Assembly: GCF_900102185.1 (NCBI RefSeq)
Contig: NZ_LT629690.1
Span: 3,472,001-3,536,000, forward strand
DNA length: 64,000 bases
Direction of reading: 5' to 3'
Source: Terriglobus roseus
GTDB lineage: Bacteria; Acidobacteriota; Terriglobia; Terriglobales; Acidobacteriaceae
Numbering within the stretch: the first letter of the stretch is position 1; each line of letters starts with the position of its first letter. This document shows, piece by piece, positions 1 to 64,000 of this stretch. Below the pieces are notes generated by a model, which saw only the letters and a program-made list of their open reading frames with translations, searched no databases and was not told the DNA's origin. Made by a program: the position numbers and the translations under genes.

Positions 1-56
1 CCGGGTAGCTCGATACCTAAGGCGCGTTGAATCTTAAACTTGGTTTTATGGCTCAT
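1..56 (-). CDS. Partial CDS, N-terminus of an unrecognised protein
   Basis: An ATG on the minus strand at 56 is preceded by a strong GGAAGGAG ribosome binding site about 10 bases upstream and opens a frame that runs off the left edge. Only 18 residues are visible, starting MSHKTKFKIQRALG, basic and without a signal peptide, so it is probably cytoplasmic. I do not recognise the family from so short a stretch. The good SD sequence and open frame are the only support for a real gene. Confidence 0.55.
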   Translation of the reverse strand, partial: MSHKTKFKIQRALGIELP

Positions 57-311
57 GCTGTTTGCACTCCTTCCGAAGAGTCTGGAAAGAGCAACGCCCC
101 TCAACGCTGCTTCGAAAAGAAGACTAATCTAGTCCTAGATGGCATCAAGACGAGAATTCAGCGAACGGTAGAAATTAAGACCTGAACAGTCTTATATAGC
201 TTCTGAGGAGCAGACGGCATGGCTTGCGTTTATCTCGGGTGGTAATTCATCGGCGTGTTACAGTGAAGCACCACACACCGGGTTCCCAATCTTCAGATTC
301 GAACAACTGCC

Positions 312-1421
312 ATGCGACTCTTGTTGACGCCGTGCCTGTTCGCCTGTTTGATCGTCCTTCCGTCCGCTGCCGGCGCTGATCACAAAGCGGACACACCCAC
401 CACTGACTGGAATCGATTTACAGCTGCAAGCTATCTCGATGCTCGGGAAAGCTGGTGGCTCACCTGGCCCAAAAGCCAGCGAGACCACGCTACCGCATGC
501 GTCTCCTGCCATACTGCTGTCCCGTATGCTCTGGCTCGTCCCGCATTGCGAGAGCCGCTGCATGAATCAGGCCCATCGACCACCGAACAGACCATGCTGA
601 ACTACGTGGTGCGACGCGTCACGCTGTGGAACGAAGTCGAACCCTTCTACAACGACGCGAAGTCTGGTCCACGCAAAACGCCGGAGTCGCGCGGCACAGA
701 AGCCGTGTTGAACGCGCTGATCCTCACCCGCTACGATGCACCGCAGGGCCATCTTCGCGCCATCACCCGCGATGCACTGGCCAACATGTGGAAGATGCAA
801 CTGACTACCGGTCCTCAGGCTGGCGCATTCGACTGGCTGAACTTCCACAATTCGCCTTGGGAGGCGGACGAATCACAGTACTGGGGAGCAACGCTCGCTG
901 CCATCGCCATAGGTCAGGCTCCTGACGACTACCGCAATGATCCGAGCATTCAACCGCAACTGGAGCAACTTCGCAGCTATCTCAGGCACAACTACGCCAC
1001 GCAGCCACTGATGAACCGCGTTGTTCTGCTATGGGCATCGGGTCGTATCCACGGCCTTCTGACGCCACAGGAAAAACGCACACTATTGACCGAAATTGCA
1101 GCGCAACAGTCACCCGATGGCGGATGGAGCATGGCAAAACTCGGCAAATTTCAGCGCCGGGACAACACGTCCGTCCCCACGGTCAGCGACGGCTACGCCA
1201 CCGGCCTCACGATCTATGCACTGGAGCAGTCCGGATCTTCACCTCAGTCGACGTTGGTCAAAACCGGTCTGCAATGGCTTCGCAAAAACCAGGACGCGAA
1301 AGGCGATTGGACTGCCGAATCTCTCAATAAGAAACGCGATCCAGAGAGTGACGCGGGCCGCTTCATGACGGACGCCGCCACTAGCTACGCTGTACTCGCA
1401 TTGGAAGGCCGCGGTAACTGA
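312..1421 (+). CDS. Exported alpha/alpha-toroid (squalene-cyclase/prenyltransferase-like) protein with a haem c motif
   Basis: A 369-residue protein with an N-terminal signal peptide (about residues 1-22), so probably periplasmic. CVSCH at residues 63-67 is a CxxCH haem c attachment motif. The rest is helical, with repeat-like segments such as SPDGGWSMAK, WLRKNQDAKGDW and SYAVLALEG, which resemble the QW-type repeats of squalene/terpene cyclase and prenyltransferase toroids. It lacks a DxDD-like cyclase motif that I can see, so hopene-type cyclisation is not implied. Acidobacteria and Planctomycetes carry exported toroid proteins of unknown role. No convincing SD precedes the ATG. The neighbouring gene is convergent, so there is no operon clue. 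Haem binding is inferred from the motif and export only. Confidence 0.7.
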   Translation: MRLLLTPCLFACLIVLPSAAGADHKADTPTTDWNRFTAASYLDARESWWLTWPKSQRDHATACVSCHTAVPYALARPALREPLHESGPSTTEQTMLNYVVRRVTLWNEVEPFYNDAKSGPRKTPESRGTEAVLNALILTRYDAPQGHLRAITRDALANMWKMQLTTGPQAGAFDWLNFHNSPWEADESQYWGATLAAIAIGQAPDDYRNDPSIQPQLEQLRSYLRHNYATQPLMNRVVLLWASGRIHGLLTPQEKRTLLTEIAAQQSPDGGWSMAKLGKFQRRDNTSVPTVSDGYATGLTIYALEQSGSSPQSTLVKTGLQWLRKNQDAKGDWTAESLNKKRDPESDAGRFMTDAATSYAVLALEGRGN

Positions 1422-1440
1422 GACAGCAAACCGAGATGAA

Positions 1441-2307
1441 CTACCGCTGCTTCCACTGGAAGCCCACCAGTGAGATTCCACCGGTGACCATGACGTCGTA
1501 GGGACGGTAAGCGCCGATGCCCGCACCCACCATGACCGAGCCATTCAGTGAACCGCCACGTGTCTTGCGCAGTCCACGGCCGACGCTGGCAGTGATGGAC
1601 GAGGGCGTGTGATTGTGGTTCGCCTGGTCGATCCCCAGATTGAGATCTGCCGTCATCCACCAGCGCAGACTACGCGGACTGGCGCTCATGTATAGGTCAA
1701 GGTCAGATCGATTCACGTCTGGACGTGAGGCAGGCCCGGCGAAGGAAACTTTCTGCTGGAAGAACTGGGCAAGAAGGAAGTGTGGTCCCCAGAAATGCGA
1801 GACGGCCACGCTGGGCGTCACAAGCCATTTACCTTTGCCAACGCTGTCGTCCTGCGAGGTTGGCGCGCCAAGAGTCGTTGTCAGCAGAACGCCGTTGTGG
1901 CGTGTGAGCCAGGGAATCCATTGGCCACTGACTGAAATATCGCCAAGAACGATTGGTGGTTTTCCAGTGGTAGAAGTTACCGCTGCGGGCGATGCGAACG
2001 GATGCGAGGGGGACTCGGCTATGGACGCGGAATCGCTTGTCGTTGCGAATGGGATGGAGATGCCCAGACTATTAGCAGCATGACGAAAGGGCTCGGTGTA
2101 ACTGAGCGTCGTGGTGTTGGTATTGCTGGCAGCATGGATGCCATCCCACTCGTTGCTGATGGAAAGCGAACGGAAGAGAAATGTGGGATTGGTCGCAGCC
2201 GCGGGAGCCGTCGCAACGGACTCCCGCGCTTTATTTTGTGCGAGCGTGCTCGCGGACATTACAACAGCAAGCAAGGCGCAAGTGAGGGTGCGTGGCTGGA
2301 ACTTCAT
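1441..2307 (-). CDS. Exported protein, probable outer-membrane beta-barrel
   Basis: A 288-residue protein with a signal peptide ending near ASTLAQ (about residue 23). After a Ser/Thr/Ala-rich stretch (25-115) come alternating hydrophobic/polar segments rich in Gly, Ser and aromatic residues, such as KWLVTPSVAVSHFWG and RWWMTADLNLGI, typical of transmembrane beta strands. The C-terminal segment MVTGGISLVGFQWKQR looks like a last strand but does not end in Phe. I do not recognise a named family. It lies 6 bases downstream of the secretory lipase-like gene on the same strand, so the two are probably co-transcribed. A periplasmic or surface role is inference. Confidence 0.6.
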   Translation of the reverse strand: MKFQPRTLTCALLAVVMSASTLAQNKARESVATAPAAATNPTFLFRSLSISNEWDGIHAASNTNTTTLSYTEPFRHAANSLGISIPFATTSDSASIAESPSHPFASPAAVTSTTGKPPIVLGDISVSGQWIPWLTRHNGVLLTTTLGAPTSQDDSVGKGKWLVTPSVAVSHFWGPHFLLAQFFQQKVSFAGPASRPDVNRSDLDLYMSASPRSLRWWMTADLNLGIDQANHNHTPSSITASVGRGLRKTRGGSLNGSVMVGAGIGAYRPYDVMVTGGISLVGFQWKQR

Positions 2308-2313
2308 TGCGAC

Positions 2314-3537
2314 TTACTTGGCCAGCGAGTCGAACCACACCTTCCACTGTGGCACCGCCGTGGCATACGTTCCGCGATGCGACGTATCGCCGGTGGAGAT
2401 TGCTTCCACCTTCGTATTGCCCGCACCAATGGCGCGCTGATAGGTCATCGCCATCTTGCCGATACCAGGCGTAATGGCCTCGTCCGTCTCGCCGTAGTAG
2501 TTGCGTACGGGACTCTTAATGATCCAGCGATAGGTCTGCGCCTGAGCCACGATGCGACCGTAAGCTGAGTTGGCAAAGAACTGTGGATCAAAATATTCAT
2601 CGCGGATGAGCTTGTGGACGTCGGTAGGAACCTTAGTCGCATCGAAGGGTGTGCGCTCATAAGCACTGCGGCTCAGTTCGTAATACTCATCCTTCAACAA
2701 GGAGTGAGCGAGGCCGGGAACGCCGTAGTAGTTCTCATAAGAAAAGGACGACAGGATGAAAAGCGTCGTGACCCAATCGGCATCATTTTTGCGCGGAAAA
2801 TCGAGGAAGCCGCTCAATGTTGCGTAGACATCTACAGGTGCGCTAGCAGTAGCCGCAGCAGTCACAGTGACACCCGCGCTCTCCAGCTTTTCTAGGAATG
2901 CCATAGTCACAAACCCGCCTTGCGACCAGCCACCGATGAAGAGTTTTGGTGATGCAATCTTCATCTGCGCAAGAACAGCGCGCGCAGCCATCAACATGTC
3001 ATAGGTGGCCTGTTGATGGCTTCCCTTCACCATGTATCCCTCGTGTTCCTTCGAGTCACCCATGCCGAAGTAATCCGCGCCGATGACGATGTATCCCTGC
3101 CCACCAAACTGCGCCAACGCAAGCTGCGTCTCAGGCGACTGTTCCGGATACGATGGCACCTGCTGCTTTCCATACACAGTGCCGTGTTGGTAAGACATCA
3201 TCGGATAGCTCGAAGCCCCCGTATCAGGAATAGCGAGCAAGCCGCTGGCGACGATAGGCTTGTTACCGCGCTCGGGAATCACAGACGAGTAGGTCACGCG
3301 ATACAACTTCACCGCATTCACTGCGGGCGTGTACGTAACGTTCACGCCGAAAAACTTTGGCGCATCCTGCTTCAGCACCTGATTCAACTTCGCAACGTCC
3401 CACCGCCCCAGAAACTGGTAGCTGACTCCCGAAGACACCTGCACTATGCCCGTTTCCTGCGCAGTGATCTTCGGTGTGTGCAGCAACAGTCCGCTCAAAA
3501 AGACGAGCGACAGGATAAGAGAAATCCAGCGAGACAT
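2314..3537 (-). CDS. Exported alpha/beta hydrolase (secretory lipase-like)
   Basis: A 407-residue protein from the ATG at 3537, chosen because GGAG lies 7 bases upstream and a clean signal peptide follows (ISLILSLVFLSGLLL, cleavage near ITAQ). A longer frame to 3570 would place extra residues before the signal. GGWSQGGF is the nucleophile elbow GxSxG; an Asp in the loop YYGETDEAI and His in GDTSHRG are in suitable places to complete the triad. The early YQHGTVYG segment fits an oxyanion-loop region. Order and length resemble the secretory lipase/tannase-like group of alpha/beta hydrolases, which cleave ester bonds of lipids or acylated compounds outside the cell. The substrate cannot be told from sequence. 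Confidence 0.8.
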   Translation of the reverse strand: MSRWISLILSLVFLSGLLLHTPKITAQETGIVQVSSGVSYQFLGRWDVAKLNQVLKQDAPKFFGVNVTYTPAVNAVKLYRVTYSSVIPERGNKPIVASGLLAIPDTGASSYPMMSYQHGTVYGKQQVPSYPEQSPETQLALAQFGGQGYIVIGADYFGMGDSKEHEGYMVKGSHQQATYDMLMAARAVLAQMKIASPKLFIGGWSQGGFVTMAFLEKLESAGVTVTAAATASAPVDVYATLSGFLDFPRKNDADWVTTLFILSSFSYENYYGVPGLAHSLLKDEYYELSRSAYERTPFDATKVPTDVHKLIRDEYFDPQFFANSAYGRIVAQAQTYRWIIKSPVRNYYGETDEAITPGIGKMAMTYQRAIGAGNTKVEAISTGDTSHRGTYATAVPQWKVWFDSLAK

Positions 3538-3728
3538 GGCAGCTCCAGAAAACGAGGGAATGCGGCACAAAACACGCAGCTTGTGTGAACAAGATGTGCG
3601 GGATGCTGTCAGTATATTGGCGGGATAGACCTAAAATGGCAGGGCTTACGACGTTCGGTTGCGCTGTGTCCTACAGCGAACAAACGAAGTTACAGCGCTT
3701 ACAAATTCGCTGTTGACTCTTGATGGGA

Positions 3729-4769
3729 TCAGGCTTCGACAGCAGCCGTGCCATTCGCCGCAGCCAATGCTGCTTCAATGTGGCGGCTAACATCCGCTTG
3801 AGCGAACTGACTGGCTACCCGGATAGCGTTCAGGATGGCTGTCTCGTTCGACGATCCATGCCCGATGATGCATGCGCCGCGCACGCCCAGAAGCGGCGCT
3901 CCACCGTACTCCGAATAATCGAGACGGCGTTTGAAGTTCTTGAATGCCTTGCGCGAGAGCAGCGCGCCCACCTGAGAAGTGATCGTCGCTTTCAGTGTCT
4001 GCTTCAGGCTTTCGGAAACCAGCTTGGCGATGCCTTCCGTGGTCTTCAACGCAACATTGCCTACGAAGCCATCGCAGGCAACGACATCGCAGCGACCGTT
4101 AAACAGATCGCGACCTTCCACATTGCCCAGGAACTGGTAAACCACATTGCGGGCATTCAATTCACGAAGCAGCGGAAGGGTTTCGCGGGTAAGCGCGTTG
4201 CCCTTGGAGTCTTCTTCGCCAATGGATAGCAAACCAATGCGCGGCTTGGGGATGCCAAGCACATTCTGCGCATAAATCTGCCCCATCAGGGCGAACTGAA
4301 CGATGTTGTGGGGATCGCTATCGACGTTGGCGCCGGAATCGAGCATGACGCAGGGCGACCCCGTCTGCGTGGGCAGAATGGTCGCCAGTGCGGGGCGATC
4401 GACGCCTTGCAGAGTGCCCAACACCATCTTGGCCGTAGCCATGGCAGCGCCGGTATTACCAGCAGTCACAAAGCCGCGAGCCTTGCCCTCACGGACCAGC
4501 TTCAGGCCAACACGCATGCTGCTGTCCCGCTTTTGGCGGACAGCCTGTGCGGCCTTGTCATCCATGCTGATCCACTCCGAGGCATGCACCACCTCAATGG
4601 GCAAACGTTCGCCCATCAGATGTTGCTTCAGCGCTGGTGCGATCCGGTCTTCCGGCCCAACCAGGTGAATACGTACCGGGTAATGGCGGCATGCGGCAAT
4701 AGCACCGCGGATTTCCGGCTCAGGCCCCTTTTCGGAGCCCATTGCGTCAAGGACTATGTCTGTCAGCAT
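3729..4769 (-). CDS. plsX: Phosphate acyltransferase PlsX
   Basis: A 346-residue protein that matches PlsX in length and hallmark segments: the N-terminal IVLDAMGSEKGPEPEIRGA, the central GNTGAAMATA, and GLLSIGEEDSKGN later on. PlsX transfers acyl groups from acyl-ACP to inorganic phosphate to give acyl-phosphate, the donor for PlsY in membrane phospholipid synthesis; it is a peripheral membrane enzyme. It follows rpmF by 27 bases on the same strand, the classic yceD-rpmF-plsX order found in many bacteria. fabH and fabD, which often follow, are absent here. There is no clear SD in front of the ATG, so translation may be coupled to rpmF. Confidence 0.95.
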   Translation of the reverse strand: MLTDIVLDAMGSEKGPEPEIRGAIAACRHYPVRIHLVGPEDRIAPALKQHLMGERLPIEVVHASEWISMDDKAAQAVRQKRDSSMRVGLKLVREGKARGFVTAGNTGAAMATAKMVLGTLQGVDRPALATILPTQTGSPCVMLDSGANVDSDPHNIVQFALMGQIYAQNVLGIPKPRIGLLSIGEEDSKGNALTRETLPLLRELNARNVVYQFLGNVEGRDLFNGRCDVVACDGFVGNVALKTTEGIAKLVSESLKQTLKATITSQVGALLSRKAFKNFKRRLDYSEYGGAPLLGVRGACIIGHGSSNETAILNAIRVASQFAQADVSRHIEAALAAANGTAAVEA

Positions 4770-4796
4770 CCAGATGAGATACGAATCAGGTGGAGC

Positions 4797-4982
4797 TTAA
4801 GCTTCCTTGGTCGCGGCTACAGCAGCCCGACCACGATATTCGCCGCACTTGGGGCATGCGTGGTGAGGCAGCTTGCGCTCGCCGCAGTTGGGGCAGTTGC
4901 CCGAGTTAGGGGCGGTCAAAAAGTCATGCGAGCGGCGCTTGGCCGTACGCTGCTTGGAATGGCGACGCTTTGGATTAGGCAT
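4797..4982 (-). CDS. rpmF: 50S ribosomal protein L32
   Basis: A 61-residue basic protein starting MPNPKRRHSKQRTAKRRSHD, the standard bacterial L32 opening. Two CxxC pairs (CPNC and CPKC, about residues 30-46) form the zinc-binding ribbon of the C+ type of L32. AAGG lies about 9 bases before the ATG. It sits between yceD and plsX, which links ribosome assembly and phospholipid synthesis in one transcript. The zinc-binding form suggests there may be a Cys-free paralogue elsewhere for zinc starvation, but none is in this window. Confidence 0.96.
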   Translation of the reverse strand: MPNPKRRHSKQRTAKRRSHDFLTAPNSGNCPNCGERKLPHHACPKCGEYRGRAAVAATKEA

Positions 4983-5103
4983 CGGTATTACCTTTCAATA
5001 CGCAAAATCAGCACAATCGCCCCCGTTCACGCACGTTTCTTACGCGTGTTCGGAAGCGTTCGTTACAAACTGGTGCAACCTCGCAGTGCCAACGTTCAGC
5101 ACG

Positions 5104-5664
5104 TCACTCGCCGGACAACTTACCTTCACCAAAGCCCTGAAGCGCACCCCAACGTGGATCCACAATTTGCTCTCCACAGTTGCAGGTTGTCTCGTTCAGG
5201 TTCGCTCCGCAGTGCGGGCAAAGTCCCTTGCAATCCTCCCGGCAGAGCGAGCGTTCGGGCAGGGATAGCAGCACCTGCTCGCGCACCGCGTCTTCCAGCA
5301 GAAGGCCGCTTGTTTCATAATACCCGATTTCTGTCTCCGCTTCACTGATACTGCGTTCGCCGGGATCAGAATCCGCACCCGCTGGTCGAAAAACCAGGTC
5401 GAAGGTCTGCTCTACGTGTTGCTGAATCGGCTCAAGACAACGACCGCACAGTAATTCAAAGTCGCCTGCAAGATGGGCACGCAGACGAATGTCTTCCACA
5501 ATCTCGCGGGGTCCGCGATATTCTTCGAGACGCTCTGCTGTACCCTTCACGGCAAGCGGGCCAATCTGGCGGACGTCGTGCGCATAGTCGACGGAACCAG
5601 GCTCTAGGCGCAGGTCCAGTGTCATTGGGTCGGGAACGAGGTCGGCTGGGGTAATACGAGTCAC
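5104..5664 (-). CDS. yceD: YceD/DUF177 family protein
   Basis: A 186-residue protein from the GTG at 5664, chosen because GGAGG sits 11 bases upstream; an in-frame TTG at 5697 is the alternative. The middle holds the DUF177 signature: FELLCGRCLEPIQQ (CxxC) followed by the acidic linker and LLLEDAVREQVLLSLPE. The C-terminus has a second cysteine cluster (CKGLCPHCGANL and TCNCG), a probable zinc ribbon. YceD proteins are linked to 23S rRNA maturation in plants and E. coli and are almost always encoded next to rpmF, as here. It is first in the yceD-rpmF-plsX group, 121 bases ahead of rpmF. Confidence 0.88.
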   Translation of the reverse strand: MTRITPADLVPDPMTLDLRLEPGSVDYAHDVRQIGPLAVKGTAERLEEYRGPREIVEDIRLRAHLAGDFELLCGRCLEPIQQHVEQTFDLVFRPAGADSDPGERSISEAETEIGYYETSGLLLEDAVREQVLLSLPERSLCREDCKGLCPHCGANLNETTCNCGEQIVDPRWGALQGFGEGKLSGE

Positions 5665-5788
5665 AGTCCTATTATCCTCCACAATCCAATCCTGCAAAGG
5701 GACCCCACAATTCCATCCGCCGGAAAGCGGAATTCACAGATATTCCAAATTTGGTATACGCAAAAACCATAACCAGACCATTTCTGCG

Positions 5789-5817
5789 AATTTCCGGTAA
5801 AAAACGGAAATTACCGG
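5789..5817. promoter_or_regulatory. Two overlapping, mutually exclusive hairpins upstream of yceD
   Basis: AATTTCCG (5789-5796) can pair with CGGAAATT (5805-5812). CCGGTAA (5794-5800) can pair with TTACCGG (5811-5817). The two stems share bases, so only one can form at a time. The element lies 125-150 bases upstream of the yceD start on the minus strand. It could be an operator dyad or a switch in a leader RNA; the sequence alone does not decide. Confidence 0.4.
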
Positions 5818-5859
5818 TTTGGCACACAACCTGCTCTAACGAAAGGCGGGAAGAGCGTG

Positions 5860-6056
5860 CGGATAGGTGCTGCTGGCAAAGCTGGTAGCCCAATGCACCA
5901 AGACCACCGGCCCGGCGATGCAGACCGCGCCAGATTCGAGACCTAAAGAGGTCCGAACTGAGCAGACGGCGCCCCGGCCACCGGCAGCAAGACCCTTTAG
6001 GAGGCCAGTGATGGCCATTAAGATCGACGAAACGGCCACCCAGAGTGGCCGTTTTC
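5860..6056 (+). ncRNA. Candidate structured non-coding RNA, family not recognised
   Basis: About 200 bases between divergent genes fold, by eye, into nested stems that end in a terminator. GCTGCTGGC (5869-5877) pairs with GCTGGTAGC (5881-5889) with some GU pairs, flanked by GGTGC/GCACC (5866-5870, 5895-5899). GCGCC (5927-5931) pairs with GGCGC (5968-5972) around a hairpin of TTCG+GACCT with AGGTC+CGAA (5935-5957, loop AAAG). GGCCA/TGGCC (6003-6016) and the terminator follow. I compared it from memory with SRP RNA, 6S RNA, RNase P RNA, tmRNA and common riboswitches and found no match. The strand is chosen from the U-run after the last stem. Ends are approximate. Confidence 0.45.
6030..6055 (+). 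terminator. Rho-independent terminator of the candidate ncRNA
   Basis: CGGCCAC (6033-6039) pairs perfectly with GTGGCCG (6045-6051) around a CCAGA loop; flanking AAA/TTT extends the stem to ten pairs. TTTT at 6052-6055 makes this a plus-strand terminator. It stands about 560 bases before the next plus-strand start, so it belongs to the RNA upstream and not to that gene. Confidence 0.7.
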
Positions 6057-6073
6057 CGTTGGAGGAATTTTAA

Positions 6074-6093
6074 CTGCACTAAAAATAGTGCAG
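6074..6093. promoter_or_regulatory. Perfect 8+8 dyad, operator-like
   Basis: CTGCACTA (6074-6081) and TAGTGCAG (6086-6093) form a perfect inverted repeat around AAAA. It ends 8 bases before a possible -35 box at 6101, the position of a repressor or activator site. It has no U-run on either side, so it is not a terminator. The binding protein is unknown. Confidence 0.45.
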
Positions 6094-6100
6094 ATGACAC

Positions 6101-6129
6101 TTGCATACCGTCGCTGATACGCGTAGAGT
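6101..6129 (+). promoter_or_regulatory. Possible sigma-70 promoter for the gene at 6616
   Basis: TTGCAT (6101-6106) and TAGAGT (6124-6129) are separated by 17 bases. Both match the consensus only partly. If used, transcription would start near 6136 and give a leader of about 480 bases before the ATG at 6616. Confidence 0.35.
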
Positions 6130-6615
6130 GGTGTTGCCTGATGAACCGGCTGAGCATGGCCCACGCATTTCGCCTGGGTAGCCGCTCGCTGAAGATCGCA
6201 GGCAGGAACGAAATCATTTAGACACTGAAAGTGAATTCTCTCCGTCCGGCCCGGATTTCGTGTGCCGAGGACAGAGAGCAGAAGATAAGGCGCAGAGAAC
6301 CGCTCGGCACCACATCCTTTATTTCGTTTGTGTGCCAACCGTCTCCGGCGACCTTCAGATGCAAGCCGAAATACCAAACGCTGTCGCGATGCAGCGGCAT
6401 GCACAGGCAACGAACTGCACAAGGATTCCGGGACGAAACAGGCAAAGATGTTGCCCTTCTCCCGCAGGATTTCGAGTTAACGCTTGAGACGCATTTCCCT
6501 TCTGAACGCATCCCGTGTCTGCCGGCTAAACCGGCACCCGTAACGAAGGCGGCTAAGAACCGCCAGAAGAGTCCTGTGCGCAACAAACACAGGACCTGAG
6601 ACAGAAAGAAGAAGC
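6130..6615 (+). promoter_or_regulatory. Long leader with three tandem hairpins before the disordered/receiver gene
   Basis: No convincing gene lies here. The last 100 bases carry three hairpins in a row: TGCCGG/CCGGCA (6520-6536, loop CTAAA), GGCGG/CCGCC (6548-6564, loop CTAAGAA) and GTCCTGTG/CACAGGAC (6571-6595). The first two share the sequence GGCTAA running from stem into loop. The ATG at 6616 follows a purine-rich GAAAGAAGAAG stretch, not a clear SD. None of the three has a U-run, so they look like protein- or ribosome-facing leader elements. A 122-codon GTG frame at 6231-6599 overlaps but has no SD and no recognisable protein. Confidence 0.45.
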
Positions 6616-7653
6616 ATGAACGCAGAGCAACTGAACTTCCCCGAGCCCAATGTTGCCGTTGTGGCTCCGACGTCTTCCTCACCAGCCGGCGAGGAGGGCG
6701 CATCGAATGGCGCTCCTGGTGGAGCTGCTGGAAAGAGCCGCCGCCGTCGCCGCAAGCGCAAGAACCGCCCCGCCGGTGCAAATGGCGAAGCAGGTACAGC
6801 GCCTCAGGCAGCCGCCAGTGCAGAGGGTGGCGAAGCCGCTGCTCCTGCGCAGAACACCAACCAGCAGCAGCCCCGCCAGAACAATGGCCAGCAGCAGGGT
6901 CAAGGCCAGGGTCAGGGCAAGCGCTGGAAAAAGAAGAAGCACGGTGGACGTGGAGATGGTCAGCCCCGCCCCGAGCCGGGCAACAGCCTGCAGGGCAGCA
7001 ACTCTGGCATGGGCAATCGCGGCCGCAACCGCAAACAGCAGCAGCGCGGACCGCGCTCGTTCGTGGGTCCCATGGACCACAGCTACCGCGAGGTAAACGG
7101 CAACTTTGCCGATACCCCGGCCAGCACCATTGAGATCCATGGCAACCACCGGTCGCGGCAGAATAACCATCGCAACCACCACTTCAACGAAGACCGACTG
7201 CCGCCCGAACTGATGCACAATCAGCGCGCTGTGGCCATCCCGGAAGATGCGCCCACGCACATCTACTTCTTCATTGAAGACCTGTTCTTCACCGCGAAGA
7301 TTCAGGAGACGGCACGTCTGCAGGGTGTGAAGGTCGCGTTCATGAAGCCGGAAAAGGACATCGTGGCACATCTGGCGGAACTGCCAGAGCACGATCATCC
7401 GTCGCTGATTGTGTTCGATCTGAACAACGCCAACGCGAAGCCGCTGACGCTGATTCCGAAACTGAAAGCCAAGTTGAAGAAGGGCACCTCGATCATTGGC
7501 TTCCTCTCGCACCTGCAGGGCGACCTGAAGGCCAAGGCAATGGAAGCGGGTTGCCACTCTGTGATGCCGCGTGCGGCTTTCTCGCAGAACCTGCCGAACC
7601 TGCTGCGCCGCTATGGTGTGGAAGACGAGCACGAGCCAAACTTCAACATGTAA
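6616..7653 (+). CDS. Basic low-complexity region fused to a receiver-like domain
   Basis: A 345-residue protein in two halves. Residues 1-200 are disordered, with a run of Arg/Lys at 40-49 (KSRRRRRKRK), Gln/Asn/Gly tracts around 81-103, KRWKKKKHGGRG at 102-113 and RGRNRK at 135-140, a composition seen in RNA-binding tails such as that of RNase E. Residues 214-335 look like a CheY-type receiver: strand HIYFFIED with an acidic pair, PSLIVFDLNN with Asp268 at the phospho-acceptor site, and IIGFLSH. The usual Lys of a receiver is missing (VMPRAAF), so it may not be phosphorylated. No output domain follows. It follows a long structured leader and is ended by a terminator, so it is probably a single-gene unit. 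RNA binding is inference. Confidence 0.65.
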   Translation: MNAEQLNFPEPNVAVVAPTSSSPAGEEGASNGAPGGAAGKSRRRRRKRKNRPAGANGEAGTAPQAAASAEGGEAAAPAQNTNQQQPRQNNGQQQGQGQGQGKRWKKKKHGGRGDGQPRPEPGNSLQGSNSGMGNRGRNRKQQQRGPRSFVGPMDHSYREVNGNFADTPASTIEIHGNHRSRQNNHRNHHFNEDRLPPELMHNQRAVAIPEDAPTHIYFFIEDLFFTAKIQETARLQGVKVAFMKPEKDIVAHLAELPEHDHPSLIVFDLNNANAKPLTLIPKLKAKLKKGTSIIGFLSHLQGDLKAKAMEAGCHSVMPRAAFSQNLPNLLRRYGVEDEHEPNFNM

Positions 7654-7672
7654 GCAAGACAACGAAGTACGC

Positions 7673-7706
7673 GAAGGGCATCCAGAAAAGGATGCCCTTC
7701 GTTCTT
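7673..7706 (+). terminator. Terminator after the disordered/receiver gene
   Basis: GAAGGGCATCC pairs perfectly with GGATGCCCTTC around AGAAAA, followed by GTTCTTTCC. It lies 20 bases after the stop codon at 7653 and just before moaB. Confidence 0.75.
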
Positions 7707-7724
7707 TCCGAAGAAACGAAATCT

Positions 7725-8243
7725 ATGCCTGAAACTATCTTTCAACCGATACGCATCGCTGTTCTAACCATCAGTGATACGCGCACCGCCTCCGACGATC
7801 GATCGGGCGATGCGCTGATACAACGGCTGACGGATGTAGGCCATCTGCTGGCAACACGCAGCGTGGTGCAGGACGAAATCGCCAGTATTCAAGCCCGTTT
7901 GCGCGTATGGATAGCAGACGCAGAGATCGACGTGATCCTCTGTGTTGGCGGCACCGGCATCACCGGACGCGACATAACTCCAGAAGCCCTACGTCCTCTT
8001 TTCGACAAGGAGTTACCCGGATTCGGTGAGTTATTCCGCATGCTCTCCTATCAAAAGATAGGAACGGCGGCGATGTTATCGCGTGCTCTGGGAGGAGTTA
8101 GTGGCGGTAAATTGTTGTTCGCTCTTCCCGGCTCAACCAACGCCGTACTTCAGGCATGGGATGAGATACTTGTCCACCAGTTTGATCGTCGCACACGCCC
8201 CGGAAATCTTGTGGCACTGATGCCTCGCCTGAAGGAGAAGTAA
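7725..8243 (+). CDS. moaB: MogA/MoaB-type molybdenum cofactor biosynthesis protein
   Basis: A 172-residue protein from the ATG at 7725; the longer frame back to 7551 overlaps the preceding gene and its terminator. It starts IRIAVLTISDTRTASDDRSGD, the N-terminal signature of the MoaB/MogA fold, followed by ILCVGGTGITGRDITPEA (MPT-binding GGTG loop) and LLFALPGSTNAV. This family binds molybdopterin and adenylylates it before molybdenum insertion in the cytoplasm; MoaB and MogA are hard to separate by sequence. No other Moco gene is nearby. It is followed after 3 bases by a cupin gene, so the two are probably co-transcribed. Confidence 0.85.
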   Translation: MPETIFQPIRIAVLTISDTRTASDDRSGDALIQRLTDVGHLLATRSVVQDEIASIQARLRVWIADAEIDVILCVGGTGITGRDITPEALRPLFDKELPGFGELFRMLSYQKIGTAAMLSRALGGVSGGKLLFALPGSTNAVLQAWDEILVHQFDRRTRPGNLVALMPRLKEK

Positions 8244-8246
8244 GGT

Positions 8247-8594
8247 ATGCCTACGCGCATCGTCGATACCAGCAACGCAGAACATTACACATGGGGCATC
8301 GACTGCGATGGATGGCATCTGGTCAAAGGCGAAGAACTCAGCGTGATCGAAGAACGCATGCCTCCGGGACGCAGCGAGGAGCGGCACTCCCACACGAAGT
8401 CACGGCAGTTTTTCTTTGTTCTCGAAGGCGAGCTGACGATGGAAGTAGAGCACCATGACTTCGTCATCAGAGCCGGCAAAGGGGTGGAAGTCCATCCCGG
8501 CCAGGCGCATCAAGCCATCAACCGCAGCCAGGCCGATGTACGCATGCTCGTCATCAGCCAGCCGCCCAGCCATGGCGACCGCACGCCAGCGTAA
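8247..8594 (+). CDS. Single-domain cupin protein
   Basis: A 115-residue protein with one cupin barrel. Motif 1 is RHSHTKSRQFFFVLEGEL (His, His, Gln and Glu as possible metal ligands, with Gln in the third place) and motif 2 is HPGQAHQAINRS with the last His. Cupins of this size bind a divalent metal and act in isomerisation, dioxygenation or sugar binding; the substrate is not evident. An SD-like AAGGAGAAGTAAGG overlaps the stop of moaB, and the gap is only 3 bases, so translation is probably coupled. It ends 13 bases before dnaG. Confidence 0.8.
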   Translation: MPTRIVDTSNAEHYTWGIDCDGWHLVKGEELSVIEERMPPGRSEERHSHTKSRQFFFVLEGELTMEVEHHDFVIRAGKGVEVHPGQAHQAINRSQADVRMLVISQPPSHGDRTPA

Positions 8595-8607
8595 CCTGTA
8601 AGCAGCA

Positions 8608-10386
8608 GTGGCCGACGACTTCAAAGAACAGGTAAAAACCGCCACCGACATCGTCAAGGTGATCGGTGAATACGTGCGCCTGCGAAAAAGCGGCGCGCAG
8701 AACTTCAGCGGCCTTTGCCCCTTTCATCAGGAGAAGTCACCGTCATTCAGCGTGAATGCGGCGCATGGATACTTTTACTGTTTCGGCTGTCATGCCAAAG
8801 GCGACGTGTTCACCTTTGTGCAGAAGATTGAGAACATCTCGTTTCCTGAAGCTGTTCGCACCGTTGCGCAGAAGATGGGCATTCCACTACCGAAGCGTGA
8901 ATGGAACTCGCCAGAAGAGGCAGCTCAAGCTGGCTTGCGGCGACAACTCACCGATATCCACGAAGCTGCGACACAGTATTTCCAGCAGGCCCTGCAATCT
9001 ACGGAAGCAGCGCGTGCGCGCGAATATCTCTCCAGCCGCGCGGTCAGTGCGGACTCCATTGCGATGTTCCGCATTGGATATGCGCCCGACGATTTCAACC
9101 ACATGCGCGAAGCGCTTTCCAAGCACTTCAATGACGAGGTGATGCGCTCTAGCGGCCTGTTCTCTTCGCGCGAGCAGAGTGATGAAGGCAGACCCGTCGG
9201 TCCGCTGTATGCGCGCTTCCGCAAGCGAATCACCTTCCCCATCTGCAACGAAGCTGGCAAGACCATCGCCTTTACAGCACGCGCTCTAGACAGTGATGAA
9301 AAGAGCGGGCCTAAGTACCTGAATTCGCCCGAAACGCCGCTGTATACGAAGGGTCATGTTCTCTTCAATTTGGACAAAGCCAAAGCCGCGATTCGTTCGC
9401 AGGATTATGCGCTTCTCGTCGAAGGACAGATGGACTGCATCCGCGTGTTCACTTCCGGTTTGCAACCGGTTATTGCGACTAGCGGAACTGCATTCACAGA
9501 GCATCAGGTGCGCTTGTTGTCACGATTCACCAAGCGCGTCGTCGTCAACTTCGACCCCGATACCGCAGGCGCAAACGCTGCCGAGAAATCGTTAGCTTTG
9601 TTAACCGAAGCAGAGTTCGAGGTCCGCATCATGACGCTCGAAGGCGGCCTTGATCCGGATCGCTATGTTCTGGAAAACGGCATCGCGGCCTATGCCGAAG
9701 CATTGCGCAATGCGAAGCCGCACGCAGACTATCTGATTGATCGCGCACGCACGCTGTTCCCTCAGCGCACTGCCGAAGCCAAAGTAAAAGCGGTGAACTT
9801 CCTGTTGCCGCATGTGCGTCGTTTGCCCTCTGCGATTCAGCGCACACAGTTTGTCGATGACGCTGCACAGAAACTCGGCATCGACTCCTCCCTGATGCGG
9901 CAGGAGTTGCAACATGCCGCAACGCATCGCTTGGAAAGCGTCCGCAGCACCTCTGCGATGCAGTTGTCTGAAACAGAACGCATACTGTTGCGTGCACTGG
10001 TGCAGCCTGAGACAGATCGCGCACGCCAACGCGCCGCAAGCGAGCTCACCGCGCATCCTGAATGGCTCGATGGTCTTGCCGCAGCCGAATTGATCGAAGC
10101 GCTTGCAGGTGCTCCGCTGACAGATAACCCGCTGGAATCAGCACCGGATGATCGCAGCCGCGAGATGCTCGCACGCCTGCTGCATGAAGACGCGATCGGT
10201 GATCCCGCGATGCTCGCCAACGAAGTCGGCAACACGCTGCACACGCTGGAGCGCCGCCGCCTCGAACGCCGCAAAAGCGAACTAAAAATCCTCATCGCAG
10301 AAGCCGTACGCCGCGACGACGCCGACATGGTGACGCAGTTGCAGATGGAAGCCGTGGAAGTGAACCGCGCACTGCGCATGCTGTAA
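8608..10386 (+). CDS. dnaG: DNA primase DnaG
   Basis: A 592-residue protein with GTG start. The zinc-binding domain has CPFH (Cys37, His40) and CFGC (Cys58, Cys61), the CHC2 pattern. The TOPRIM core shows VEGQMDCIRVF with the catalytic Glu and VVNFDPDTAGANAA with the DxD-type acidic residues. The C-terminal 200 residues are helical and variable, the usual place of the DnaB helicase interaction. DnaG makes RNA primers at the replication fork. Length is in the normal range for bacteria. It follows the cupin gene by 13 bases; rpoD and rpsU, its partners in the macromolecular synthesis operon of E. coli, are not next to it. Confidence 0.96.
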   Translation: MADDFKEQVKTATDIVKVIGEYVRLRKSGAQNFSGLCPFHQEKSPSFSVNAAHGYFYCFGCHAKGDVFTFVQKIENISFPEAVRTVAQKMGIPLPKREWNSPEEAAQAGLRRQLTDIHEAATQYFQQALQSTEAARAREYLSSRAVSADSIAMFRIGYAPDDFNHMREALSKHFNDEVMRSSGLFSSREQSDEGRPVGPLYARFRKRITFPICNEAGKTIAFTARALDSDEKSGPKYLNSPETPLYTKGHVLFNLDKAKAAIRSQDYALLVEGQMDCIRVFTSGLQPVIATSGTAFTEHQVRLLSRFTKRVVVNFDPDTAGANAAEKSLALLTEAEFEVRIMTLEGGLDPDRYVLENGIAAYAEALRNAKPHADYLIDRARTLFPQRTAEAKVKAVNFLLPHVRRLPSAIQRTQFVDDAAQKLGIDSSLMRQELQHAATHRLESVRSTSAMQLSETERILLRALVQPETDRARQRAASELTAHPEWLDGLAAAELIEALAGAPLTDNPLESAPDDRSREMLARLLHEDAIGDPAMLANEVGNTLHTLERRRLERRKSELKILIAEAVRRDDADMVTQLQMEAVEVNRALRML

Positions 10387-10424
10387 CGAACAAAGCATCC
10401 CTCGTTTCTGTTCAGGAGGAAGAT

Positions 10425-10856
10425 ATGGCGATCACGCGTCGATCCTTTGCCACACGCGCACTCGCGCTTGCATCCATCCCCGGGGTAGATGCCGCACCGC
10501 GCAAACGCATTCATCGCATGGGACCAGCCACGTCCGCGGTCTATTCGCCCGCAGTGCAATGGGGCAGCCTGCTGTTTCTCTCCGGAAAAGGCTCAGGCAC
10601 TGCACCCGATCCTGCGGACATTCGTAGCTGTACGAATCATGTTCTCGATGCCTTTGCAAAAGAGCTCGCCAATGCAGGCTCGTCGATGGAGAACGTATTG
10701 AAGATCACCGTCTATCTGCAACGCCCAGAGGACGTGCCTGCGATGAACGAAGTCTTTGCTCAGCACTTTCCGAAAGACCCGCCTGCACGCACCACCATCA
10801 TCACACGCACACCTCATCCCACACTGGTTGAAATGGATTTGATCGCCGGCATCTGA
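10425..10856 (+). CDS. Exported RidA/YjgF-family protein with Tat-like signal
   Basis: A 143-residue protein; AGGAGGAAGAT is directly before the ATG. It begins MAITRRSFATRALALASIP, a twin-arginine signal, then a full RidA domain: AVYSPAVQWGSLLFLSGKG, VLDAFAKELANAGSSMENVL, and PARTTIITR near the end. RidA proteins hydrolyse reactive enamine/imine intermediates in the cytosol. The Arg in PARTT, which binds the substrate carboxylate, is present. Export by Tat would place this activity in the periplasm, which is unusual. The next gene is a close cytosolic paralogue, so the pair looks like a tandem duplication after which one copy gained a signal. Confidence 0.82.
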   Translation: MAITRRSFATRALALASIPGVDAAPRKRIHRMGPATSAVYSPAVQWGSLLFLSGKGSGTAPDPADIRSCTNHVLDAFAKELANAGSSMENVLKITVYLQRPEDVPAMNEVFAQHFPKDPPARTTIITRTPHPTLVEMDLIAGI

Positions 10857-10870
10857 CCGCATGCGAGAGA

Positions 10871-11254
10871 ATGAGAGACATGAGTACCGAAGAAGCAAAG
10901 TATCTTGCCATTAATCCGAACCATCCCAACGCGGGTATTTATTCGCCTGCGGTTGTCTTCGGCAATGTGGTGTATCTCTCGGCAAAGACTTCGTGGATTG
11001 CTCCAGAGCCGGACGACATCCGCGCCGCAACAGCCTATCTCCTGGATCAGGTGGAAAAAGAACTTCTCAATGCCGGTTCGTCCATGCACAAGGTGTTGAA
11101 GGTCATTGTGTACCTGCGTGACATGAACGATTACGTCGACATGAACGAGGTTTACACCGGACGTTTCGGCAAGAACGCGCCCGCACGTACCACCATTGAA
11201 TCTAAGCTGCCCAGAAACAGCATTGTGGGTTTTGATGTAACGGCTTATCTCTAA
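10871..11254 (+). CDS. Cytosolic RidA/YjgF-family protein
   Basis: A 127-residue protein without signal peptide. Key segments are IYSPAVVFGNVVYLSAKT, LLDQVEKELLNAGSSMHKVL and APARTTIESKLPR, including the substrate-binding Arg. The ATG at 10880 (MSTEEAK) is an equally good start. It probably removes 2-aminoacrylate-type imines made by PLP enzymes, although several RidA subfamilies lack this activity. It lies 14 bases after the exported paralogue and shares the same KEL-NAGSSM helix, which supports gene duplication. Confidence 0.85.
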   Translation: MRDMSTEEAKYLAINPNHPNAGIYSPAVVFGNVVYLSAKTSWIAPEPDDIRAATAYLLDQVEKELLNAGSSMHKVLKVIVYLRDMNDYVDMNEVYTGRFGKNAPARTTIESKLPRNSIVGFDVTAYL

Positions 11255-11272
11255 CCGCATCCAAAGAGTGCA

Positions 11273-11860
11273 ATGACAGAACAGAAGAAAAAGCAGGCGG
11301 AGCTGTGGCTCTTTCGTCACGGTGAAACAGAGTGGTCACTGAACGGCAAGCACACCAGCTACACCGATTTGCCACTGACCGAGCATGGACGCGAGCAGGC
11401 AACAGCGCTTGCCCCGGTGATTGCGAAGACACAGTTTGACCTGGTGCTGACCAGCCCGCGGCAACGCGCGCGCGACACCGCAGCGCTCGCTGGATTGGGT
11501 AATCGCGCCGAAGTCGAGCCGAATCTGCAGGAATGGAACTACGGCGTGTACGAAGGCAAGAGCACGCCTGAGATTCAAGCAGCCGAACCGGGATGGAGCG
11601 TCTGGGACAGTCCCATTACGGGCGGCGAATCCATCGATCAGGTGGCTGCGCGTGCGCAGCAGGTGATTGATCGCTGCCTGCAGCATGGAGGCCGATGCGC
11701 GTTGTTCGCCCATGCGCACATCTTCCGCATTTTGGCGGCAGTATGGGCTGAACAACCGGGCGTCTTCGGGCAGCGGCTTGCGTTGTCCACTGCTACTGTC
11801 AGCGTTTTGGGATGGGAGCACGGCACCCGCGTCATCACACGCTGGAATGCCGCTCCCTGA
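11273..11860 (+). CDS. Histidine phosphatase (phosphoglycerate mutase-like) family protein
   Basis: A 195-residue protein with the branch 1 signature LFRHGETEWSLNGKH: RHG with the phosphorylated His near residue 16. QRARDTA and the second catalytic His in FAHAHIFRIL complete the active site, and Glu in LQEWNYGVYEG is the usual proton donor. Members are phosphatases for sugar phosphates, cobalamin or nucleotide intermediates; this one is too short and divergent for glycolytic PGM. It sits 18 bases after the RidA gene on the same strand. The substrate is unknown. Confidence 0.85.
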   Translation: MTEQKKKQAELWLFRHGETEWSLNGKHTSYTDLPLTEHGREQATALAPVIAKTQFDLVLTSPRQRARDTAALAGLGNRAEVEPNLQEWNYGVYEGKSTPEIQAAEPGWSVWDSPITGGESIDQVAARAQQVIDRCLQHGGRCALFAHAHIFRILAAVWAEQPGVFGQRLALSTATVSVLGWEHGTRVITRWNAAP

Positions 11861-11895
11861 TTGTGTTCGCGCAATGACAGGCGCACAATAAACGT

Positions 11896-12123
11896 ATGTG
11901 CAACTGCGGTTGTGATCCATCGGCGCAGGACGAAGCGAACAAGCTGCGAAAGAAGGCGGCTGTCACCGGCGGAGCGGTCGCCTGCCTAGCAGCCATTCCA
12001 GCTGCGGTGAACTCTTCGCAGCATCCTGCGGTGATGTGGGCAGTGATTGCGGTTCAGGTGGTTCTGTTGGCACGGGCCGCAATGCTGCTGCGTAAGCGGA
12101 AGCAGTTACTGGCTGGCGCCTGA
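11896..12123 (+). CDS. Small Cys-rich membrane protein, unknown function
   Basis: A 75-residue protein starting MCNCGCDPSAQDEANKLRKK: three Cys in the first six residues, then a charged stretch and two hydrophobic helices (about 24-40 and 46-63), ending in Lys/Arg. This is a hairpin inner-membrane protein with both ends probably in the cytoplasm. The Cys cluster could bind a metal. I do not recognise the family. It lies between the histidine phosphatase and dut on the same strand. Confidence 0.6.
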   Translation: MCNCGCDPSAQDEANKLRKKAAVTGGAVACLAAIPAAVNSSQHPAVMWAVIAVQVVLLARAAMLLRKRKQLLAGA

Positions 12124-12157
12124 AGATTCCCTCAGCCTAAGGTTCTAAGCTGTAGGC

Positions 12158-12592
12158 ATGCCGCACATTCCGACCAAGCGCCTTCACACCGATGCCAAGC
12201 TTCCCAAGTATGCCCATGAGGGCGCATGGGGCGATCTGGCCGCCGACCTCTACAGCGTTCACGAAGCCACAATTGAACCGCGCAAGACTGCGCTCGTTGC
12301 AACCGGCCTGGCGATGGCCTTCCCCGAAGAATACGGCGCGCTGGTAGAAGACCGCAGCGGTCTGGCCGTGAAAGGCATTACGACGCTTGCAGGAGTGATC
12401 GACCCCGGTTATCGCGGCGAAATCAAAGTCGTTCTAACCAACGTGACGGATGCCCCCATCACGCTCAGTGCAGGCGACCGCATCGCGCAGCTCCGCATTG
12501 TGAAAAAGCTGCAGGCCACGTTTGAAGAAGTCGACGACCTGGACGCGACGCATCGCGGCGAAGGCGGCTTCGGATCAACGGGACACAACTAG
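12158..12592 (+). CDS. dut: Deoxyuridine 5'-triphosphate nucleotidohydrolase (dUTPase)
   Basis: A 144-residue trimeric-type dUTPase with all five motifs: GDLAADLYS (1), EDRSGLAVKG (2), LAGVIDPGYRGEIKVVLTN with catalytic Asp and Tyr (3), GDRIAQLRI (4) and the mobile C-terminal RGEGGFGSTG (5). It hydrolyses dUTP to dUMP, keeping uracil out of DNA and feeding thymidylate synthesis. Length is normal. It is last in a plus-strand series that starts at moaB and meets the GrpB gene convergently. Confidence 0.96.
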   Translation: MPHIPTKRLHTDAKLPKYAHEGAWGDLAADLYSVHEATIEPRKTALVATGLAMAFPEEYGALVEDRSGLAVKGITTLAGVIDPGYRGEIKVVLTNVTDAPITLSAGDRIAQLRIVKKLQATFEEVDDLDATHRGEGGFGSTGHN

Positions 12593-12615
12593 GCCCGTTT
12601 CAAAGCTTCAAAAGG

Positions 12616-13149
12616 TTACTCTTCCCAGTCGTGTTCCATTGGAAGACCCCGACTTTCGCGCGCTTGATTTGTGATGTAGCGCAGGAACGGGGTCTTCGCG
12701 GCTGTGTAACGCGGCATGTCGTCGCCATACGCCATCGCAAGATCCATCTTTAGGGCCTCATACGTCCGCGCAATATCCGGGTGTTGGATCAGCCAGTCGC
12801 GCACCAGCAACTCATTCTTGATTGGCCATCTCGGGCACACGGCCAGATGCAAGTGAAATGCCGGCTGCTGTCCCCGCGGCTCTCTCCGAAAGAACCGCCG
12901 CTTGAAAAACCCTGCATCGATCTTGCGATATCCAGCTCCAGCCAGAATGGACACTAAAGCGTCGGCATCGTCCAACGACGGGATGGGAGCCATCATGTCG
13001 ATGATTGGTTTCGCGCTAAGCCCCGGCACCGCAGTGCTGCCGTAGTGTTCCAATTCGTCCGCAACGTTGCCAAGAAACGTCTTCAAGCGTTCTCGCTCGT
13101 GCCAAAACATCTCTGGCCATGAGGCATCCGGCGGCATGATGCGAACCAT
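12616..13149 (-). CDS. GrpB family protein (UPF0157, nucleotidyltransferase fold)
   Basis: A 177-residue protein from the ATG at 13149; TTG and ATG codons further upstream (13218, 13185) are alternatives without better SD. The GrpB core is clear: VADELEHYGSTAVPGLSAKPIIDMM, where HxGST and the later Asp resemble the active site of nucleotidyltransferases, then FHLHLAVC and LLVRDWLIQHPDIARTYEALK. GrpB-type proteins have no firmly known substrate; some are fused to dephospho-CoA kinase. It is monocistronic and divergent from the aldo/keto reductase. Confidence 0.85.
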   Translation of the reverse strand: MVRIMPPDASWPEMFWHERERLKTFLGNVADELEHYGSTAVPGLSAKPIIDMMAPIPSLDDADALVSILAGAGYRKIDAGFFKRRFFRREPRGQQPAFHLHLAVCPRWPIKNELLVRDWLIQHPDIARTYEALKMDLAMAYGDDMPRYTAAKTPFLRYITNQARESRGLPMEHDWEE

Positions 13150-13247
13150 GCCCAAAACTCGCCTCGTATTTTCAACCCTATGCATTTGAAAGACAGTGTA
13201 ACCAAGCCACCGACCCAAACAGCGACGCGGGGTATGCTGAATCTGCT

Positions 13248-14318
13248 ATGACACTCACCAGCTATCGCACGCTCGGCCGTTCTGGATTAGTCGTCTCCCC
13301 GCTTTGCCTTGGCACCATGACCATGGGAACGCCGCGCTGGGGCTCGCCGGATGAAGTCTCTGAGGCCATCTTCAATGCGTATGTGGATGCAGGCGGCAAC
13401 TTTATCGACACCGCCGACACCTATGCCAACGGGCGCAGCGAAGAGTTGATCGGCGACTACATTGCCGCACGCAATCTGCGCGATCGCACAGTGCTTGCCA
13501 CAAAGTTCACCATGACGTGCGAGGCGCAGAAGGGCAATCCCAACGGCAGCGCGAATGGTCGTAAGAACATGTACCGCGCTCTGGACGCTTCGCTGAAGCG
13601 GTTGCAGACCGACTACATCGATCTGTACTGGATGCATGCCTGGGACACCGTCACACCAGCGGAGGAAGTGCTTCAATCGCTGGGCGATCTGGTGCGTGCG
13701 GGCAAGATTCGCTACTTCGGTTTCAGCGACGTCCCAGCCTGGTACGCCGCGAAGGTCGCCACCTTGGCGCAGGTGCATGGAGTTTCCGGACCAATCGGCC
13801 TGCAGTTGGAATATTCGTTGGTAGAACGCACCATCGAACGCGAGCACGTGGACTGCGCTCGCGAGTTTGGCATCGGCATCACCCCGTGGAGCCCGCTGGC
13901 CAGCGGCTTCCTCGCCGGAAAGTACAAACGCGAGGACGACGGCAAGGGCAGCGGCGACGGCCGCCTAAGCGTGCTGGGTGGCGGCGCAAACCCCGTCTTC
14001 CACAAGTACACGGAGAAGAACTGGGCCACGCTGGAGGCGCTGCGCAAAGTGGCCGCGGAAATTGGCAAGCCAATGGCACAGGTAGCGCTGGCATGGGCAC
14101 TTGCGCGTCCAGCCATTTCCTCGCTGATCATCGGCGCCACCAAGGTGGAGCAGTTGCAGGACAACATCGCCTCGCTGGAAGTGAAACTAACCACGGAACA
14201 AATGGCCCAACTGAACGCCGCAGGCGCGCTGGATCTGCTGCATCCGTACATGTTTTTCACAGGAATGCTGCACCGGGAGCGCGTTTTCAGCGGAACAGAC
14301 GTAGAAGGCTGGCAGTAA
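13248..14318 (+). CDS. Aldo/keto reductase
   Basis: A 356-residue protein with the AKR barrel. Catalytic tetrad candidates are Asp in [11 protein letters not shown], the Tyr just after it, Lys in LATKFTM, and His in [10 protein letters not shown]. The C-terminal NADPH-binding part includes [17 protein letters not shown]. The MGTPRWG opening and the length suggest the AKR11/YajO-like group that reduces aldehydes or sugar-like carbonyls. It is a stand-alone plus-strand gene with purL 49 bases later. Confidence 0.9.
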
Positions 14319-14367
14319 CGGCTTTCCGGGATGCAAATCGGGGCGTCGTTCATGCGACACTAGAAGG

Positions 14368-16863
14368 GTGAGCGAGCCCACAGCCATCCCACACGAGGCG
14401 GAGGCGGTTGCCACTACGCCTGCCGCAGCCCAGTCACACGAAGTTCCGAAGCAGTGTAATGTCACGCCGGAGCTGTTGAAAGTACACAACATCACGGACG
14501 AGGAATATGCAAAGATTCTCGCCACGATGGGTCGTACGCCATCGCTGACGGAGCTTGGTATCTACTCCGTTATGTGGAGCGAGCACTGCTCGTACAAGAG
14601 CAGCCGCGTCCACCTGAAGCGCCTGCCCACCAAGGGCACACGGGCCAGCGGTCCTGGCTCTGTCATGCAGGGTCCCGGCGAGAACGCCGGCATTATCGAC
14701 GTGGGCGACGGCTGGGCCTGCGCCTTCAAGATCGAGAGCCACAATCACCCCAGCTACATTGAGCCTTATCAGGGCGCAGCAACGGGCGTAGGCGGCATTC
14801 TGCGCGACATCTTCACCATGGGCGCGCGTCCGTATGCGGTGATGGATTCGCTGCGTTTTGGTCCGCTGTCACCTGCCACCGGCTCCAAGGACGTGCAGAA
14901 ACACGCTTCTGCAGATGAGTCCTTCCATGGCGTAACGGAAGACACCTCAGAAGAAGCAGACAGCACGGTTAAGTCCGCTGGCTCTGACGACATCGACTAC
15001 GCCAAGAATCGCAGCGTAATGGAAGGCGTCGTTCACGGCGTTGCCGGTTACGGCAACTGCTTCGGCGTTCCCAATGTGGGCGGCGAAACACGCTTTGAAG
15101 AGTGCTACAGCACCAATCCCCTGCTGAATGCGTTTGCACTAGGTCTCGTGCGTCACGACGAAATTTTCTATGCCAAGGCCACCGGCGTTGGAAACCCCGT
15201 GATCTACGTAGGCGCAAAGACGGGCCGCGACGGTATCCACGGTGCCACCATGGCCAGCGAAGAATTCAAGGAAGGATCAGAACAGAAGCGCCCTAACGTC
15301 CAGATGGGCGATCCGTTCCTCGAAAAGCTCCTCCTCGAAGCCTGCCTGGAAGCCATGAAGACTGGCGCAGTTGCGGGTATTCAGGACATGGGCGCTGCCG
15401 GCCTCACTTGCTCCACCTGCGAGATGGGTGGACGTGGCGGCGTTGGACTTGAGATTGAACTCGACCTCGTTCCGCAGCGCGATAGCGGCATGAGCAGCTA
15501 CGAAATCATGCTCTCTGAATCGCAGGAGCGCATGCTGCTCGTTGCACATGCAGGCCGCGAGCAGGAAGTGCTGGACGTATTCGAGAAGTGGGGCCTCGAC
15601 GCTTCGGTCGTCGGCACGGTCATCCCAGAGAACCGCATGAAGGTGCGCCACCACGGCGAACTGGTCGCGGACCTCTCCAACGAATCACTCACCGACGACG
15701 CTCCGGTCTACCACCGCCCCGTAGGCGAGTGGAAGGCCCCGGTATCGCTCGACGCTCCCGCTGCCGTGCTCGCAGCGTTGCAGAAGCCACGCGACTATAC
15801 CGCGGACCTGAAGAAGCTGCTGGCATCGCCAAACATCTGCGACAAGCGCCACATCTACGAGCAGTACGACAGCATGGTGCAGACCAACACCGTGCAGGGT
15901 CCCGGCTGCGAAGCCGGTGTCATCCGCATCAAGGGCACTGGCGGCGACGGCAAGCCGGAACGCGGCCTTGCGATGGCTCTTGCTGGTAACGGTCGCTGGA
16001 CATGGCTCGATCCGAAGCTTGGTGCAATGCATGCCGTCGCAGAAGCAGCACGCAAAGTCGCCTGCACTGGTGCAACGCCTGTTTCCGCAACCAACTGCCT
16101 GAACTTCGGCAACCCACAGAAGCCAGAAATCATGGCGCAGCTTTCGCAGGCCATCGACGGCATCAGCGAAGCCTGCACCGCGCTCGGCACGCCCATCACC
16201 GGCGGCAACGTCTCGCTCTACAACGAGACCAAGGGCGAAGGCATCTTCCCCACGCCGGTACTCGGCATTGTGGGCATCATGGACGATGTCACCAAGGCCG
16301 TTCCCAACGGCTTCCTGAAAGAAGGCAACGATGTACTGTTGCTGATCTTCGCGAAGCACGGAGAGGCATCCGGCACCTCGATGCAGCAACTCGGATCGAC
16401 CGCGTTCGCACAGAGTGTTCTCGGCGCAACGTGGGGTGTCCCGCCATTCCTCGATCTCCGCAATGAGAAGGAACTTCAGGATTGCCTGATCGAACTCGCC
16501 GACAAGCGTTTGCTCGCCTCCGCATGCGATGCATCCGACGGCGGTATCCAACTTGCACTGGCAAAGGCCAGCATTGTGCACGGCATCGGTGTCGTCTGCG
16601 ATCCGACCACAAGTTCCATTCCAGCCGACTCATTCTGGAACGAGGACGGAAGCATCGTAATCGTTAGCTGCACCCCAGCGAACACGGCTGAGGTCATTGC
16701 AGTTGCCCAGAAGCATGGTGCAGATGGCGGTGCTTACAAGATCGGCACGACCGTCAAGAATCAGTTTGTCGTTCCACACATCGCAACAACAGTGGATGAA
16801 TTAACAACCGCCTTCACGGGCGCACTGGAAGAAGAACTCGAAGCAGAGGTGGTACTCGCATGA
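14368..16863 (+). CDS. purL: Phosphoribosylformylglycinamidine synthase subunit II
   Basis: An 831-residue small-type PurL with GTG start. [40 protein letters not shown] and the repeated ATP-grasp-like PurM halves ([34 protein letters not shown]-like segment in the second half) identify it. It makes FGAM from FGAR, ATP and ammonia supplied by PurQ with PurS; those genes are not in the window. It is about 90 residues longer than the common 740; an acidic insert near residues 170-210 ([20 protein letters not shown]) accounts for part. The stop overlaps the purF start (ATGA). Confidence 0.96.
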
Positions 16864-18338
16864 TCGACGAACTTGAGCTGAACGACATGCAGGAAACACA
16901 CGAAGCGGAAGAGCACTTCGACAAGCTGCGCGAAGAGTGCGGCGTTATGGCCATCTACAACCATGACGACGCAGCACGCCTCACCTATTGGGGCCTGTAC
17001 TCGCTGCAGCATCGCGGACAGGAGAGCGGTGGCATTGCTACCGCTGATGGCGAAGAGATTCATGACCTGAAGGGCATGGGCCTCGTCAGCGAAATCTTCA
17101 CCGACCCCGTCTTGGAAAAGCTGCCCGGCCGCATGGCCATTGGTCACACGCGTTACAGCACCACGGGTGACTCCGCTCTGCTGAATGCGCAGCCCATCAA
17201 GGTGGAGTCCACCAAGGGCCTCATCGCCATTGCGCACAACGGCAACCTGGTGAACCTGGGCACCGCACGCGAGCGTCTCGAACGCGATGGCGCCATCTTC
17301 CAGACCACCAGCGATTCCGAAATCATCGTGCAGCTCATCGCGCACTCCAAAGAGACCACGCTGGTGGATTGCATCGCCGACTCGCTCGGTCAGGTCGACG
17401 GCGCATTCTCCATCGTCATGATGACGCGCAATCGCATCTTTGCCGCACGCGATCCGCATGGCTTCCGTCCGTTGTCGATGGGCCGCATCCCAGGCAAAGA
17501 CGGCGCACCTGACACCTTTGTTTTCGCCAGCGAAACCTGCGCATTCGATCTGTTGCATGCCAAGTACGAACGCGACGTGGAACCGGGCGAGCTGGTCATG
17601 GTTAGCGAAGACGGCGTGACCTCTCGCTACTTCAACCGCGAAACCAAGCAGGCAAGCTGCATCTTCGAACACGTTTACTTCGCACGCCCTGACAGCCGTA
17701 TCTTCGGCCGCTGGGTACAGAAGAGCCGCGAAGAGATGGGCCGCACACTCGCACGCGAAAGCGGCGTTCCTGCAGACCTGATCGTTCCCGTACCAGACAG
17801 TGGTGTAACCGCAGCCATTGGCTACGCGAACGAATCCGGCATCCCGTTCAACTTCGGCCTCATCCGCAACCACTACGTGGGCCGCACCTTCATCCAGCCG
17901 GAACAGCGCGTGCGCGACTTCGGCGTGCGCATGAAGCTGAACCCGGTACGCGCATTGCTCGAAGGCAAGCGAGTCATCCTCATCGACGACTCAATCATCC
18001 GTGGCACCACGTCACGAAAGATCGTTCGCATGGTGCGTGCAGCAGGTGCGACGGAAGTCCACATGCGCATCTCGTGCCCTCCGACCATCTCGCCCTGCTT
18101 CTACGGTGTGGACACACCCAGCTCGCGCGACCTAATCGCCGCGAACAACTCGCTGGATGAGATCTGCAAGTACATCGAAGCCGATTCGCTCGCATACCTG
18201 TCACTGGAGGGTGTAGTGCATAGCTGCACGACCGGCGATGAGAAACCCAACGGCTACTGCACCGCCTGCTACACCGGCAAGTATCCGACGCAGTGGGTAG
18301 ACGTGGAAGATATCCTGCCAGCGGTTGCGGGAGCATGA
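16860..18338 (+). CDS. purF: Amidophosphoribosyltransferase
   Basis: A 492-residue protein. After 26 residues comes Cys27 in [11 protein letters not shown], the N-terminal nucleophile exposed after propeptide removal, then [14 protein letters not shown] of the glutaminase domain. The PRTase domain has the PRPP loop [16 protein letters not shown]. Cys residues near the C-terminus ([22 protein letters not shown]) fit the Fe-S ligands of the Bacillus-type enzyme. It catalyses the first committed step of purine synthesis, PRPP to phosphoribosylamine. Start overlaps purL by 4 bases, and its stop overlaps the MerC gene by 4, so all are translationally coupled. Confidence 0.96.
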
Positions 18339-18763
18339 CGCAGGAACTGAAAGAACAGGCACACCACTCAGGCGCGGACACCTTCGGCATATGGGTGTCC
18401 GCGCTGTGCGTTGTGCATTGCATCGCGACACCGCTCTTCATCTCCATGTCTGCAGTGGTTGCTCACTTCCTGCCAGCAGAAGAGAGCGTTCATCGCACGC
18501 TGGCAACTGTAGTGGCTGCCGCAGGTGGCATTGCGCTTATCCGTGGATTCCGCATCCACGGACGCAAACGCATTCTTGCGCTCATGGCAGCGGGACTCGC
18601 ATTCATCTTCTTCGGTGCATGGTTCGGCGACAGTTTGCCTTCACACATATTTGAGGTCGCAGTCACCATGACCGGCAGCGCGCTGATGATTGCAGCGCAC
18701 CGGATGAATCACACCTTCTGCAGCGATTGCAGCCAGTGCTGCTCCAGTGAGGACCATGCGTAA
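18335..18763 (+). CDS. MerC-domain membrane protein
   Basis: A 142-residue protein from the ATG at 18335, which overlaps the purF stop (ATGA). Four hydrophobic helices are visible, the first with CVVHCIATPLF, the conserved Cys/His signature of MerC mercury-uptake-like proteins. The C-terminus HRMNHTFCSDCSQCC is a Cys/His cluster that could bind a soft metal. MerC members outside mer operons are common and their substrate is unknown. Being embedded between purF and an MFS gene is odd for a metal transporter and may simply reflect read-through. Confidence 0.82.
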   Translation: MTQELKEQAHHSGADTFGIWVSALCVVHCIATPLFISMSAVVAHFLPAEESVHRTLATVVAAAGGIALIRGFRIHGRKRILALMAAGLAFIFFGAWFGDSLPSHIFEVAVTMTGSALMIAAHRMNHTFCSDCSQCCSSEDHA

Positions 18764-19937
18764 GCCACTGTTAGCTCTTGCCGTTGCCGCCTTCGGCATT
18801 GGCACAACAGAATTCATCATCATGGGACTGCTGCCGGATCTGGCGCGCGACTTCCATGTGTCCATCCCGAAAGCAGGCACACTGGTCAGCGCCTACGCGC
18901 TCGCAGTCACCATCGGTTCGCCGCTGCTGGTGTTGGCGCTAGCAAAGGTCGATCGCAAAAACGCTCTGATCCTTTTAATGACCCTATTCATCCTGGGCAA
19001 CACGGCATGCGCACTTGCGCCAACATTCGGCCTGCTGCTGACGGCTCGCATTCTCACCGCATTGATGCACGGTTCATTTTTCGGCATCGGCAGCATCGTT
19101 GCATCGAACGTTGTCCCACGCGATCAACGCGCACGCGCCGTCGCCATCATGTTCAGCGGACTCACGCTGGCCAACGTTCTCGGTGTACCTGCAGGTACGG
19201 CGTTGGGACAAGCTTTCGGATGGCGAGCAGCCTTCGTTGCCATTGTGCCCATCGGCTTAATCGCAGCCATAGGTGTGTGGCGACTGGTGCCGCATCAACA
19301 CTCGGAACCAGTCCACCTGAAGCATGAATTGAAATCTGTCATGCGTCGCGGCGTGCTGACAACGCTCGCTATCAGCACGTTGTCGTCCGTATCAATGTTC
19401 TGCATCCTGACGTACATCACTCCCATTCTGGAAGACGTCACACACATCTCGCCGCACGGCGTAACAGGCGTGCTGGTGCTGTTTGGGGTTTCCATCACAG
19501 TCGGCAACCTGCTGGGCGGCGTAATGGCGGACTGGAAAGGGATTCAAGCCGTTGCCTTTGGCTTTCTGGCTCTTGCGGTTCTCTTCGTGTTAATGCCGAT
19601 AGCGGAAGAACATGTGCCGTCCGTATTGGTTGCGATCGCCGTGTGGGGCATGCTCCACTTCGCAGTAGGCGCACCTCTGCAGACGCGCGTGGTGGACCAG
19701 GCACGCGGTGCGCAGAACCTTGCATCCACACTGAATCAAGGCGCATTCAACCTGGGCAATGCATTGGGCGCAGCCTTGGGTGCACTTGTCCTCACGCATG
19801 GCTTCGGCTATCGCAGCTTGTCGTTGGCCAGCTCGGTCGTAGCTGCGATCACAGCCGCACTCACTCTGCTCGCCATGGTGTGGGAGCGAACAGATCGCAT
19901 GAAGAGTGACGCGCGTCTTCGCATGCACGGAAGCTGA
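18756..19937 (+). CDS. MFS transporter, AraJ-like drug/sugar efflux family
   Basis: A 393-residue protein from the ATG at 18756 with GAGG 4 bases upstream; GTG at 18747 is in frame but has no SD. About twelve transmembrane helices. It opens with FGIGTTEFIIMGLLPDLARD, the signature of the AraJ/YdhP/NepI-type 12-TMS efflux group, and has the loop 2-3 stretch LALAKVDRKNALILL. Substrates in this group include sugars, purine nucleosides and drugs. It overlaps the MerC gene by 8 bases and is downstream of purF. A purine-related substrate is possible from the neighbourhood but not shown. Confidence 0.87.
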   Translation: MRKPLLALAVAAFGIGTTEFIIMGLLPDLARDFHVSIPKAGTLVSAYALAVTIGSPLLVLALAKVDRKNALILLMTLFILGNTACALAPTFGLLLTARILTALMHGSFFGIGSIVASNVVPRDQRARAVAIMFSGLTLANVLGVPAGTALGQAFGWRAAFVAIVPIGLIAAIGVWRLVPHQHSEPVHLKHELKSVMRRGVLTTLAISTLSSVSMFCILTYITPILEDVTHISPHGVTGVLVLFGVSITVGNLLGGVMADWKGIQAVAFGFLALAVLFVLMPIAEEHVPSVLVAIAVWGMLHFAVGAPLQTRVVDQARGAQNLASTLNQGAFNLGNALGAALGALVLTHGFGYRSLSLASSVVAAITAALTLLAMVWERTDRMKSDARLRMHGS

Positions 19938-20080
19938 ACACCGTCATCGCGGCAAGTGCCTAGCACTGCAAACACAATACAAAATCGCATCCTCGCCTAA
20001 CGCTTTCGCGTCATAGCGTCCCATATTGGGACTGCTTAAGATCGGTGGCAGACATTCATTCCTGCTCTCCGAGGACATAT

Positions 20081-21142
20081 ATGCCCGCTGCACCGGCTTC
20101 TCCTTATGAAGCGCGGCGTCTTGCTGCAGTTCAAAAACTTCGCCTTTTGGGCACGCCAGCAGAAGAGCGTTTCGACAAGATCACACGCCTTGCACGCCAC
20201 ATGTTTGAAGTCCCCATGGCCTGCCTGGATATCGTGGGTGAAAAGCTCGCATGGCTGAAGAGCGTGCAGGGTTTTGATGGCATTGAGGGTCTGCGCAAAG
20301 ACTCCTATTGCCATTACACCGTGTTGGATGACGGCGTTTGCCTGGTGCAGGATGCGCGCACCGATACACGCGTGTTCGACAGTGTTCTAGCAGACTACTG
20401 GGTGTTTTACGCCGGTGCACCGCTGCACTTTGAAGGAGAGCGTGTCGGCGTACTCTGCATCGGCGACAGCAATCCACGCGATTTTGATGCGGAGAAGATG
20501 AGCTCGCTCATCGATCTGGCATCGCTCGCCGAGCGTGAACTGCAATTGGCCGCACTGTCAGAAGCCCAGGTAGCCCTTGCTGCTTCTCATGAAGAGTTGG
20601 AGATGAAGGCGCGCATCGATGTGCTGACGCACCTGTGGAACCGCGGCGCCATTCTTGAAATTGCAAATGCAGAATGCGCGGCCGCACAAACAGACAAGCC
20701 CATGGCCGCACTCATGCTCGACATTGATCACTTCAAGACAATCAATGACACGCATGGTCATCCTGCTGGCGATGAGGTGCTGCGCGTCGTGGCATCGCGT
20801 TTGCGTGCGGCCATCCGCAAGAGCGATGCCGTCGGACGCTACGGCGGTGAGGAGTTCCTCATCATCCTGCCCGACGCGGATCTAACAGCAGCAGCAGATA
20901 TCAGCGAACGCATCAGGCAAGAGGTTGCGTCCTCACCCATCTCGTTTGGAGAACTAACCATTCCCGTCACCTGCAGCATTGGCTATTCCATCGTGCAGAA
21001 TACCGTACAGGACGCTATCAGTTCATTGATTGGCCGCGCTGACAGCGCACTCTATCGAGCCAAGTCTTCCGGACGCAATCGCGTGGAAGTGGGTGCTGCA
21101 TCATGCGATGAAGATGTCATCGCTGACGCCGTCGGGGTCTAG
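20081..21142 (+). CDS. GAF-GGDEF diguanylate cyclase
   Basis: A 353-residue protein from the ATG at 20081, preceded by GAGGA at a spacing of 6; an in-frame GTG at 20045 lacks SD. Residues 20-155 form a GAF sensor (FDKITRLARHMFEVPMACLD, SYCHYTVLDDGVCLVQDA, FYAGAPLHFEGERVGVLCI). A short coiled segment (EAQVALAASHEELEMKA) leads to GGDEF: DIDHFKTINDTHGHPAGDEVL and RYGGEEF, an intact active site. RKSD five residues before GGEEF is the inhibitory I-site. It should make c-di-GMP in the cytoplasm in response to a small ligand or redox signal bound by GAF. Monocistronic by position. Confidence 0.93.
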   Translation: MPAAPASPYEARRLAAVQKLRLLGTPAEERFDKITRLARHMFEVPMACLDIVGEKLAWLKSVQGFDGIEGLRKDSYCHYTVLDDGVCLVQDARTDTRVFDSVLADYWVFYAGAPLHFEGERVGVLCIGDSNPRDFDAEKMSSLIDLASLAERELQLAALSEAQVALAASHEELEMKARIDVLTHLWNRGAILEIANAECAAAQTDKPMAALMLDIDHFKTINDTHGHPAGDEVLRVVASRLRAAIRKSDAVGRYGGEEFLIILPDADLTAAADISERIRQEVASSPISFGELTIPVTCSIGYSIVQNTVQDAISSLIGRADSALYRAKSSGRNRVEVGAASCDEDVIADAVGV

Positions 21143-21205
21143 ACATCAGCTTCTGCACGGGGGTGATTGGTGTGCAGGAGTAATGCAATATCGGCATGAA
21201 CCCGA

Positions 21206-22231
21206 TCAGCGTGCGCCGCTGCCACCGCGCCATCGTTGGTAGTTGTTATAAAACTCAGTCGCGGCAGGACCGCGCCCGGCAACAGCCTTCGTACCGCGTT
21301 TGTTCACCAGCCCGATGTATTGGTAGATCAAAATCTCATCTACATATGGAGACACCGCCGTCATCTGCTGCAGCACGCGTTCAAACGACGCAGCATGCAC
21401 GGGCGAGCGATACGGCTTCGCTTCAAACTCAAAGATCTCCACATCTGCCCAAAGCTTCGCCTTTGCCGCGCGATCATGTACCTTGCGCAAGCCTTCAAAC
21501 ATGCGCGGCAACTCATCAATGCGCGTCTTCTGAACGCCAATCTCGTCCTGATACGCCATGATGTCCACGTCCATCGAATCCATCTGACGCAGGTACTCAT
21601 CGTCGGGCTTCACCAGCCGCGTGCCATACGGCGCAATCAGAATCTGTGCCTTCGGCGTCAATGCTCTAGCGTGCTTCGACAGCATGTTCACATACGTCAT
21701 GTACTCGGGCGTAAAGTGCGGATTGATCTGCGTCTCATCGGGCCAGTACCAGCCGTAAAAACTTTTGTGGTGGCCATACTGCTTCACAAGTTCCTCAAGA
21801 GACTGCAGCCGCTTGCCCATCGCATCCGCATCGCTGATCAGTCCCGGCGACCCCAGATCACCATAAAAGCCCGCGCCGATGAAGAACTTCACACCGCACG
21901 TATCCGCAGCTGCCAGCACTGCCTCAATCGGATCGGCACACGCAAGCTCATACTTCGGATAGATTGCCGTATCCCAGAACGCGCGATAGTGCAGCGCGGT
22001 GGCGATCAGCACCAGGTATTTCATGCCCGTACCGGCAATCTCGCGCACCTTTTCCTGCCACTGCTCAGTGGTAAAGCGTGCACAGCGGCTGTTCCAATCA
22101 ACCGCCTGCACCGCGCCGCTGTGCTGAAACTCAAACCAGCTACCGGCAATCGGCTTCACCGCTGGCGGCATGACATGCAGTGCGATTGCGCCTGCAGGCA
22201 TAGCAGCTAGAAACTCCCGCCGATTCATCAT
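21206..22231 (-). CDS. Tat-exported DUF4434-like protein (glycosidase-like barrel)
   Basis: A 341-residue protein from the ATG at 22231 (GGAG 7 bases upstream); the longer frame adds 14 residues before the signal. MMNRREFLAAMPAGAIALHV is a twin-arginine signal. The body resembles DUF4434/TIM-barrel proteins of glycoside hydrolase type: GSWFEFQHSG, WQEKVREIAGTGMKYLVL, KFFIGAGFYG, FYGWYWPDETQ with an acidic residue at a likely catalytic strand end, and DIMAYQDEIG. No activity is established for DUF4434. The neighbouring exported esterase is upstream on the same strand (84 bases), so the two may act on one carbohydrate or ester substrate. Confidence 0.7.
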   Translation of the reverse strand: MMNRREFLAAMPAGAIALHVMPPAVKPIAGSWFEFQHSGAVQAVDWNSRCARFTTEQWQEKVREIAGTGMKYLVLIATALHYRAFWDTAIYPKYELACADPIEAVLAAADTCGVKFFIGAGFYGDLGSPGLISDADAMGKRLQSLEELVKQYGHHKSFYGWYWPDETQINPHFTPEYMTYVNMLSKHARALTPKAQILIAPYGTRLVKPDDEYLRQMDSMDVDIMAYQDEIGVQKTRIDELPRMFEGLRKVHDRAAKAKLWADVEIFEFEAKPYRSPVHAASFERVLQQMTAVSPYVDEILIYQYIGLVNKRGTKAVAGRGPAATEFYNNYQRWRGGSGAR

Positions 22232-22315
22232 CGAAACACTCCAAACGGAAAGCGCCTTACACTCGCAAAACACGCAGGTGTGTAAGGCGCGACCAGTATA
22301 CGGAAGGTTTCTCGG

Positions 22316-24082
22316 TTAGTAACGCCAGCTCTTCAGGTCTGCACCCTTGGGTGCAGTCTGTTGAATCCGTTGCATGATCTTCGGTAGATACATCGTCGAG
22401 TAGTGCAAGCGGCTATACGCGTTCGATAGCTTGGGATCACCATTCCAGCAGTGTTCCGCACGAGGCCCGTATGCCACCTCAGCGTGTGCGGCAGGTTTCG
22501 CGGTATCCAGAAAATCCTGCAACAGATAAACCGCATTGTTCAGCATGTAGGTGTCGTCAGAACCAACGTAGACATGCAGCTTGCCTTCCAGCTTCGGTTG
22601 CAACTGCGGCCATTCGCGCTGCAACTTCGCGGTCAGATCGTAATGGTCCTGCCAGTATTTCGCCACGGCCGGATCAATAACGCCCGTCTGTTTATCGAAG
22701 ATCGCCGCAGGATATCCATCCGCTCCGACTGGCGAGAAGACCGCCTGCCAGATGTCATATTGTTCGCCAGAGCGCCCATGATCGCCTAGCGCAGCTTCAA
22801 ACTGGTTCACGCCACGCTGCGTGATGATCATGTGGCCCAGGTAATCGCGCATGGCGGGCTGTTCCATCTGGATGTTTGCACCAGGCGTAAAGTATGCGTT
22901 CTTGTCGTGATAAATATCGATGTTCGTGTACGCGTGAAAGTCCACCGGATCGGGGCACGCAATGAACGCACCATTGTAGTGATCGGGATAGAAGACCTGC
23001 GCAGCCATTGCTTCCCAGCCGCCAGTGGAACCGCCATAAACAAAGCGCGCCCATCCCTGACCAATCCCCTGAAACTTCTTTTCAACTGCAGGGATCAGCT
23101 CCGTCTCAATCGCTTCACCGTAAGGACCAAGGTTTGCAGAATCGACTGCATAACTGTCGTCGTAGAACGCGTTCGCGGTTTGTATCTTCACCACCAGGAA
23201 ACGCGGAAAATCTTTCGCAGTCCACGTCTTATAAAAGTTGTAACCTTCCTGCTGCTGAATACGGTTGTAACCCTCAAGGTGAAAACGATCCGAGTAATCC
23301 GGCTTCAGGTTCGGATCCGGCGGCGTCGTGCGGAACTCCGCGAAGCCATCGTTGAAGTGGTCCTCAAACAGCATCAGAGGGAAACGCGCATTCGGATGTT
23401 GATCAAATCCTGCTGGCACAAGCACTGTGGCAGAAACAAACACCGGCCGTCCCCAGAACTTAGACAGAGGCTGCGACTGGATTCGGATGCGACGGACAAA
23501 CTCAGAATCTGCAATAGGCGCAATCGCCGGCATGACCTCGGTCAACGCCACATCGACATCCTGGGTGGGCTTGCCGTTGGCTCCAATGGTGATCTTAAAA
23601 GGCTTGCTATAGAGATTGCCCGGCGCGCGATTCCACTTCTGTCCCTCGCCACGATCAGGAGCAAGCTTGATCGTCCGGCCATCGGCCATGTGGAACGTCT
23701 CGTACAAGTTCAACACCACCTGCACGTTATAAGTCCCGGGAGTAACCTCACTCAAATGAGCATGCGGATAGCCTGTGGCTTTATCGTCAACCACCACAAC
23801 GCTACCTGGAGCAGCGCCATCCAGAGTTAAGCCGAAGACATTCTGCGAGCGCAAAGAATCGTTGATCTGCGTGCGCGGCTCGGCTGAAAAGTTGTTGGAC
23901 AACAGCAACAAAAGTCGTCCATCCAAAGGACCGGGCGAAGTAGCGCGCTCTCCCCCGCTCTGCAAAGGACGCGCATCTGCCGGAAGATGCACGCGGAAGC
24001 TCTGCCCAAGAAGCGAAACGGCGTGGATACAGCACAAGACGACCAGCAGGACGGCACGGCAGGACACACAGGTTTTTCGCAT
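22316..24082 (-). CDS. Exported putative esterase
   Basis: A 588-residue protein with signal peptide (residues 1-27). The N-terminal 200 residues are beta-rich (GTYNVQVVLNLYETFHMADG), probably an Ig-like or carbohydrate-binding module. The C-terminal half is an alpha/beta hydrolase of the esterase D/feruloyl-esterase type: FVYGGSTGGWEAMAAQVFYPDH contains the GxSxGG nucleophile elbow, and AEHCWNG near the end could provide the catalytic His. It probably removes acyl groups from plant or microbial polysaccharide outside the cytoplasm. The substrate is unknown. Confidence 0.75.
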   Translation of the reverse strand: MRKTCVSCRAVLLVVLCCIHAVSLLGQSFRVHLPADARPLQSGGERATSPGPLDGRLLLLLSNNFSAEPRTQINDSLRSQNVFGLTLDGAAPGSVVVVDDKATGYPHAHLSEVTPGTYNVQVVLNLYETFHMADGRTIKLAPDRGEGQKWNRAPGNLYSKPFKITIGANGKPTQDVDVALTEVMPAIAPIADSEFVRRIRIQSQPLSKFWGRPVFVSATVLVPAGFDQHPNARFPLMLFEDHFNDGFAEFRTTPPDPNLKPDYSDRFHLEGYNRIQQQEGYNFYKTWTAKDFPRFLVVKIQTANAFYDDSYAVDSANLGPYGEAIETELIPAVEKKFQGIGQGWARFVYGGSTGGWEAMAAQVFYPDHYNGAFIACPDPVDFHAYTNIDIYHDKNAYFTPGANIQMEQPAMRDYLGHMIITQRGVNQFEAALGDHGRSGEQYDIWQAVFSPVGADGYPAAIFDKQTGVIDPAVAKYWQDHYDLTAKLQREWPQLQPKLEGKLHVYVGSDDTYMLNNAVYLLQDFLDTAKPAAHAEVAYGPRAEHCWNGDPKLSNAYSRLHYSTMYLPKIMQRIQQTAPKGADLKSWRY

Positions 24083-24125
24083 GCCCGGAGTATAAGACGA
24101 AATAGTTCGCTAAGCTAACGATTCT

Positions 24126-25604
24126 TCATATCCGCACAAAGTCAATGAATGCGCGCGCCGGATCCGTATGGACCAGCTTCACATTCACGCGATCACCCAC
24201 ATCCAATCCCTCAGCACCATGCACCAACATGCCCTCCACTGCAGGCTTCAGTACGCGGACAAACGTACCGCTCCTCCCCGCCCCGGTAACCACTGCACGA
24301 TAGTGCTCTCCAATCCTTGAACCCAGTGCCAGAGCCTGCGCCCGCTTCAGCATGGAGCGTTCCACCTTGCGGCCAGCCTTGTCACGCTCATTACAATGAT
24401 CTGCAATGGCCGCTAACTCATCGTCTGTATAAGGCGCCGGAGCATTGTCCAGCATGGCATGCAGCACGCGCTGCGTGACCATATCTGGAAAGCGGCGATT
24501 CGGCGCCGTGGAGTGCGAATAGTCATTTGCCGCCAAGGCAAAATGTCCGGGAGGATAAGGATCATTCGCATGCACCACCACATACTCACCTGCGCCCATT
24601 AGCTTAATAATGGCGAGCGCAAGGTCAGGATAGTGATCCGGATCATGCTCGCGCTGCTTGCACAAAAAGTCATTTAGCGGCTTCGCGTCTGGTTCTGCAG
24701 GCAGCGTAACGCGGTGCGAAAGATTCGCACTCGTGACGTAGACCAGGTCCACAATGCGCTGCCAACGCTCCGGCGATTTCACCACGCGACGCAGCCCACT
24801 GCGATGCGCCTGCGACAACAGATGCGCCGCCGTTTCATTCGCTGCAATCATCAGGTCTTCAATCAGATCCATCGCGCGGTTGCGGCCCACATCTTCCAGC
24901 GATAGCACGCGTCCATCGGCAACCACAGGCGTAGATTCAGTGCGGCGAAAATCAAGCGCACCTGCTTCCTGCCGATGCCGGCGCAAACGCTGCGCAACCT
25001 CATCCTGCAAACGAAGCTGATCCAGAATCGCAGGATCAATCGCAGGCGGTACAGCATGCTCCGGATTCACAAGCCAAGGCCCCACATGGCTGTAAGCAAG
25101 CTGCGCTGAGTTGCATACCAGCGCCGGAAAGATGCGCTGCTCACGCACGGAACCATCCCCATCCACAACGAATTCAGCCACCATGGCCTGCCGCTCTTCG
25201 CCGGGATTCAAACTGGTCAAGCCGGTAGACAACTCAATGGGCAGCATCGGAAAGTTGCGAGCCGCGGTATAAATCGTGGCGCACTGCCGCGCAGCAAACT
25301 TATCGATCGGCGTGTCCTTACCAACGGTCGCCGTAACATCCGCCACGCCGACGCGCACACGGATGCCGCCATCCTCAAGCCGCTCCGCCCACTCAATCTG
25401 ATCCAGGTCGCGAGAAGTGTCGTTATCAATCGACGACCACGCGAGCCCACGCAGATCGGTACGCTTACGATGGTCCTTCACATTGCCAGCAAGAATGTCT
25501 GCAAGCTGCTGCTGGTGACCAGGAAAAGGTGTCAACTCAAACCCCTGCAGCTTCATCTCTTCCGCGGCAGCGTTCGTAAGGTTAAACGGAGTATGGTTAT
25601 GCAT
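24126..25604 (-). CDS. RNB-domain exoribonuclease (RNase II/R-like)
   Basis: A 492-residue protein. RGLAWSSIDNDTSRDLDQIEW carries the conserved Asp cluster that binds Mg2+ in RNB nucleases; YTAARNFPMLPIELST, DLIEDLMIAANETAA and DYSHSTAPNRRFPDMVTQR are further RNB signatures. It degrades RNA 3' to 5'. It is shorter than RNase R (about 800) and lacks both N-terminal cold-shock domains; the C-terminal S1-like part (LVHGAEGLDVGDRVNVKLV) is short. This architecture is shared by the small RNB proteins of cyanobacteria and Acidobacteria. Single gene with a weak SD. Confidence 0.88.
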   Translation of the reverse strand: MHNHTPFNLTNAAAEEMKLQGFELTPFPGHQQQLADILAGNVKDHRKRTDLRGLAWSSIDNDTSRDLDQIEWAERLEDGGIRVRVGVADVTATVGKDTPIDKFAARQCATIYTAARNFPMLPIELSTGLTSLNPGEERQAMVAEFVVDGDGSVREQRIFPALVCNSAQLAYSHVGPWLVNPEHAVPPAIDPAILDQLRLQDEVAQRLRRHRQEAGALDFRRTESTPVVADGRVLSLEDVGRNRAMDLIEDLMIAANETAAHLLSQAHRSGLRRVVKSPERWQRIVDLVYVTSANLSHRVTLPAEPDAKPLNDFLCKQREHDPDHYPDLALAIIKLMGAGEYVVVHANDPYPPGHFALAANDYSHSTAPNRRFPDMVTQRVLHAMLDNAPAPYTDDELAAIADHCNERDKAGRKVERSMLKRAQALALGSRIGEHYRAVVTGAGRSGTFVRVLKPAVEGMLVHGAEGLDVGDRVNVKLVHTDPARAFIDFVRI

Positions 25605-25663
25605 CGCAATCCATAGGATGCCGATTGCCGCGCGAAGTCAATTCCATCCTGGCCATGAAGGAA

Positions 25664-26908
25664 TCAGCGAGCAAACCCCACCGCAGACTTCACCTTATTC
25701 CAAACCCACGTGGGAACCGTACTGCGCATCATGTGATTGCGGAGCTGTTCATAGGTGGATGCGCCCATGCTGTAACCAATGATCAGGTGCAACAGCTCCG
25801 GATCTTCCTTCGCCTTGCGCACGAGCGCATCCATGCGCCCGCTGCCATTGAAAAGACGATGCTGAATATCCACGGAATGCAAAAGCTCGTCACCAATCTC
25901 CTGCCTCCACGCCTTCTCATACGCTGCCAGAGTACGTTCGTCATACTGCTGTGTGCGAACTGCGTTCAGGGCCGTATCCGCAGCAAGTGCGCCACTGGTC
26001 ATCGCGTAAAAGATGCCCTCTGCAGTAAACGCATTCACAAAACCACCGGCGTCACCCGCCAGCAACACTCGATCCGTGTATGTCTTTGCCAGCGGCCCGC
26101 TAACGGGGATAGGAAATGCCTTGTAACCGCTGCGATTCGTCTCGCCGGTCACATCGCCTTGCCGTTTCAACGTCTCCACCCACTGCGCATGATGCTCCGC
26201 GCCCTTGCCGCGCAGCTCCTTCAGATACCAGTCCAGCTTGCATCCAAAACCAAGGTTCAGATGATGCGTCTTGGGAAAAATATATCCGTAACCGAAGGTC
26301 TCCGTCAGGGTCAGGAAGAGATAGATGGCATCGCGATCCTTCACATCCAAGCGTGAATAGTCCGTCTCCTCCATCATGTCCACGGCGTATTCCTTATGAG
26401 CCGCTTCACTGCGAAGTCCCGTATGCCGCGCGATGACCGAGTTCGCGGAATCCGCACCGATAACCATCGGCCCAGTGATGATCTCGCCTTCGGTTGTTTC
26501 CAACTCGACGTGTGTCGGCTTCACTTCGCATTTGCGAATCGTCGTTCCCAGTCGCACCGAGCAAACAGACGCGGCACGTTTGAAGAGTGCTTCATCAAAC
26601 TGCCAACGACGCACCAGATACAGAATGGGATCGCCCTGCTGATACGTCACACGCGTTCCGTCCGGTGACTCCAGATGCACACGACTTACTGGATTTACCG
26701 AAACTTCACCTGCGTCGAACAAGTCGCCCACGTAAGGAAACCGTTCGAGCAATCGCGCAGACAATCCACCGCCGCACGGCTTTTCGCGGGGAAACTCCGC
26801 AGCCTTATCAATGAGCAGAACTTTCGCCCCAGCCAGTCCGAGCTTATAGGCTGCAGTCGAACCAGCGGGGCCACCACCGACAACGATCACATCAAATGGA
26901 GAACTCAT
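25664..26908 (-). CDS. Geranylgeranyl reductase-family FAD oxidoreductase
   Basis: A 414-residue protein from the ATG at 26908 (MSSPFDVIVVGGG); the frame remains open upstream but into the divergent gene's region. FDVIVVGGGPAGSTAAYKL is the FAD-binding GxGxxG; KPCGGGLSARLLERFP is the PCGGG signature of geranylgeranyl reductases; VLLAGDAGGFVNAFTAEGI is the second FAD motif. These enzymes reduce isoprenoid double bonds, for example in menaquinone or lipid side chains; others in the same superfamily are halogenases or hydroxylases. It has no neighbour that names the substrate. Confidence 0.87.
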   Translation of the reverse strand: MSSPFDVIVVGGGPAGSTAAYKLGLAGAKVLLIDKAAEFPREKPCGGGLSARLLERFPYVGDLFDAGEVSVNPVSRVHLESPDGTRVTYQQGDPILYLVRRWQFDEALFKRAASVCSVRLGTTIRKCEVKPTHVELETTEGEIITGPMVIGADSANSVIARHTGLRSEAAHKEYAVDMMEETDYSRLDVKDRDAIYLFLTLTETFGYGYIFPKTHHLNLGFGCKLDWYLKELRGKGAEHHAQWVETLKRQGDVTGETNRSGYKAFPIPVSGPLAKTYTDRVLLAGDAGGFVNAFTAEGIFYAMTSGALAADTALNAVRTQQYDERTLAAYEKAWRQEIGDELLHSVDIQHRLFNGSGRMDALVRKAKEDPELLHLIIGYSMGASTYEQLRNHMMRSTVPTWVWNKVKSAVGFAR

Positions 26909-26995
26909 GGCAGGTGTCCATTGTGCCATCACCACTGCGGTGTTGGAATCCCTTTGAACTACACTGCGGATATCTGTAATGCAGGAGATGCGACC

Positions 26996-28456
26996 TTGCG
27001 AATCCTTCCAGCTTTTGCACTTTCCGTTGTGCTGACAGCCCCTACCCTCCTGCACGCTCAGAAGCTCAACGATGCCGACCGGACAAAGATTGAATCGGCT
27101 ATGACGAAGGTGATGGACGACACAGGAACCCCCAGCATCTCCCTCGGTATCGCCCGTGGCGGTAACGTGATTTACACCAAGGCATTCGGTCACGCGGTAC
27201 TGGAGGAACAGGGCGCCACGACGCAACGTGCAGTTCTAGCAGACGCTGCCATGGCGTATCCCATCGGCTCCATCTCCAAGCAGTTCACCGCCGCGTGCAT
27301 CCTGCTGTTGCAGGAGCGCGGCAAGCTGAAGCTGGATGACCCCGTAGGCAAATGGTTCCCCGACTTCACAGAAGCCAACAAGGTTACCGTCCGCAACCTG
27401 CTAACCCACACCAGCGGCTACAGTGACTACGCACCGCAGGACTACACTATCCCGGCGTGGACCAAGCCAATCAAGAGCGAAACGCTGATACGCGAATGGG
27501 CCACCAAGCCGCTCGATTTCGAACCCGGAACCAAGTGGCAGTACAGCAACACCAACTTCCAGATGGCCGCGCTCATCATTGAGAAAGTCACTGGACAGAA
27601 ATTCCATGACTTTCTCTGGGCAAACGTGATTACCCCGTTGAAGCTGCAAGGCGTTCTGGATCTTGATACTGACCGCGCAAAGCTACAGGTGCGTGGCTAC
27701 GAGCGACACGCCATGGGACCGCTGCGCCCCGCCATTCTGGAATCGCCTGGTTGGTACACCGGCGACGGCGGACTAGCCATGCCAATAGCCACACTGATGC
27801 AGTGGGACGAAAGCATCGTGCATCGCACGCTGCTCAAACCCGCAAGCTATGACGAAATGATTAAGCCATTCATCTTGAAGGATGGCAGCGACTCGCACTA
27901 TGGACTGGGCGTCTTCTCGCAAGTGCGCAATGGCAAACACTTCGTCTCGCATTCCGGCGAAGTAGGCGGCTTCGTTTCCAACAACGTCATAGCCCTGGAT
28001 GACGACATAGCCTTTGCCGCGTTGACCAACGTGGAAGGCCCGGGCGCAGCCCCTGCAACAAGTGCGCTTGTGCCCATCCTGTTGCCATCGTTGGTAAATG
28101 CCTCGAAGAAGACCGCGTCAAAGCCGGAAGAAGCCAGCGCGCCCGCAGAACCGACCTACGACAAGACTCACGCAGAACAGGTAAAGACAATTCTGCTTGG
28201 GCTGCAGAAAGGTTCGCTGGATCGCAACCTGCTCACCGCCGACGCCAACTTCTATTTCAATGAGACGACCATCGGCGACTTCAAGTCCAGCCTGCAACCG
28301 CTCGGCGCGTTACAGACGGTCACGCAAACGTCAGAAAAACTGCGCGGTGGCATGATCTTCCGTACTTACGATGCGGAATTCGCAGGCAAAACTCTTGACG
28401 TAACCACCTACACGCAAAACGACGGCAAGCTGGAACAGTTCCTGGTAGAACCGTAA
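26996..28456 (+). CDS. Exported beta-lactamase-family serine hydrolase
   Basis: A 486-residue protein. The start is TTG at 26996, chosen because GGAG lies 8 bases upstream and a signal peptide follows directly (LRILPAFALSVVLTAPTLLHAQ). PIGSISKQFTAA contains the SxxK catalytic Ser-Lys; WQYSNTNFQMA is the YxN motif; FVSHSGEVGGF replaces the KTG triad (HSG). This is the class C/penicillin-binding-protein fold with esterase, D-aminopeptidase or peptidase activity, and is unlikely to be a resistance enzyme. The C-terminal 110 residues (AEPTYDKTHAEQVK onward) form an extra lipocalin-like domain. The start lies 87 bases from the divergent reductase. Confidence 0.87.
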   Translation: MRILPAFALSVVLTAPTLLHAQKLNDADRTKIESAMTKVMDDTGTPSISLGIARGGNVIYTKAFGHAVLEEQGATTQRAVLADAAMAYPIGSISKQFTAACILLLQERGKLKLDDPVGKWFPDFTEANKVTVRNLLTHTSGYSDYAPQDYTIPAWTKPIKSETLIREWATKPLDFEPGTKWQYSNTNFQMAALIIEKVTGQKFHDFLWANVITPLKLQGVLDLDTDRAKLQVRGYERHAMGPLRPAILESPGWYTGDGGLAMPIATLMQWDESIVHRTLLKPASYDEMIKPFILKDGSDSHYGLGVFSQVRNGKHFVSHSGEVGGFVSNNVIALDDDIAFAALTNVEGPGAAPATSALVPILLPSLVNASKKTASKPEEASAPAEPTYDKTHAEQVKTILLGLQKGSLDRNLLTADANFYFNETTIGDFKSSLQPLGALQTVTQTSEKLRGGMIFRTYDAEFAGKTLDVTTYTQNDGKLEQFLVEP

Positions 28457-28494
28457 AGCTGGCCACGTGCGTCCAATCCATTGTGAGGTTCGCC

Positions 28495-29163
28495 ATGTAC
28501 CGATTCATCCGTGTTGTCCTTGCCGCTGCTCTTCTCTCAGTCACAATTGCCTGCTTCGCGGTGGATCGCGGCACCTTTCCCGTGCCGAAAGTGGACGCGG
28601 CAAAGGCTCCCGGCAAGTTGCAGACAGCGGTATTTGCAGGTGGCTGCTTCTGGGGAACGCAGGCAGTGTTCGAACGCGTGAAGGGCGTGAAGAAAACAGT
28701 CGTGGGCTATGCGGGCGGAAAGGCGTCCACCGCAACATACGATCAGGTGACGACAGAGACCACCGGCCATGCCGAAAGCGTGGAGGTGCAATACGATCCC
28801 GCCGTCATCACCTACGGCGAGTTATTGCGCATCTTCTTCTCCGTAGCACATGACCCAACGCAGCTCAACCGCCAGGGTCCAGACGTTGGCACGTCCTATC
28901 GTTCCGCCATCTTCTACATGACACCGGAACAGCAGCAGATCGCGCAGGCTTACATCGCGCAACTGGACGCAGCGCACATCTTCAAGGCAAAGATCGTCAC
29001 CGAAGTTGCCCCCCTGAAGGGCTTCTATCGCGGAGAGGATTACCACCAGGACTACGCTCTGAAAAACCCCGACAATCCGTACATCCTCGTATGCGACCGC
29101 CCAAAGATCAGCGCGTTAAAGAAGCAATACCCAGACCTGTTCGTGGAGTACCACGGCCAGTAA
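28495..29163 (+). CDS. msrA: Exported peptide methionine-S-sulfoxide reductase MsrA
   Basis: A 222-residue protein from the ATG at 28495 (GAGG 6 bases upstream); GTG at 28483 is in frame. Signal peptide to about residue 23 (FIRVVLAAALLSVTIACFA), possibly a lipoprotein because of the Cys. AGGCFWGTQAVFERV holds the catalytic Cys of GCFWG, then YAGG, TGHAESVEV, and YRGEDYHQDY. It reduces S-methionine sulfoxide in proteins. Periplasmic MsrA suggests repair of envelope proteins after oxidative damage. No msrB is fused or adjacent. The reductant for the periplasm is not visible here. Confidence 0.94.
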   Translation: MYRFIRVVLAAALLSVTIACFAVDRGTFPVPKVDAAKAPGKLQTAVFAGGCFWGTQAVFERVKGVKKTVVGYAGGKASTATYDQVTTETTGHAESVEVQYDPAVITYGELLRIFFSVAHDPTQLNRQGPDVGTSYRSAIFYMTPEQQQIAQAYIAQLDAAHIFKAKIVTEVAPLKGFYRGEDYHQDYALKNPDNPYILVCDRPKISALKKQYPDLFVEYHGQ

Positions 29164-29277
29164 TGCCGCCGCTGACCGGTGGGTCATCTTTCTGCCCCAC
29201 CGGCAGCGCATGGATGTTAGGCTCTTTCCACACCATGCCAGCCTGTTTGCTCGGCCGCGAAGGAGCTGCTTGTTTTC

Positions 29278-31044
29278 ATGCGTCATCACTCCCTGATTGC
29301 TTCTTTTCTCCTTTTGCCAGCCTTGGCCTCTGGCCAAAATGTATCGGTACCAACGCTGCATACAGATGTAAGGCTGACTACGGTGGATGTCGTCATCACC
29401 GACAAGAACGGCAATCCCGTTCCAGGGTTAAAGAGAGAAGATTTCTCCCTTCGCGAGAATAAGCAGGCACAGGCACTTCGCGGATTTGAAGAACATACCG
29501 GAACAACTCCGACTCAGTATGATCCGCCACGTCCCGGCGTATTTACCAACGCCACCGCAGCCCGTGGCGGAGTTAGCAATGTTCTGCTGATTGATTTTTT
29601 GAACACGCCTCCGCAGGACCAGCCGTTCATGCGTGACCAGCTAGTGAAGTTTGTTCAGGCACAACCAGCGGGCACCCGAACTGCCATCTTCGCCATGAAC
29701 TCTTCCGTGACACTGCTGCAGGATTTCACAGCAGATCCGCGCATTCTGAAGGCAGCGTTGGTCAGCATGGGAACAAGATTTTCAGCGTTCGTAACCAAGC
29801 CGCCGGCTGTCCCAAATGAAAATGTGCAGGCGCTGGAAACCCTTTATGAATCTGGAAATCCCGCGGTTCAGTCGATTGTCGCAGGCTTAATGCAGGTGAC
29901 TAACGACATACAAACCAGACAGGATTCAGTGGTCACACGCAACAATGCTCTTTACACCATGCAGTGCCTCCGTGAGGTCGCTGAATACTTGGCCGGTGTA
30001 AACGGGCGCAAGAACCTGGTGTGGGTGTCCGGAGGATTTCCCACTGTCATCCAGCGTGACGTTGAAGCCACTGGCAATCCATTTGTAGGTAATGAAATGT
30101 TGGGGACGGAGATGCAACAAACGCAGAATCTTCTGGCGAGCAGCCAGATATCTGTGTATCCCGTAGATCCACGTGGCGTGCCGGTACGTCCATCACAACT
30201 GCCTGGGAATGATCTACTCGCAAGCGACCTCGCGGCACAGCAACGCATGAACGGCAGTAGAAGCTTCTCACCGCAGGACAAGGAATACGACAATAGCGTC
30301 TTTCAGGAACACGTCTCCATGGAGCAACTAGCGGATGCAACTGGAGGCAAAGCGTTTTTCAATACAAACGACATTGCCCAGGGGATGAAGCAGGCCATTG
30401 ATGATGGAACGCGCTTCTACACATTGAGTTACACGCCTCCACTGTCTGTAAAGCCGGGCCAGTTCCGTGACATTGAAGTCTCAGTCAGAGGTAAGGGGTT
30501 ACATCTCGCATATCGCCACGGATACTTTGCGGTGCCTCCGCGTGGAGCCACACCGTCTGCATTGAATTCGAAGAAAACTTCGCTTGCCATGCAGCCCATG
30601 GCGCCACAGAGCAGCGAGGTACTCTTTCAGATGGAAGTGTCAAAACCCACGACGAATATTGATGCTGCAAAGGTAATTGGCGCGCCGGTCTTTGAAGCAC
30701 AACCGCATGGAACTTATCAGTTGAATGCCGTGGTGGATTTCTCCACTCTACAATTCTCACCTGATGCCGATGGCAAGATGCACGGCGTGGTGGATGTTGC
30801 CACCGTCATCTACGACAAGAACGGCAAAGTACTCGACTCTCGCAACGATCGCGCCACGCTCGCCTTGGACGACGCACGCTATCAGGCCATGCTGAAAAGC
30901 GGGATGCGCTATCACCAGATCGTTGCGTTACCTGACAAGGGTGATGGCTACGTTCGCGTCGCCGTGCATGATGCCATGACAGACAAACTGGGCACAGTAC
31001 AGATGGCAATGGATTCCATCCGCACCTCAGCCAAGCCTCATTAA
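29278..31044 (+). CDS. Exported VWFA-related protein (acidobacterial type)
   Basis: A 588-residue protein with signal peptide ending near ASG-QN. The N-terminal part TVDVVITDKNGNPVPGLKRED is the signature of the VWFA-related domain proteins abundant in Acidobacteria. The von Willebrand factor A region follows (VSNVLLIDFLNTPPQDQPF), with a degenerate MIDAS: DFLNT instead of DxSxS, so metal-dependent adhesion is uncertain. DATGGKAFFNTNDIAQGMKQ and YTLSYTPP close the VWA domain. The C-terminal 180 residues are beta-rich. Role unknown; a cell-surface binding function is inferred. The gene is followed convergently by the NIF3-like gene. Confidence 0.85.
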   Translation: MRHHSLIASFLLLPALASGQNVSVPTLHTDVRLTTVDVVITDKNGNPVPGLKREDFSLRENKQAQALRGFEEHTGTTPTQYDPPRPGVFTNATAARGGVSNVLLIDFLNTPPQDQPFMRDQLVKFVQAQPAGTRTAIFAMNSSVTLLQDFTADPRILKAALVSMGTRFSAFVTKPPAVPNENVQALETLYESGNPAVQSIVAGLMQVTNDIQTRQDSVVTRNNALYTMQCLREVAEYLAGVNGRKNLVWVSGGFPTVIQRDVEATGNPFVGNEMLGTEMQQTQNLLASSQISVYPVDPRGVPVRPSQLPGNDLLASDLAAQQRMNGSRSFSPQDKEYDNSVFQEHVSMEQLADATGGKAFFNTNDIAQGMKQAIDDGTRFYTLSYTPPLSVKPGQFRDIEVSVRGKGLHLAYRHGYFAVPPRGATPSALNSKKTSLAMQPMAPQSSEVLFQMEVSKPTTNIDAAKVIGAPVFEAQPHGTYQLNAVVDFSTLQFSPDADGKMHGVVDVATVIYDKNGKVLDSRNDRATLALDDARYQAMLKSGMRYHQIVALPDKGDGYVRVAVHDAMTDKLGTVQMAMDSIRTSAKPH

Positions 31045-31063
31045 TCTATCGCAACTGCACAGG

Positions 31064-31933
31064 CTAGTGAGCAAGCCAGTAAGGCTCGCCTGCGGGAATG
31101 AAATCCACGCGCAAGCCTGGCATGGTCTTGCGCAACCAACTCGCAAAGTTATCCATGCCAGGTTCTTCACTGGTGTAGTGCCCCATCAGGATCAGCGCCT
31201 TGTGCCGTCCCTGCTGCTGAGCGTCCCACGCATAAGCAATGGTCTCCCACTCAGGAATCTCGCCGCCAACGAGTACTTCTACATCGTCGCGTTCCAGCGC
31301 TGCAATCTGCGGTGCAGGCCCCGGAGCACCCGGTGCATAAGCAATCTTCGTCACCTTCAGATTCGGATCGCCAATCACACGCACCACTTTAGCGCCGGTC
31401 TTCGAGCGCAATGAATCGGCAAGTGCACGCACCGTTGTGGGTGCCGTGGTGTACAGCATCGGCTCATGCGGATTGCGTTGCGCGGTCGCCCATCCCGCCT
31501 TCTGCTTCCAGCCTTCCATGATGAAGTCCGGCTGATGTGCGTGCGCTCCATCATGCCACCGGAAGACCACCAGTTTGTGATCCTGAATGTACTTCAGCTT
31601 CTCCTGATACACAGGATCGTTCTTGACCAGCGTGTCCTGATCCTGATGGTTGTAGAACGTCGGCTCATGCGTGATGACAAGGTTGTCGTGTGCGGCAACC
31701 GCTTTACGCAACACATCCATCGTGGGCGTCGCAGTCGTCGCAACACCAGTGACAACCGTTTGCGGATCACCTGCCTTAATCGTGTCCACCGTGTTCGACC
31801 CCGGCACAATCCCGGCAGCCTCACGCATCTTCGCAATCAACTGTTCCGCAGTAAGTGCCTGCTGTGCAGAGATACCAGTAGTAGCCAGCAACAATGCCGC
31901 CACCAACCATGATCGTTTCCCAACTGAATGCAT
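31064..31933 (-). CDS. Exported NIF3-like dinuclear metal-centre protein
   Basis: A 289-residue protein from the ATG at 31933 with AGG at a spacing of 7; a GTG two codons upstream is less well placed. It has a signal peptide (SWLVAALLLATTGISA) followed by a NIF3 fold: VVTGVATTATPTMDVLRKA, NLVITHEPTFYNHQD with the His/Glu metal ligands, VFRWHDGAHAH, and GHYTSEEPGMDNF with a His/Glu pair near the C-terminus. NIF3 proteins are GTP cyclohydrolase-like, metal-binding and normally cytosolic. An exported member is unusual. Neighbour on the same strand is a membrane protein of unknown function. Confidence 0.82.
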   Translation of the reverse strand: MHSVGKRSWLVAALLLATTGISAQQALTAEQLIAKMREAAGIVPGSNTVDTIKAGDPQTVVTGVATTATPTMDVLRKAVAAHDNLVITHEPTFYNHQDQDTLVKNDPVYQEKLKYIQDHKLVVFRWHDGAHAHQPDFIMEGWKQKAGWATAQRNPHEPMLYTTAPTTVRALADSLRSKTGAKVVRVIGDPNLKVTKIAYAPGAPGPAPQIAALERDDVEVLVGGEIPEWETIAYAWDAQQQGRHKALILMGHYTSEEPGMDNFASWLRKTMPGLRVDFIPAGEPYWLAH

Positions 31934-31964
31934 CGGCACGCCTCTCCCTTATCCCGGCAGCATG

Positions 31965-32690
31965 TTACTGCATACGCTGCATCGCCTTCAGGTACGCTTC
32001 GTTTTCTGCTTTGTAGATCGTCTGCAGATCACGCTCTCCATGCACAGCCTGCTCTGCAATAGCGTGAATTGTTGCAAAGTTAAGCGCAATGCTGCGCGCC
32101 TGATTCTGCTGCGCCGCCAAGGCAGCCATGTACCGACGCACATCATCCGGCGTCGCGTCCTTCCACGTATTCGCAGCCGCACCCGGCACACCAAAGCGCG
32201 CGGTGAATTCATTCAGACTGCTGCCCGCCTCATCCAGCACGTTAAACGACGCTGTCAGATTCTGGATTGGACCATCCACTTCAGAAAAGACACGAATCTC
32301 GTCCTCAGACAATAGAGCCAATCGGCCGCTTGCCTTTGCAGCCTGATAAGAGGGATCGTTTGGCTGATCCCAATCCGCAACACCCGGCAGCTCCGGCAAG
32401 GCAGGAATCGCGTTGTGATGCAGAAAAGCATCCTGCGTCTGTCGGATCACACGAGCGTCGCGCGCCACCATGGCCTCGTAATAGCGCTGCGCGCCTTCCG
32501 CATTCGTCGCAATGATTTCAAGATCGCGTTGAATGCCTTCACGCACTTCATGCCGCTGATGCTGGCGGTGCAGCCACTCCGCACTTTGTTCCAAAACAAT
32601 GGCAATCATCAACCCCAAAACAACGATGCCCATGTGAATGAAAAACTGTCGCCAGGTCATCACTGGTTCTTCTGGCACATGCACTTCCAT
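31965..32690 (-). CDS. Membrane-anchored protein of unknown function
   Basis: A 241-residue protein with one N-terminal transmembrane helix (FFIHMGIVVLGLMIAIVLE, residues 16-34), a short cytoplasmic head and a long helical periplasmic part with heptad-like stretches (LHRQHQRHEVREGIQRDLEII). The middle GRLALLSEDEIRVFSEVDG and the end NFATIHAIAEQAVHGERDL are not a family I can name with certainty; DUF6090-like anchors have the same layout. AAGGAG lies 12 bases upstream. It is 31 bases ahead of the NIF3-like gene and probably co-transcribed with it. Confidence 0.6.
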   Translation of the reverse strand: MEVHVPEEPVMTWRQFFIHMGIVVLGLMIAIVLEQSAEWLHRQHQRHEVREGIQRDLEIIATNAEGAQRYYEAMVARDARVIRQTQDAFLHHNAIPALPELPGVADWDQPNDPSYQAAKASGRLALLSEDEIRVFSEVDGPIQNLTASFNVLDEAGSSLNEFTARFGVPGAAANTWKDATPDDVRRYMAALAAQQNQARSIALNFATIHAIAEQAVHGERDLQTIYKAENEAYLKAMQRMQ

Positions 32691-32770
32691 TTGCTCGCGG
32701 CTCCTTAAAGCAAGTGTTCAAGGAACACCATACCCGAATCCCGCGCCACACTCTCTGCGTCGAATGAGGT

Positions 32771-33085
32771 ATGGATCAGTATCGTTACAAGCTGACGTTA
32801 GAACGCGTGGCAGGCAAAGACGGCGTAGTGCGTGGAAACACCGACGACAAGGTCACCTTTGAGGCCTACAATCACGACGACCTCTTCAACATCCTCGAAC
32901 GCCAAAAAGCGAAGGGCCTATGGGATGACGACACTGCAGCCCAACTCGCCATCGGCTTCAAGATGTTCGCAGAAGTTGCACTGCACCACCGCAACGATCC
33001 ACTCTTCGAGCCACTGATGCCCCACATCAAAGAATTCATCGGCCGTCTTAAGGCGCTACCCGCCAAGAGCGAAACGACAGAGTAG
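32771..33085 (+). CDS. DUF3861-family small protein
   Basis: A 104-residue protein: MDQYRYKLTLERVAGKDG, VTFEAYNHDDLFNILERQK and AIGFKMFAEVALHHRNDPLF match what I remember of DUF3861, a cytosolic family without known function found next to many different genes. The helical middle ends with FIGRLKALPAK. GAGGT directly abuts the ATG, so initiation may be inefficient or the SD is not used. It is followed by a small lipoprotein gene. Confidence 0.75.
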   Translation: MDQYRYKLTLERVAGKDGVVRGNTDDKVTFEAYNHDDLFNILERQKAKGLWDDDTAAQLAIGFKMFAEVALHHRNDPLFEPLMPHIKEFIGRLKALPAKSETTE

Positions 33086-33124
33086 CCCCGGCCCTTTCCA
33101 GTACACTTCCTGCTGGAGTCAGCA

Positions 33125-33370
33125 ATGAAAACAATACTTCGCCGAATCGTGCCGTGCCTGCTTCTACCACTGACAGGATGCAGTGCAACCAGTGTCATCA
33201 CAGGCCAGCGATTCGTACTGGTAAACGACCCCAGCGGGATATCGGACAAGATCCCCGTCGGCACACTTGCCATGGATACACGCACCGGACAGCTCTGCTA
33301 CACCATCAGCGGCAATGCTGCAGGAGCACCTGCACTGCCCATGTGTACCGATCTGGCCAAGAAGAATTAG
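33125..33370 (+). CDS. Small lipoprotein, unknown function
   Basis: An 81-residue protein with GGAG 7 bases before the ATG. CLLLPLTGCSATS is a lipobox (LTGC) after a short signal, so the mature protein is about 62 residues on a lipid anchor. Mature part is polar, with two Cys (LCYTI, PMCTD) that might form a disulfide. No family recognised. It follows the DUF3861 gene by 39 bases. Confidence 0.7.
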   Translation: MKTILRRIVPCLLLPLTGCSATSVITGQRFVLVNDPSGISDKIPVGTLAMDTRTGQLCYTISGNAAGAPALPMCTDLAKKN

Positions 33371-33380
33371 CAACGACAAA

Positions 33381-33403
33381 GGCCCGGATCACTCCGGGCC
33401 CTC
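33381..33403 (-). terminator. acnA: Terminator of acnA
   Basis: GGCCCGGA (33381-33388) pairs perfectly with TCCGGGCC (33393-33400) around TCAC. On the minus strand it is followed by TTTGT, so it ends acnA, whose stop is 24 bases away. It may also stop transcription from the lipoprotein gene on the other strand. Confidence 0.7.
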
Positions 33404-33423
33404 CTGCCGCGTTCGTGGATTGC

Positions 33424-36252
33424 TTATGCCTTACCAGCCAACTGACGCAGCACATACTGCAGAATGCCGCCGTGCTGGTAGTACAGGATCTCCTGCGGCG
33501 TATCGATGCGAACGGTTGCCGGAATGTGCAGCACAGTACCGTCAGCCTTCTTTGCTTCCACGGTGATCTGCTTGCCGTTCGCAAACTTCGCGTCCAGCAT
33601 GTCCTTCAAGCCAGGAACCGAGTACACCTCTTCGCCCGTCAGGCCCAACGATTCCACATTGTCACCTTCCTGGAACTGCAGAGGCAAAATGCCCATGCCC
33701 ACCAGGTTCGAACGGTGAATGCGTTCGTAGCTCTCTGCCAGCACAAAACGAATGCCAAGCAGACGCGGCCCCTTCGCAGCCCAATCGCGCGAAGAACCAG
33801 AACCATATTCCTTACCAGCAAGAATCGCCAGCGGCGTGTTGCGCTTCGCGTACTCGACCGACGCATCGTAGATGCTCATGCCGGTCCCTTCCGGCAGCAG
33901 ACGAGTCACACCGCCCTCTGTTCCCGGAGCCAGCTTGTTGCGCAGACGCACATTCGCAAACGTGCCGCGCACCATCACCTCATGGTTGCCGCGACGCGAA
34001 CCGTAGCTGTTGAAGTCTGCGGGCTTCACGCCGTTCTCAGTCAGATACTTGCCTGCGGGACCGTTCAGCTTAATCGAGCCAGCGGGCGAGATGTGATCGG
34101 TCGTAACTGAATCACCCAGCACCGCAAGCACGCGAGCATCATGAATGTCCGTTACCGGCGTGGGGATTGCGGGCATGCCGTCAAAGTACGGAGCCTGACG
34201 AATGTACGTGGAGTCAGCCTCCCATCCATACACATCACCCAGCGGGAACTTCAGCGCCTGCCAGTTATGATCGCCATCGCTGACAGTGCTGTACTGCGTA
34301 CGGAACATCTCTGCATCAATGCTGTCGTTCACAGTCTTGTTGACTTCTTCCTGCGTCGGCCAGATGTCCTTCAGGAAGACATCGCTGCCATCCTTGCCCT
34401 TGCCGATGGGTTCGTTGTCGAAGTCAAAATCAATGCGGCCAGCCAGCGCGTAAGCAACCACCAGCGGCGGCGACATGAGATAGTTCGCGCGCACATCTGA
34501 GTTGATACGGCCTTCAAAATTACGATTTCCCGAGAGCACACTCACTGCAACCAGCCCATGCTCTTCAATCGACTTCGACACATCCGTGGGCAGCGCACCG
34601 GAGTTGCCAATGCAGGTGGTGCAACCATAACCAACCGTGTTGAAGCGCAATGCGTCCAGATACGTCTGCAGACCAGCCTTGTTGTAGTAGTCGGTCACCA
34701 CGCGCGAACCCGGCGCAAGCGATGTCTTCACCCACGGCGGTGTCTGCAAGCCCTTCTCAACTGCCTTCTTCGCCAGCAGACCAGCAGCCAGCATCACGTA
34801 CGGATTTGAAGTATTCGTGCACGACGTGATCGCCGCAATCACAATGCTGCCGTGATGCAGATACGGATCAACGTCAATACCAAAGCGATCCTTGATCGAC
34901 GGGATCGGCTCGTTCGCTTCTACCAGCACGCCGTCCTTACCCGGCTCCGGCGCACCCACCGCAGACTCAATGGAGCCATCAGCCGACGGATGTCCGCCCT
35001 CACCCTGCCAACGCACAATCTGACGATCGCCCTTGGTGTTCGCATTCGGGCCATACAGCGAAGGCAACTGCTTCGCGAACGACGCCGCGGTCTGCGACAG
35101 CGCCACGCGATCCTGTGGACGCTTCGGTCCGGCAACGCTCGGCTCCACCGTCGCCAGATCAAGTTCCAGCGTGCTGCTGTACTGTGCTTCGGGCGCGTCG
35201 GCGGTGTGGAACATGCCCTGCGCACGGTAGTAGTCCTCAACCAGCTTTACCTGCTCATCCGTGCGTCCGGTCAAGCGAAGATACGCTAGCGTCTCCGCAT
35301 CCACAGGGAAGATGCCGCACGTCGCGCCATACTCAGGAGCCATGTTCGCAATCGTTGCGCGATCAGCCAGCGGAAGCTCGCTGATACCGCTGCCGAAGAA
35401 CTCCACAAACTTGCCGACAACACCATGCTTACGCAGCATCTCGGTCACAGTCAGCACCAGATCGGTAGCCGTGGTTCCCTGCTTCAGCTTGCCCGTCAGG
35501 CGGAAGCCCACCACCTGCGGCACCAGCATCGACACCGGCTGGCCCAGCATTGCAGCCTCGGCTTCAATGCCACCAACACCCCAACCCAGAACGCCCAGGC
35601 CGTTGACCATCGTCGTGTGGCTATCGGTACCAACGCAGGTATCGGGATACGCTTCACCGCCCGGCGTTGTAAACACAACGCGCGCCAAATACTCCAGGTT
35701 CACCTGGTGGCAGATGCCCATGCCCGGCGGCACCGCGCTGAAATTGTTGAACGCGCTCTGTCCCCACTTCAGGAAGGCGTAACGCTCGCGATTGCGTTGA
35801 AACTCCAGCAGCGAGTTGATGTCATACGCGTTCTTCAAGCCGTACTCATCCACCTGCACCGAGTGGTCTATAACCAGTTCCGCAGGGATCAGCGGATTAA
35901 TCTTCTCCGCATCGCCGCCCAGCGCCTTCATGGCATCGCGCATCGCGCCCAGGTCCACAATTGCCGGAACGCCAGTGAAGTCCTGCATCAGCACGCGTGC
36001 AGGCATGTAGGCGATTTCGCGCGAGGGCTCAGCCGTGGGCTGCCATTTGGCGAGGAATTCAATGTCATCGGCGGTAACCGTTACGCCATCTTCGCGGCGT
36101 AGCAGGTTTTCAAGCAGAACGCGCAGCGAGAAAGGCAGGCGCGACAGCTCCACACCCTTTTCTGCCAACGAATCCAGCCGGTAATAGGTGTAGCTTTTGC
36201 CGCCCGAGGTAAGTGTGGCGCGGCTTGCGAAAGTATTCAGCGAAGTGCTCAT
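33424..36252 (-). CDS. acnA: Aconitate hydratase A
   Basis: A 942-residue protein of the AcnA/IRP1 type. Fe-S ligands are seen in [13 protein letters not shown] (one Cys) and [11 protein letters not shown] (two Cys). The C-terminal swivel domain has [15 protein letters not shown] with the substrate-binding Ser/Arg. [14 protein letters not shown] and [23 protein letters not shown] are further signatures. It isomerises citrate to isocitrate in the TCA cycle; apo-AcnA binds mRNA in some bacteria. About 40 residues longer than the usual 890-900. SD GAGG is 8 bases before the ATG at 36252. Single gene with its own terminator. Confidence 0.96.
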
Positions 36253-36609
36253 GTGTCAGTCCTCAATCGCGCCTGTGCAAAGGCGCGAGGTCTGGCCGCA
36301 GACCATGTGGCATTCGCAACGCGAAGCCTGGCCCGGGCGGCTGTGGCAATCAAGAGTAGCAAAACGAGAGCGATGCAGAGTTACAGGGAGATCCGGCCGC
36401 GATCATGCCTGCCGCGGCGGAAACGCTTCAACCTCATCAGGGAGCGGTCCATAGCCTCTATCGTAACGCGGAACGGGTACTCTTCAACAGTGCCCAAGAA
36501 AAGGGAAATAGTTTCTCGCAACCCTTTGCCTCTGACCGGGTTTGATTCATGCAGGATGGGGATCAACGGCAGAGAGCTTCGCGGCATCTGACCATCCCTG
36601 AGGATTTTT
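36253..36609. other. Intergenic region between acnA and the Q-rich lipoprotein
   Basis: 357 bases between two divergent genes. Short frames exist on both strands but have neither SD nor recognisable product. The region must hold both promoters; I see no hexamer pair that convinces me. Confidence 0.4.
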
Positions 36610-38604
36610 ATGAAGAACGTATCGCTCTACCGGTCTGCAGTACTTATTTCCTCGCTGGGGCTCCTCCTGACAGGATGTCGCAGCAACGCGGCCAATCCCG
36701 CGCCTATCGTGGACGGCAACGCCGCCGCCACCGATCCTGCCAATGCGAACCTGCTGCCAACACAGGTGGCCGGTGTCAGCTACGCCGCCATGCCCCAGAG
36801 CAACGGCACCAGCTACGCCCCGCAGGCTGCGCCACAAGCCGCACCACAGTCCGGCCGGAACACCCAAAATGAATCGCTGCAATACAACACCACGCCGCCT
36901 GCCTATCAGGGCGACGATCAGCAGCAACAACCGCAGCAGCCCGTCTACGACAACTCGCAGCAGCAGCCACAGCAATACAGCAACGGCCAGCCATACACTG
37001 ACCAACAGGCTGCCAACGCCGCGGAATACGACGAATACAACGCCCTGCTCGATCCTGACGTTCCTGCTGCAACAGAACCGCCTCCCCCATTGCCCCAGGA
37101 CTATGAACAGCCTGTAGCTCCCGGCCCCGACTATATGTGGACACCCGGCTACTGGGATTACGCAACCGCCGGTTACTACTACGTCCCCGGAGCATGGGTT
37201 GCGCCTCCCTACGTCGGTGCGCTGTGGACCCCCGGATGGTGGGGCTGGTACGGCAGTCGGTATCGCTGGCACCACGGCTATTGGGGCCAGCACATCGGCT
37301 ACTACGGTGGCATCAACTATGGCTTCGGCTATATCGGCTTCGGCTACCAGGGTGGCTACTGGAATAACAATCACTTCTGGTACAACACCGCGGTTAATCG
37401 CGTGCAGCCAGGAAGAGTGAACAACTACGTCTACAACCGCCGCGTTGAGGTCATAAACAACACGTACATCAATAACTCGCGTGTCTCCTACTACGGCGGC
37501 AACGGCGGTCTGCGCCGCGGTCCGGCTCCGCAGGAATTCGCTGCAGTCCGTGAACAGCGTGTGCCTCCCATGCAGTCGCAGGTGCAGAATCGTCAGGCTG
37601 CCATGCAGAACCGTGCGCAGTTCTTCCAGCAGAATCGTGGTCGCCCCAACATGGTCACGACGTCACAACCTCTGCAGGCACAGCGCGGGATCGTTGCGCC
37701 TCCCCGGACCATGTCACCCATGCCGGGAAACAATCTGCACCCCGGACCGAATGGCTTCAACGGCGCGCTGCCTGCCAATGCAACGCCGCAGCAGCGTCAA
37801 CAGTTCGAACAGCAACGTCAGCAGTTCAACAACCAGCAGCGCATGCAGCAGCAGAACATGAATCCGCAGCAGCGCCAACAATTTGAACAGCAGCAGCACG
37901 TCCAGCAGCAGAACCTGCAGAACCAGCAGCACATGCAACAGAACATGAACCAGCAGCAGCGCCAGCAGTTCGACCAACAGCAGCGCGTGCAACAGCAGAA
38001 TCTGCAGAACCAGCAACACCAGCAGCAGGAACAACAGCGCCAGCAACAACAGAACCTACAGAACCAACAAAACCAGCAGCGCCAACAGCAGGAGCAACAG
38101 CGCCAACAGCAGCAGAACACTCAGAATCAGCAACGCATGCAGATGGAGCAGCAGCACCAGCAACAACAAAACCAGCAGCGGCAGCAGGATCAACAACGTC
38201 AACAGGATCAGCAACGCCAGCAGCAGATGCAGCAACAGAACCAGCAACGCCAGCAAGAGCAACAGCGTCAGCAGGAACAGCAACGCCAGCAGCAGGTGCA
38301 GCAGCAGCGTGACCAGCAGCAGCAACAACAGCGCGCTCAGGAACAGCAGCGTCAACAGCAAGCACAGCAACAACAGCGCCAGATGCAGGACCAGCAACGC
38401 CAACAGGTCCAACAACAGCAACAGCGCATGCAGGAGCAGCAGCGTCAGGCGCAACAGAATCAACAACGCCAGATGCAACAACAGGTACAGCAACAACACC
38501 AGATGCAGCAGCAAATGCAGCATCAGCAACAGCAGATGCAACACGCAGCCCCGCCACCACAGGCACCTCACGGAGGCGGCGGAGGCGGCGATCATCGCCA
38601 CTAA
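36610..38604 (+). CDS. YXWGXW-repeat lipoprotein with a very long Gln-rich tail
   Basis: A 664-residue protein with GAGGATTTTT before the ATG. SLGLLLTGCRSNAAN is a lipobox (LTGC). Residues 70-155 are Gln/Tyr/Pro-rich; DYMWTPGYWDYATAGYYYV to about residue 270 is the aromatic YXWGXW/WxPGYW repeat region typical of some outer-membrane-anchored proteins. Residues about 388-648 are nearly pure Gln with Arg, Asn, Met and His (QQRQQFEQQRQQF, repeats of QQRQQ and NQQ), probably a coiled coil or extended disordered surface layer. The end is GGGGGGDHRH. Gln codons are mixed CAG/CAA, so selection acts on the protein and not only on DNA slippage. Function unknown. Confidence 0.75.
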   Translation: MKNVSLYRSAVLISSLGLLLTGCRSNAANPAPIVDGNAAATDPANANLLPTQVAGVSYAAMPQSNGTSYAPQAAPQAAPQSGRNTQNESLQYNTTPPAYQGDDQQQQPQQPVYDNSQQQPQQYSNGQPYTDQQAANAAEYDEYNALLDPDVPAATEPPPPLPQDYEQPVAPGPDYMWTPGYWDYATAGYYYVPGAWVAPPYVGALWTPGWWGWYGSRYRWHHGYWGQHIGYYGGINYGFGYIGFGYQGGYWNNNHFWYNTAVNRVQPGRVNNYVYNRRVEVINNTYINNSRVSYYGGNGGLRRGPAPQEFAAVREQRVPPMQSQVQNRQAAMQNRAQFFQQNRGRPNMVTTSQPLQAQRGIVAPPRTMSPMPGNNLHPGPNGFNGALPANATPQQRQQFEQQRQQFNNQQRMQQQNMNPQQRQQFEQQQHVQQQNLQNQQHMQQNMNQQQRQQFDQQQRVQQQNLQNQQHQQQEQQRQQQQNLQNQQNQQRQQQEQQRQQQQNTQNQQRMQMEQQHQQQQNQQRQQDQQRQQDQQRQQQMQQQNQQRQQEQQRQQEQQRQQQVQQQRDQQQQQQRAQEQQRQQQAQQQQRQMQDQQRQQVQQQQQRMQEQQRQAQQNQQRQMQQQVQQQHQMQQQMQHQQQQMQHAAPPPQAPHGGGGGGDHRH

Positions 38605-38631
38605 GCTGTCGTACTAAAGAAGGAAACTTAT

Positions 38632-38660
38632 GAGGCCGCGCTGAAAGGTGCGGCCTCTTC
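38632..38660 (+). terminator. Terminator of the Q-rich lipoprotein gene
   Basis: GAGGCCGC (38632-38639) and GCGGCCTC (38650-38657) pair around GCTGAAAGGT, with TTCTT following. It lies 27 bases after the lipoprotein stop and abuts the stop of mntH on the other strand, so it separates convergent genes. Confidence 0.65.
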
Positions 38661-39998
38661 TTATGCGGTGAACATCTGCCAGAGCAGCACGCAGTTCAGC
38701 CCGATGATGAGCATCGCCACCGTCCATCCCGCAACCGCTGTCGCACGGTTATTGCAGAACTCGCCCATCACACTCTTCTTGCCCGTCAGCATCAACAGCG
38801 GCACCAGCGCAAACGGAATGCCGAAGGACAACACCGCCTGCGATAGCAGCAACACCTTCAATTCATCCAACCCCATCGCAATCACCACAAGCGCAGGAAT
38901 GATCGTAATCAGGCGACGCAGATAGATAGGAAACTTAACATGCAGGAATCCCTCAATCACCACCTGCCCCGCCAACACACCGATGGTGGACGAGGACAAA
39001 CCACTGCACAGCAGCGCCACCGCAAATGCGACCTGCGCCATCGGCCCCAGCAGCGGTCCAAGCGTCTGGTGCGCGCCTTCCAGCTTGCTGATAGCGCCTT
39101 CGCCCACACCACCCAACGCCGCAGCCGCCATGATCAACATCGCTGAATTGATCAGCCACGCACCATTCATCGCAAAAATGATGTCGATGCGTTCAAAGCG
39201 CAGATAACGCCGACGGAAGTCTCGCAAACGACCTGCTGCCTGCGCACGATTGGCACCACCGCTAACGCCATGCTCCACAAATGTCGTCAGGCGCGGCTGC
39301 ATCAGTGACGAATGCAGATAGATCACATGCGGCATCACCGTCGCTCCCAGCATGGCCACGGCAATGTACAACGTCTCGTGATTCAGGTGCGGCACAAGCG
39401 TTCCACGCACCGCCTGCGACCAATCCGGATGCACCAGGAAGATCTCAATCGCGTAGCAGAAACCAATCGCACTGACCAACGCAATGATCACGCCCTCAAA
39501 ATGCCGAAAGCCACGCTGTTTCAGAGCGAGCAACAGAAACACAAACACCGTGGTCGCCAACGCAGCAAGAAACATCACTGTGGTGCGGCTCATGCCATGC
39601 GCCAGGAAGTAAGGCCCCACCAACAGATAAAAACCAAGCGCCGCGCCAAGGAACTCGGCCAGATCCGTAGCAATCGCGCTGATCTCCGCGCCAACCCACA
39701 ACAGCCACACCACAGGCTTTGAGAAATGTTCGCGGCAACACTCCGGCAGCGTATGCCCCGTCGCAATACCCAGCTTTGCCGACAGGTATTGCACCAGCAT
39801 GGCCATCGCATTCGACCACAGCAAAACCCACAGCAGCGTGTAGCCATACTTGGCTCCGCCTACGATGTTCGAAGCAAAATTGCCGGGATCGATATAAGCC
39901 ACAGATGCCACAAACGCCGGACCAAAGAAGGTCCAAAGCTCGCGCAGTGTGATGCGCGGCTCGGCTTTCTCTTCCGGAATGGCGATCTTTAGGCTCAC
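38661..39998 (-). CDS. mntH: NRAMP-family Mn2+/Fe2+ transporter
   Basis: A 445-residue inner-membrane protein with about 11 helices. SVAYIDPGNFASNI carries the metal-binding DPGN of helix 1, and GATVMPHVIYLHS the MPH of helix 6; both are complete. It imports Mn2+ with protons and supports Mn-dependent defence against oxidative stress. Start is GTG at 39998, chosen because it opens the standard N-terminus before ITLRELWTFFGPAFVAS. No SD is visible; the predicted -10 TATGCT (minus strand, 40007-40012) is only 8 bases before GTG, so the message may be leaderless. A metalloregulator-type palindrome covers the start codon. Confidence 0.94.
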   Translation of the reverse strand: MSLKIAIPEEKAEPRITLRELWTFFGPAFVASVAYIDPGNFASNIVGGAKYGYTLLWVLLWSNAMAMLVQYLSAKLGIATGHTLPECCREHFSKPVVWLLWVGAEISAIATDLAEFLGAALGFYLLVGPYFLAHGMSRTTVMFLAALATTVFVFLLLALKQRGFRHFEGVIIALVSAIGFCYAIEIFLVHPDWSQAVRGTLVPHLNHETLYIAVAMLGATVMPHVIYLHSSLMQPRLTTFVEHGVSGGANRAQAAGRLRDFRRRYLRFERIDIIFAMNGAWLINSAMLIMAAAALGGVGEGAISKLEGAHQTLGPLLGPMAQVAFAVALLCSGLSSSTIGVLAGQVVIEGFLHVKFPIYLRRLITIIPALVVIAMGLDELKVLLLSQAVLSFGIPFALVPLLMLTGKKSVMGEFCNNRATAVAGWTVAMLIIGLNCVLLWQMFTA

Positions 39999-40003
39999 CT
40001 AAA
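39988..40003. promoter_or_regulatory. DtxR/MntR-like operator overlapping the mntH start codon
   Basis: TTTAGG (39988-39993) and CCTAAA (39998-40003) form a perfect inverted repeat with a 4-base centre. The pattern TTTAGG-n4-CCTAAA resembles the operators of DtxR-family metal regulators (MntR/IdeR/SirR). The GTG start of mntH lies inside it, immediately after a -10-like TATGCT at 40007-40012. Mn-dependent repression of mntH would be the expected role. The regulator is not encoded in this window. Confidence 0.6.
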
Positions 40004-40062
40004 TAAAGCATAGCAGTTTCTCCACCCACCTTCCACGCAAATCCCGCGAGATACTAGAGACC

Positions 40063-41319
40063 ATGAAGGTTCTGGTGATTGGCGCAGGCGGCCGTGAACA
40101 TGCCATCTGCTGGGCGCTGCGGAAGTCCGCGCGTGTAAACGAACTGGTGTGCGCACCGGGCAACGCAGGCATTGAAACCATTGCAAAATGCCTACCCGTA
40201 AAGCAGGACGATGTGGCCGATATGCTCCGCGTCACCGACGCTGTGCAACCCGATGTAGTCGTGATCGGCCCGGAAGTCCCCCTCGCCGCAGGTATTGTGG
40301 ACGCGCTCCATGAACGCGGCATCCGCGTCTTCGGACCCACGCAGGCCGCCGCACAGCTAGAAAGCAGCAAGGCCTTTACGAAGGACTTTCTCCAGCGCCA
40401 CAACATCCCTACTGCCCGTTACGTCACAGTCCATACCTTGGAAGAAGCGCAGACGGCCCTGCCAGAGTTCTCGCTCCCCGTGGTCCTGAAGGCCGACGGC
40501 CTAGCCGCAGGCAAGGGCGTCATCATCGCCACCACTTCCGCCGAAGCCGACGCCGCCGTCCAGGAACTGCTCCCCATGAACGGCTCGCTCGTCATCGAGG
40601 AATTCCTCACCGGCGACGAACTGAGCGTCTTCGCCCTCTGCGACGGCACACACGCCACCATCATTGCCGCCGCGCAGGATCACAAACGCATCGGCGAAGG
40701 CGACACCGGCCCCAACACCGGCGGCATGGGTGCCTACTCCACAGACCTGCTGCTGCCCGACGACCTCAAAACCTGGGTGCTGGAAAACGTCGCTCAGCCC
40801 ACCGTCGACGGCATGAAGTTAGAGGGATACCCCTTCCGCGGTATCCTCTTCATTGGCCTCATGATGACGCCGAACGGCCCTAAAGTCCTTGAATTCAACA
40901 CCCGCTGGGGCGATCCGGAGACAGAAGCCATCCTCCTGCGCCTTGAAACTGACTTCCTCGACCTCGTCGATGCTTCCATTGACGGAACGGCGGACAAGCT
41001 GGACATCCGCCTAAAGCCGGGCGCAGCCATCAGCGTTATCCTCGCCAGCGCAGGCTACCCCGCAAGTGCAGAAAAGGGCGTGGTCATTCACGGGCTGGAC
41101 GTCCCCCCGCCAGCTAGTGTGGAAGTCTTCCACGCCGGCACCGCCCGCAATGAAGCAGGGGAAGTTGTCACTGCAGGCGGCCGTGTTCTGGCCATCGCAG
41201 CTGAGGCCGAAAACCTACGCCGCGCCGCCGGAAAGGCCTATGACGCCGTCTCCGCCATCTCTTTTAAGGGTATGCAAATGCGCCGCGACATCGGCTGGCG
41301 CGCCCTCAACAGGGAATAA
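40063..41319 (+). CDS. purD: Phosphoribosylamine-glycine ligase
   Basis: A 418-residue ATP-grasp enzyme. MKVLVIGAGGREHAICWAL is the standard N-terminus; VVIGPEVPLAAGIVD, LKADGLAAGKGVII (the purD signature region), VIEEFLTGDELSVFA and EFNTRWGDPETEAIL follow in order. It joins phosphoribosylamine to glycine, the step after PurF. It is separated from purL-purF by 22 kb, so purine genes are scattered here. It is divergent from mntH (64 bases apart) and ends at a strong hairpin. Confidence 0.96.
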   Translation: MKVLVIGAGGREHAICWALRKSARVNELVCAPGNAGIETIAKCLPVKQDDVADMLRVTDAVQPDVVVIGPEVPLAAGIVDALHERGIRVFGPTQAAAQLESSKAFTKDFLQRHNIPTARYVTVHTLEEAQTALPEFSLPVVLKADGLAAGKGVIIATTSAEADAAVQELLPMNGSLVIEEFLTGDELSVFALCDGTHATIIAAAQDHKRIGEGDTGPNTGGMGAYSTDLLLPDDLKTWVLENVAQPTVDGMKLEGYPFRGILFIGLMMTPNGPKVLEFNTRWGDPETEAILLRLETDFLDLVDASIDGTADKLDIRLKPGAAISVILASAGYPASAEKGVVIHGLDVPPPASVEVFHAGTARNEAGEVVTAGGRVLAIAAEAENLRRAAGKAYDAVSAISFKGMQMRRDIGWRALNRE

Positions 41320-41346
41320 CTGACGATCTTAAAGAGCTGTTCATAA

Positions 41347-41393
41347 ACGGAGTGAGGGAGAGCCGAAATATCAGCTCTCCCTCCCTCCGTTTC
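41347..41393 (+). terminator. purD: Terminator of purD
   Basis: ACGGAG plus GAGGGAGAGC (from 41347) pair with GCTCTCCCTC plus CTCCGT (to 41390) across a short loop, with one unpaired base on each side, then TTTCG. It lies 27 bases after the purD stop. Confidence 0.7.
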
Positions 41394-41457
41394 GTATCAC
41401 GCACGTTCGTTAACCCTCTGGCCGTTTCTGGCGCTTGCCCTCGCGAGCTTGATTTCA

Positions 41458-41487
41458 TTGACCCACACCCTTTTCGAGTCCTATACT
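41458..41487 (+). promoter_or_regulatory. rpsA: Sigma-70 promoter for rpsA
   Basis: TTGACC (41458-41463) and TATACT (41482-41487) are 18 bases apart, close to the housekeeping consensus. Start of transcription would be near 41494, giving a leader of about 240 bases before the chosen ATG. Confidence 0.65.
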
Positions 41488-41736
41488 TAAAGCAAGCTCT
41501 GGCGCTTTGGGGATTTGCGCGGGCTACCTTGGACAATTCGCTCTTGCGGTTTCAACCAGCGGCGCCCGCGCGCCGTCTGCTAACACATCGAAACACGTTT
41601 CAGCGCACTGCCGGTAGTGGCCCCCTTTTGAATCCTTAAGGCACTGCGGAGCGTCAATAGCTGGGTGGCTGCCCGATGCCATCCCCCGCTAAATTCTGAA
41701 ACTGAGAGCAAACCTCTGAGCACCGAACTGGAAACC
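41488..41736 (+). other. rpsA leader region
   Basis: About 245 bases of untranslated leader, with a GGCGC/GCGCC stem near 41559 and a short CACT/AGTG stem near 41600. In other bacteria S1 represses its own synthesis by binding such a leader; that is inference here. A GTG-started extension of rpsA from 41665 would use the last part but lacks SD. Confidence 0.4.
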
Positions 41737-43560
<1,824 letters not shown>

Positions 43561-43580
43561 CTCTCGCCTCACGCAACATC

Positions 43581-43615
43581 AGAAGGGCCACCCGCAAGGG
43601 TGGCCCTTCTGCTTT
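43581..43615 (+). terminator. rpsA: Terminator of rpsA
   Basis: AGAAGGGCCACCC (43581-43593) pairs perfectly over 13 bases with GGGTGGCCCTTCT (43598-43610) around GCAA, followed by GCTTT. It lies 20 bases after the stop codon. Confidence 0.8.
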
Positions 43616-43671
43616 ACGATCAAGCGCAATCAACGAACAGAAAGCGAGCAATGAATAGGAAGCGCTTGCTT

Positions 43672-44571
43672 CTACTTCCCTTTTTCTTTCTCGTCGGAAG
43701 TGTCGGGAGTGTTCATCTTCTCAGAGGCGCGATGGAAGATCTCAATCTCTGCCGCGGCAAAGGCATCCGGCGGCACTCCGCCAATCGCGACAAAGCCCGG
43801 CTCTGCTCCAAACTGCTCCGCAATACGATTCCAAGCATGGAACGGCGACGTAGTAGCAAGAAGCACAAACTTACGCTTTGGCTCAGGCCGGCTGAAATAC
43901 CAGATCCAGATCAGTTGAGCGATCCAACCCACCAGGATTTGCACGATGGCATAGGGCCGATACAGATAACGCTGCTTGAACAGCGATGGCGCCTGAATGG
44001 TTGTAACCAGCGAAGTGATCACCAGTCCAAAGCTCACACCGAACACACGGCTCTTTAAGGACAGGCCCATGGGACGGATCGCCAGGCAGACAAAGATCAC
44101 CAGGCTCACGGTGAGGGTACCGCTGATGCGCTGCAGCTCCGTCACCAGCCCCACGATCACCTGGCCGCCTACGACGGAAGTTGCATGTGCAGCATCCAGG
44201 GCAAGGAAAGAGGAGATCGCGAAGATCCACCAATACACAATATTCCCAAGCTGCTGCAGGCCTTTCAGGGGCCGCATCGCTTCGCGCAACACGAAATACG
44301 TCATCAGCACAGCGAATATCGCTTGCAGTGCGAAGCAGGAATAGAAGGTATAGAAGTAAATGATGTAGGCCATCTTGGCGGTGATGGCGTGTTCCCTGCC
44401 ATGCGCTCGAAGCCACTCCAGGGTAAAGAAAGGGATTGTCTGCCAGTTGCTGACAATCAGCATGGGCCAGTAGCTCTTCAGTTCACCCGCTCGAATCAGG
44501 AACATCAAAGCAACAACGCTCAGCGCAATCTCTATTGCGCTGAGCGTGTTGTAGAGCGGGAACGTGGACAC
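43672..44571 (-). CDS. Polytopic membrane protein, unknown function
   Basis: A 299-residue protein from the GTG at 44571, preceded by AAGGAG at a spacing of 7; the open frame runs back to 44601 without SD. About seven hydrophobic helices (IEIALSVVALMFLI, IIYFYTFYSCFALQAIFAVL, IVYWWIFAISSFLALDA, LTVSLVIFVCLAI, FGLVITSLVTTI, IVQILVGWIAQLIWIWYF), with the C-terminal 75 residues in the cytoplasm and a Lys/Glu-rich end. Families with this layout are common in Acidobacteria but I know of no function. It is followed at the 5' side by a small secreted peptide gene, 60 bases upstream. Confidence 0.65.
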   Translation of the reverse strand: MSTFPLYNTLSAIEIALSVVALMFLIRAGELKSYWPMLIVSNWQTIPFFTLEWLRAHGREHAITAKMAYIIYFYTFYSCFALQAIFAVLMTYFVLREAMRPLKGLQQLGNIVYWWIFAISSFLALDAAHATSVVGGQVIVGLVTELQRISGTLTVSLVIFVCLAIRPMGLSLKSRVFGVSFGLVITSLVTTIQAPSLFKQRYLYRPYAIVQILVGWIAQLIWIWYFSRPEPKRKFVLLATTSPFHAWNRIAEQFGAEPGFVAIGGVPPDAFAAAEIEIFHRASEKMNTPDTSDEKEKGK

Positions 44572-44631
44572 CAGAATTCTCCTTGAGCAAGAGCATACCA
44601 AGGAGCAGCGTCTCAGCTGACCCGATAAAAC

Positions 44632-44811
44632 TTAGTCGTAGATACCGCAGCCATTCGGATCTCCCGGGGGGCACGACGGCGGGGGGATAGACGCAGCAGT
44701 AGCAGTCGTCTTCTTCGTGGTTTTGGTCTGTGCGTTTGCAGATCCGGTTGAAGCAGCGCCCAGCATCAGCAGGAGCGACATCACGGCAGAGGTAACAACG
44801 GTCTTCTTCAT
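44632..44811 (-). CDS. Small secreted peptide with a Pro/Cys end
   Basis: A 59-codon frame. GGAGGA lies 10 bases before the ATG. MKKTVVTSAVMSLLLMLGAA is a signal peptide, with cleavage likely near SANAQ. The mature 31 residues are a Thr/Lys linker (TKTTKKTTATAAS) and IPPPSCPPGDPNGCGIYD, in which two Cys lie 8 apart and could form a disulfide loop. I do not recognise it; short secreted peptides of this kind occur as envelope or signalling peptides and as export leftovers. It lies directly upstream of the polytopic membrane protein gene and may be co-transcribed. Confidence 0.6.
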   Translation of the reverse strand: MKKTVVTSAVMSLLLMLGAASTGSANAQTKTTKKTTATAASIPPPSCPPGDPNGCGIYD

Positions 44812-45151
44812 TTAGGGTAGTCCTCCAAGACTCTTCCGGAATTTCCTCCCGGGCAAGACTTACCCTAAGTGACCGAAGACGGCGCGTCCATTCATTACGA
44901 AAACGTAGTAAGGCCTATAACAAACGCAGTTACTGAAGTCATTCAACGACAGGTCAAAAACCCATCAGAACGGAGAAATACCTGAAATTCGGAGAATCCC
45001 TGTGCACATAGAACTACCTCGTGGTGACCGGTGCACATCCGGCGGCACTCGCTGCGCTCTTTGTTTGGCGGGAGGCTACTGCTCTAATCGGCAGTCTCGT
45101 GCAAGTCTTGAAGTTAAGACAGGGAGATATTAAGAAGAACTTATCAAAAAG
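44812..45151. other. Intergenic region without recognisable genes
   Basis: 340 bases between two minus-strand genes, AT-richer than its surroundings. An ACTGC/GCAGT hairpin lies near 45080. I see no frame with a good SD and no tRNA-like pattern. Confidence 0.4.
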
Positions 45152-45182
45152 AACAGCGCTCCTCCACAAAAAGAGCGCTGTT
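45152..45182 (-). terminator. Terminator of the HNH gene
   Basis: AACAGCGCTC (45152-45161) pairs with GAGCGCTGTT (45173-45182). On the minus strand the stem is followed by CTTTTTGATAA, a good U-run, so it ends the HNH gene whose stop is 23 bases upstream in transcription. Confidence 0.8.
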
Positions 45183-45204
45183 TGGTATCAGATTTGAGAA
45201 CTTC

Positions 45205-45822
45205 TTATGCTTCAAAGTACAAATACTTTCGCCACGCTGCATCTCCAGACCCCAACATTCGCATAATGTGTCGGGAAGTATGCAAAGAGAACGGCCTTGG
45301 CTCACGCATCAGCTTCATATCCTGCAGCTCATGTAATAGCTGGTTTCCTTTGCGACGGTTGCAATCATGGCAACACGCCACCAGGTTTTCCCATGTGGAC
45401 GTGCCCCCACGCGAGCGCGGCAGAACATGGTCCAACGTCAGTTCGCTGGCAGTCAGAATGCAGCCGCAGTACTGACACGTGTTCCGATCGCGAAGAAGAA
45501 TGTTCTTGCGCGATAGCGCGCGTGTCTGGTGCGGAATGCGACGATACTCCAGCAGACGAATCACAGACGGCATAGGCATGCGGATGCAGGCGGCATGCAG
45601 CGTGTGACCATGCTCCTCTTCCGTGCGTGCCACACCTTTCAGCACCAGCACCAGCGCACGACGCGCACCACAGATGTTGATGGGTTCATAGGAAGCGTTC
45701 AATACCAGCACCGGTGTCTGCAGCGTGGTTCCCCCACGACGCGGACGCGGATCCTCACCGGGTGGAGTAAGGGTGTGGCACTTAGCGAGCGACTTCTGCT
45801 TACGGGCTTTGGCGGAATGCAT
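45205..45822 (-). CDS. HNH endonuclease-domain protein
   Basis: A 205-residue protein from the ATG at 45822 with AAGGAG 11 bases upstream; the frame is open to 45990 but lacks SD there. The HNH domain is complete: [22 protein letters not shown] with the two N-terminal Cys and the catalytic His, [15 protein letters not shown], and HDCNRRKGN. The N-terminal half ([22 protein letters not shown]) marks the widespread chromosomal HNH family often near housekeeping genes, without known function. It is not accompanied by a methyltransferase, so a restriction role is unlikely. It lies 86 bases downstream of the comF gene on the same strand. Confidence 0.85.
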
Positions 45823-45908
45823 CTCGAGCACTGCTCCTTGCGAAGGGTGATATCGATCTGTTCGTGCGTGCCTGTCGTTCTTACGTCTCTCTTTGCACCG
45901 GCAACTAA

Positions 45909-46808
45909 CTACTGAACCGGATGCGGGTAAATCGGGTTTCCAAAATGCTTGTGCGACGAATACTCCGTGCCATGCGCCGGTGCGGTCCACAACACAGGGA
46001 TCTGACTACCAGCACGAGCCAGCGTGACCACTCGCACACTCTCAGCTCCTGCGGCCAACAACACTTCCGTGCATTCCGTTACAGTGGCGCCGGTGGTATA
46101 TACGTCATCCACCAGCAGGACTTGGCGTCCGCGAACGGAGCCTCGCACCTGAAACGCGCCGCGCACATTCTCGCGACGCTCTTCGGGTGACAAACGGTAT
46201 TGCGACTCTTTGTGATGAACGCGCCTCAACCGGTGCGGGGCCAGCTCCATCTTCCAGAGCGGGCGTCGACGCTGCACAACACGCATTGCAGCATCCGCAA
46301 GCAGGAGACTTTGGTTGTATAAACGGCGGCGCCGGAACAACGGCACGGGAATCACCAGTAGCGATTCCGGCATACCCTCTGCCTGCTCCAGGATGGCTTC
46401 TGCCAGCAGGCCTCCCATGGGCAGAGCAAGCGAACGTACGTTTCCAAACTTGAACAGCCGAAGCGCATGTCGCATCAACTCGTAAGAACCAAAAGCTGTC
46501 GCGCGTGCGAAAGGCGGCGGGGTTTCGCTGCAATCAGCACAAAGAACGTCGTCGCTGAACTCCTGGTACGACGGCTCATATCCCAACGGCTCCGCACAGC
46601 GATAGCAGCGGCCACCCAGGCGGCCACTCGCAACGGATGCCATACACGCGTCGCACAGCGGAACCAGCCGTCCATCCGCCAGCGAACGAGCGCGGCAAAG
46701 ACGGCATCGCCCAGGGGCGAGAAACGCGGCGGCAGAGTGGAGAGCGGAGCGGATCAGCGAGCGGGGCGAGACGAAATTCGTGGCGCAGGAAGTACTATCT
46801 GCTGCCAT
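45909..46808 (-). CDS. comF: ComF-family amidophosphoribosyltransferase-like protein
   Basis: A 299-residue protein; ATG at 46808 preferred (MAADSTSC), a TTG at 46838 is in frame. The N-terminus has Cys pairs (CRLCRA, CDAC, CYRC, CADC), a zinc-ribbon like that of ComF/GntX. The C-terminal part is a PRTase: [20 protein letters not shown] and [17 protein letters not shown] with the PRPP loop DDVYTTGAT. ComF is needed for single-strand DNA handling in natural transformation; GntX-like members have other roles. No other competence gene is nearby. Confidence 0.86.
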
Positions 46809-47164
46809 TGTCACTTCGAATTCAGGACCTGCGTACAACGTCTCGGAGAAGACGCACCTCGCTGGTATTGTCCCCTGCGAAGCCCTGGAATTGCCTGTAA
46901 TTTCCGGCCCAGGACGGCATGGGGATGTATTTGATGGCAGTATATGCCGCTTCGCGCCTCCCGCGAAAGAGGCACGCCAACGAGAATCCGAAAAGATTCC
47001 ACCGCCATCTACGGATCATGCCGCCGAAAACTTTTTTGTGGCGCACGCTCCATGAGAAGGAAGAACATAGTGCGTCAAATCTGCATCCAATCCACCTGCG
47101 ACATCATCTTCCTCTCTACCCAGTCCGCGCACCCACTCAATCCCTTGCCTGAGGTCCCAAGCGA
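46809..47164. other. Intergenic region between comF and egtB
   Basis: 356 bases between divergent genes. Small frames on both strands (65-90 codons) lack SD and recognisable sequence. It must hold both promoters; I cannot pin them down. Confidence 0.4.
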
Positions 47165-48484
47165 ATGGCCACCACTGTTGTTTCAAAGGTCGTAAGTCCC
47201 GTGCAAGCCACGTTGCTACAACGCTTTCTGGCCGCACGCCAGGCGACGGAAGACGCCTGCCGCACGCTGACCGCCGAGGATCAGATGGTGCAATCCTGCT
47301 CGGAAGCCAGCCCAACGAAGTGGCATCAGGCGCACACAAGCTGGTTCTTTGAGACCTTTGTGCTCACGCCATTCCTCCGCGGCTACCAGCCATTCCATCC
47401 CGATTTCCATTGGCTCTTCAACAGCTACTACCGCAGCCTGGGCAATGAAATTCCAGAAAAAAAACTTCGCGCATCGTTCTCGCGCCCGTCTCTGGAAACC
47501 ATCGTCGGCTTCCGTGCGCATGTAAATCGCCACGTCGAAGAACTGCTGCAGCAAGACAACGTACCCGACGACGCATTGCGCCGCATCGTCCTCGGCATCC
47601 AGCACGAACAGCAACATCTCGAACTGCTATTGACTGACATCAAGCACGCCTTCTTCACCAATCCCCTGCACCCCATCTATCGCGAAGCCCAGCAAACAGC
47701 AGACGCAGAAGCCACACCTTCACGCTGGGTCGAGTTTGAAGGCGGCATACAGCAGATCGGATATCCCCTCAACACGGCAGATCCGCTCGACTTCTGCTTT
47801 GACAATGAAACCCCGCAGCACCGCGTCTACCTGCAGCCTTACGCATTAGAAAACCGTCTCGTCACCTGCGGCGAATATCTCGCCTTCATGAACGACAACG
47901 CCTACACGCGCGCCGAACTCTGGCTCAGCGAAGGCCTCGACACCATTGAAAGTGAAGGCTGGGAGTCTCCCCTTTACTGGCAACGATGTACGGATGACAG
48001 CACAGGCTGGCGCATCTTCACCCTCGGCGGATGGCGTGGCCTGTCCACCATGCTGGCCACGCCGGTATGCCACGTAAGCCTGTTTGAAGCCGATGCCTAC
48101 GCTCGCTGGCGTGGTTGTCGACTCCCAACCGAAGCGGAATGGGAATACGCAGCAAACGAAGCCGCCATGGAAACCACCGGTCTCTTGGAACAGGGCGGAC
48201 TCCATCCCGTCGCCGCCACCTCTGACGGCCTCACGCAAATGCTGGGCTACACATGGGAGTGGACCGCCTCCGCATACACCGGCTATCCCGGTTACGCCCC
48301 ACTTCCCGGCGCGCTCGGTGAATACAACGGCAAGTTCATGTCCAGCCAGATGGTGCTTCGCGGAGGCTCCGTCGCAACCCCTGCAAGCCACATCCGCACC
48401 GCCTATCGCAACTTCTTCACGCCGGGAACACGCTGGCAGTTTTCCGGCATCCGCCTGGCACGGGCTTTCTCACACAACGAATAG
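47165..48484 (+). CDS. egtB: Ergothioneine biosynthesis protein EgtB
   Basis: A 439-residue protein. The N-terminal DinB-like half has HEQQHLELLLTDIKH with the iron-binding His residues; SPTKWHQAHTSWFFETFVL is the first His. The C-terminal half is a formylglycine-generating-enzyme-like (sulfatase-modifying) domain with RWRGCRLPTEAEWEYAANE and GYTWEWTASAYTGYPGY. EgtB joins trimethylhistidine (hercynine) with gamma-glutamylcysteine or cysteine using O2 and Fe2+, forming the C-S bond. It is 8 bases ahead of egtD. egtA, egtC and egtE are absent, typical of the shorter pathway that uses cysteine or general ligases. Confidence 0.94.
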   Translation: MATTVVSKVVSPVQATLLQRFLAARQATEDACRTLTAEDQMVQSCSEASPTKWHQAHTSWFFETFVLTPFLRGYQPFHPDFHWLFNSYYRSLGNEIPEKKLRASFSRPSLETIVGFRAHVNRHVEELLQQDNVPDDALRRIVLGIQHEQQHLELLLTDIKHAFFTNPLHPIYREAQQTADAEATPSRWVEFEGGIQQIGYPLNTADPLDFCFDNETPQHRVYLQPYALENRLVTCGEYLAFMNDNAYTRAELWLSEGLDTIESEGWESPLYWQRCTDDSTGWRIFTLGGWRGLSTMLATPVCHVSLFEADAYARWRGCRLPTEAEWEYAANEAAMETTGLLEQGGLHPVAATSDGLTQMLGYTWEWTASAYTGYPGYAPLPGALGEYNGKFMSSQMVLRGGSVATPASHIRTAYRNFFTPGTRWQFSGIRLARAFSHNE

Positions 48485-48492
48485 GATCATCG

Positions 48493-49515
48493 GTGAGCAC
48501 AACTCTTTCCACTCCTGAGCTTTTCACGCCGCCCCTCGCCAACCCCGTGCAGGAAGCCGTTGCTACGGCAGTGCTTGAAGGCTTGTCCTCCACTCCAAAG
48601 TGGCTGCCCGCCTGGTTGTTCTACGACGCAGAAGGCTCGCGTCTGTTTGAACGCATCACCACGCTGCCGGAGTACTACCCCACACGCACCGAACGCGCCA
48701 TCTTCGCAGGCTATGCGGATGGCATCATCGACACCGCCATCCGCACATGGCAAAAGACGCATCCCGGTCGCACCGGTCGCCTCCGCATTATCGAACTCGG
48801 CGCAGGAACCGCAACCAAAACAGGCATCCTGCTTGACGCCGCAGTGCGTCGCCAAGGCCAGACGGAATATCTACCCATCGACGTATCCGAGTCGGCGATG
48901 GCAGAAGCATGCGCTTCCATGGAACGCGTTCAAAGCGGAGTTACCGTATCGCCACAGGTAGCCAACTACGTCACGGATGCGCTGGAAATCCCGCAGCATA
49001 ACGGCCCAACCATGGCGCTCTACATCGGCAGCAGCATCGGCAACTTCGATCCGGAGGAAGCAGCAACCATCCTCTGCAATCTGCGCAGACAGTTGCAACC
49101 GGGCGATACGCTGTTGCTCGGCACAGATATGGTCAAGGATCGTCGCAAGCTTGAAGCGGCATACAACGATCACGATGGCGTGACAGAAGCCTTCAACCTG
49201 AATCTGCTGCGCCGCATTAATCGCGACCTTCGCTCCAACTTTGACCTCGCGCGCTATCGCCACGTGGCTCTGTGGAACGAAGATCAGTCACGCATTGAAA
49301 TGCACCTGCAATCGCTACGCGAACAGACGGTTCGTATTCCTGCGCTGAATGCATCCTTCCACTTCGCAAAGGGCGAAACCATCCACACCGAGAACAGCTA
49401 TAAGTTCACCAGCAAATCCATCGCATCGCTGCTGCGCAGTGCAAGCTACGAACCCGTTGAGCAGTGGACAGACGAACAACATTGGTTCGCCGTCACACTG
49501 GCGACAACGGAATAA
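48493..49515 (+). CDS. egtD: L-histidine N-alpha-methyltransferase EgtD
   Basis: A 340-residue protein with GTG start. LPAWLFYDAEGSRLFERITTLPEYYPTRTER (split here) is the EgtD N-terminus, RLRIIELGAGTATKT the SAM-binding loop with GxGxGT-like GAGTATKT, and IGSSIGNFDPEEA the family signature. It methylates His three times with SAM to make hercynine, the substrate of EgtB. Gene order egtB-egtD with 8 bases between is a two-gene operon. Ergothioneine scavenges oxidants in the cytoplasm. Confidence 0.95.
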   Translation: MSTTLSTPELFTPPLANPVQEAVATAVLEGLSSTPKWLPAWLFYDAEGSRLFERITTLPEYYPTRTERAIFAGYADGIIDTAIRTWQKTHPGRTGRLRIIELGAGTATKTGILLDAAVRRQGQTEYLPIDVSESAMAEACASMERVQSGVTVSPQVANYVTDALEIPQHNGPTMALYIGSSIGNFDPEEAATILCNLRRQLQPGDTLLLGTDMVKDRRKLEAAYNDHDGVTEAFNLNLLRRINRDLRSNFDLARYRHVALWNEDQSRIEMHLQSLREQTVRIPALNASFHFAKGETIHTENSYKFTSKSIASLLRSASYEPVEQWTDEQHWFAVTLATTE

Positions 49516-49519
49516 GAAT

Positions 49520-49541
49520 GGGCTGCCTCGAAAGGCAGCCC
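49520..49541. terminator. Terminator between egtD and the RcnB-like gene
   Basis: GGGCTGCCT (49520-49528) and AGGCAGCCC (49533-49541) pair perfectly around CGAA. The plus strand continues AAAACATTT and the minus strand CATTCTTATT, so termination may work in both directions. Confidence 0.6.
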
Positions 49542-49564
49542 AAAACATTTGCAGCAAACATCTC

Positions 49565-50242
49565 TTAGTTCACTAAAGCTGTCACCAAATCCATCACGTC
49601 TGCAATGATGCGCGTGGTTGGGTTATAGGCGACCATGTAGCCGTCATAGTAGCCATACTGATACCCCGGAGGCGGTGGTGGCATCCCTCTCCAGTACGAA
49701 GACGGCACCGGACGAATCGAGTAGTTGCGCGGGATCGTGTATCCCGGCACAAACGGCGGACGCTTGCGATTGCGATAACGCATAGCATCCGAGCGATAGT
49801 GCTGCGCCATTTGATTGCGATAGTGCTGATCAAACTGGAAGTTAGGCCGTCCCGGACCACCTTGCGGAGGACGCTGCGGCGGGCGTTGATTGTTCTGCGG
49901 TGGACGCTGCGGTCCCGGCTGCGGTGGTCGCTGATTATTTTGAGGAGGACGCTGGTTATTCTGCGGTGGCCGTTGTCCGTTTTGCGGTGGACGCTGATTT
50001 CCTTGCTGTGGCGGCCGTTGTCCATTCTGCGGCGGCCGTTGTCCATTCTGCGGCGGACGCTGGTCTCCATTCTGCGGAGGACGTTGGCCGTTCTGCGGTG
50101 GACGCTGCTGACCATTCCCCGGTCCCTGCTGTCCCGGCGGAGGACCACCCTGTCCCGGCTGCGCGTTCACGTAGCCCGGACTCACAACAACTGCGGCTGC
50201 AAGCGCAACTGCAGGCAGAAAACGCTTTCGATCAAATGGCAT
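49565..50242 (-). CDS. Exported RcnB-like protein with QRPPQ repeats
   Basis: A 225-residue protein with signal peptide (residues 1-27, ending in VNA). Residues about 45-130 are some eleven units of QRPPQNG-type heptapeptide, with small variations (QRPPQNN, QRPPQQGN). The C-terminal 95 residues (YRNQMAQHYRSDAMRYRNRK, GYTIPRNYSIRPVPSSYWRG, YGYYDGYMVAYNPTTRIIADVMDLV) fit the RcnB/YXW-type small domain that in E. coli helps nickel/cobalt homeostasis. The Pro/Gln repeat is probably an extended periplasmic or cell-surface spacer. It stands alone, convergent with egtD. Confidence 0.65.
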   Translation of the reverse strand: MPFDRKRFLPAVALAAAVVVSPGYVNAQPGQGGPPPGQQGPGNGQQRPPQNGQRPPQNGDQRPPQNGQRPPQNGQRPPQQGNQRPPQNGQRPPQNNQRPPQNNQRPPQPGPQRPPQNNQRPPQRPPQGGPGRPNFQFDQHYRNQMAQHYRSDAMRYRNRKRPPFVPGYTIPRNYSIRPVPSSYWRGMPPPPPGYQYGYYDGYMVAYNPTTRIIADVMDLVTALVN

Positions 50243-50335
50243 GATTCGCTCCCGATCTCTGGTTGGATGCCATGAAACGGTAAACAGTGCCTGACGATTC
50301 TATCTGCCCATCGCACGGGTTTACTCTGAAGCGGC

Positions 50336-52648
50336 ATGCGTTTCTCATCTCTTCACACACTCGTCGCGTGCAGCCTGCTTCTATTGGCTGCGGCCCACGC
50401 ACAGCAATCGCCCGTTGCTGCAGTCGATCCCTTCATCGGCACCGGCCCTGAGGGTCACACCTTCCCCGGAGCAGCAGTGCCCTTCGGCATGGTGCAGCTC
50501 TCACCCGACACACAAATCCGCCCCTTCAAACAAAGCTACAAATGGGCCGCCGGATATCGCTATGAAGACACCACCATCCTCGGCTTCTCGCACACACATT
50601 TCTCCGGCGCGGGCCACTCTGACTTGGGCGACGTTCTTCTGCAACCCATCAGCGGCGATGTAAACCTCGAACCCGGCGATGCAGACCACCCCGGCTATCG
50701 CTCAAAGTTCAATCACGCGTCTGAAAAAGCATCGCCCGGCTACTACGGTGTAACGCTGGAAGACTACGGCATCAAAGCCGAACTCACCGCGACCACGCGC
50801 GTCGGCGTACATCGTTATAGCTACCCCGCCAACAAGTCCGAGCACATTCTCCTCGACCTGCGCTCCAGCATCTATAACTACCCCGGCAAAGTTCTGTGGT
50901 CGCGCCTGCGCGTTCGCAACGACGGCACCATCACCGGCATGCGCGAAACCCGCGGTTGGGCACCCGGACGCCAGCTTTACTTCGCAATCCGTTTCTCACA
51001 GCCGCTCACCGCGCATCATCTCTACAACCGCGAATCGCAGCCCATTCTCTACAACGGCTTCAAAACACCCGGTAACACACCGGAAGACACGCAAAGCATG
51101 GAAGGCCGTGGACTCATCGGCGTCTTTGACTTTGCCTCCTCTCCCAAGCCTTTAGTTGTGAAGGTAGCCATCTCGCCCACCAGCGAAGACGAAGCCATCG
51201 CCAACATGGACGCGGAAGTCCCCGCATTCGATTTCGACGCAGCCCGTAAAGCAGCCACCGCACAGTGGGAAAAGGCACTCAGCGCAGTCGAAATCACTGC
51301 GAACGCCGACACACGCAAGAGCCTCTACACCGCGCTGTATCACACACTGCTCTCGCCCTCTGTCAGTATGGACGTCGACGGCAGCTATCGCGGCCCCGAC
51401 AATCAGGTCCACAAAGCAAACGGCTTTAACTTCGTAAGCAGCCTCTCGCTGTGGGACACCTATCGCGCAGAACAACCGCTGATGACGCTCCTGCAACCCG
51501 CATCGCGCACTGCCGATCTCGCGCAGTCCATGCTCGCCTCGCAAAAGGAAAGCCCCTTCGGCATCCTTCCCGTCTGGCAGTTCCAGGGTATTGAAACATG
51601 GTGCATGATCGGCTATCACGCAGTGCCCGTCCTCGCCGACGCCATCGCCAAAGACATCCCCGGCTTCGACAAGAACGCCGCACTCGACGCCATGATTGCA
51701 TCCGCAAAGTACGCGCCCTACGGCAACCTCGGCGCATACATGAAGCTCGGCTACGTCCCCGTCGACAACGATCAGGAAGCCGCATCGAAGACCGTCGAAT
51801 ACGCCTTCGACGACTGGACCATCGCAAAGACCGCAGAAAAACTGGGCCGCAAAGACATCGCCACCGAGTTCTACAAACGCGCACAATACTGGCGCAATAA
51901 CTTCAATACCAAAGACGGCTTCGTAGAACCGCGCCTCGCCAACGGCAACTACCGCACGCCCTTCGACCCCACCAAGGCGGGCGCAAACAGCGGCTTCACT
52001 GAAGGCAATGCATGGCAATACTCTTGGTATCAGCCGCAGGATGAACTCGGCCTCATCAAGTTACTCGGCGGCCCCGATAAGTTAGTCGCAAAACTCGACG
52101 AAATGTTCGATCAGAAAGTCGATCCTGCCAAGTACGCTGACGTGGAAGACATCTCCGGCATGATCGGCCAGTACATCCACGGCAATGAACCAAGCCACCA
52201 CCTGCCCTATCTCTACATGTACGCCGGTCAACCGTGGCGCACACAGGCACGCCTCAAACAGATCGTCGATTCGCAATACAAACCCGCACCCGACGGCCTC
52301 GTAGGCAACGACGACCTCGGTCAAATGTCCGCATGGCTATTCTTCACATCACTCGGCTTCTATCCCGTCGCGCCCACCAGCAATGAATACGTCATCGGCA
52401 AACCCTTCGTCGATCACGCAGCCATGCACCTTCCCAACGGCAAAACCTTCACCATCACCGCTGAAAACCTAAGCGATACAAACGCCTTCGTGCAAAACGT
52501 CACACTCAACGGCAAACCACTCGATCGCAGCTTCCTCACCCACGACGAGCTGATGAACGGCGGCGAACTTCACTTCGTCATGAGCACCAAAGAAAAAGCA
52601 GCATGGTCCATGAAGAACCACACCGCACCTTACTCCATGACAAAGTAA
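50336..52648 (+). CDS. GH92-family alpha-mannosidase-like glycosidase
   Basis: A 770-residue protein with signal peptide (to about residue 22). DPFIGTGPEGHTFPGAAVPFGMVQLSPDT is split across the GH92 N-terminal signature; YEDTTILGFSHTHFSGAGHSD, GNDDLGQMSAWLFFTSLGFYPV and HDELMNGGELHF are the other family blocks. GH92 enzymes are calcium-dependent exo-alpha-mannosidases that trim mannans and N-glycans, mostly described from Bacteroidetes. Here it is not next to a SusCD pair; the TonB receptor downstream is convergent. It is ended by a strong bidirectional hairpin. Confidence 0.93.
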   Translation: MRFSSLHTLVACSLLLLAAAHAQQSPVAAVDPFIGTGPEGHTFPGAAVPFGMVQLSPDTQIRPFKQSYKWAAGYRYEDTTILGFSHTHFSGAGHSDLGDVLLQPISGDVNLEPGDADHPGYRSKFNHASEKASPGYYGVTLEDYGIKAELTATTRVGVHRYSYPANKSEHILLDLRSSIYNYPGKVLWSRLRVRNDGTITGMRETRGWAPGRQLYFAIRFSQPLTAHHLYNRESQPILYNGFKTPGNTPEDTQSMEGRGLIGVFDFASSPKPLVVKVAISPTSEDEAIANMDAEVPAFDFDAARKAATAQWEKALSAVEITANADTRKSLYTALYHTLLSPSVSMDVDGSYRGPDNQVHKANGFNFVSSLSLWDTYRAEQPLMTLLQPASRTADLAQSMLASQKESPFGILPVWQFQGIETWCMIGYHAVPVLADAIAKDIPGFDKNAALDAMIASAKYAPYGNLGAYMKLGYVPVDNDQEAASKTVEYAFDDWTIAKTAEKLGRKDIATEFYKRAQYWRNNFNTKDGFVEPRLANGNYRTPFDPTKAGANSGFTEGNAWQYSWYQPQDELGLIKLLGGPDKLVAKLDEMFDQKVDPAKYADVEDISGMIGQYIHGNEPSHHLPYLYMYAGQPWRTQARLKQIVDSQYKPAPDGLVGNDDLGQMSAWLFFTSLGFYPVAPTSNEYVIGKPFVDHAAMHLPNGKTFTITAENLSDTNAFVQNVTLNGKPLDRSFLTHDELMNGGELHFVMSTKEKAAWSMKNHTAPYSMTK

Positions 52649-52663
52649 GAAACGACAAAACAA

Positions 52664-52695
52664 AAAGGCCGCGATGAAAACTCATCGCGGCCTTT
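52664..52695. terminator. Bidirectional terminator between GH92 and TonB receptor genes
   Basis: AAAGGCCGCGATGA (52664-52677) pairs perfectly with TCATCGCGGCCTTT (52682-52695) around AAAC. A-run before and T-run after the stem fit both strands of the convergent pair. Confidence 0.85.
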
Positions 52696-52726
52696 GCGCA
52701 TTTAGCGCGTTTATGACTTATTGCAC

Positions 52727-55700
52727 TTAGAACATTGCCTTCAGTGCGAACTGGATCACGCGCGGCGTAAACGTGCTGGTGATAATGCCACCAGCGTTCG
52801 GCGCTGCGCCCTGTGTACCAGTCGGGCTCGAAGGCAGGTACAGGTTGGTGTGATTGAACACGTTGTACAACTCCGACCGGAACTCAACCTTCAGGCTCTC
52901 AATCGGCGTGACGAACTTCTTGCTCACGCTCATGTCCGTCTGATACAGCGCAGGCGAACGACCCGCATTACGCGACAGGTTGCCAAACGGCGACTGCAGC
53001 GTACCAGCCGCATTCGTGATCGAAGGCAACACAAGCGCGTTGTAGTTGATGTACTGGATATAGCCCGTTGTGGGCTGCTTCACACTGCGACCCTGCGTCA
53101 GAGGCACACCCGCCACACGGTTCGGACGATACAGGTTCACACCACGATAGCTTGCCGTGATCTGCGTTGAAGCAAGCTGTGCGGAGTTCGGCGAATACGT
53201 GATGTTGAATGGCGTACCACCCTGCGCCGTATTCACGCCGCTGATCTGCCAGTCGCCAAGAATGAAGTTCTCGACCGAGTTCATGTTGCCGCCGAACTTA
53301 CGGCCACGACCAAACGGCAGCTCATACACCAGGCTGGTCACGTTAATCACAGGCGTGTTGTAGTCGCTCTGCGCATACTCGCGTGACAGGTTGCTCGCAT
53401 CCTGCGGCGAAGGCGTGTTGCCTTCCAGCGATGCGCTCGCATTATCCAGTGAACGCGACCACGTAAAGCTGTTCAGCAACGTAAGACCGGCAACCATACG
53501 CTGCTCGTAACGAACCTGCAGCGCGTTGTAGTTGCTCATCGACTGGTTCAACGCTTCCGTAATGTCTGAGCTCCAGTTGCTGAACGGACGCGAATACAGC
53601 GGCGCAGCTGTCGTGCCACCCAGCACCGTACGCTGGTTGCCATTCAGAATGCCTTCCAACTTCACGCCGTGGTTGCCCACATACGCAACGTCCACAAGGG
53701 CGTTCTTAAACAGCTGACGCTGAATCGCCAGGTACCAGCTCTGCACGTAGCTATCGCGCGTGTTCTTCGGTCGCCACGTAATGTTGTCCGTCGCGGGATT
53801 GAAGTTCGTCGTCAATCCTGTCGGGAATCCCTGCTCCATCGTCGCGTAGCAAGTAGGCGTCGTTGCACCAATCGGCACCATGTTTGGTGGCAGCGGCGTC
53901 GTGCAGTGGTTCGTAGCGCTAGGGTTAATCTGCGTCACTGAAGCAAACTGCGCCTGCGGCGCGTTGATGGCGATGATGTCGCCCGAACCCGCACGCGTGT
54001 AGTGCACATAGCCAATGCCGAAGCCACCACGAATCGCCGTGTTCGGAGTTGCTGCATAAGCAAATCCAACGCGCGGTGCAAAGTCATTCAGATCAGGATT
54101 CACCAGCGTCTTGCCATACGTTCCGCCCAGGTTGCTCACCGGCGTAATGCCGTTGCCCGCAACCGCTCCCGGAGACAGCGTCAACACTGTCTGCGAAGTC
54201 GGATCCCAATTCGAAATGTAGTTATCCTTTTCCGAATAAGGCGAGCCGTACTCCCAACGCAGACCAAGGCTCAGCGTAAAGTTGTTCGCCACCTTCCAGT
54301 CATCCTGCGCATACACGCTCTGCATCGTCTGCCGCAGATGCGCCTCAAAGTAGTTCGACTGCGCAAAGCTGCTGGTCAAACCAAACAGGAAGTCTGCAAA
54401 GTAGGTATCCGCAATCTTAGCGCTGGACTGTGCCACCGGAGCGTTCGTAGCCGATGAGCAAGTGTTTGAGGTTCCCGGAATCACCGTGCCTGCCGGGCAT
54501 GCGCTGTATCCGCCACCAAATGCAAACTGGCCATACAGTGGGTTGTTATCCAGTACGCCCATCCAGATCTTTTCCCACTCATAGCCAAACTTCAATGAGT
54601 GCGATCCCTTCACCCACGTGTAGTTGATCTTTGGATCAAGCAACGACGGGTTCTGGAACTGGGGGTTTGTTGTCTGACGTCCAAAGCCGGTGAAGCCGCC
54701 AGAGATACCAATCGCAGGCAGACCGCCCGCAATGTTCGCCGCTGTAGGCAGGCCAGGAATGTTGAAGTTCTGCGAACCAATGCTCAGAGGCGTCTTGCCA
54801 GCCTTCGTCTTCGAAATACCAAGACGAACGTCCAGCACGCGGTTCGGTCCAAAGATACCCGTGTAACCAAGCGCAATCTGCTGATTCAGGATGCGCTGCG
54901 GTCCGGACGACTGTCCATCCAATGGCTCAGGAATGGTGGGATTGTTCGTGCCCGTTTCCTTACGCTGACTTACGCGAACAAAGTAGCGCGACGACGCATT
55001 CGGCGCATAGTCCAGGCGCAGATCACCCTTGTCGCCATAGTCCTTGAACGGAACCAGCACAGCATAATTCGCGGCAGCCTGTCCGGTCGTTGGAGAACCC
55101 GAAACCGGCAACCCGGAAATGCCCTTGAACGCATTCGCAATCTGCACTGCAAGCGGATTCATCGCACCGGTTGGAATCGGCGTGCCTGCGGGATACACCA
55201 CGGAAGGGTTCAACGGATTACGAACCGGCGTCACAAAGATACCGTTCAGTTCGTTCTGTGTCGGCAGTGTCAACACGAACAACGGCTTCGTGATCGAGCG
55301 CAGACCCTCGTAATCCAGGAAGAAGAAGAACTTGTCCTTGAAGATCGGTCCGCCAATGTTGCCGCCAAACTGGTTACGGTTCGTCGTCGGCTTACGGAAC
55401 GGCACATTGCCTGTCGGCGGCTTGAAGAAGCCAGCAGCATTCAGGCTCGTATTGCGAAGAAAGTCATACAGCAAACCGTGGAACTGGTTGCCACCTGACT
55501 GCGATGCCACGTTGATCGTCGCGCCAGAACCGCGACCATACTCCGCGCTCTGGTTGTTCGTCACCACGCTGAACTGCGCAACACTGTCCGGCGGCACTGA
55601 GATGATCTGGTTATCAAAGCCCTGGTTTGATTCGCCGTAAGCGTTGTTATCCATACCATCGAGCAGGAAGTTATTCTGCACGGAACGCTGGCCGTTCACG

Positions 55701-56260
55701 TTGTACGCGCCCAGACGAACCAGCGCGTTTCCGTTGCTCGACGTAGTAGCTGCACTCGGCGCCTGGCGCACACCCGTCACCAGCCCCATAAAGTCGGAGT
55801 AGTTACGGCTCACCAATGGCAGCGCGGCTGTCTGGTAGTTCGTGATCGTCTGATCGCGTTGCGTGGACTCTGTCTCCACCTGCACCGCAACGTCCGTCAC
55901 CTGGATCACCGTCTCGTCGCCGCCCACCTTCAGGCTCAGGTCGATGCGCTGACGATTACCCACTGCAACTGCAATCTTCTCAGCCACAGCCTTTGAGAAG
56001 CCCGGCGCAGTCGCCGTAATGGTGTACACGCCAACACGAATCTGCGGCACATCGTAGTTGCCATCCGCATCCGTCTTTACATGGCTGGTAATGCCCGTAG
56101 CCGTATTGACCACGGTAACGTCAGCATTCGGAACCGCAGCGCCAGAAGCATCACGAATCGTGCCCAGCAAGCTACCGTTTTCATACTGCGCGAGAGAGAC
56201 AACAGGCGCGGACACACACACGGCCGCAAGGACCAGCGAGGAGACTACACGATTACGCAT
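52727..56260 (-). CDS. Oar-like TonB-dependent receptor with CarboxypepD_reg domain
   Basis: A 1,177-residue outer-membrane protein with GAGGGTTAT before the ATG. Signal peptide to about residue 24; residues 25-110 are a carboxypeptidase-regulatory-like domain (GTIRDASGAAVPNADVTVVNT, split here). The plug follows (NNFLLDGMDNNAYGESNQGF; VVTNNQSAEYGRGSGATINV), then a large beta-barrel ending VIQFALKAMF with the terminal Phe of outer-membrane barrels. These receptors are very numerous in Terriglobia and are thought to import sugars or peptides in a TonB-dependent way; a TonB box is not obvious. Monocistronic, convergent with GH92. Confidence 0.92.
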   Translation of the reverse strand: MRNRVVSSLVLAAVCVSAPVVSLAQYENGSLLGTIRDASGAAVPNADVTVVNTATGITSHVKTDADGNYDVPQIRVGVYTITATAPGFSKAVAEKIAVAVGNRQRIDLSLKVGGDETVIQVTDVAVQVETESTQRDQTITNYQTAALPLVSRNYSDFMGLVTGVRQAPSAATTSSNGNALVRLGAYNVNGQRSVQNNFLLDGMDNNAYGESNQGFDNQIISVPPDSVAQFSVVTNNQSAEYGRGSGATINVASQSGGNQFHGLLYDFLRNTSLNAAGFFKPPTGNVPFRKPTTNRNQFGGNIGGPIFKDKFFFFLDYEGLRSITKPLFVLTLPTQNELNGIFVTPVRNPLNPSVVYPAGTPIPTGAMNPLAVQIANAFKGISGLPVSGSPTTGQAAANYAVLVPFKDYGDKGDLRLDYAPNASSRYFVRVSQRKETGTNNPTIPEPLDGQSSGPQRILNQQIALGYTGIFGPNRVLDVRLGISKTKAGKTPLSIGSQNFNIPGLPTAANIAGGLPAIGISGGFTGFGRQTTNPQFQNPSLLDPKINYTWVKGSHSLKFGYEWEKIWMGVLDNNPLYGQFAFGGGYSACPAGTVIPGTSNTCSSATNAPVAQSSAKIADTYFADFLFGLTSSFAQSNYFEAHLRQTMQSVYAQDDWKVANNFTLSLGLRWEYGSPYSEKDNYISNWDPTSQTVLTLSPGAVAGNGITPVSNLGGTYGKTLVNPDLNDFAPRVGFAYAATPNTAIRGGFGIGYVHYTRAGSGDIIAINAPQAQFASVTQINPSATNHCTTPLPPNMVPIGATTPTCYATMEQGFPTGLTTNFNPATDNITWRPKNTRDSYVQSWYLAIQRQLFKNALVDVAYVGNHGVKLEGILNGNQRTVLGGTTAAPLYSRPFSNWSSDITEALNQSMSNYNALQVRYEQRMVAGLTLLNSFTWSRSLDNASASLEGNTPSPQDASNLSREYAQSDYNTPVINVTSLVYELPFGRGRKFGGNMNSVENFILGDWQISGVNTAQGGTPFNITYSPNSAQLASTQITASYRGVNLYRPNRVAGVPLTQGRSVKQPTTGYIQYINYNALVLPSITNAAGTLQSPFGNLSRNAGRSPALYQTDMSVSKKFVTPIESLKVEFRSELYNVFNHTNLYLPSSPTGTQGAAPNAGGIITSTFTPRVIQFALKAMF

Positions 56261-56364
56261 ATAACCCTCAACTTAGGTGGGAACCGTAAAAGGACAGCGA
56301 AACCACGGTCAATACAACGTTACAAACCGGAACCAATTTACGCCCTGCCGTTACTTAGCCACAC

Positions 56365-57273
56365 TTACTTGTTTTCAATCGCTGTTGGTTGCGGCCCGGT
56401 AAAGTCAGAGCAGCAAGGCTTCCGGCGCGGCGAAAACTCCATATACTCCAGCCGACTGAGATCTGGGTCGTACAGATTCAGCTGCATTTTTCCATCCAGC
56501 CCAATCTGCGTCTTGCTGCACACAGCATCGGTGCAGCCGTTGGCCTTCAGCTTCGCCACCACCGTGTCCATGTTCTCTGTGCCGAGCGAGAAGTGATCCT
56601 GAACACCCACAGACTTCAAACTGGCTTCCGCCGGAATGTGCAGCATGTACTCAATCCAGTCCGTACCATCCGGAACCTGCGAGCTCACCCAATCATCACG
56701 GCCGTCTGTGCGCCCGCCATGCCAATACGGTTTGAAGCCAAGAAGCTCGCGATAAAACGCGTCCTCAGCCGCCTTGTCCCGTACAACATGGCCCACATGG
56801 ATAATCCGAGAAGACGTCGCATTTGCAGAAGGCGCAGCCTTTGCCACGGCGCGATTCGATCCCGTCTGTACGAAGTACACCAGGTATCCATCCGGATCGT
56901 GCACCGCAAACATGCCATCTTTCAACGGCTCCGCAATCGCAACATGATGCTCCGTCAGGTAACGCTGCAACGCCTTCGCATCCCGCGTGGTGAATCCAAT
57001 CGCGGCCATGCGCGAGTGTAACGACGGGTCCGTCAGCGGCACCCACTCCACCCACTGCGACGCATTCACCGGATAAACAGAGCGTGCTCCCTCTGACATC
57101 TTCTTCAGGCCGACCGTGTCGCCATAAAAGTGTTGCGACGCAGCGGGGTCCGAAGCATAGAACCGCGCAAAAGCAATGCCGGTAATCGCTGGACGCTTCT
57201 GCTGCGCACAGGCAGACAGCAGAAATGCCCAAACCATACCGGCAAATACAGCCACAAACACGCGTGTCTTCAT
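56365..57273 (-). CDS. Lipoprotein with two VOC (glyoxalase-like) domains
   Basis: A 302-residue protein from the ATG at 57273 (MKTRVFVAVFAG); the upstream open frame lacks SD. AFLLSACAQQ is a lipobox (LSAC). Two VOC domains follow: residues 20-140 (ITGIAFARFYASDPAASQHFY, GLKKMSEG) and 160-285 (RIIHVGHVVRDKAAEDAFYRELLGF, with metal-type His, YLLHIPAEA-like segment). The last part RRKPCCSDFTGPQP carries a Cys-Cys pair. VOC proteins are metal-dependent lyases, dioxygenases or resistance proteins; a periplasmic lipoprotein form is uncommon. Next gene on the same strand is the GDPD-like protein, 49 bases upstream. Confidence 0.75.
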   Translation of the reverse strand: MKTRVFVAVFAGMVWAFLLSACAQQKRPAITGIAFARFYASDPAASQHFYGDTVGLKKMSEGARSVYPVNASQWVEWVPLTDPSLHSRMAAIGFTTRDAKALQRYLTEHHVAIAEPLKDGMFAVHDPDGYLVYFVQTGSNRAVAKAAPSANATSSRIIHVGHVVRDKAAEDAFYRELLGFKPYWHGGRTDGRDDWVSSQVPDGTDWIEYMLHIPAEASLKSVGVQDHFSLGTENMDTVVAKLKANGCTDAVCSKTQIGLDGKMQLNLYDPDLSRLEYMEFSPRRKPCCSDFTGPQPTAIENK

Positions 57274-57322
57274 ATCGCCAGCCAATGTAGGCCCAACAAA
57301 ACGCGCTGTCAAAACAAAACGG

Positions 57323-58495
57323 TTACTGTACGCGCAATGGCGCAGGGACAAAGTCGCTGCTCAGCGTCTTCGGATTCTCCGTCAGATAGAACGTCTGAAT
57401 CTTCGGATACTGTTCCTCAATCAGCTGCAGCGTGCGGAAATCAAAGCTCTGCACCGCTGCGCGACCTTCCATGTGCTCCTTCGCAATGGTCCCGGCAAGC
57501 GCATCCACAAAAGCCTGCGGCGGCTTCGTGTGGTTCTCCATGCCCTTCGGTACCGGACGCCCCTGGCTGCTCATGGTCACATCAGGAACAATCTTCGTCT
57601 CAATGTTGAAGTGCACAGTGCGAGCATTCGCCGCACGCTCCTTCGCATGCGGATCACTCTTCCCTGCACCCGTCGTGTAGTACTCCACATAGAACTTCAC
57701 AAAGCGGAATAACTGCGGCACATTCGTCGGCGCATAGATCGAAGGCATACCATCCTTCGTCGCAAACGCTACCGTCACCGGCGACAGTGAAGCATCATTC
57801 TTCTGCGCATCGCCAAAATGAATCTTGTCGCAGATCAGCGTCTTCGCCGCATCGGTAGAAGAGATATCGCGAAGATAGATGCGGTTCTCCATCGTGTACG
57901 TGGAACCATCCACCTTGCGGCAGGCCTGCGGGTTGTAGAACTGGTCATGCCAGATGGTCGAAATACCATCCGTAGAAACACCCGTATCCGTTTCCAATTC
58001 GGTCGCTAGCTGATCCAGTCCGCTCTCAAAACTCGGCAAAGTATTTTCCGGACGCAGCCCACGTCCACCACGATGCGCACTTACAACAAAGCGTTTCAGC
58101 GTTTCGTTATTCGGATTCGCCGCGCGCTCTTCCTTCAACACCTGCTGCAAAAGATCCGGACGATCGCTGATCAATCCATCCACACCCGTACGAATCACCG
58201 CGCGCATCTGCTCCGGATCATTCGTCGTCCACGGCACCACATGAACTCCCATCGCCTGCAACTGCTTCACCGGCACCAGCGGCATATCCGCAGGAGAACC
58301 CGTCATCCGCACCACAGTGTGGTCATTGGGCGACAGCAGCGGAGTGCGCGCGCCATGCTGCTTCGCATGAGCAGCAGCCTTCGTCATCAGCGTGATAAAC
58401 GGATTCTGCATATCAGAAGTAGATGCGGCCTGCTGTGCAACAAGCGGCGCAGAGGCGAAAAGAAAAACAGCAGCAGTAAGCAATCGAATGTTCAT
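57323..58495 (-). CDS. Exported GDPD-like phosphodiesterase with permuted order
   Basis: A 390-residue protein from the ATG at 58495 (MNIRLLTAAVFLF), which gives a signal peptide; the frame is open upstream. Residues about 74-116 carry the segment that normally ends a GDPD barrel (MGVHVVPWTTNDPEQM, GVDGLISDRPDLL). From about residue 138 comes the segment that normally begins one: SAHRGGRGLRPENTLPSFESG with the catalytic His-Arg and Glu-Asn, TELETDTGVSTDG with the acidic ligands, and IWHDQF. The C-terminus ends after SFDFRTLQLIEEQYPKIQTFYL without repeating the last strand. Metal ligands are complete, so it may hydrolyse glycerophosphodiesters. The order suggests circular permutation. Confidence 0.78.
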   Translation of the reverse strand: MNIRLLTAAVFLFASAPLVAQQAASTSDMQNPFITLMTKAAAHAKQHGARTPLLSPNDHTVVRMTGSPADMPLVPVKQLQAMGVHVVPWTTNDPEQMRAVIRTGVDGLISDRPDLLQQVLKEERAANPNNETLKRFVVSAHRGGRGLRPENTLPSFESGLDQLATELETDTGVSTDGISTIWHDQFYNPQACRKVDGSTYTMENRIYLRDISSTDAAKTLICDKIHFGDAQKNDASLSPVTVAFATKDGMPSIYAPTNVPQLFRFVKFYVEYYTTGAGKSDPHAKERAANARTVHFNIETKIVPDVTMSSQGRPVPKGMENHTKPPQAFVDALAGTIAKEHMEGRAAVQSFDFRTLQLIEEQYPKIQTFYLTENPKTLSSDFVPAPLRVQ

Positions 58496-58570
58496 AGCAA
58501 ATCCACCATGGAGCATACAGATGAAGAGAAGGTAAATCACCCTGCGCACAGTCAGAAGCAATCGAAGCAA

Positions 58571-59487
58571 CTACTCAGGCATGCCGCCCCCAACCAGCTT
58601 CGCGTCCCATCCCGCACACTCTGCACCAGCACGATAGGTCGTCTCGAAAAACGCCAGCAAATCGCCGCTCGGATCTGCTGACTGACGCAAATCGTCATAG
58701 TCCAACAGGAACTCACCCATAGCTGCATCCCATCGAGCACTCGCTGGACTAACACTTACGTTTTCAATTCCTACAGGCTGCGGATACGTGAAGGAATAGA
58801 ACGCCGCCTTGGGATACGCCGCGCTGCCAGACCACCACCCCACCTCAACTAACTCTCGGTCATTGCATTTCTTCGGATGTAGTCAGCTTTAGGACCCGCG
58901 GAAGCAGGCTTGCCGTTATAGCGAACATCGCGAATATCGAGCGTCCCCCACATCAAACCAATGGGCTGTGTCTTGCCTTTGAACCGCCCTTGGAAAATCT
59001 TCATCACACGTTGCGTGCTCAAAAGAATCCGCCACCAACTCGTAACCAGCGAAGCCTCATACGGGCGCTGCTCTTTGTCCTGATCGAACGGAATCGTATT
59101 GGGCACTTCCTGCGGCTTCAAGTTAATGGAAACCTCAACGCTTGCCTTACGAAGCAGATCGAAGAGTTGCGCCGTAAACTGAGCCACCGACATAGACCGC
59201 AATGGAAGCTGACCGACAAAGCCCCAACTTGTCAGGCACACCACCTCATGCGACAGCAGATCAACATTGATCTCATAAGCGCCGTCACCATACGGGATAG
59301 GCCCAGTCGTCAAACCTTGCGCAGACAACCACAGAGGCAACTCTGCCCACTGCGGTTGAAATGGCTCGCTCAACTTCAACTTGCCCACGACCTGCAGGCA
59401 CATATGAAGAAGATGCTGCGTCGCCGCGAAATCGGAATAAGGAAGCTCGGGCCAGGGGTCGAGAGAACCATTCTTCGTAACCGACAT
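58571..59487 (-). pseudogene. DUF5996-family gene interrupted by a one-base frameshift
   Basis: From the ATG at 59487 (GGAGG 7 bases upstream) the first part reads LPYSDFAATQHLLHMCLQVVGK, LSAQGLTTGPIPYGDGAYEI, LLSHEVVCLTSWG and GLMWGTLDIRDVRYNG, the DUF5996 pattern, then stops at 58849. The second part continues in another frame from about 58860 to 58571 (ELVEVGWWSGSAAYP, AFYSFTYPQPVG, EFLLDYDDLRQSADP, LAFFETTYRAGAECAGW). The two overlap exactly where the family would have NAMTxELVEVGWW. The total is one base short of a multiple of three, so one base is missing in the codon before GAG near 58860. It could be a real loss or a sequencing error; no slippery site is present. Confidence 0.75.
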
Positions 59488-59588
59488 TGCATACCTCCAA
59501 GGGAGCTTCGACGGTTGATGATCGATAAAGAATCCTTCGCACCATGGCACGGCAGGCGCAGTATCTGCTGATACTACGCCCACCCGAA

Positions 59589-61283
59589 CTACTGCAGACG
59601 AAACGCGTAGACCATGTCCCCCGCACCAGCCAGTACATACTGATGCCCATCCAGCATGTACGTCTCCGGTGCATTGCTCACAGCAATACGCGTATGCCAC
59701 AACTGCTTACCCGTCGCCGATTCATACGCCACCAGGTTGCCGTGTTGATCGCCACTGAATAGAAGATGCCCAGCAGTAGCCATCACACCAATCAACGAAC
59801 CACCACCCACTCCCGGATAGCGATGCTTCCACGCCGGCTTGCCCGTCTTGTAATCCATGCCAATGAGATAAGTTCCCAGCGTGCCAAGCCCAACCTCATC
59901 CTTGCCACCCAATCCCATCGCACCGCGCGGGTCCGTCGTGGCCAGGTAATACATGGCATAACTCTCGTTCGCATTCACATAGAACAAGCCCGTCTGCGGA
60001 CTATACGCAGGAGGAGGCCAATTCACAACGCCGCCATTCGCAGGCGAAACCAGCGCGCCACCATAGTCAAAGTCCTTCGCCGGAATGCGCACAGGAGCAC
60101 CGTTCTTATCCAGCGCATCCTCTGCCCAGTTTGGCGAATCCACCAACTTGCTCGTCAACAGATGCTCGCCCGTCGTGCGATCCAGCACAAAGAAGTAGCC
60201 GTTGCGCGCCGCGGTCATCACCATCTTGCGCGGCTTGCCCTTCCACATGCCATCCACCAACACCTGCGTCTGTGCCGAATCAAAGTCATGCGTGTCATGC
60301 GGCGACGTCTGGTAGTGCCAGGCCATCTTGCCCGTATCGACATTGATCGCAACGGTCGCACACGTATAAAGATTCGATCCCGGCCCACGCATCTGCGATG
60401 TATAAGCAGCCGTAGGATTACCCGTGCCAAGAATGTAGAGATGCGTCTCCGGATCATACGATCCGTTCACCCAGACATTGCCGCCACCATGCGAAGCCGC
60501 ATCCACGTTGCGCCAGGTCTCAATGCCCGGATCATCCTTCTTCATCGGCACAGCAAACCACTTCCACTCCACATCGCCCGTCTGCGGATTGAAGCTCTGC
60601 AACATACCCGGCTCGTCTAAGTCGTTGCCCGTACCCACCAACAGATGATCGCCAATCACCACCGGCGCCATCGTTGAGAAGTACTGCAGATCAAACGACG
60701 CAATCTCCTTGTGCCAGATCTCCTTGCCTGTCTTCGCATCAATCGCAATCAGATAATCGTCAGGTGTCTCCAGGAACAAACGATCATGCCACATCGCCAC
60801 GCCACGATTACCAATGTGGGTGCCGCCGCGCGTTTTCCATAAGAAGTGCCAAAGCACATGCCCATCCATGGCATCCATCGCCCACACGTTATCCGGTGTG
60901 CTGACGAACAGATATCCATCCACCTGCAGGATCGAACCCTTGATCGTACCCATCGGCGCAACAGCAGTTCCCACACCACCAACATTCGTTGGAATAGCAG
61001 CACCAGCTCCAAAGCCACCACCGCCACCGCCAGCAGGACCACCTTCGCCGCCAGTCAAACGCTGCGCCCACGCCAGCGTCAGTCCCTTCACGTTCAGCGA
61101 GTTGATCTCAGTCAACGGGCTATACCGACGCCCACTGTAATCGCCTGAATATGTAGGCCAACTATCCGGCTTGGGTTTGAGTATGTCTTTCGGGTCAAGC
61201 CACTGCGCATGCACTGCCGTGGTCACCATCGTCATCGCCGCGCACAGAGCAGCGGCACATTGAATCTTGCGAAGAATACGCAT
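59589..61283 (-). CDS. Quinoprotein dehydrogenase-like beta-propeller protein (group A)
   Basis: A 564-residue protein with signal peptide (to about residue 26). WPTYSGDYSGRRYSPLTEIN is the usual PQQ-propeller start; repeats such as LFVSTPDNVWAMDAMDGHVLW, YLIAIDAKTGKEIWHKE, SFNPQTGDVEWKWFA and LVAYESATGKQLWHTRI are the tryptophan-docking blades. HGGGNVWVNGSYDPETHLYI and SPHDTHDFDSAQTQVLVDG are strongly conserved with its paralogue at the window edge. The family is widespread in Acidobacteria, where it has been described as quinoproteins whose PQQ supply is uncertain (from memory). It probably oxidises alcohols or sugars in the periplasm and passes electrons to the cytochrome next to it. A Gly-rich insert sits near residue 80. 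Confidence 0.87.
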   Translation of the reverse strand: MRILRKIQCAAALCAAMTMVTTAVHAQWLDPKDILKPKPDSWPTYSGDYSGRRYSPLTEINSLNVKGLTLAWAQRLTGGEGGPAGGGGGGFGAGAAIPTNVGGVGTAVAPMGTIKGSILQVDGYLFVSTPDNVWAMDAMDGHVLWHFLWKTRGGTHIGNRGVAMWHDRLFLETPDDYLIAIDAKTGKEIWHKEIASFDLQYFSTMAPVVIGDHLLVGTGNDLDEPGMLQSFNPQTGDVEWKWFAVPMKKDDPGIETWRNVDAASHGGGNVWVNGSYDPETHLYILGTGNPTAAYTSQMRGPGSNLYTCATVAINVDTGKMAWHYQTSPHDTHDFDSAQTQVLVDGMWKGKPRKMVMTAARNGYFFVLDRTTGEHLLTSKLVDSPNWAEDALDKNGAPVRIPAKDFDYGGALVSPANGGVVNWPPPAYSPQTGLFYVNANESYAMYYLATTDPRGAMGLGGKDEVGLGTLGTYLIGMDYKTGKPAWKHRYPGVGGGSLIGVMATAGHLLFSGDQHGNLVAYESATGKQLWHTRIAVSNAPETYMLDGHQYVLAGAGDMVYAFRLQ

Positions 61284-61294
61284 GTGGCTGTCCT

Positions 61295-62305
61295 TTACTT
61301 CAGCGACTCGAGGTACGCCGTGATGTCGTGGATTTCTTTATCGGTAATGGTGCGGAACATCGCGCGATGCGCCTTCAGCGGATCATGAATCTCCACCTTT
61401 GGCACGCCGTTGTTCAACGTGAAGCGATGCGTCACACCGTCGTCCGTGATGACCTCTGCATAGAAGTCATCCAGCACGCCCAGTCGTCCCGTCACCTTCT
61501 TACCGCTGACCAGCGTCACCGTCGCCGTTGTCGGCGGCACATGAAGCTGCGGAGGAGGCGGTCCACCGCCGCCTCGTCTTCCAAACGCCACCACACCGGG
61601 CAACATCCACGCCTGCTGCATGCTGCGCGGGTCCTCATACTTCGCGGCAAATCCCTTCAGATCACCATCCACAGAATGACAGGAGCCGCATAGCCGAGTG
61701 AACGTCGCCTTGCCCTCGTCTGCCTTGCCCACCACAATGTTGATCTTCTCGGTCGAGCGCATATTGCCACCCGTCTTCAGGCTGTGCAACCACGCCGCAA
61801 TATCCACCACGCTGCTGTCAGGGATATCAATCTTCGGCATGCCCTGTTCTGCACGCGCACCGTGCACAATCGGCATAATCTTTTCGCCTGCGGCATCCTG
61901 CAGCACAACTTCGCTGCGCAACAGGTTCGGTCCCACCGATCCGCCACCGGCATCGGACCCATGACAGAAAGCGCAGTTCACACTGAACGCCGTCTTGCCG
62001 CGATCCAAAACTTCCTTCGGTGCTGCGGGCCGATCCGGGTAAGCCACAATGCCAAACGGTGGGGCCTGCTGCGCCGCAGCGGCATGAGTCTGATCCGCCG
62101 CCTGCGCCTGCGCACCTACATTCGGCCCGGCTGCTGCACCGCCTGTAGGACGTTCCGACCCGCCGGGACGACCTCCCCGTGGTTGCTGTTGTTGCGCATG
62201 CACCGTCATTGACGGTCGCACCGCATACCCCAACACCAGAATCCCCACTCCAACAAAGGCGCTCGATACAGCACCCTTGCAAAGACGTCTCAAAGGAAAC
62301 CGCAT
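61295..62305 (-). CDS. Exported dihaem c-type cytochrome
   Basis: A 336-residue protein with signal peptide and CAFCH at residues 111-115 and CGSCH at 206-210, two haem c sites. Between them is IMPIVHGARAEQGMP with the usual axial Met in HGARAEQGMP. The first 85 mature residues are a Gly/Ala/Gln/Pro-rich linker. After the second haem, a beta-rich part (TVTLVSGKKVTGRLGVLDDFYAEV) and the final HDPLKAHRAMFRTITDKEIHDITAYLESL, a cytochrome-like helix, follow. It probably accepts electrons from the neighbouring quinoproteins. The gap to the quinoprotein is 11 bases, and AGCAGG precedes the ATG. Confidence 0.9.
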   Translation of the reverse strand: MRFPLRRLCKGAVSSAFVGVGILVLGYAVRPSMTVHAQQQQPRGGRPGGSERPTGGAAAGPNVGAQAQAADQTHAAAAQQAPPFGIVAYPDRPAAPKEVLDRGKTAFSVNCAFCHGSDAGGGSVGPNLLRSEVVLQDAAGEKIMPIVHGARAEQGMPKIDIPDSSVVDIAAWLHSLKTGGNMRSTEKINIVVGKADEGKATFTRLCGSCHSVDGDLKGFAAKYEDPRSMQQAWMLPGVVAFGRRGGGGPPPPQLHVPPTTATVTLVSGKKVTGRLGVLDDFYAEVITDDGVTHRFTLNNGVPKVEIHDPLKAHRAMFRTITDKEIHDITAYLESLK

Positions 62306-62412
62306 AAAACCTGCTTTCAGGTCTTTCTGTTTATGCGCACTGTTTGTAGCATCTTCTTCCTACAGAAGAAAAGCCCGCCAACCTGGACGCATAAAGCACG
62401 GCTCCGTCGATA

Positions 62413-62907
62413 TCACTCCCATCCCAGCACGCCCATAAACAGGTAGTCCATAGGCCATCCGGGCGCAATCCCCGCCTGCCGAACCAGCATCGCGGACTGC
62501 GCATAATGCCGTATCCCGTGCAGCAGCGTGTGGTTCAATACCGTCCTGCGCGACGCCAGCAGCACTCCCATGCTCCGCGTCTGAAAGCGGATCACCGCAT
62601 GCCAGTCAAAGGCCGCATCCTGTAGAAGGTTGGTAACGCGCTCCATCATGCCGCTGTGTGCAAGACGAAATCCTTCCACCGTCACAGGCACTTCGTCATA
62701 ACCCGTTTCCTGCTCGCCCATCAAACGCTGCGCGTAACGCAACTCCACCACGGCAATGTGGTGCAACAGCCCCGCAACGTTGGAAACACCGTAGACGTCA
62801 CAGGAAACAGCCAGCACCTCAGGATGTCTTTCCGCCAGTTCCATCCACTTGCTGAACGTCGTATCGCTCCACGCCAGCAACTCCTCGCCACTCAAGCCCG
62901 CTGCCAT
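62413..62907 (-). CDS. DinB-family protein
   Basis: A 164-residue four-helix-bundle protein with GAGGAG 6-7 bases before the ATG. GLLHHIAVVELRYAQRLMG, and LNHTLLHGIRHYAQSAMLVRQAG contain the three His of DinB metal sites (HHI; HTLLHGIRH). The C-terminal GWPMDYLF is typical. DinB-like proteins are metal-dependent thiol or hydrolase enzymes, for example bacillithiol transferases. It is embedded between two quinoprotein genes and the cytochrome, which is hard to explain by function; it may be a passenger. Confidence 0.85.
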   Translation of the reverse strand: MAAGLSGEELLAWSDTTFSKWMELAERHPEVLAVSCDVYGVSNVAGLLHHIAVVELRYAQRLMGEQETGYDEVPVTVEGFRLAHSGMMERVTNLLQDAAFDWHAVIRFQTRSMGVLLASRRTVLNHTLLHGIRHYAQSAMLVRQAGIAPGWPMDYLFMGVLGWE

Positions 62908-62961
62908 AGCATCTCCTCGATACTTCCCTGTTGAAACAGGCTACAACCAGACAAGAAGTAC

Positions 62962-64000
62962 TCAGGGCAAACGAAACGCATACAACGTATCGCCACCAGC
63001 TTCCAGAACATACTGCTTGCCGTTCAACACAAACGTCTCCGGCGCATTCGACGCACCAATATGCTGATGCCACAACTGCCGCCCCGTCGCAGAGTTATAG
63101 GCGATAAGGTTGCCATGAATATCCGGCGCAAAGAGTAAGTGCCCCGCTGTCGTCATCACACCCGCAGCAAGCGCACCAGTAACTCCGGGATAACGATGTT
63201 TCCACTTCGGCTTACCCGTCGTGTAATCAATCGCCATCAACCATCCGCCGTTCGATGGCAGATTCATCAACTGCTCGCCACCTAATCCCATCGCTCCGCG
63301 CGGATCGGTCGTCGCCAGGTAATACATCTCCCACGTCTCAGAGGTATTCACATAGAACAATCCCGTCTGCGGACTATAAGCAGGCGGCTGCCAGTTCACA
63401 ATGCCTTGCGTCGAAGGCGACACCAGCGCACCGGCATAATCAAAGTCTTTAGCAGGAATCCGCACCGGAGCACCCTTCGCATCCAGCGTCTCCTCAGCCC
63501 AGTTCGTAGAAGCAAACATCTTCGAAGTTAGTAAGTGCTCACCCGTCACGCGATCCAACACAAAGAAATAACCATTGCGTGCCATCGTCATCACTAACTT
63601 GCGCGGCTTACCCTGCCACGTTCCATCCACCAGCACCTGCGTCTGTGCCGAGTCATAATCATGCGTGTCATGCGGAGAAGTCTGGTAATACCAGGCCAAC
63701 TTACCCGTATCCACATTCACCGCAACCGTCGAGCATGTATACAAGTTCGCGCCCGGCCCACGCAGTTGCGACGTAAACGCCGCACTCGGATTCCCCGTGC
63801 CAAAGATATACAGGTGCGTCTCCGGATCATACGATCCGTTCACCCACACATTGCCGCCACCATGCGAAGCCGCATCCACACTGGCCCATGTCTCCAACCC
63901 CGCATCGCCCTTCTTCATAGGCGTGGCGTACCAGGTCCACTCCACATCACCTGTCTGCGGATCAAAGCTCTGCAACATCCCCGGCTCATCCAGGTCATTG
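62962..64000 (-). CDS. Partial quinoprotein dehydrogenase-like protein (paralogue)
   Basis: The frame is open through the right edge of the window; about 346 C-terminal residues are visible. NDLDEPGMLQSFDPQTGDVEWTWYA opens the visible part (split here), then HGGGNVWVNGSYDPETHLYI, FGTGNPSAAFTSQLRGPGANLY and SPHDTHDYDSAQTQVLVDG, nearly the same blocks as the protein at 59589-61283. The C-terminus QYVLEAGGDTLYAFRLP matches the other copy. It would oxidise a related substrate in the periplasm. Gene order in transcription is this copy, DinB, cytochrome, second quinoprotein. Confidence 0.88.
   Translation of the reverse strand, partial: NDLDEPGMLQSFDPQTGDVEWTWYATPMKKGDAGLETWASVDAASHGGGNVWVNGSYDPETHLYIFGTGNPSAAFTSQLRGPGANLYTCSTVAVNVDTGKLAWYYQTSPHDTHDYDSAQTQVLVDGTWQGKPRKLVMTMARNGYFFVLDRVTGEHLLTSKMFASTNWAEETLDAKGAPVRIPAKDFDYAGALVSPSTQGIVNWQPPAYSPQTGLFYVNTSETWEMYYLATTDPRGAMGLGGEQLMNLPSNGGWLMAIDYTTGKPKWKHRYPGVTGALAAGVMTTAGHLLFAPDIHGNLIAYNSATGRQLWHQHIGASNAPETFVLNGKQYVLEAGGDTLYAFRLP

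Follow-up and report, generated by a model that had tools for sequence, protein, structure and literature searches.

Within the window, the 64,000-nucleotide stretch of DNA that was analysed as a whole, one gene encodes a 345-residue protein in which a long basic, disordered tail is joined to an atypical receiver carrying arginine in place of the conserved lysine, and upstream of this gene lie a σ54-type non-coding RNA gene, here RNA (a), and a conserved leader block, here domain (b). Our tentative reading, to which we give a probability of roughly 0.4, is that the protein, with its atypical receiver, is an adaptor that binds nucleic acid, and that its gene has a leader of its own and lies next to a σ54-driven RNA. 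For the protein, it draws on the receiver fold and its structural matches, the Arg-for-Lys replacement, the basic tails and a motif kept inside a region of low predicted order; the leader and the adjoining RNA enter it because of the linkage of RNA (a) to the gene, the σ54-type site, the covariation in the terminator and the way domain (b) stays with the gene. The genome that holds the window is complete (4.85 Mb).

Table 1. Features upstream of and within the receiver gene, in window coordinates.
Feature	Positions	Strand	Basis
σ54-type -24/-12 site TTGGCACACAACCTGCT of RNA (a)	5819..5835	+	consensus site; scored over 108 loci
RNA (a), non-coding RNA gene of ~200 nt	5846..6055	+	presumed start; end set by terminator
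Conserved hairpin GGA-GGCCA-GUGA-UGGCC (also GUGA(C)) in RNA (a)	6000..6016	+	pairs kept
Terminator hairpin of RNA (a), ACGGCCAC...GTGGCCGTTTT	6030..6055	+	covariation
Promoter-like TTGCAT-17-TAGAGT before domain (b)	6101..6129	+	hexamers nearly kept
Leader domain (b), a conserved 5' portion of the region before the gene	6130..6320	+	three species; 36 loci
Conserved element TTTCGAGTTAACGCTTGAGAC..., second promoter or leader element	6470..6515	+	recurs in relatives
Three hairpins enclosed by a closing stem, GGCTAA in the first two	6516..6603	+	folding z -4.4; window and two closest species
Protein, basic disordered tail and atypical receiver, 345 aa	6616..7653	+	open reading frame
Basic cluster SRRRRRKRK, residues 41-49	6736..6762	+	Arg43-46 invariant in 73 aligned proteins
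Linear motif FVGPMDHSYR, core PMDHSYR, residues 149-158	7060..7089	+	alignment
Atypical receiver with Glu221/Asp222, Asp268, Ser298 and Arg319	7246..7620	+	fold, profile, aligned rows

Relatives of the protein are present in 19 of 19 genomes of the genus and in 195 of 200 genomes of the order, the latter divided between family f1 (183 of 186) and family f2 (12 of 14). The full-length protein matches no Pfam family, DNA-binding or other, up to E 1, and thus contains no known RNA-binding domain. Its two halves differ in composition: residues 1-205 have a pI of 11.4, with 31 Lys and Arg against 16 Asp and Glu and with R/K/Q/N/G/P/S making up 64% of the residues, and residues 206-345 have a pI of 6.7. 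In the full-length AlphaFold2 model the ten-residue means of pLDDT over residues 1-190 are as low as 36-55, and together with the pI this agrees with the preliminary description of an Arg/Lys/Gln-rich, disordered basic half.

AlphaFold2 gives the C-terminal half the β1α1...β5α5 arrangement, the (βα)5 fold of a canonical response regulator, with a mean pLDDT of 87 and a pTM of 0.83. Prediction of this structure and a search with Foldseek, proposed earlier as a check of a receiver-like half, returned just that: nearly all of the structural matches listed are receivers, of the ordinary kind as well as the degenerate ones of CpaE and TadZ, and a flavodoxin-like domain and a channel also fall below E 0.001. 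A receiver-like half is thus supported by its fold and by the family profile, and it does keep Asp268 and have Arg319 at the place of the receiver Lys, as described earlier. Lys at this position is the usual, defining residue of receivers, and its role is established. The phospho-acceptor Asp268 is found in 30 of 30 rows from the order and 37 of 40 wider rows; at the Lys position, 29 of the order rows and 35 of the wider ones have Arg, and 1 and 3 have Lys. Over all 70 rows Asp268 is kept in 67, Asp222 in 68 and Ser298 in 61; Lys is missing from 66, of which 64 have Arg. One of the 40 wider rows (L187, G068:C31) comes from an f1 genome and represents a second, divergent copy of the receiver half there.

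Sequence profiles place the receiver half in a family that spans the Acidobacteriota and in which Arg mostly takes the place of Lys. When 30 C-terminal halves were scanned singly, 13 reached Response_reg at E≤0.1 (best 6.4e-6), and the half from the window did not reach Response_reg at E 0.1. At E≤0.001, a profile built from the 30 members has matches in 118 of the 396 phylum genomes, the matches listed outside f1 lying mostly within short open frames; several f2 relatives are receiver-only open frames of ~143 residues. Against solved structures, the profile finds mostly receivers at weak E-values, the best match being a designed protein (0.0021) followed by VraR (0.013). The protein thus resembles the PF00072 receivers in its fold, acceptor Asp, acidic residue and Ser at the switch position, and differs from them in the Arg that replaces the conserved Lys and in the added basic, disordered tail with its kept motif.

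Family f1 has this tail added to the receiver, together with its Arg cluster and PMDHSYR. In 73 aligned proteins of nearer relatives all ten residues of FVGPMDHSYR are invariant. Across 165 rows the PMDHSYR core or a near form of it occurs in 152 (exact in 144) and the first three residues, FVG, vary; the core is absent from 13 rows, namely the 12 of f2 and that of L101, in which the open frame starts past the place of the motif. A DNA pattern for the core matched 84 of 100 genomes of the order, with 85 matches in total (two in G101), and none of 14 f2 genomes; matches were counted wherever they fell in a genome, and the backward control matched four genomes. Across the tails measured, 141 with duplicates counted, the pI has a median of 10.7 and never drops below 9.36, and the length ranges from 84 to 353 residues. 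The motif itself has block means of 52 and 55 in the full-length AlphaFold2 model, with no confident place and no docking. Protein alignments exclude L018, which has two in-frame stops, and L020, a duplicate; genomes fetched twice (for example L004 and L091) are still counted in the totals of 143 and 165 rows. The L018 orthologue (G008), whose frame is interrupted by two TAG codons and whose genome is in 410 contigs, is either a broken gene or an assembly error.

A basic tail is able to bind RNA without a known RNA-binding domain; tails that are basic and disordered also have DNA, membranes or proteins as targets. Most likely, we infer, the tail binds nucleic acid through the Arg cluster, RNA being likelier than DNA, and a partner through PMDHSYR.

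RNA (a) was matched upstream of the gene in 111 of 143 loci, and 108 of these were used, at 454-1312 nt before the start codon, after removal of L078, L141 and L147, which were judged false by eye. Promoters of the -24/-12 type read by σ54 have the consensus GG-N10-GC. The site ahead of RNA (a) has this form; in 102 of the 108 loci its score is 9 or more out of 12, against 1.3% of mononucleotide-shuffled regions, and a stricter pattern is found in 60 of 111 loci against 1.3% in the control. An rpoN domain is encoded in 95 of 100 genomes of the order, that of the window included. The span 5850-6070 folds with a z of -3.75. In the 3' module, an alignment of 77 loci (the list was cleared of L086, L011 and near-identical rows, and ten of 87 rows were left out by eye as divergent) keeps the four predicted pairs of the 6000-6016 hairpin in 76-77 loci, and all nine pairs of the terminator show double compensatory changes. 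A generic terminator scan of the window copy alone did not pick up this terminator. At the gathering score, none of 4227 Rfam families matched the window or 18 loci, and lax matches, the best of them at E 0.47 and 0.51, fell on the terminator hairpin and were taken as chance. Overlapping the end of RNA (a) is an open frame of 20 codons (6011-6073, + strand) that has a good ribosome site and is probably non-coding, since its ATG is missing in many relatives.

Searched against 200 genomes of the order, a model of the 3' module (R1) gave 75 matches at E≤1e-7. Of these, 72 share the strand of the receiver gene and lie within 4 kb on its upstream side. This figure leans towards linkage, since the copies used to build R1 were ones adjoining the gene, and many genomes in the search had themselves supplied such copies. 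Among weaker matches (E 1e-7 to 2.1e-3) 18 of 40 are adjacent to the receiver gene. The three unlinked strong copies, in G044, G110 and G122, have σ54-type sites scoring 12, 9 and 12 and look like real RNA (a) located elsewhere. A separate exact pattern gave 107 matches in 89 of 200 genomes, 68 near the gene and 39 not, with matches in 7 genomes for its backward control; from the 13 distant matches most like RNA (a), 10 were fetched and yielded the three real copies, and the other seven (L222-L228) were rejected on σ54-type scores of 6-8 of 12 and no terminator by eye. RNA (a) was unmatched upstream in 32 of 143 loci, most of which encode proteins with another N-terminus that retain the tail and motif; the strict σ54 pattern occurs in 3 of the 32. 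As RNA (a) is unmatched in these loci and unlinked in three genomes, the protein needs no adjoining RNA (a). RNA (a) is tied to the protein by position only; it is a separate gene, whose product may be a partner or regulator of the same pathway.

From about position 6130 the upstream region is nearly identical in three species in which the surroundings differ, and, to judge by this conservation, a leader of the gene begins here that is distinct from the GGCTAA hairpins discussed below. The TTGCAT and TAGAGT hexamers just before it are nearly kept in the three species (TAGATT in one) with a diverging spacer, and other genera have a promoter-like counterpart, CTTGCCAA...GTACCCT; a scan with the E. 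coli consensus did not find the site at 6101-6129. Domain (b) was at first suggested to be confined to the three species, a view overturned by matches in other genera, where a related block lies 343-636 nt before the gene. Matches were obtained at 43 of 143 loci, and 36 were retained after by-eye removal of seven, all with 4 errors and judged false by context; nine of the retained matches also have 4 errors. Among the matches listed, 13 exact ones and 4 with one mismatch are all upstream of the gene, by by-eye comparison, and those with two or three mismatches are mostly away from it. Two of the genomes with RNA (a) elsewhere have (b) before the gene, as an exact match in G110 and as a 4-error match in G122, where the block and its counterpart in L114 share 79% identity over 276 nt; in G044, where RNA (a) is also unlinked, no (b) was seen. 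The predicted structure of (b) has double changes in 8 of 24 pairs over 21 sequences, a modest covariation. Nearer to the gene, many relatives have a stretch like 6470-6515 at 100-150 nt ahead of their start codon; this element, more widely conserved than (b), could be a second promoter.

The preliminary description had seen three hairpins before the gene, two of them sharing GGCTAA, and had proposed a post-transcriptional autoregulator that would bind such elements with an RNA affinity set by its receiver half. The hairpins are present in the window as described (6521-6535, 6548-6564 and 6571-6595, closing stem 6516-6520/6599-6603). The span 6516-6615 folds more strongly than 200 dinucleotide shuffles, and wider spans fold less distinctly, with z of -2.6 for 6460-6615 and -1.6 for 6130-6615. 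Strong folding is no trait of the family, since 126 distinct 120-nt leaders have a mean z of -0.82 (SD 1.28) and only 16.7% fall below -2. Among the leaders printed, the arrangement occurs in the window and its two closest species. In this trio every one of the 69 pair cells holds a standard pair, and the third hairpin accounts for the 2 double changes; as many as 99 of 500 shuffles do equally well, which makes this weak evidence for conserved hairpins. The stems are kept in the trio, and the paired motifs read GGCTAA/GGCTAA in the window and GGCCAA/GGCTAA and GGCTAA/GGTTAA in the others. GGCTAA occurs in the last 110 nt of 6 of 143 leaders (some genomes counted twice), where about 3-4 would be expected by chance; they are the trio, L070, L124 (two copies) and L133, so that the count beyond the trio is 3 of 140. 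Folded alone, L070 forms one hairpin with GGCTAA spanning stem into loop, and neither copy in L124 spans stem into hairpin loop. Edaphobacter-type leaders, L030 and L094 among them, have a short hairpin, AATTGCG...GCAAT, directly 5' of the ribosome site AGGAAG. Pairing of a conserved leader stretch with the Shine-Dalgarno site was dropped by eye, as it is not kept across clades.

The genes around the receiver gene differ by clade; the linkage of RNA (a) to the gene is therefore not simply that of one frozen operon, and conserved neighbours were dropped as a functional clue. In the loci from other Acidobacteriota (L168-L207, neighbours named by eye), the receiver gene is often near a gene of metallo-β-lactamase fold (11 of 40 loci), and a forkhead-associated domain gene is nearby in 11 of 40 as well. 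A lack of Hfq was rejected as a reason for the protein, Hfq being present in 59 of 60 genomes of the order.

Of the preliminary interpretation the receiver-like half therefore stands, and autoregulation through GGCTAA hairpins fails because the hairpins are not kept beyond the three closest species. That the protein binds these hairpins is highly improbable: they are real in the window and kept in its two closest species, but they were not seen in the leaders of other orthologues, and even within the trio the two motifs are not both kept. A single-domain response regulator that can be phosphorylated, with Arg standing in for Lys, is distinctly improbable; the high conservation of Asp268, Asp222 and Ser298 speaks for it, whereas the near-general loss of Lys speaks against it, as does the failure to see a histidine kinase among the conserved neighbour clusters named by eye, in which a Ser/Thr-kinase-like cluster is found in 9 of the 40 wider loci.

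The tail and the fold bear on two further explanations. A DNA- or nucleoid-binding protein, the tail coating DNA and the receiver half dimerising, would suit the high pI, low complexity and Arg cluster of the tail and the occurrence of a relative in nearly all genomes of the order; we consider it unlikely, given that no Pfam family, DNA-binding or other, is matched and that the kept motif exceeds what a charge tail needs. Equally doubtful is a protein adaptor that binds no nucleic acid, like the degenerate receivers of CpaE and TadZ; its motif would be a docking site for a partner, and its charges would serve to hold the tail in solution. Foldseek does return CpaE and TadZ structures, and f2 and wider relatives are mostly tailless, but all 141 tails measured are basic, and the fold does not choose such a role because ordinary receivers rank equally high.

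Atypical receivers are already known as a class, and the degenerate receivers of CpaE and TadZ work outside the classical phosphorelay. The protein described here shares the receiver fold with these two, which are among its structural matches, and differs from them in lacking an ATPase domain and carrying a basic tail instead. In E. coli, GlmY and GlmZ use σ54 promoters. As an idea, the arrangement resembles RapZ with GlmY/GlmZ, an RNA-binding protein paired with small RNAs (PMC7073468); RNA binding by the present protein is a prediction. RNA (a) resembles Acido-1 RNA (RF01686) in so far as that is presented as a candidate non-coding RNA of Acidobacteria (PMC2864571); no match at the Rfam cut-off was obtained, and RF01686 may not be among the 4227 families searched. 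In the literature covered, outside which lay most subscription journals and all preprints, nothing was recognised as a system of this receiver with RNA (a).

In the favoured reading, a nucleic-acid-binding adaptor, the basic tail would hold nucleic acid through its Arg cluster, RNA being likelier than DNA, and PMDHSYR would dock a partner. The receiver half would serve as a docking or dimer module that is weakly phosphorylated or not at all, and expression would be set from the conserved leader starting near 6130. RNA (a) next door would be transcribed separately by σ54 as a possible partner or regulator. The narrower proposal of a receiver acting on RNA, whose tail binds RNA, which works with the adjoining σ54 small RNA and which is controlled by its own leader, we regard as quite unlikely in this full form. 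An atypical receiver is present in nearly every genome sampled from the order, with a near-invariant motif in its disordered tail. Should the tail bind RNA, this would be a receiver acting post-transcriptionally and would offer a testable RNA-protein pair for a soil lineage; even if it does not, the RNA gene and the motif are concrete items that can be checked.
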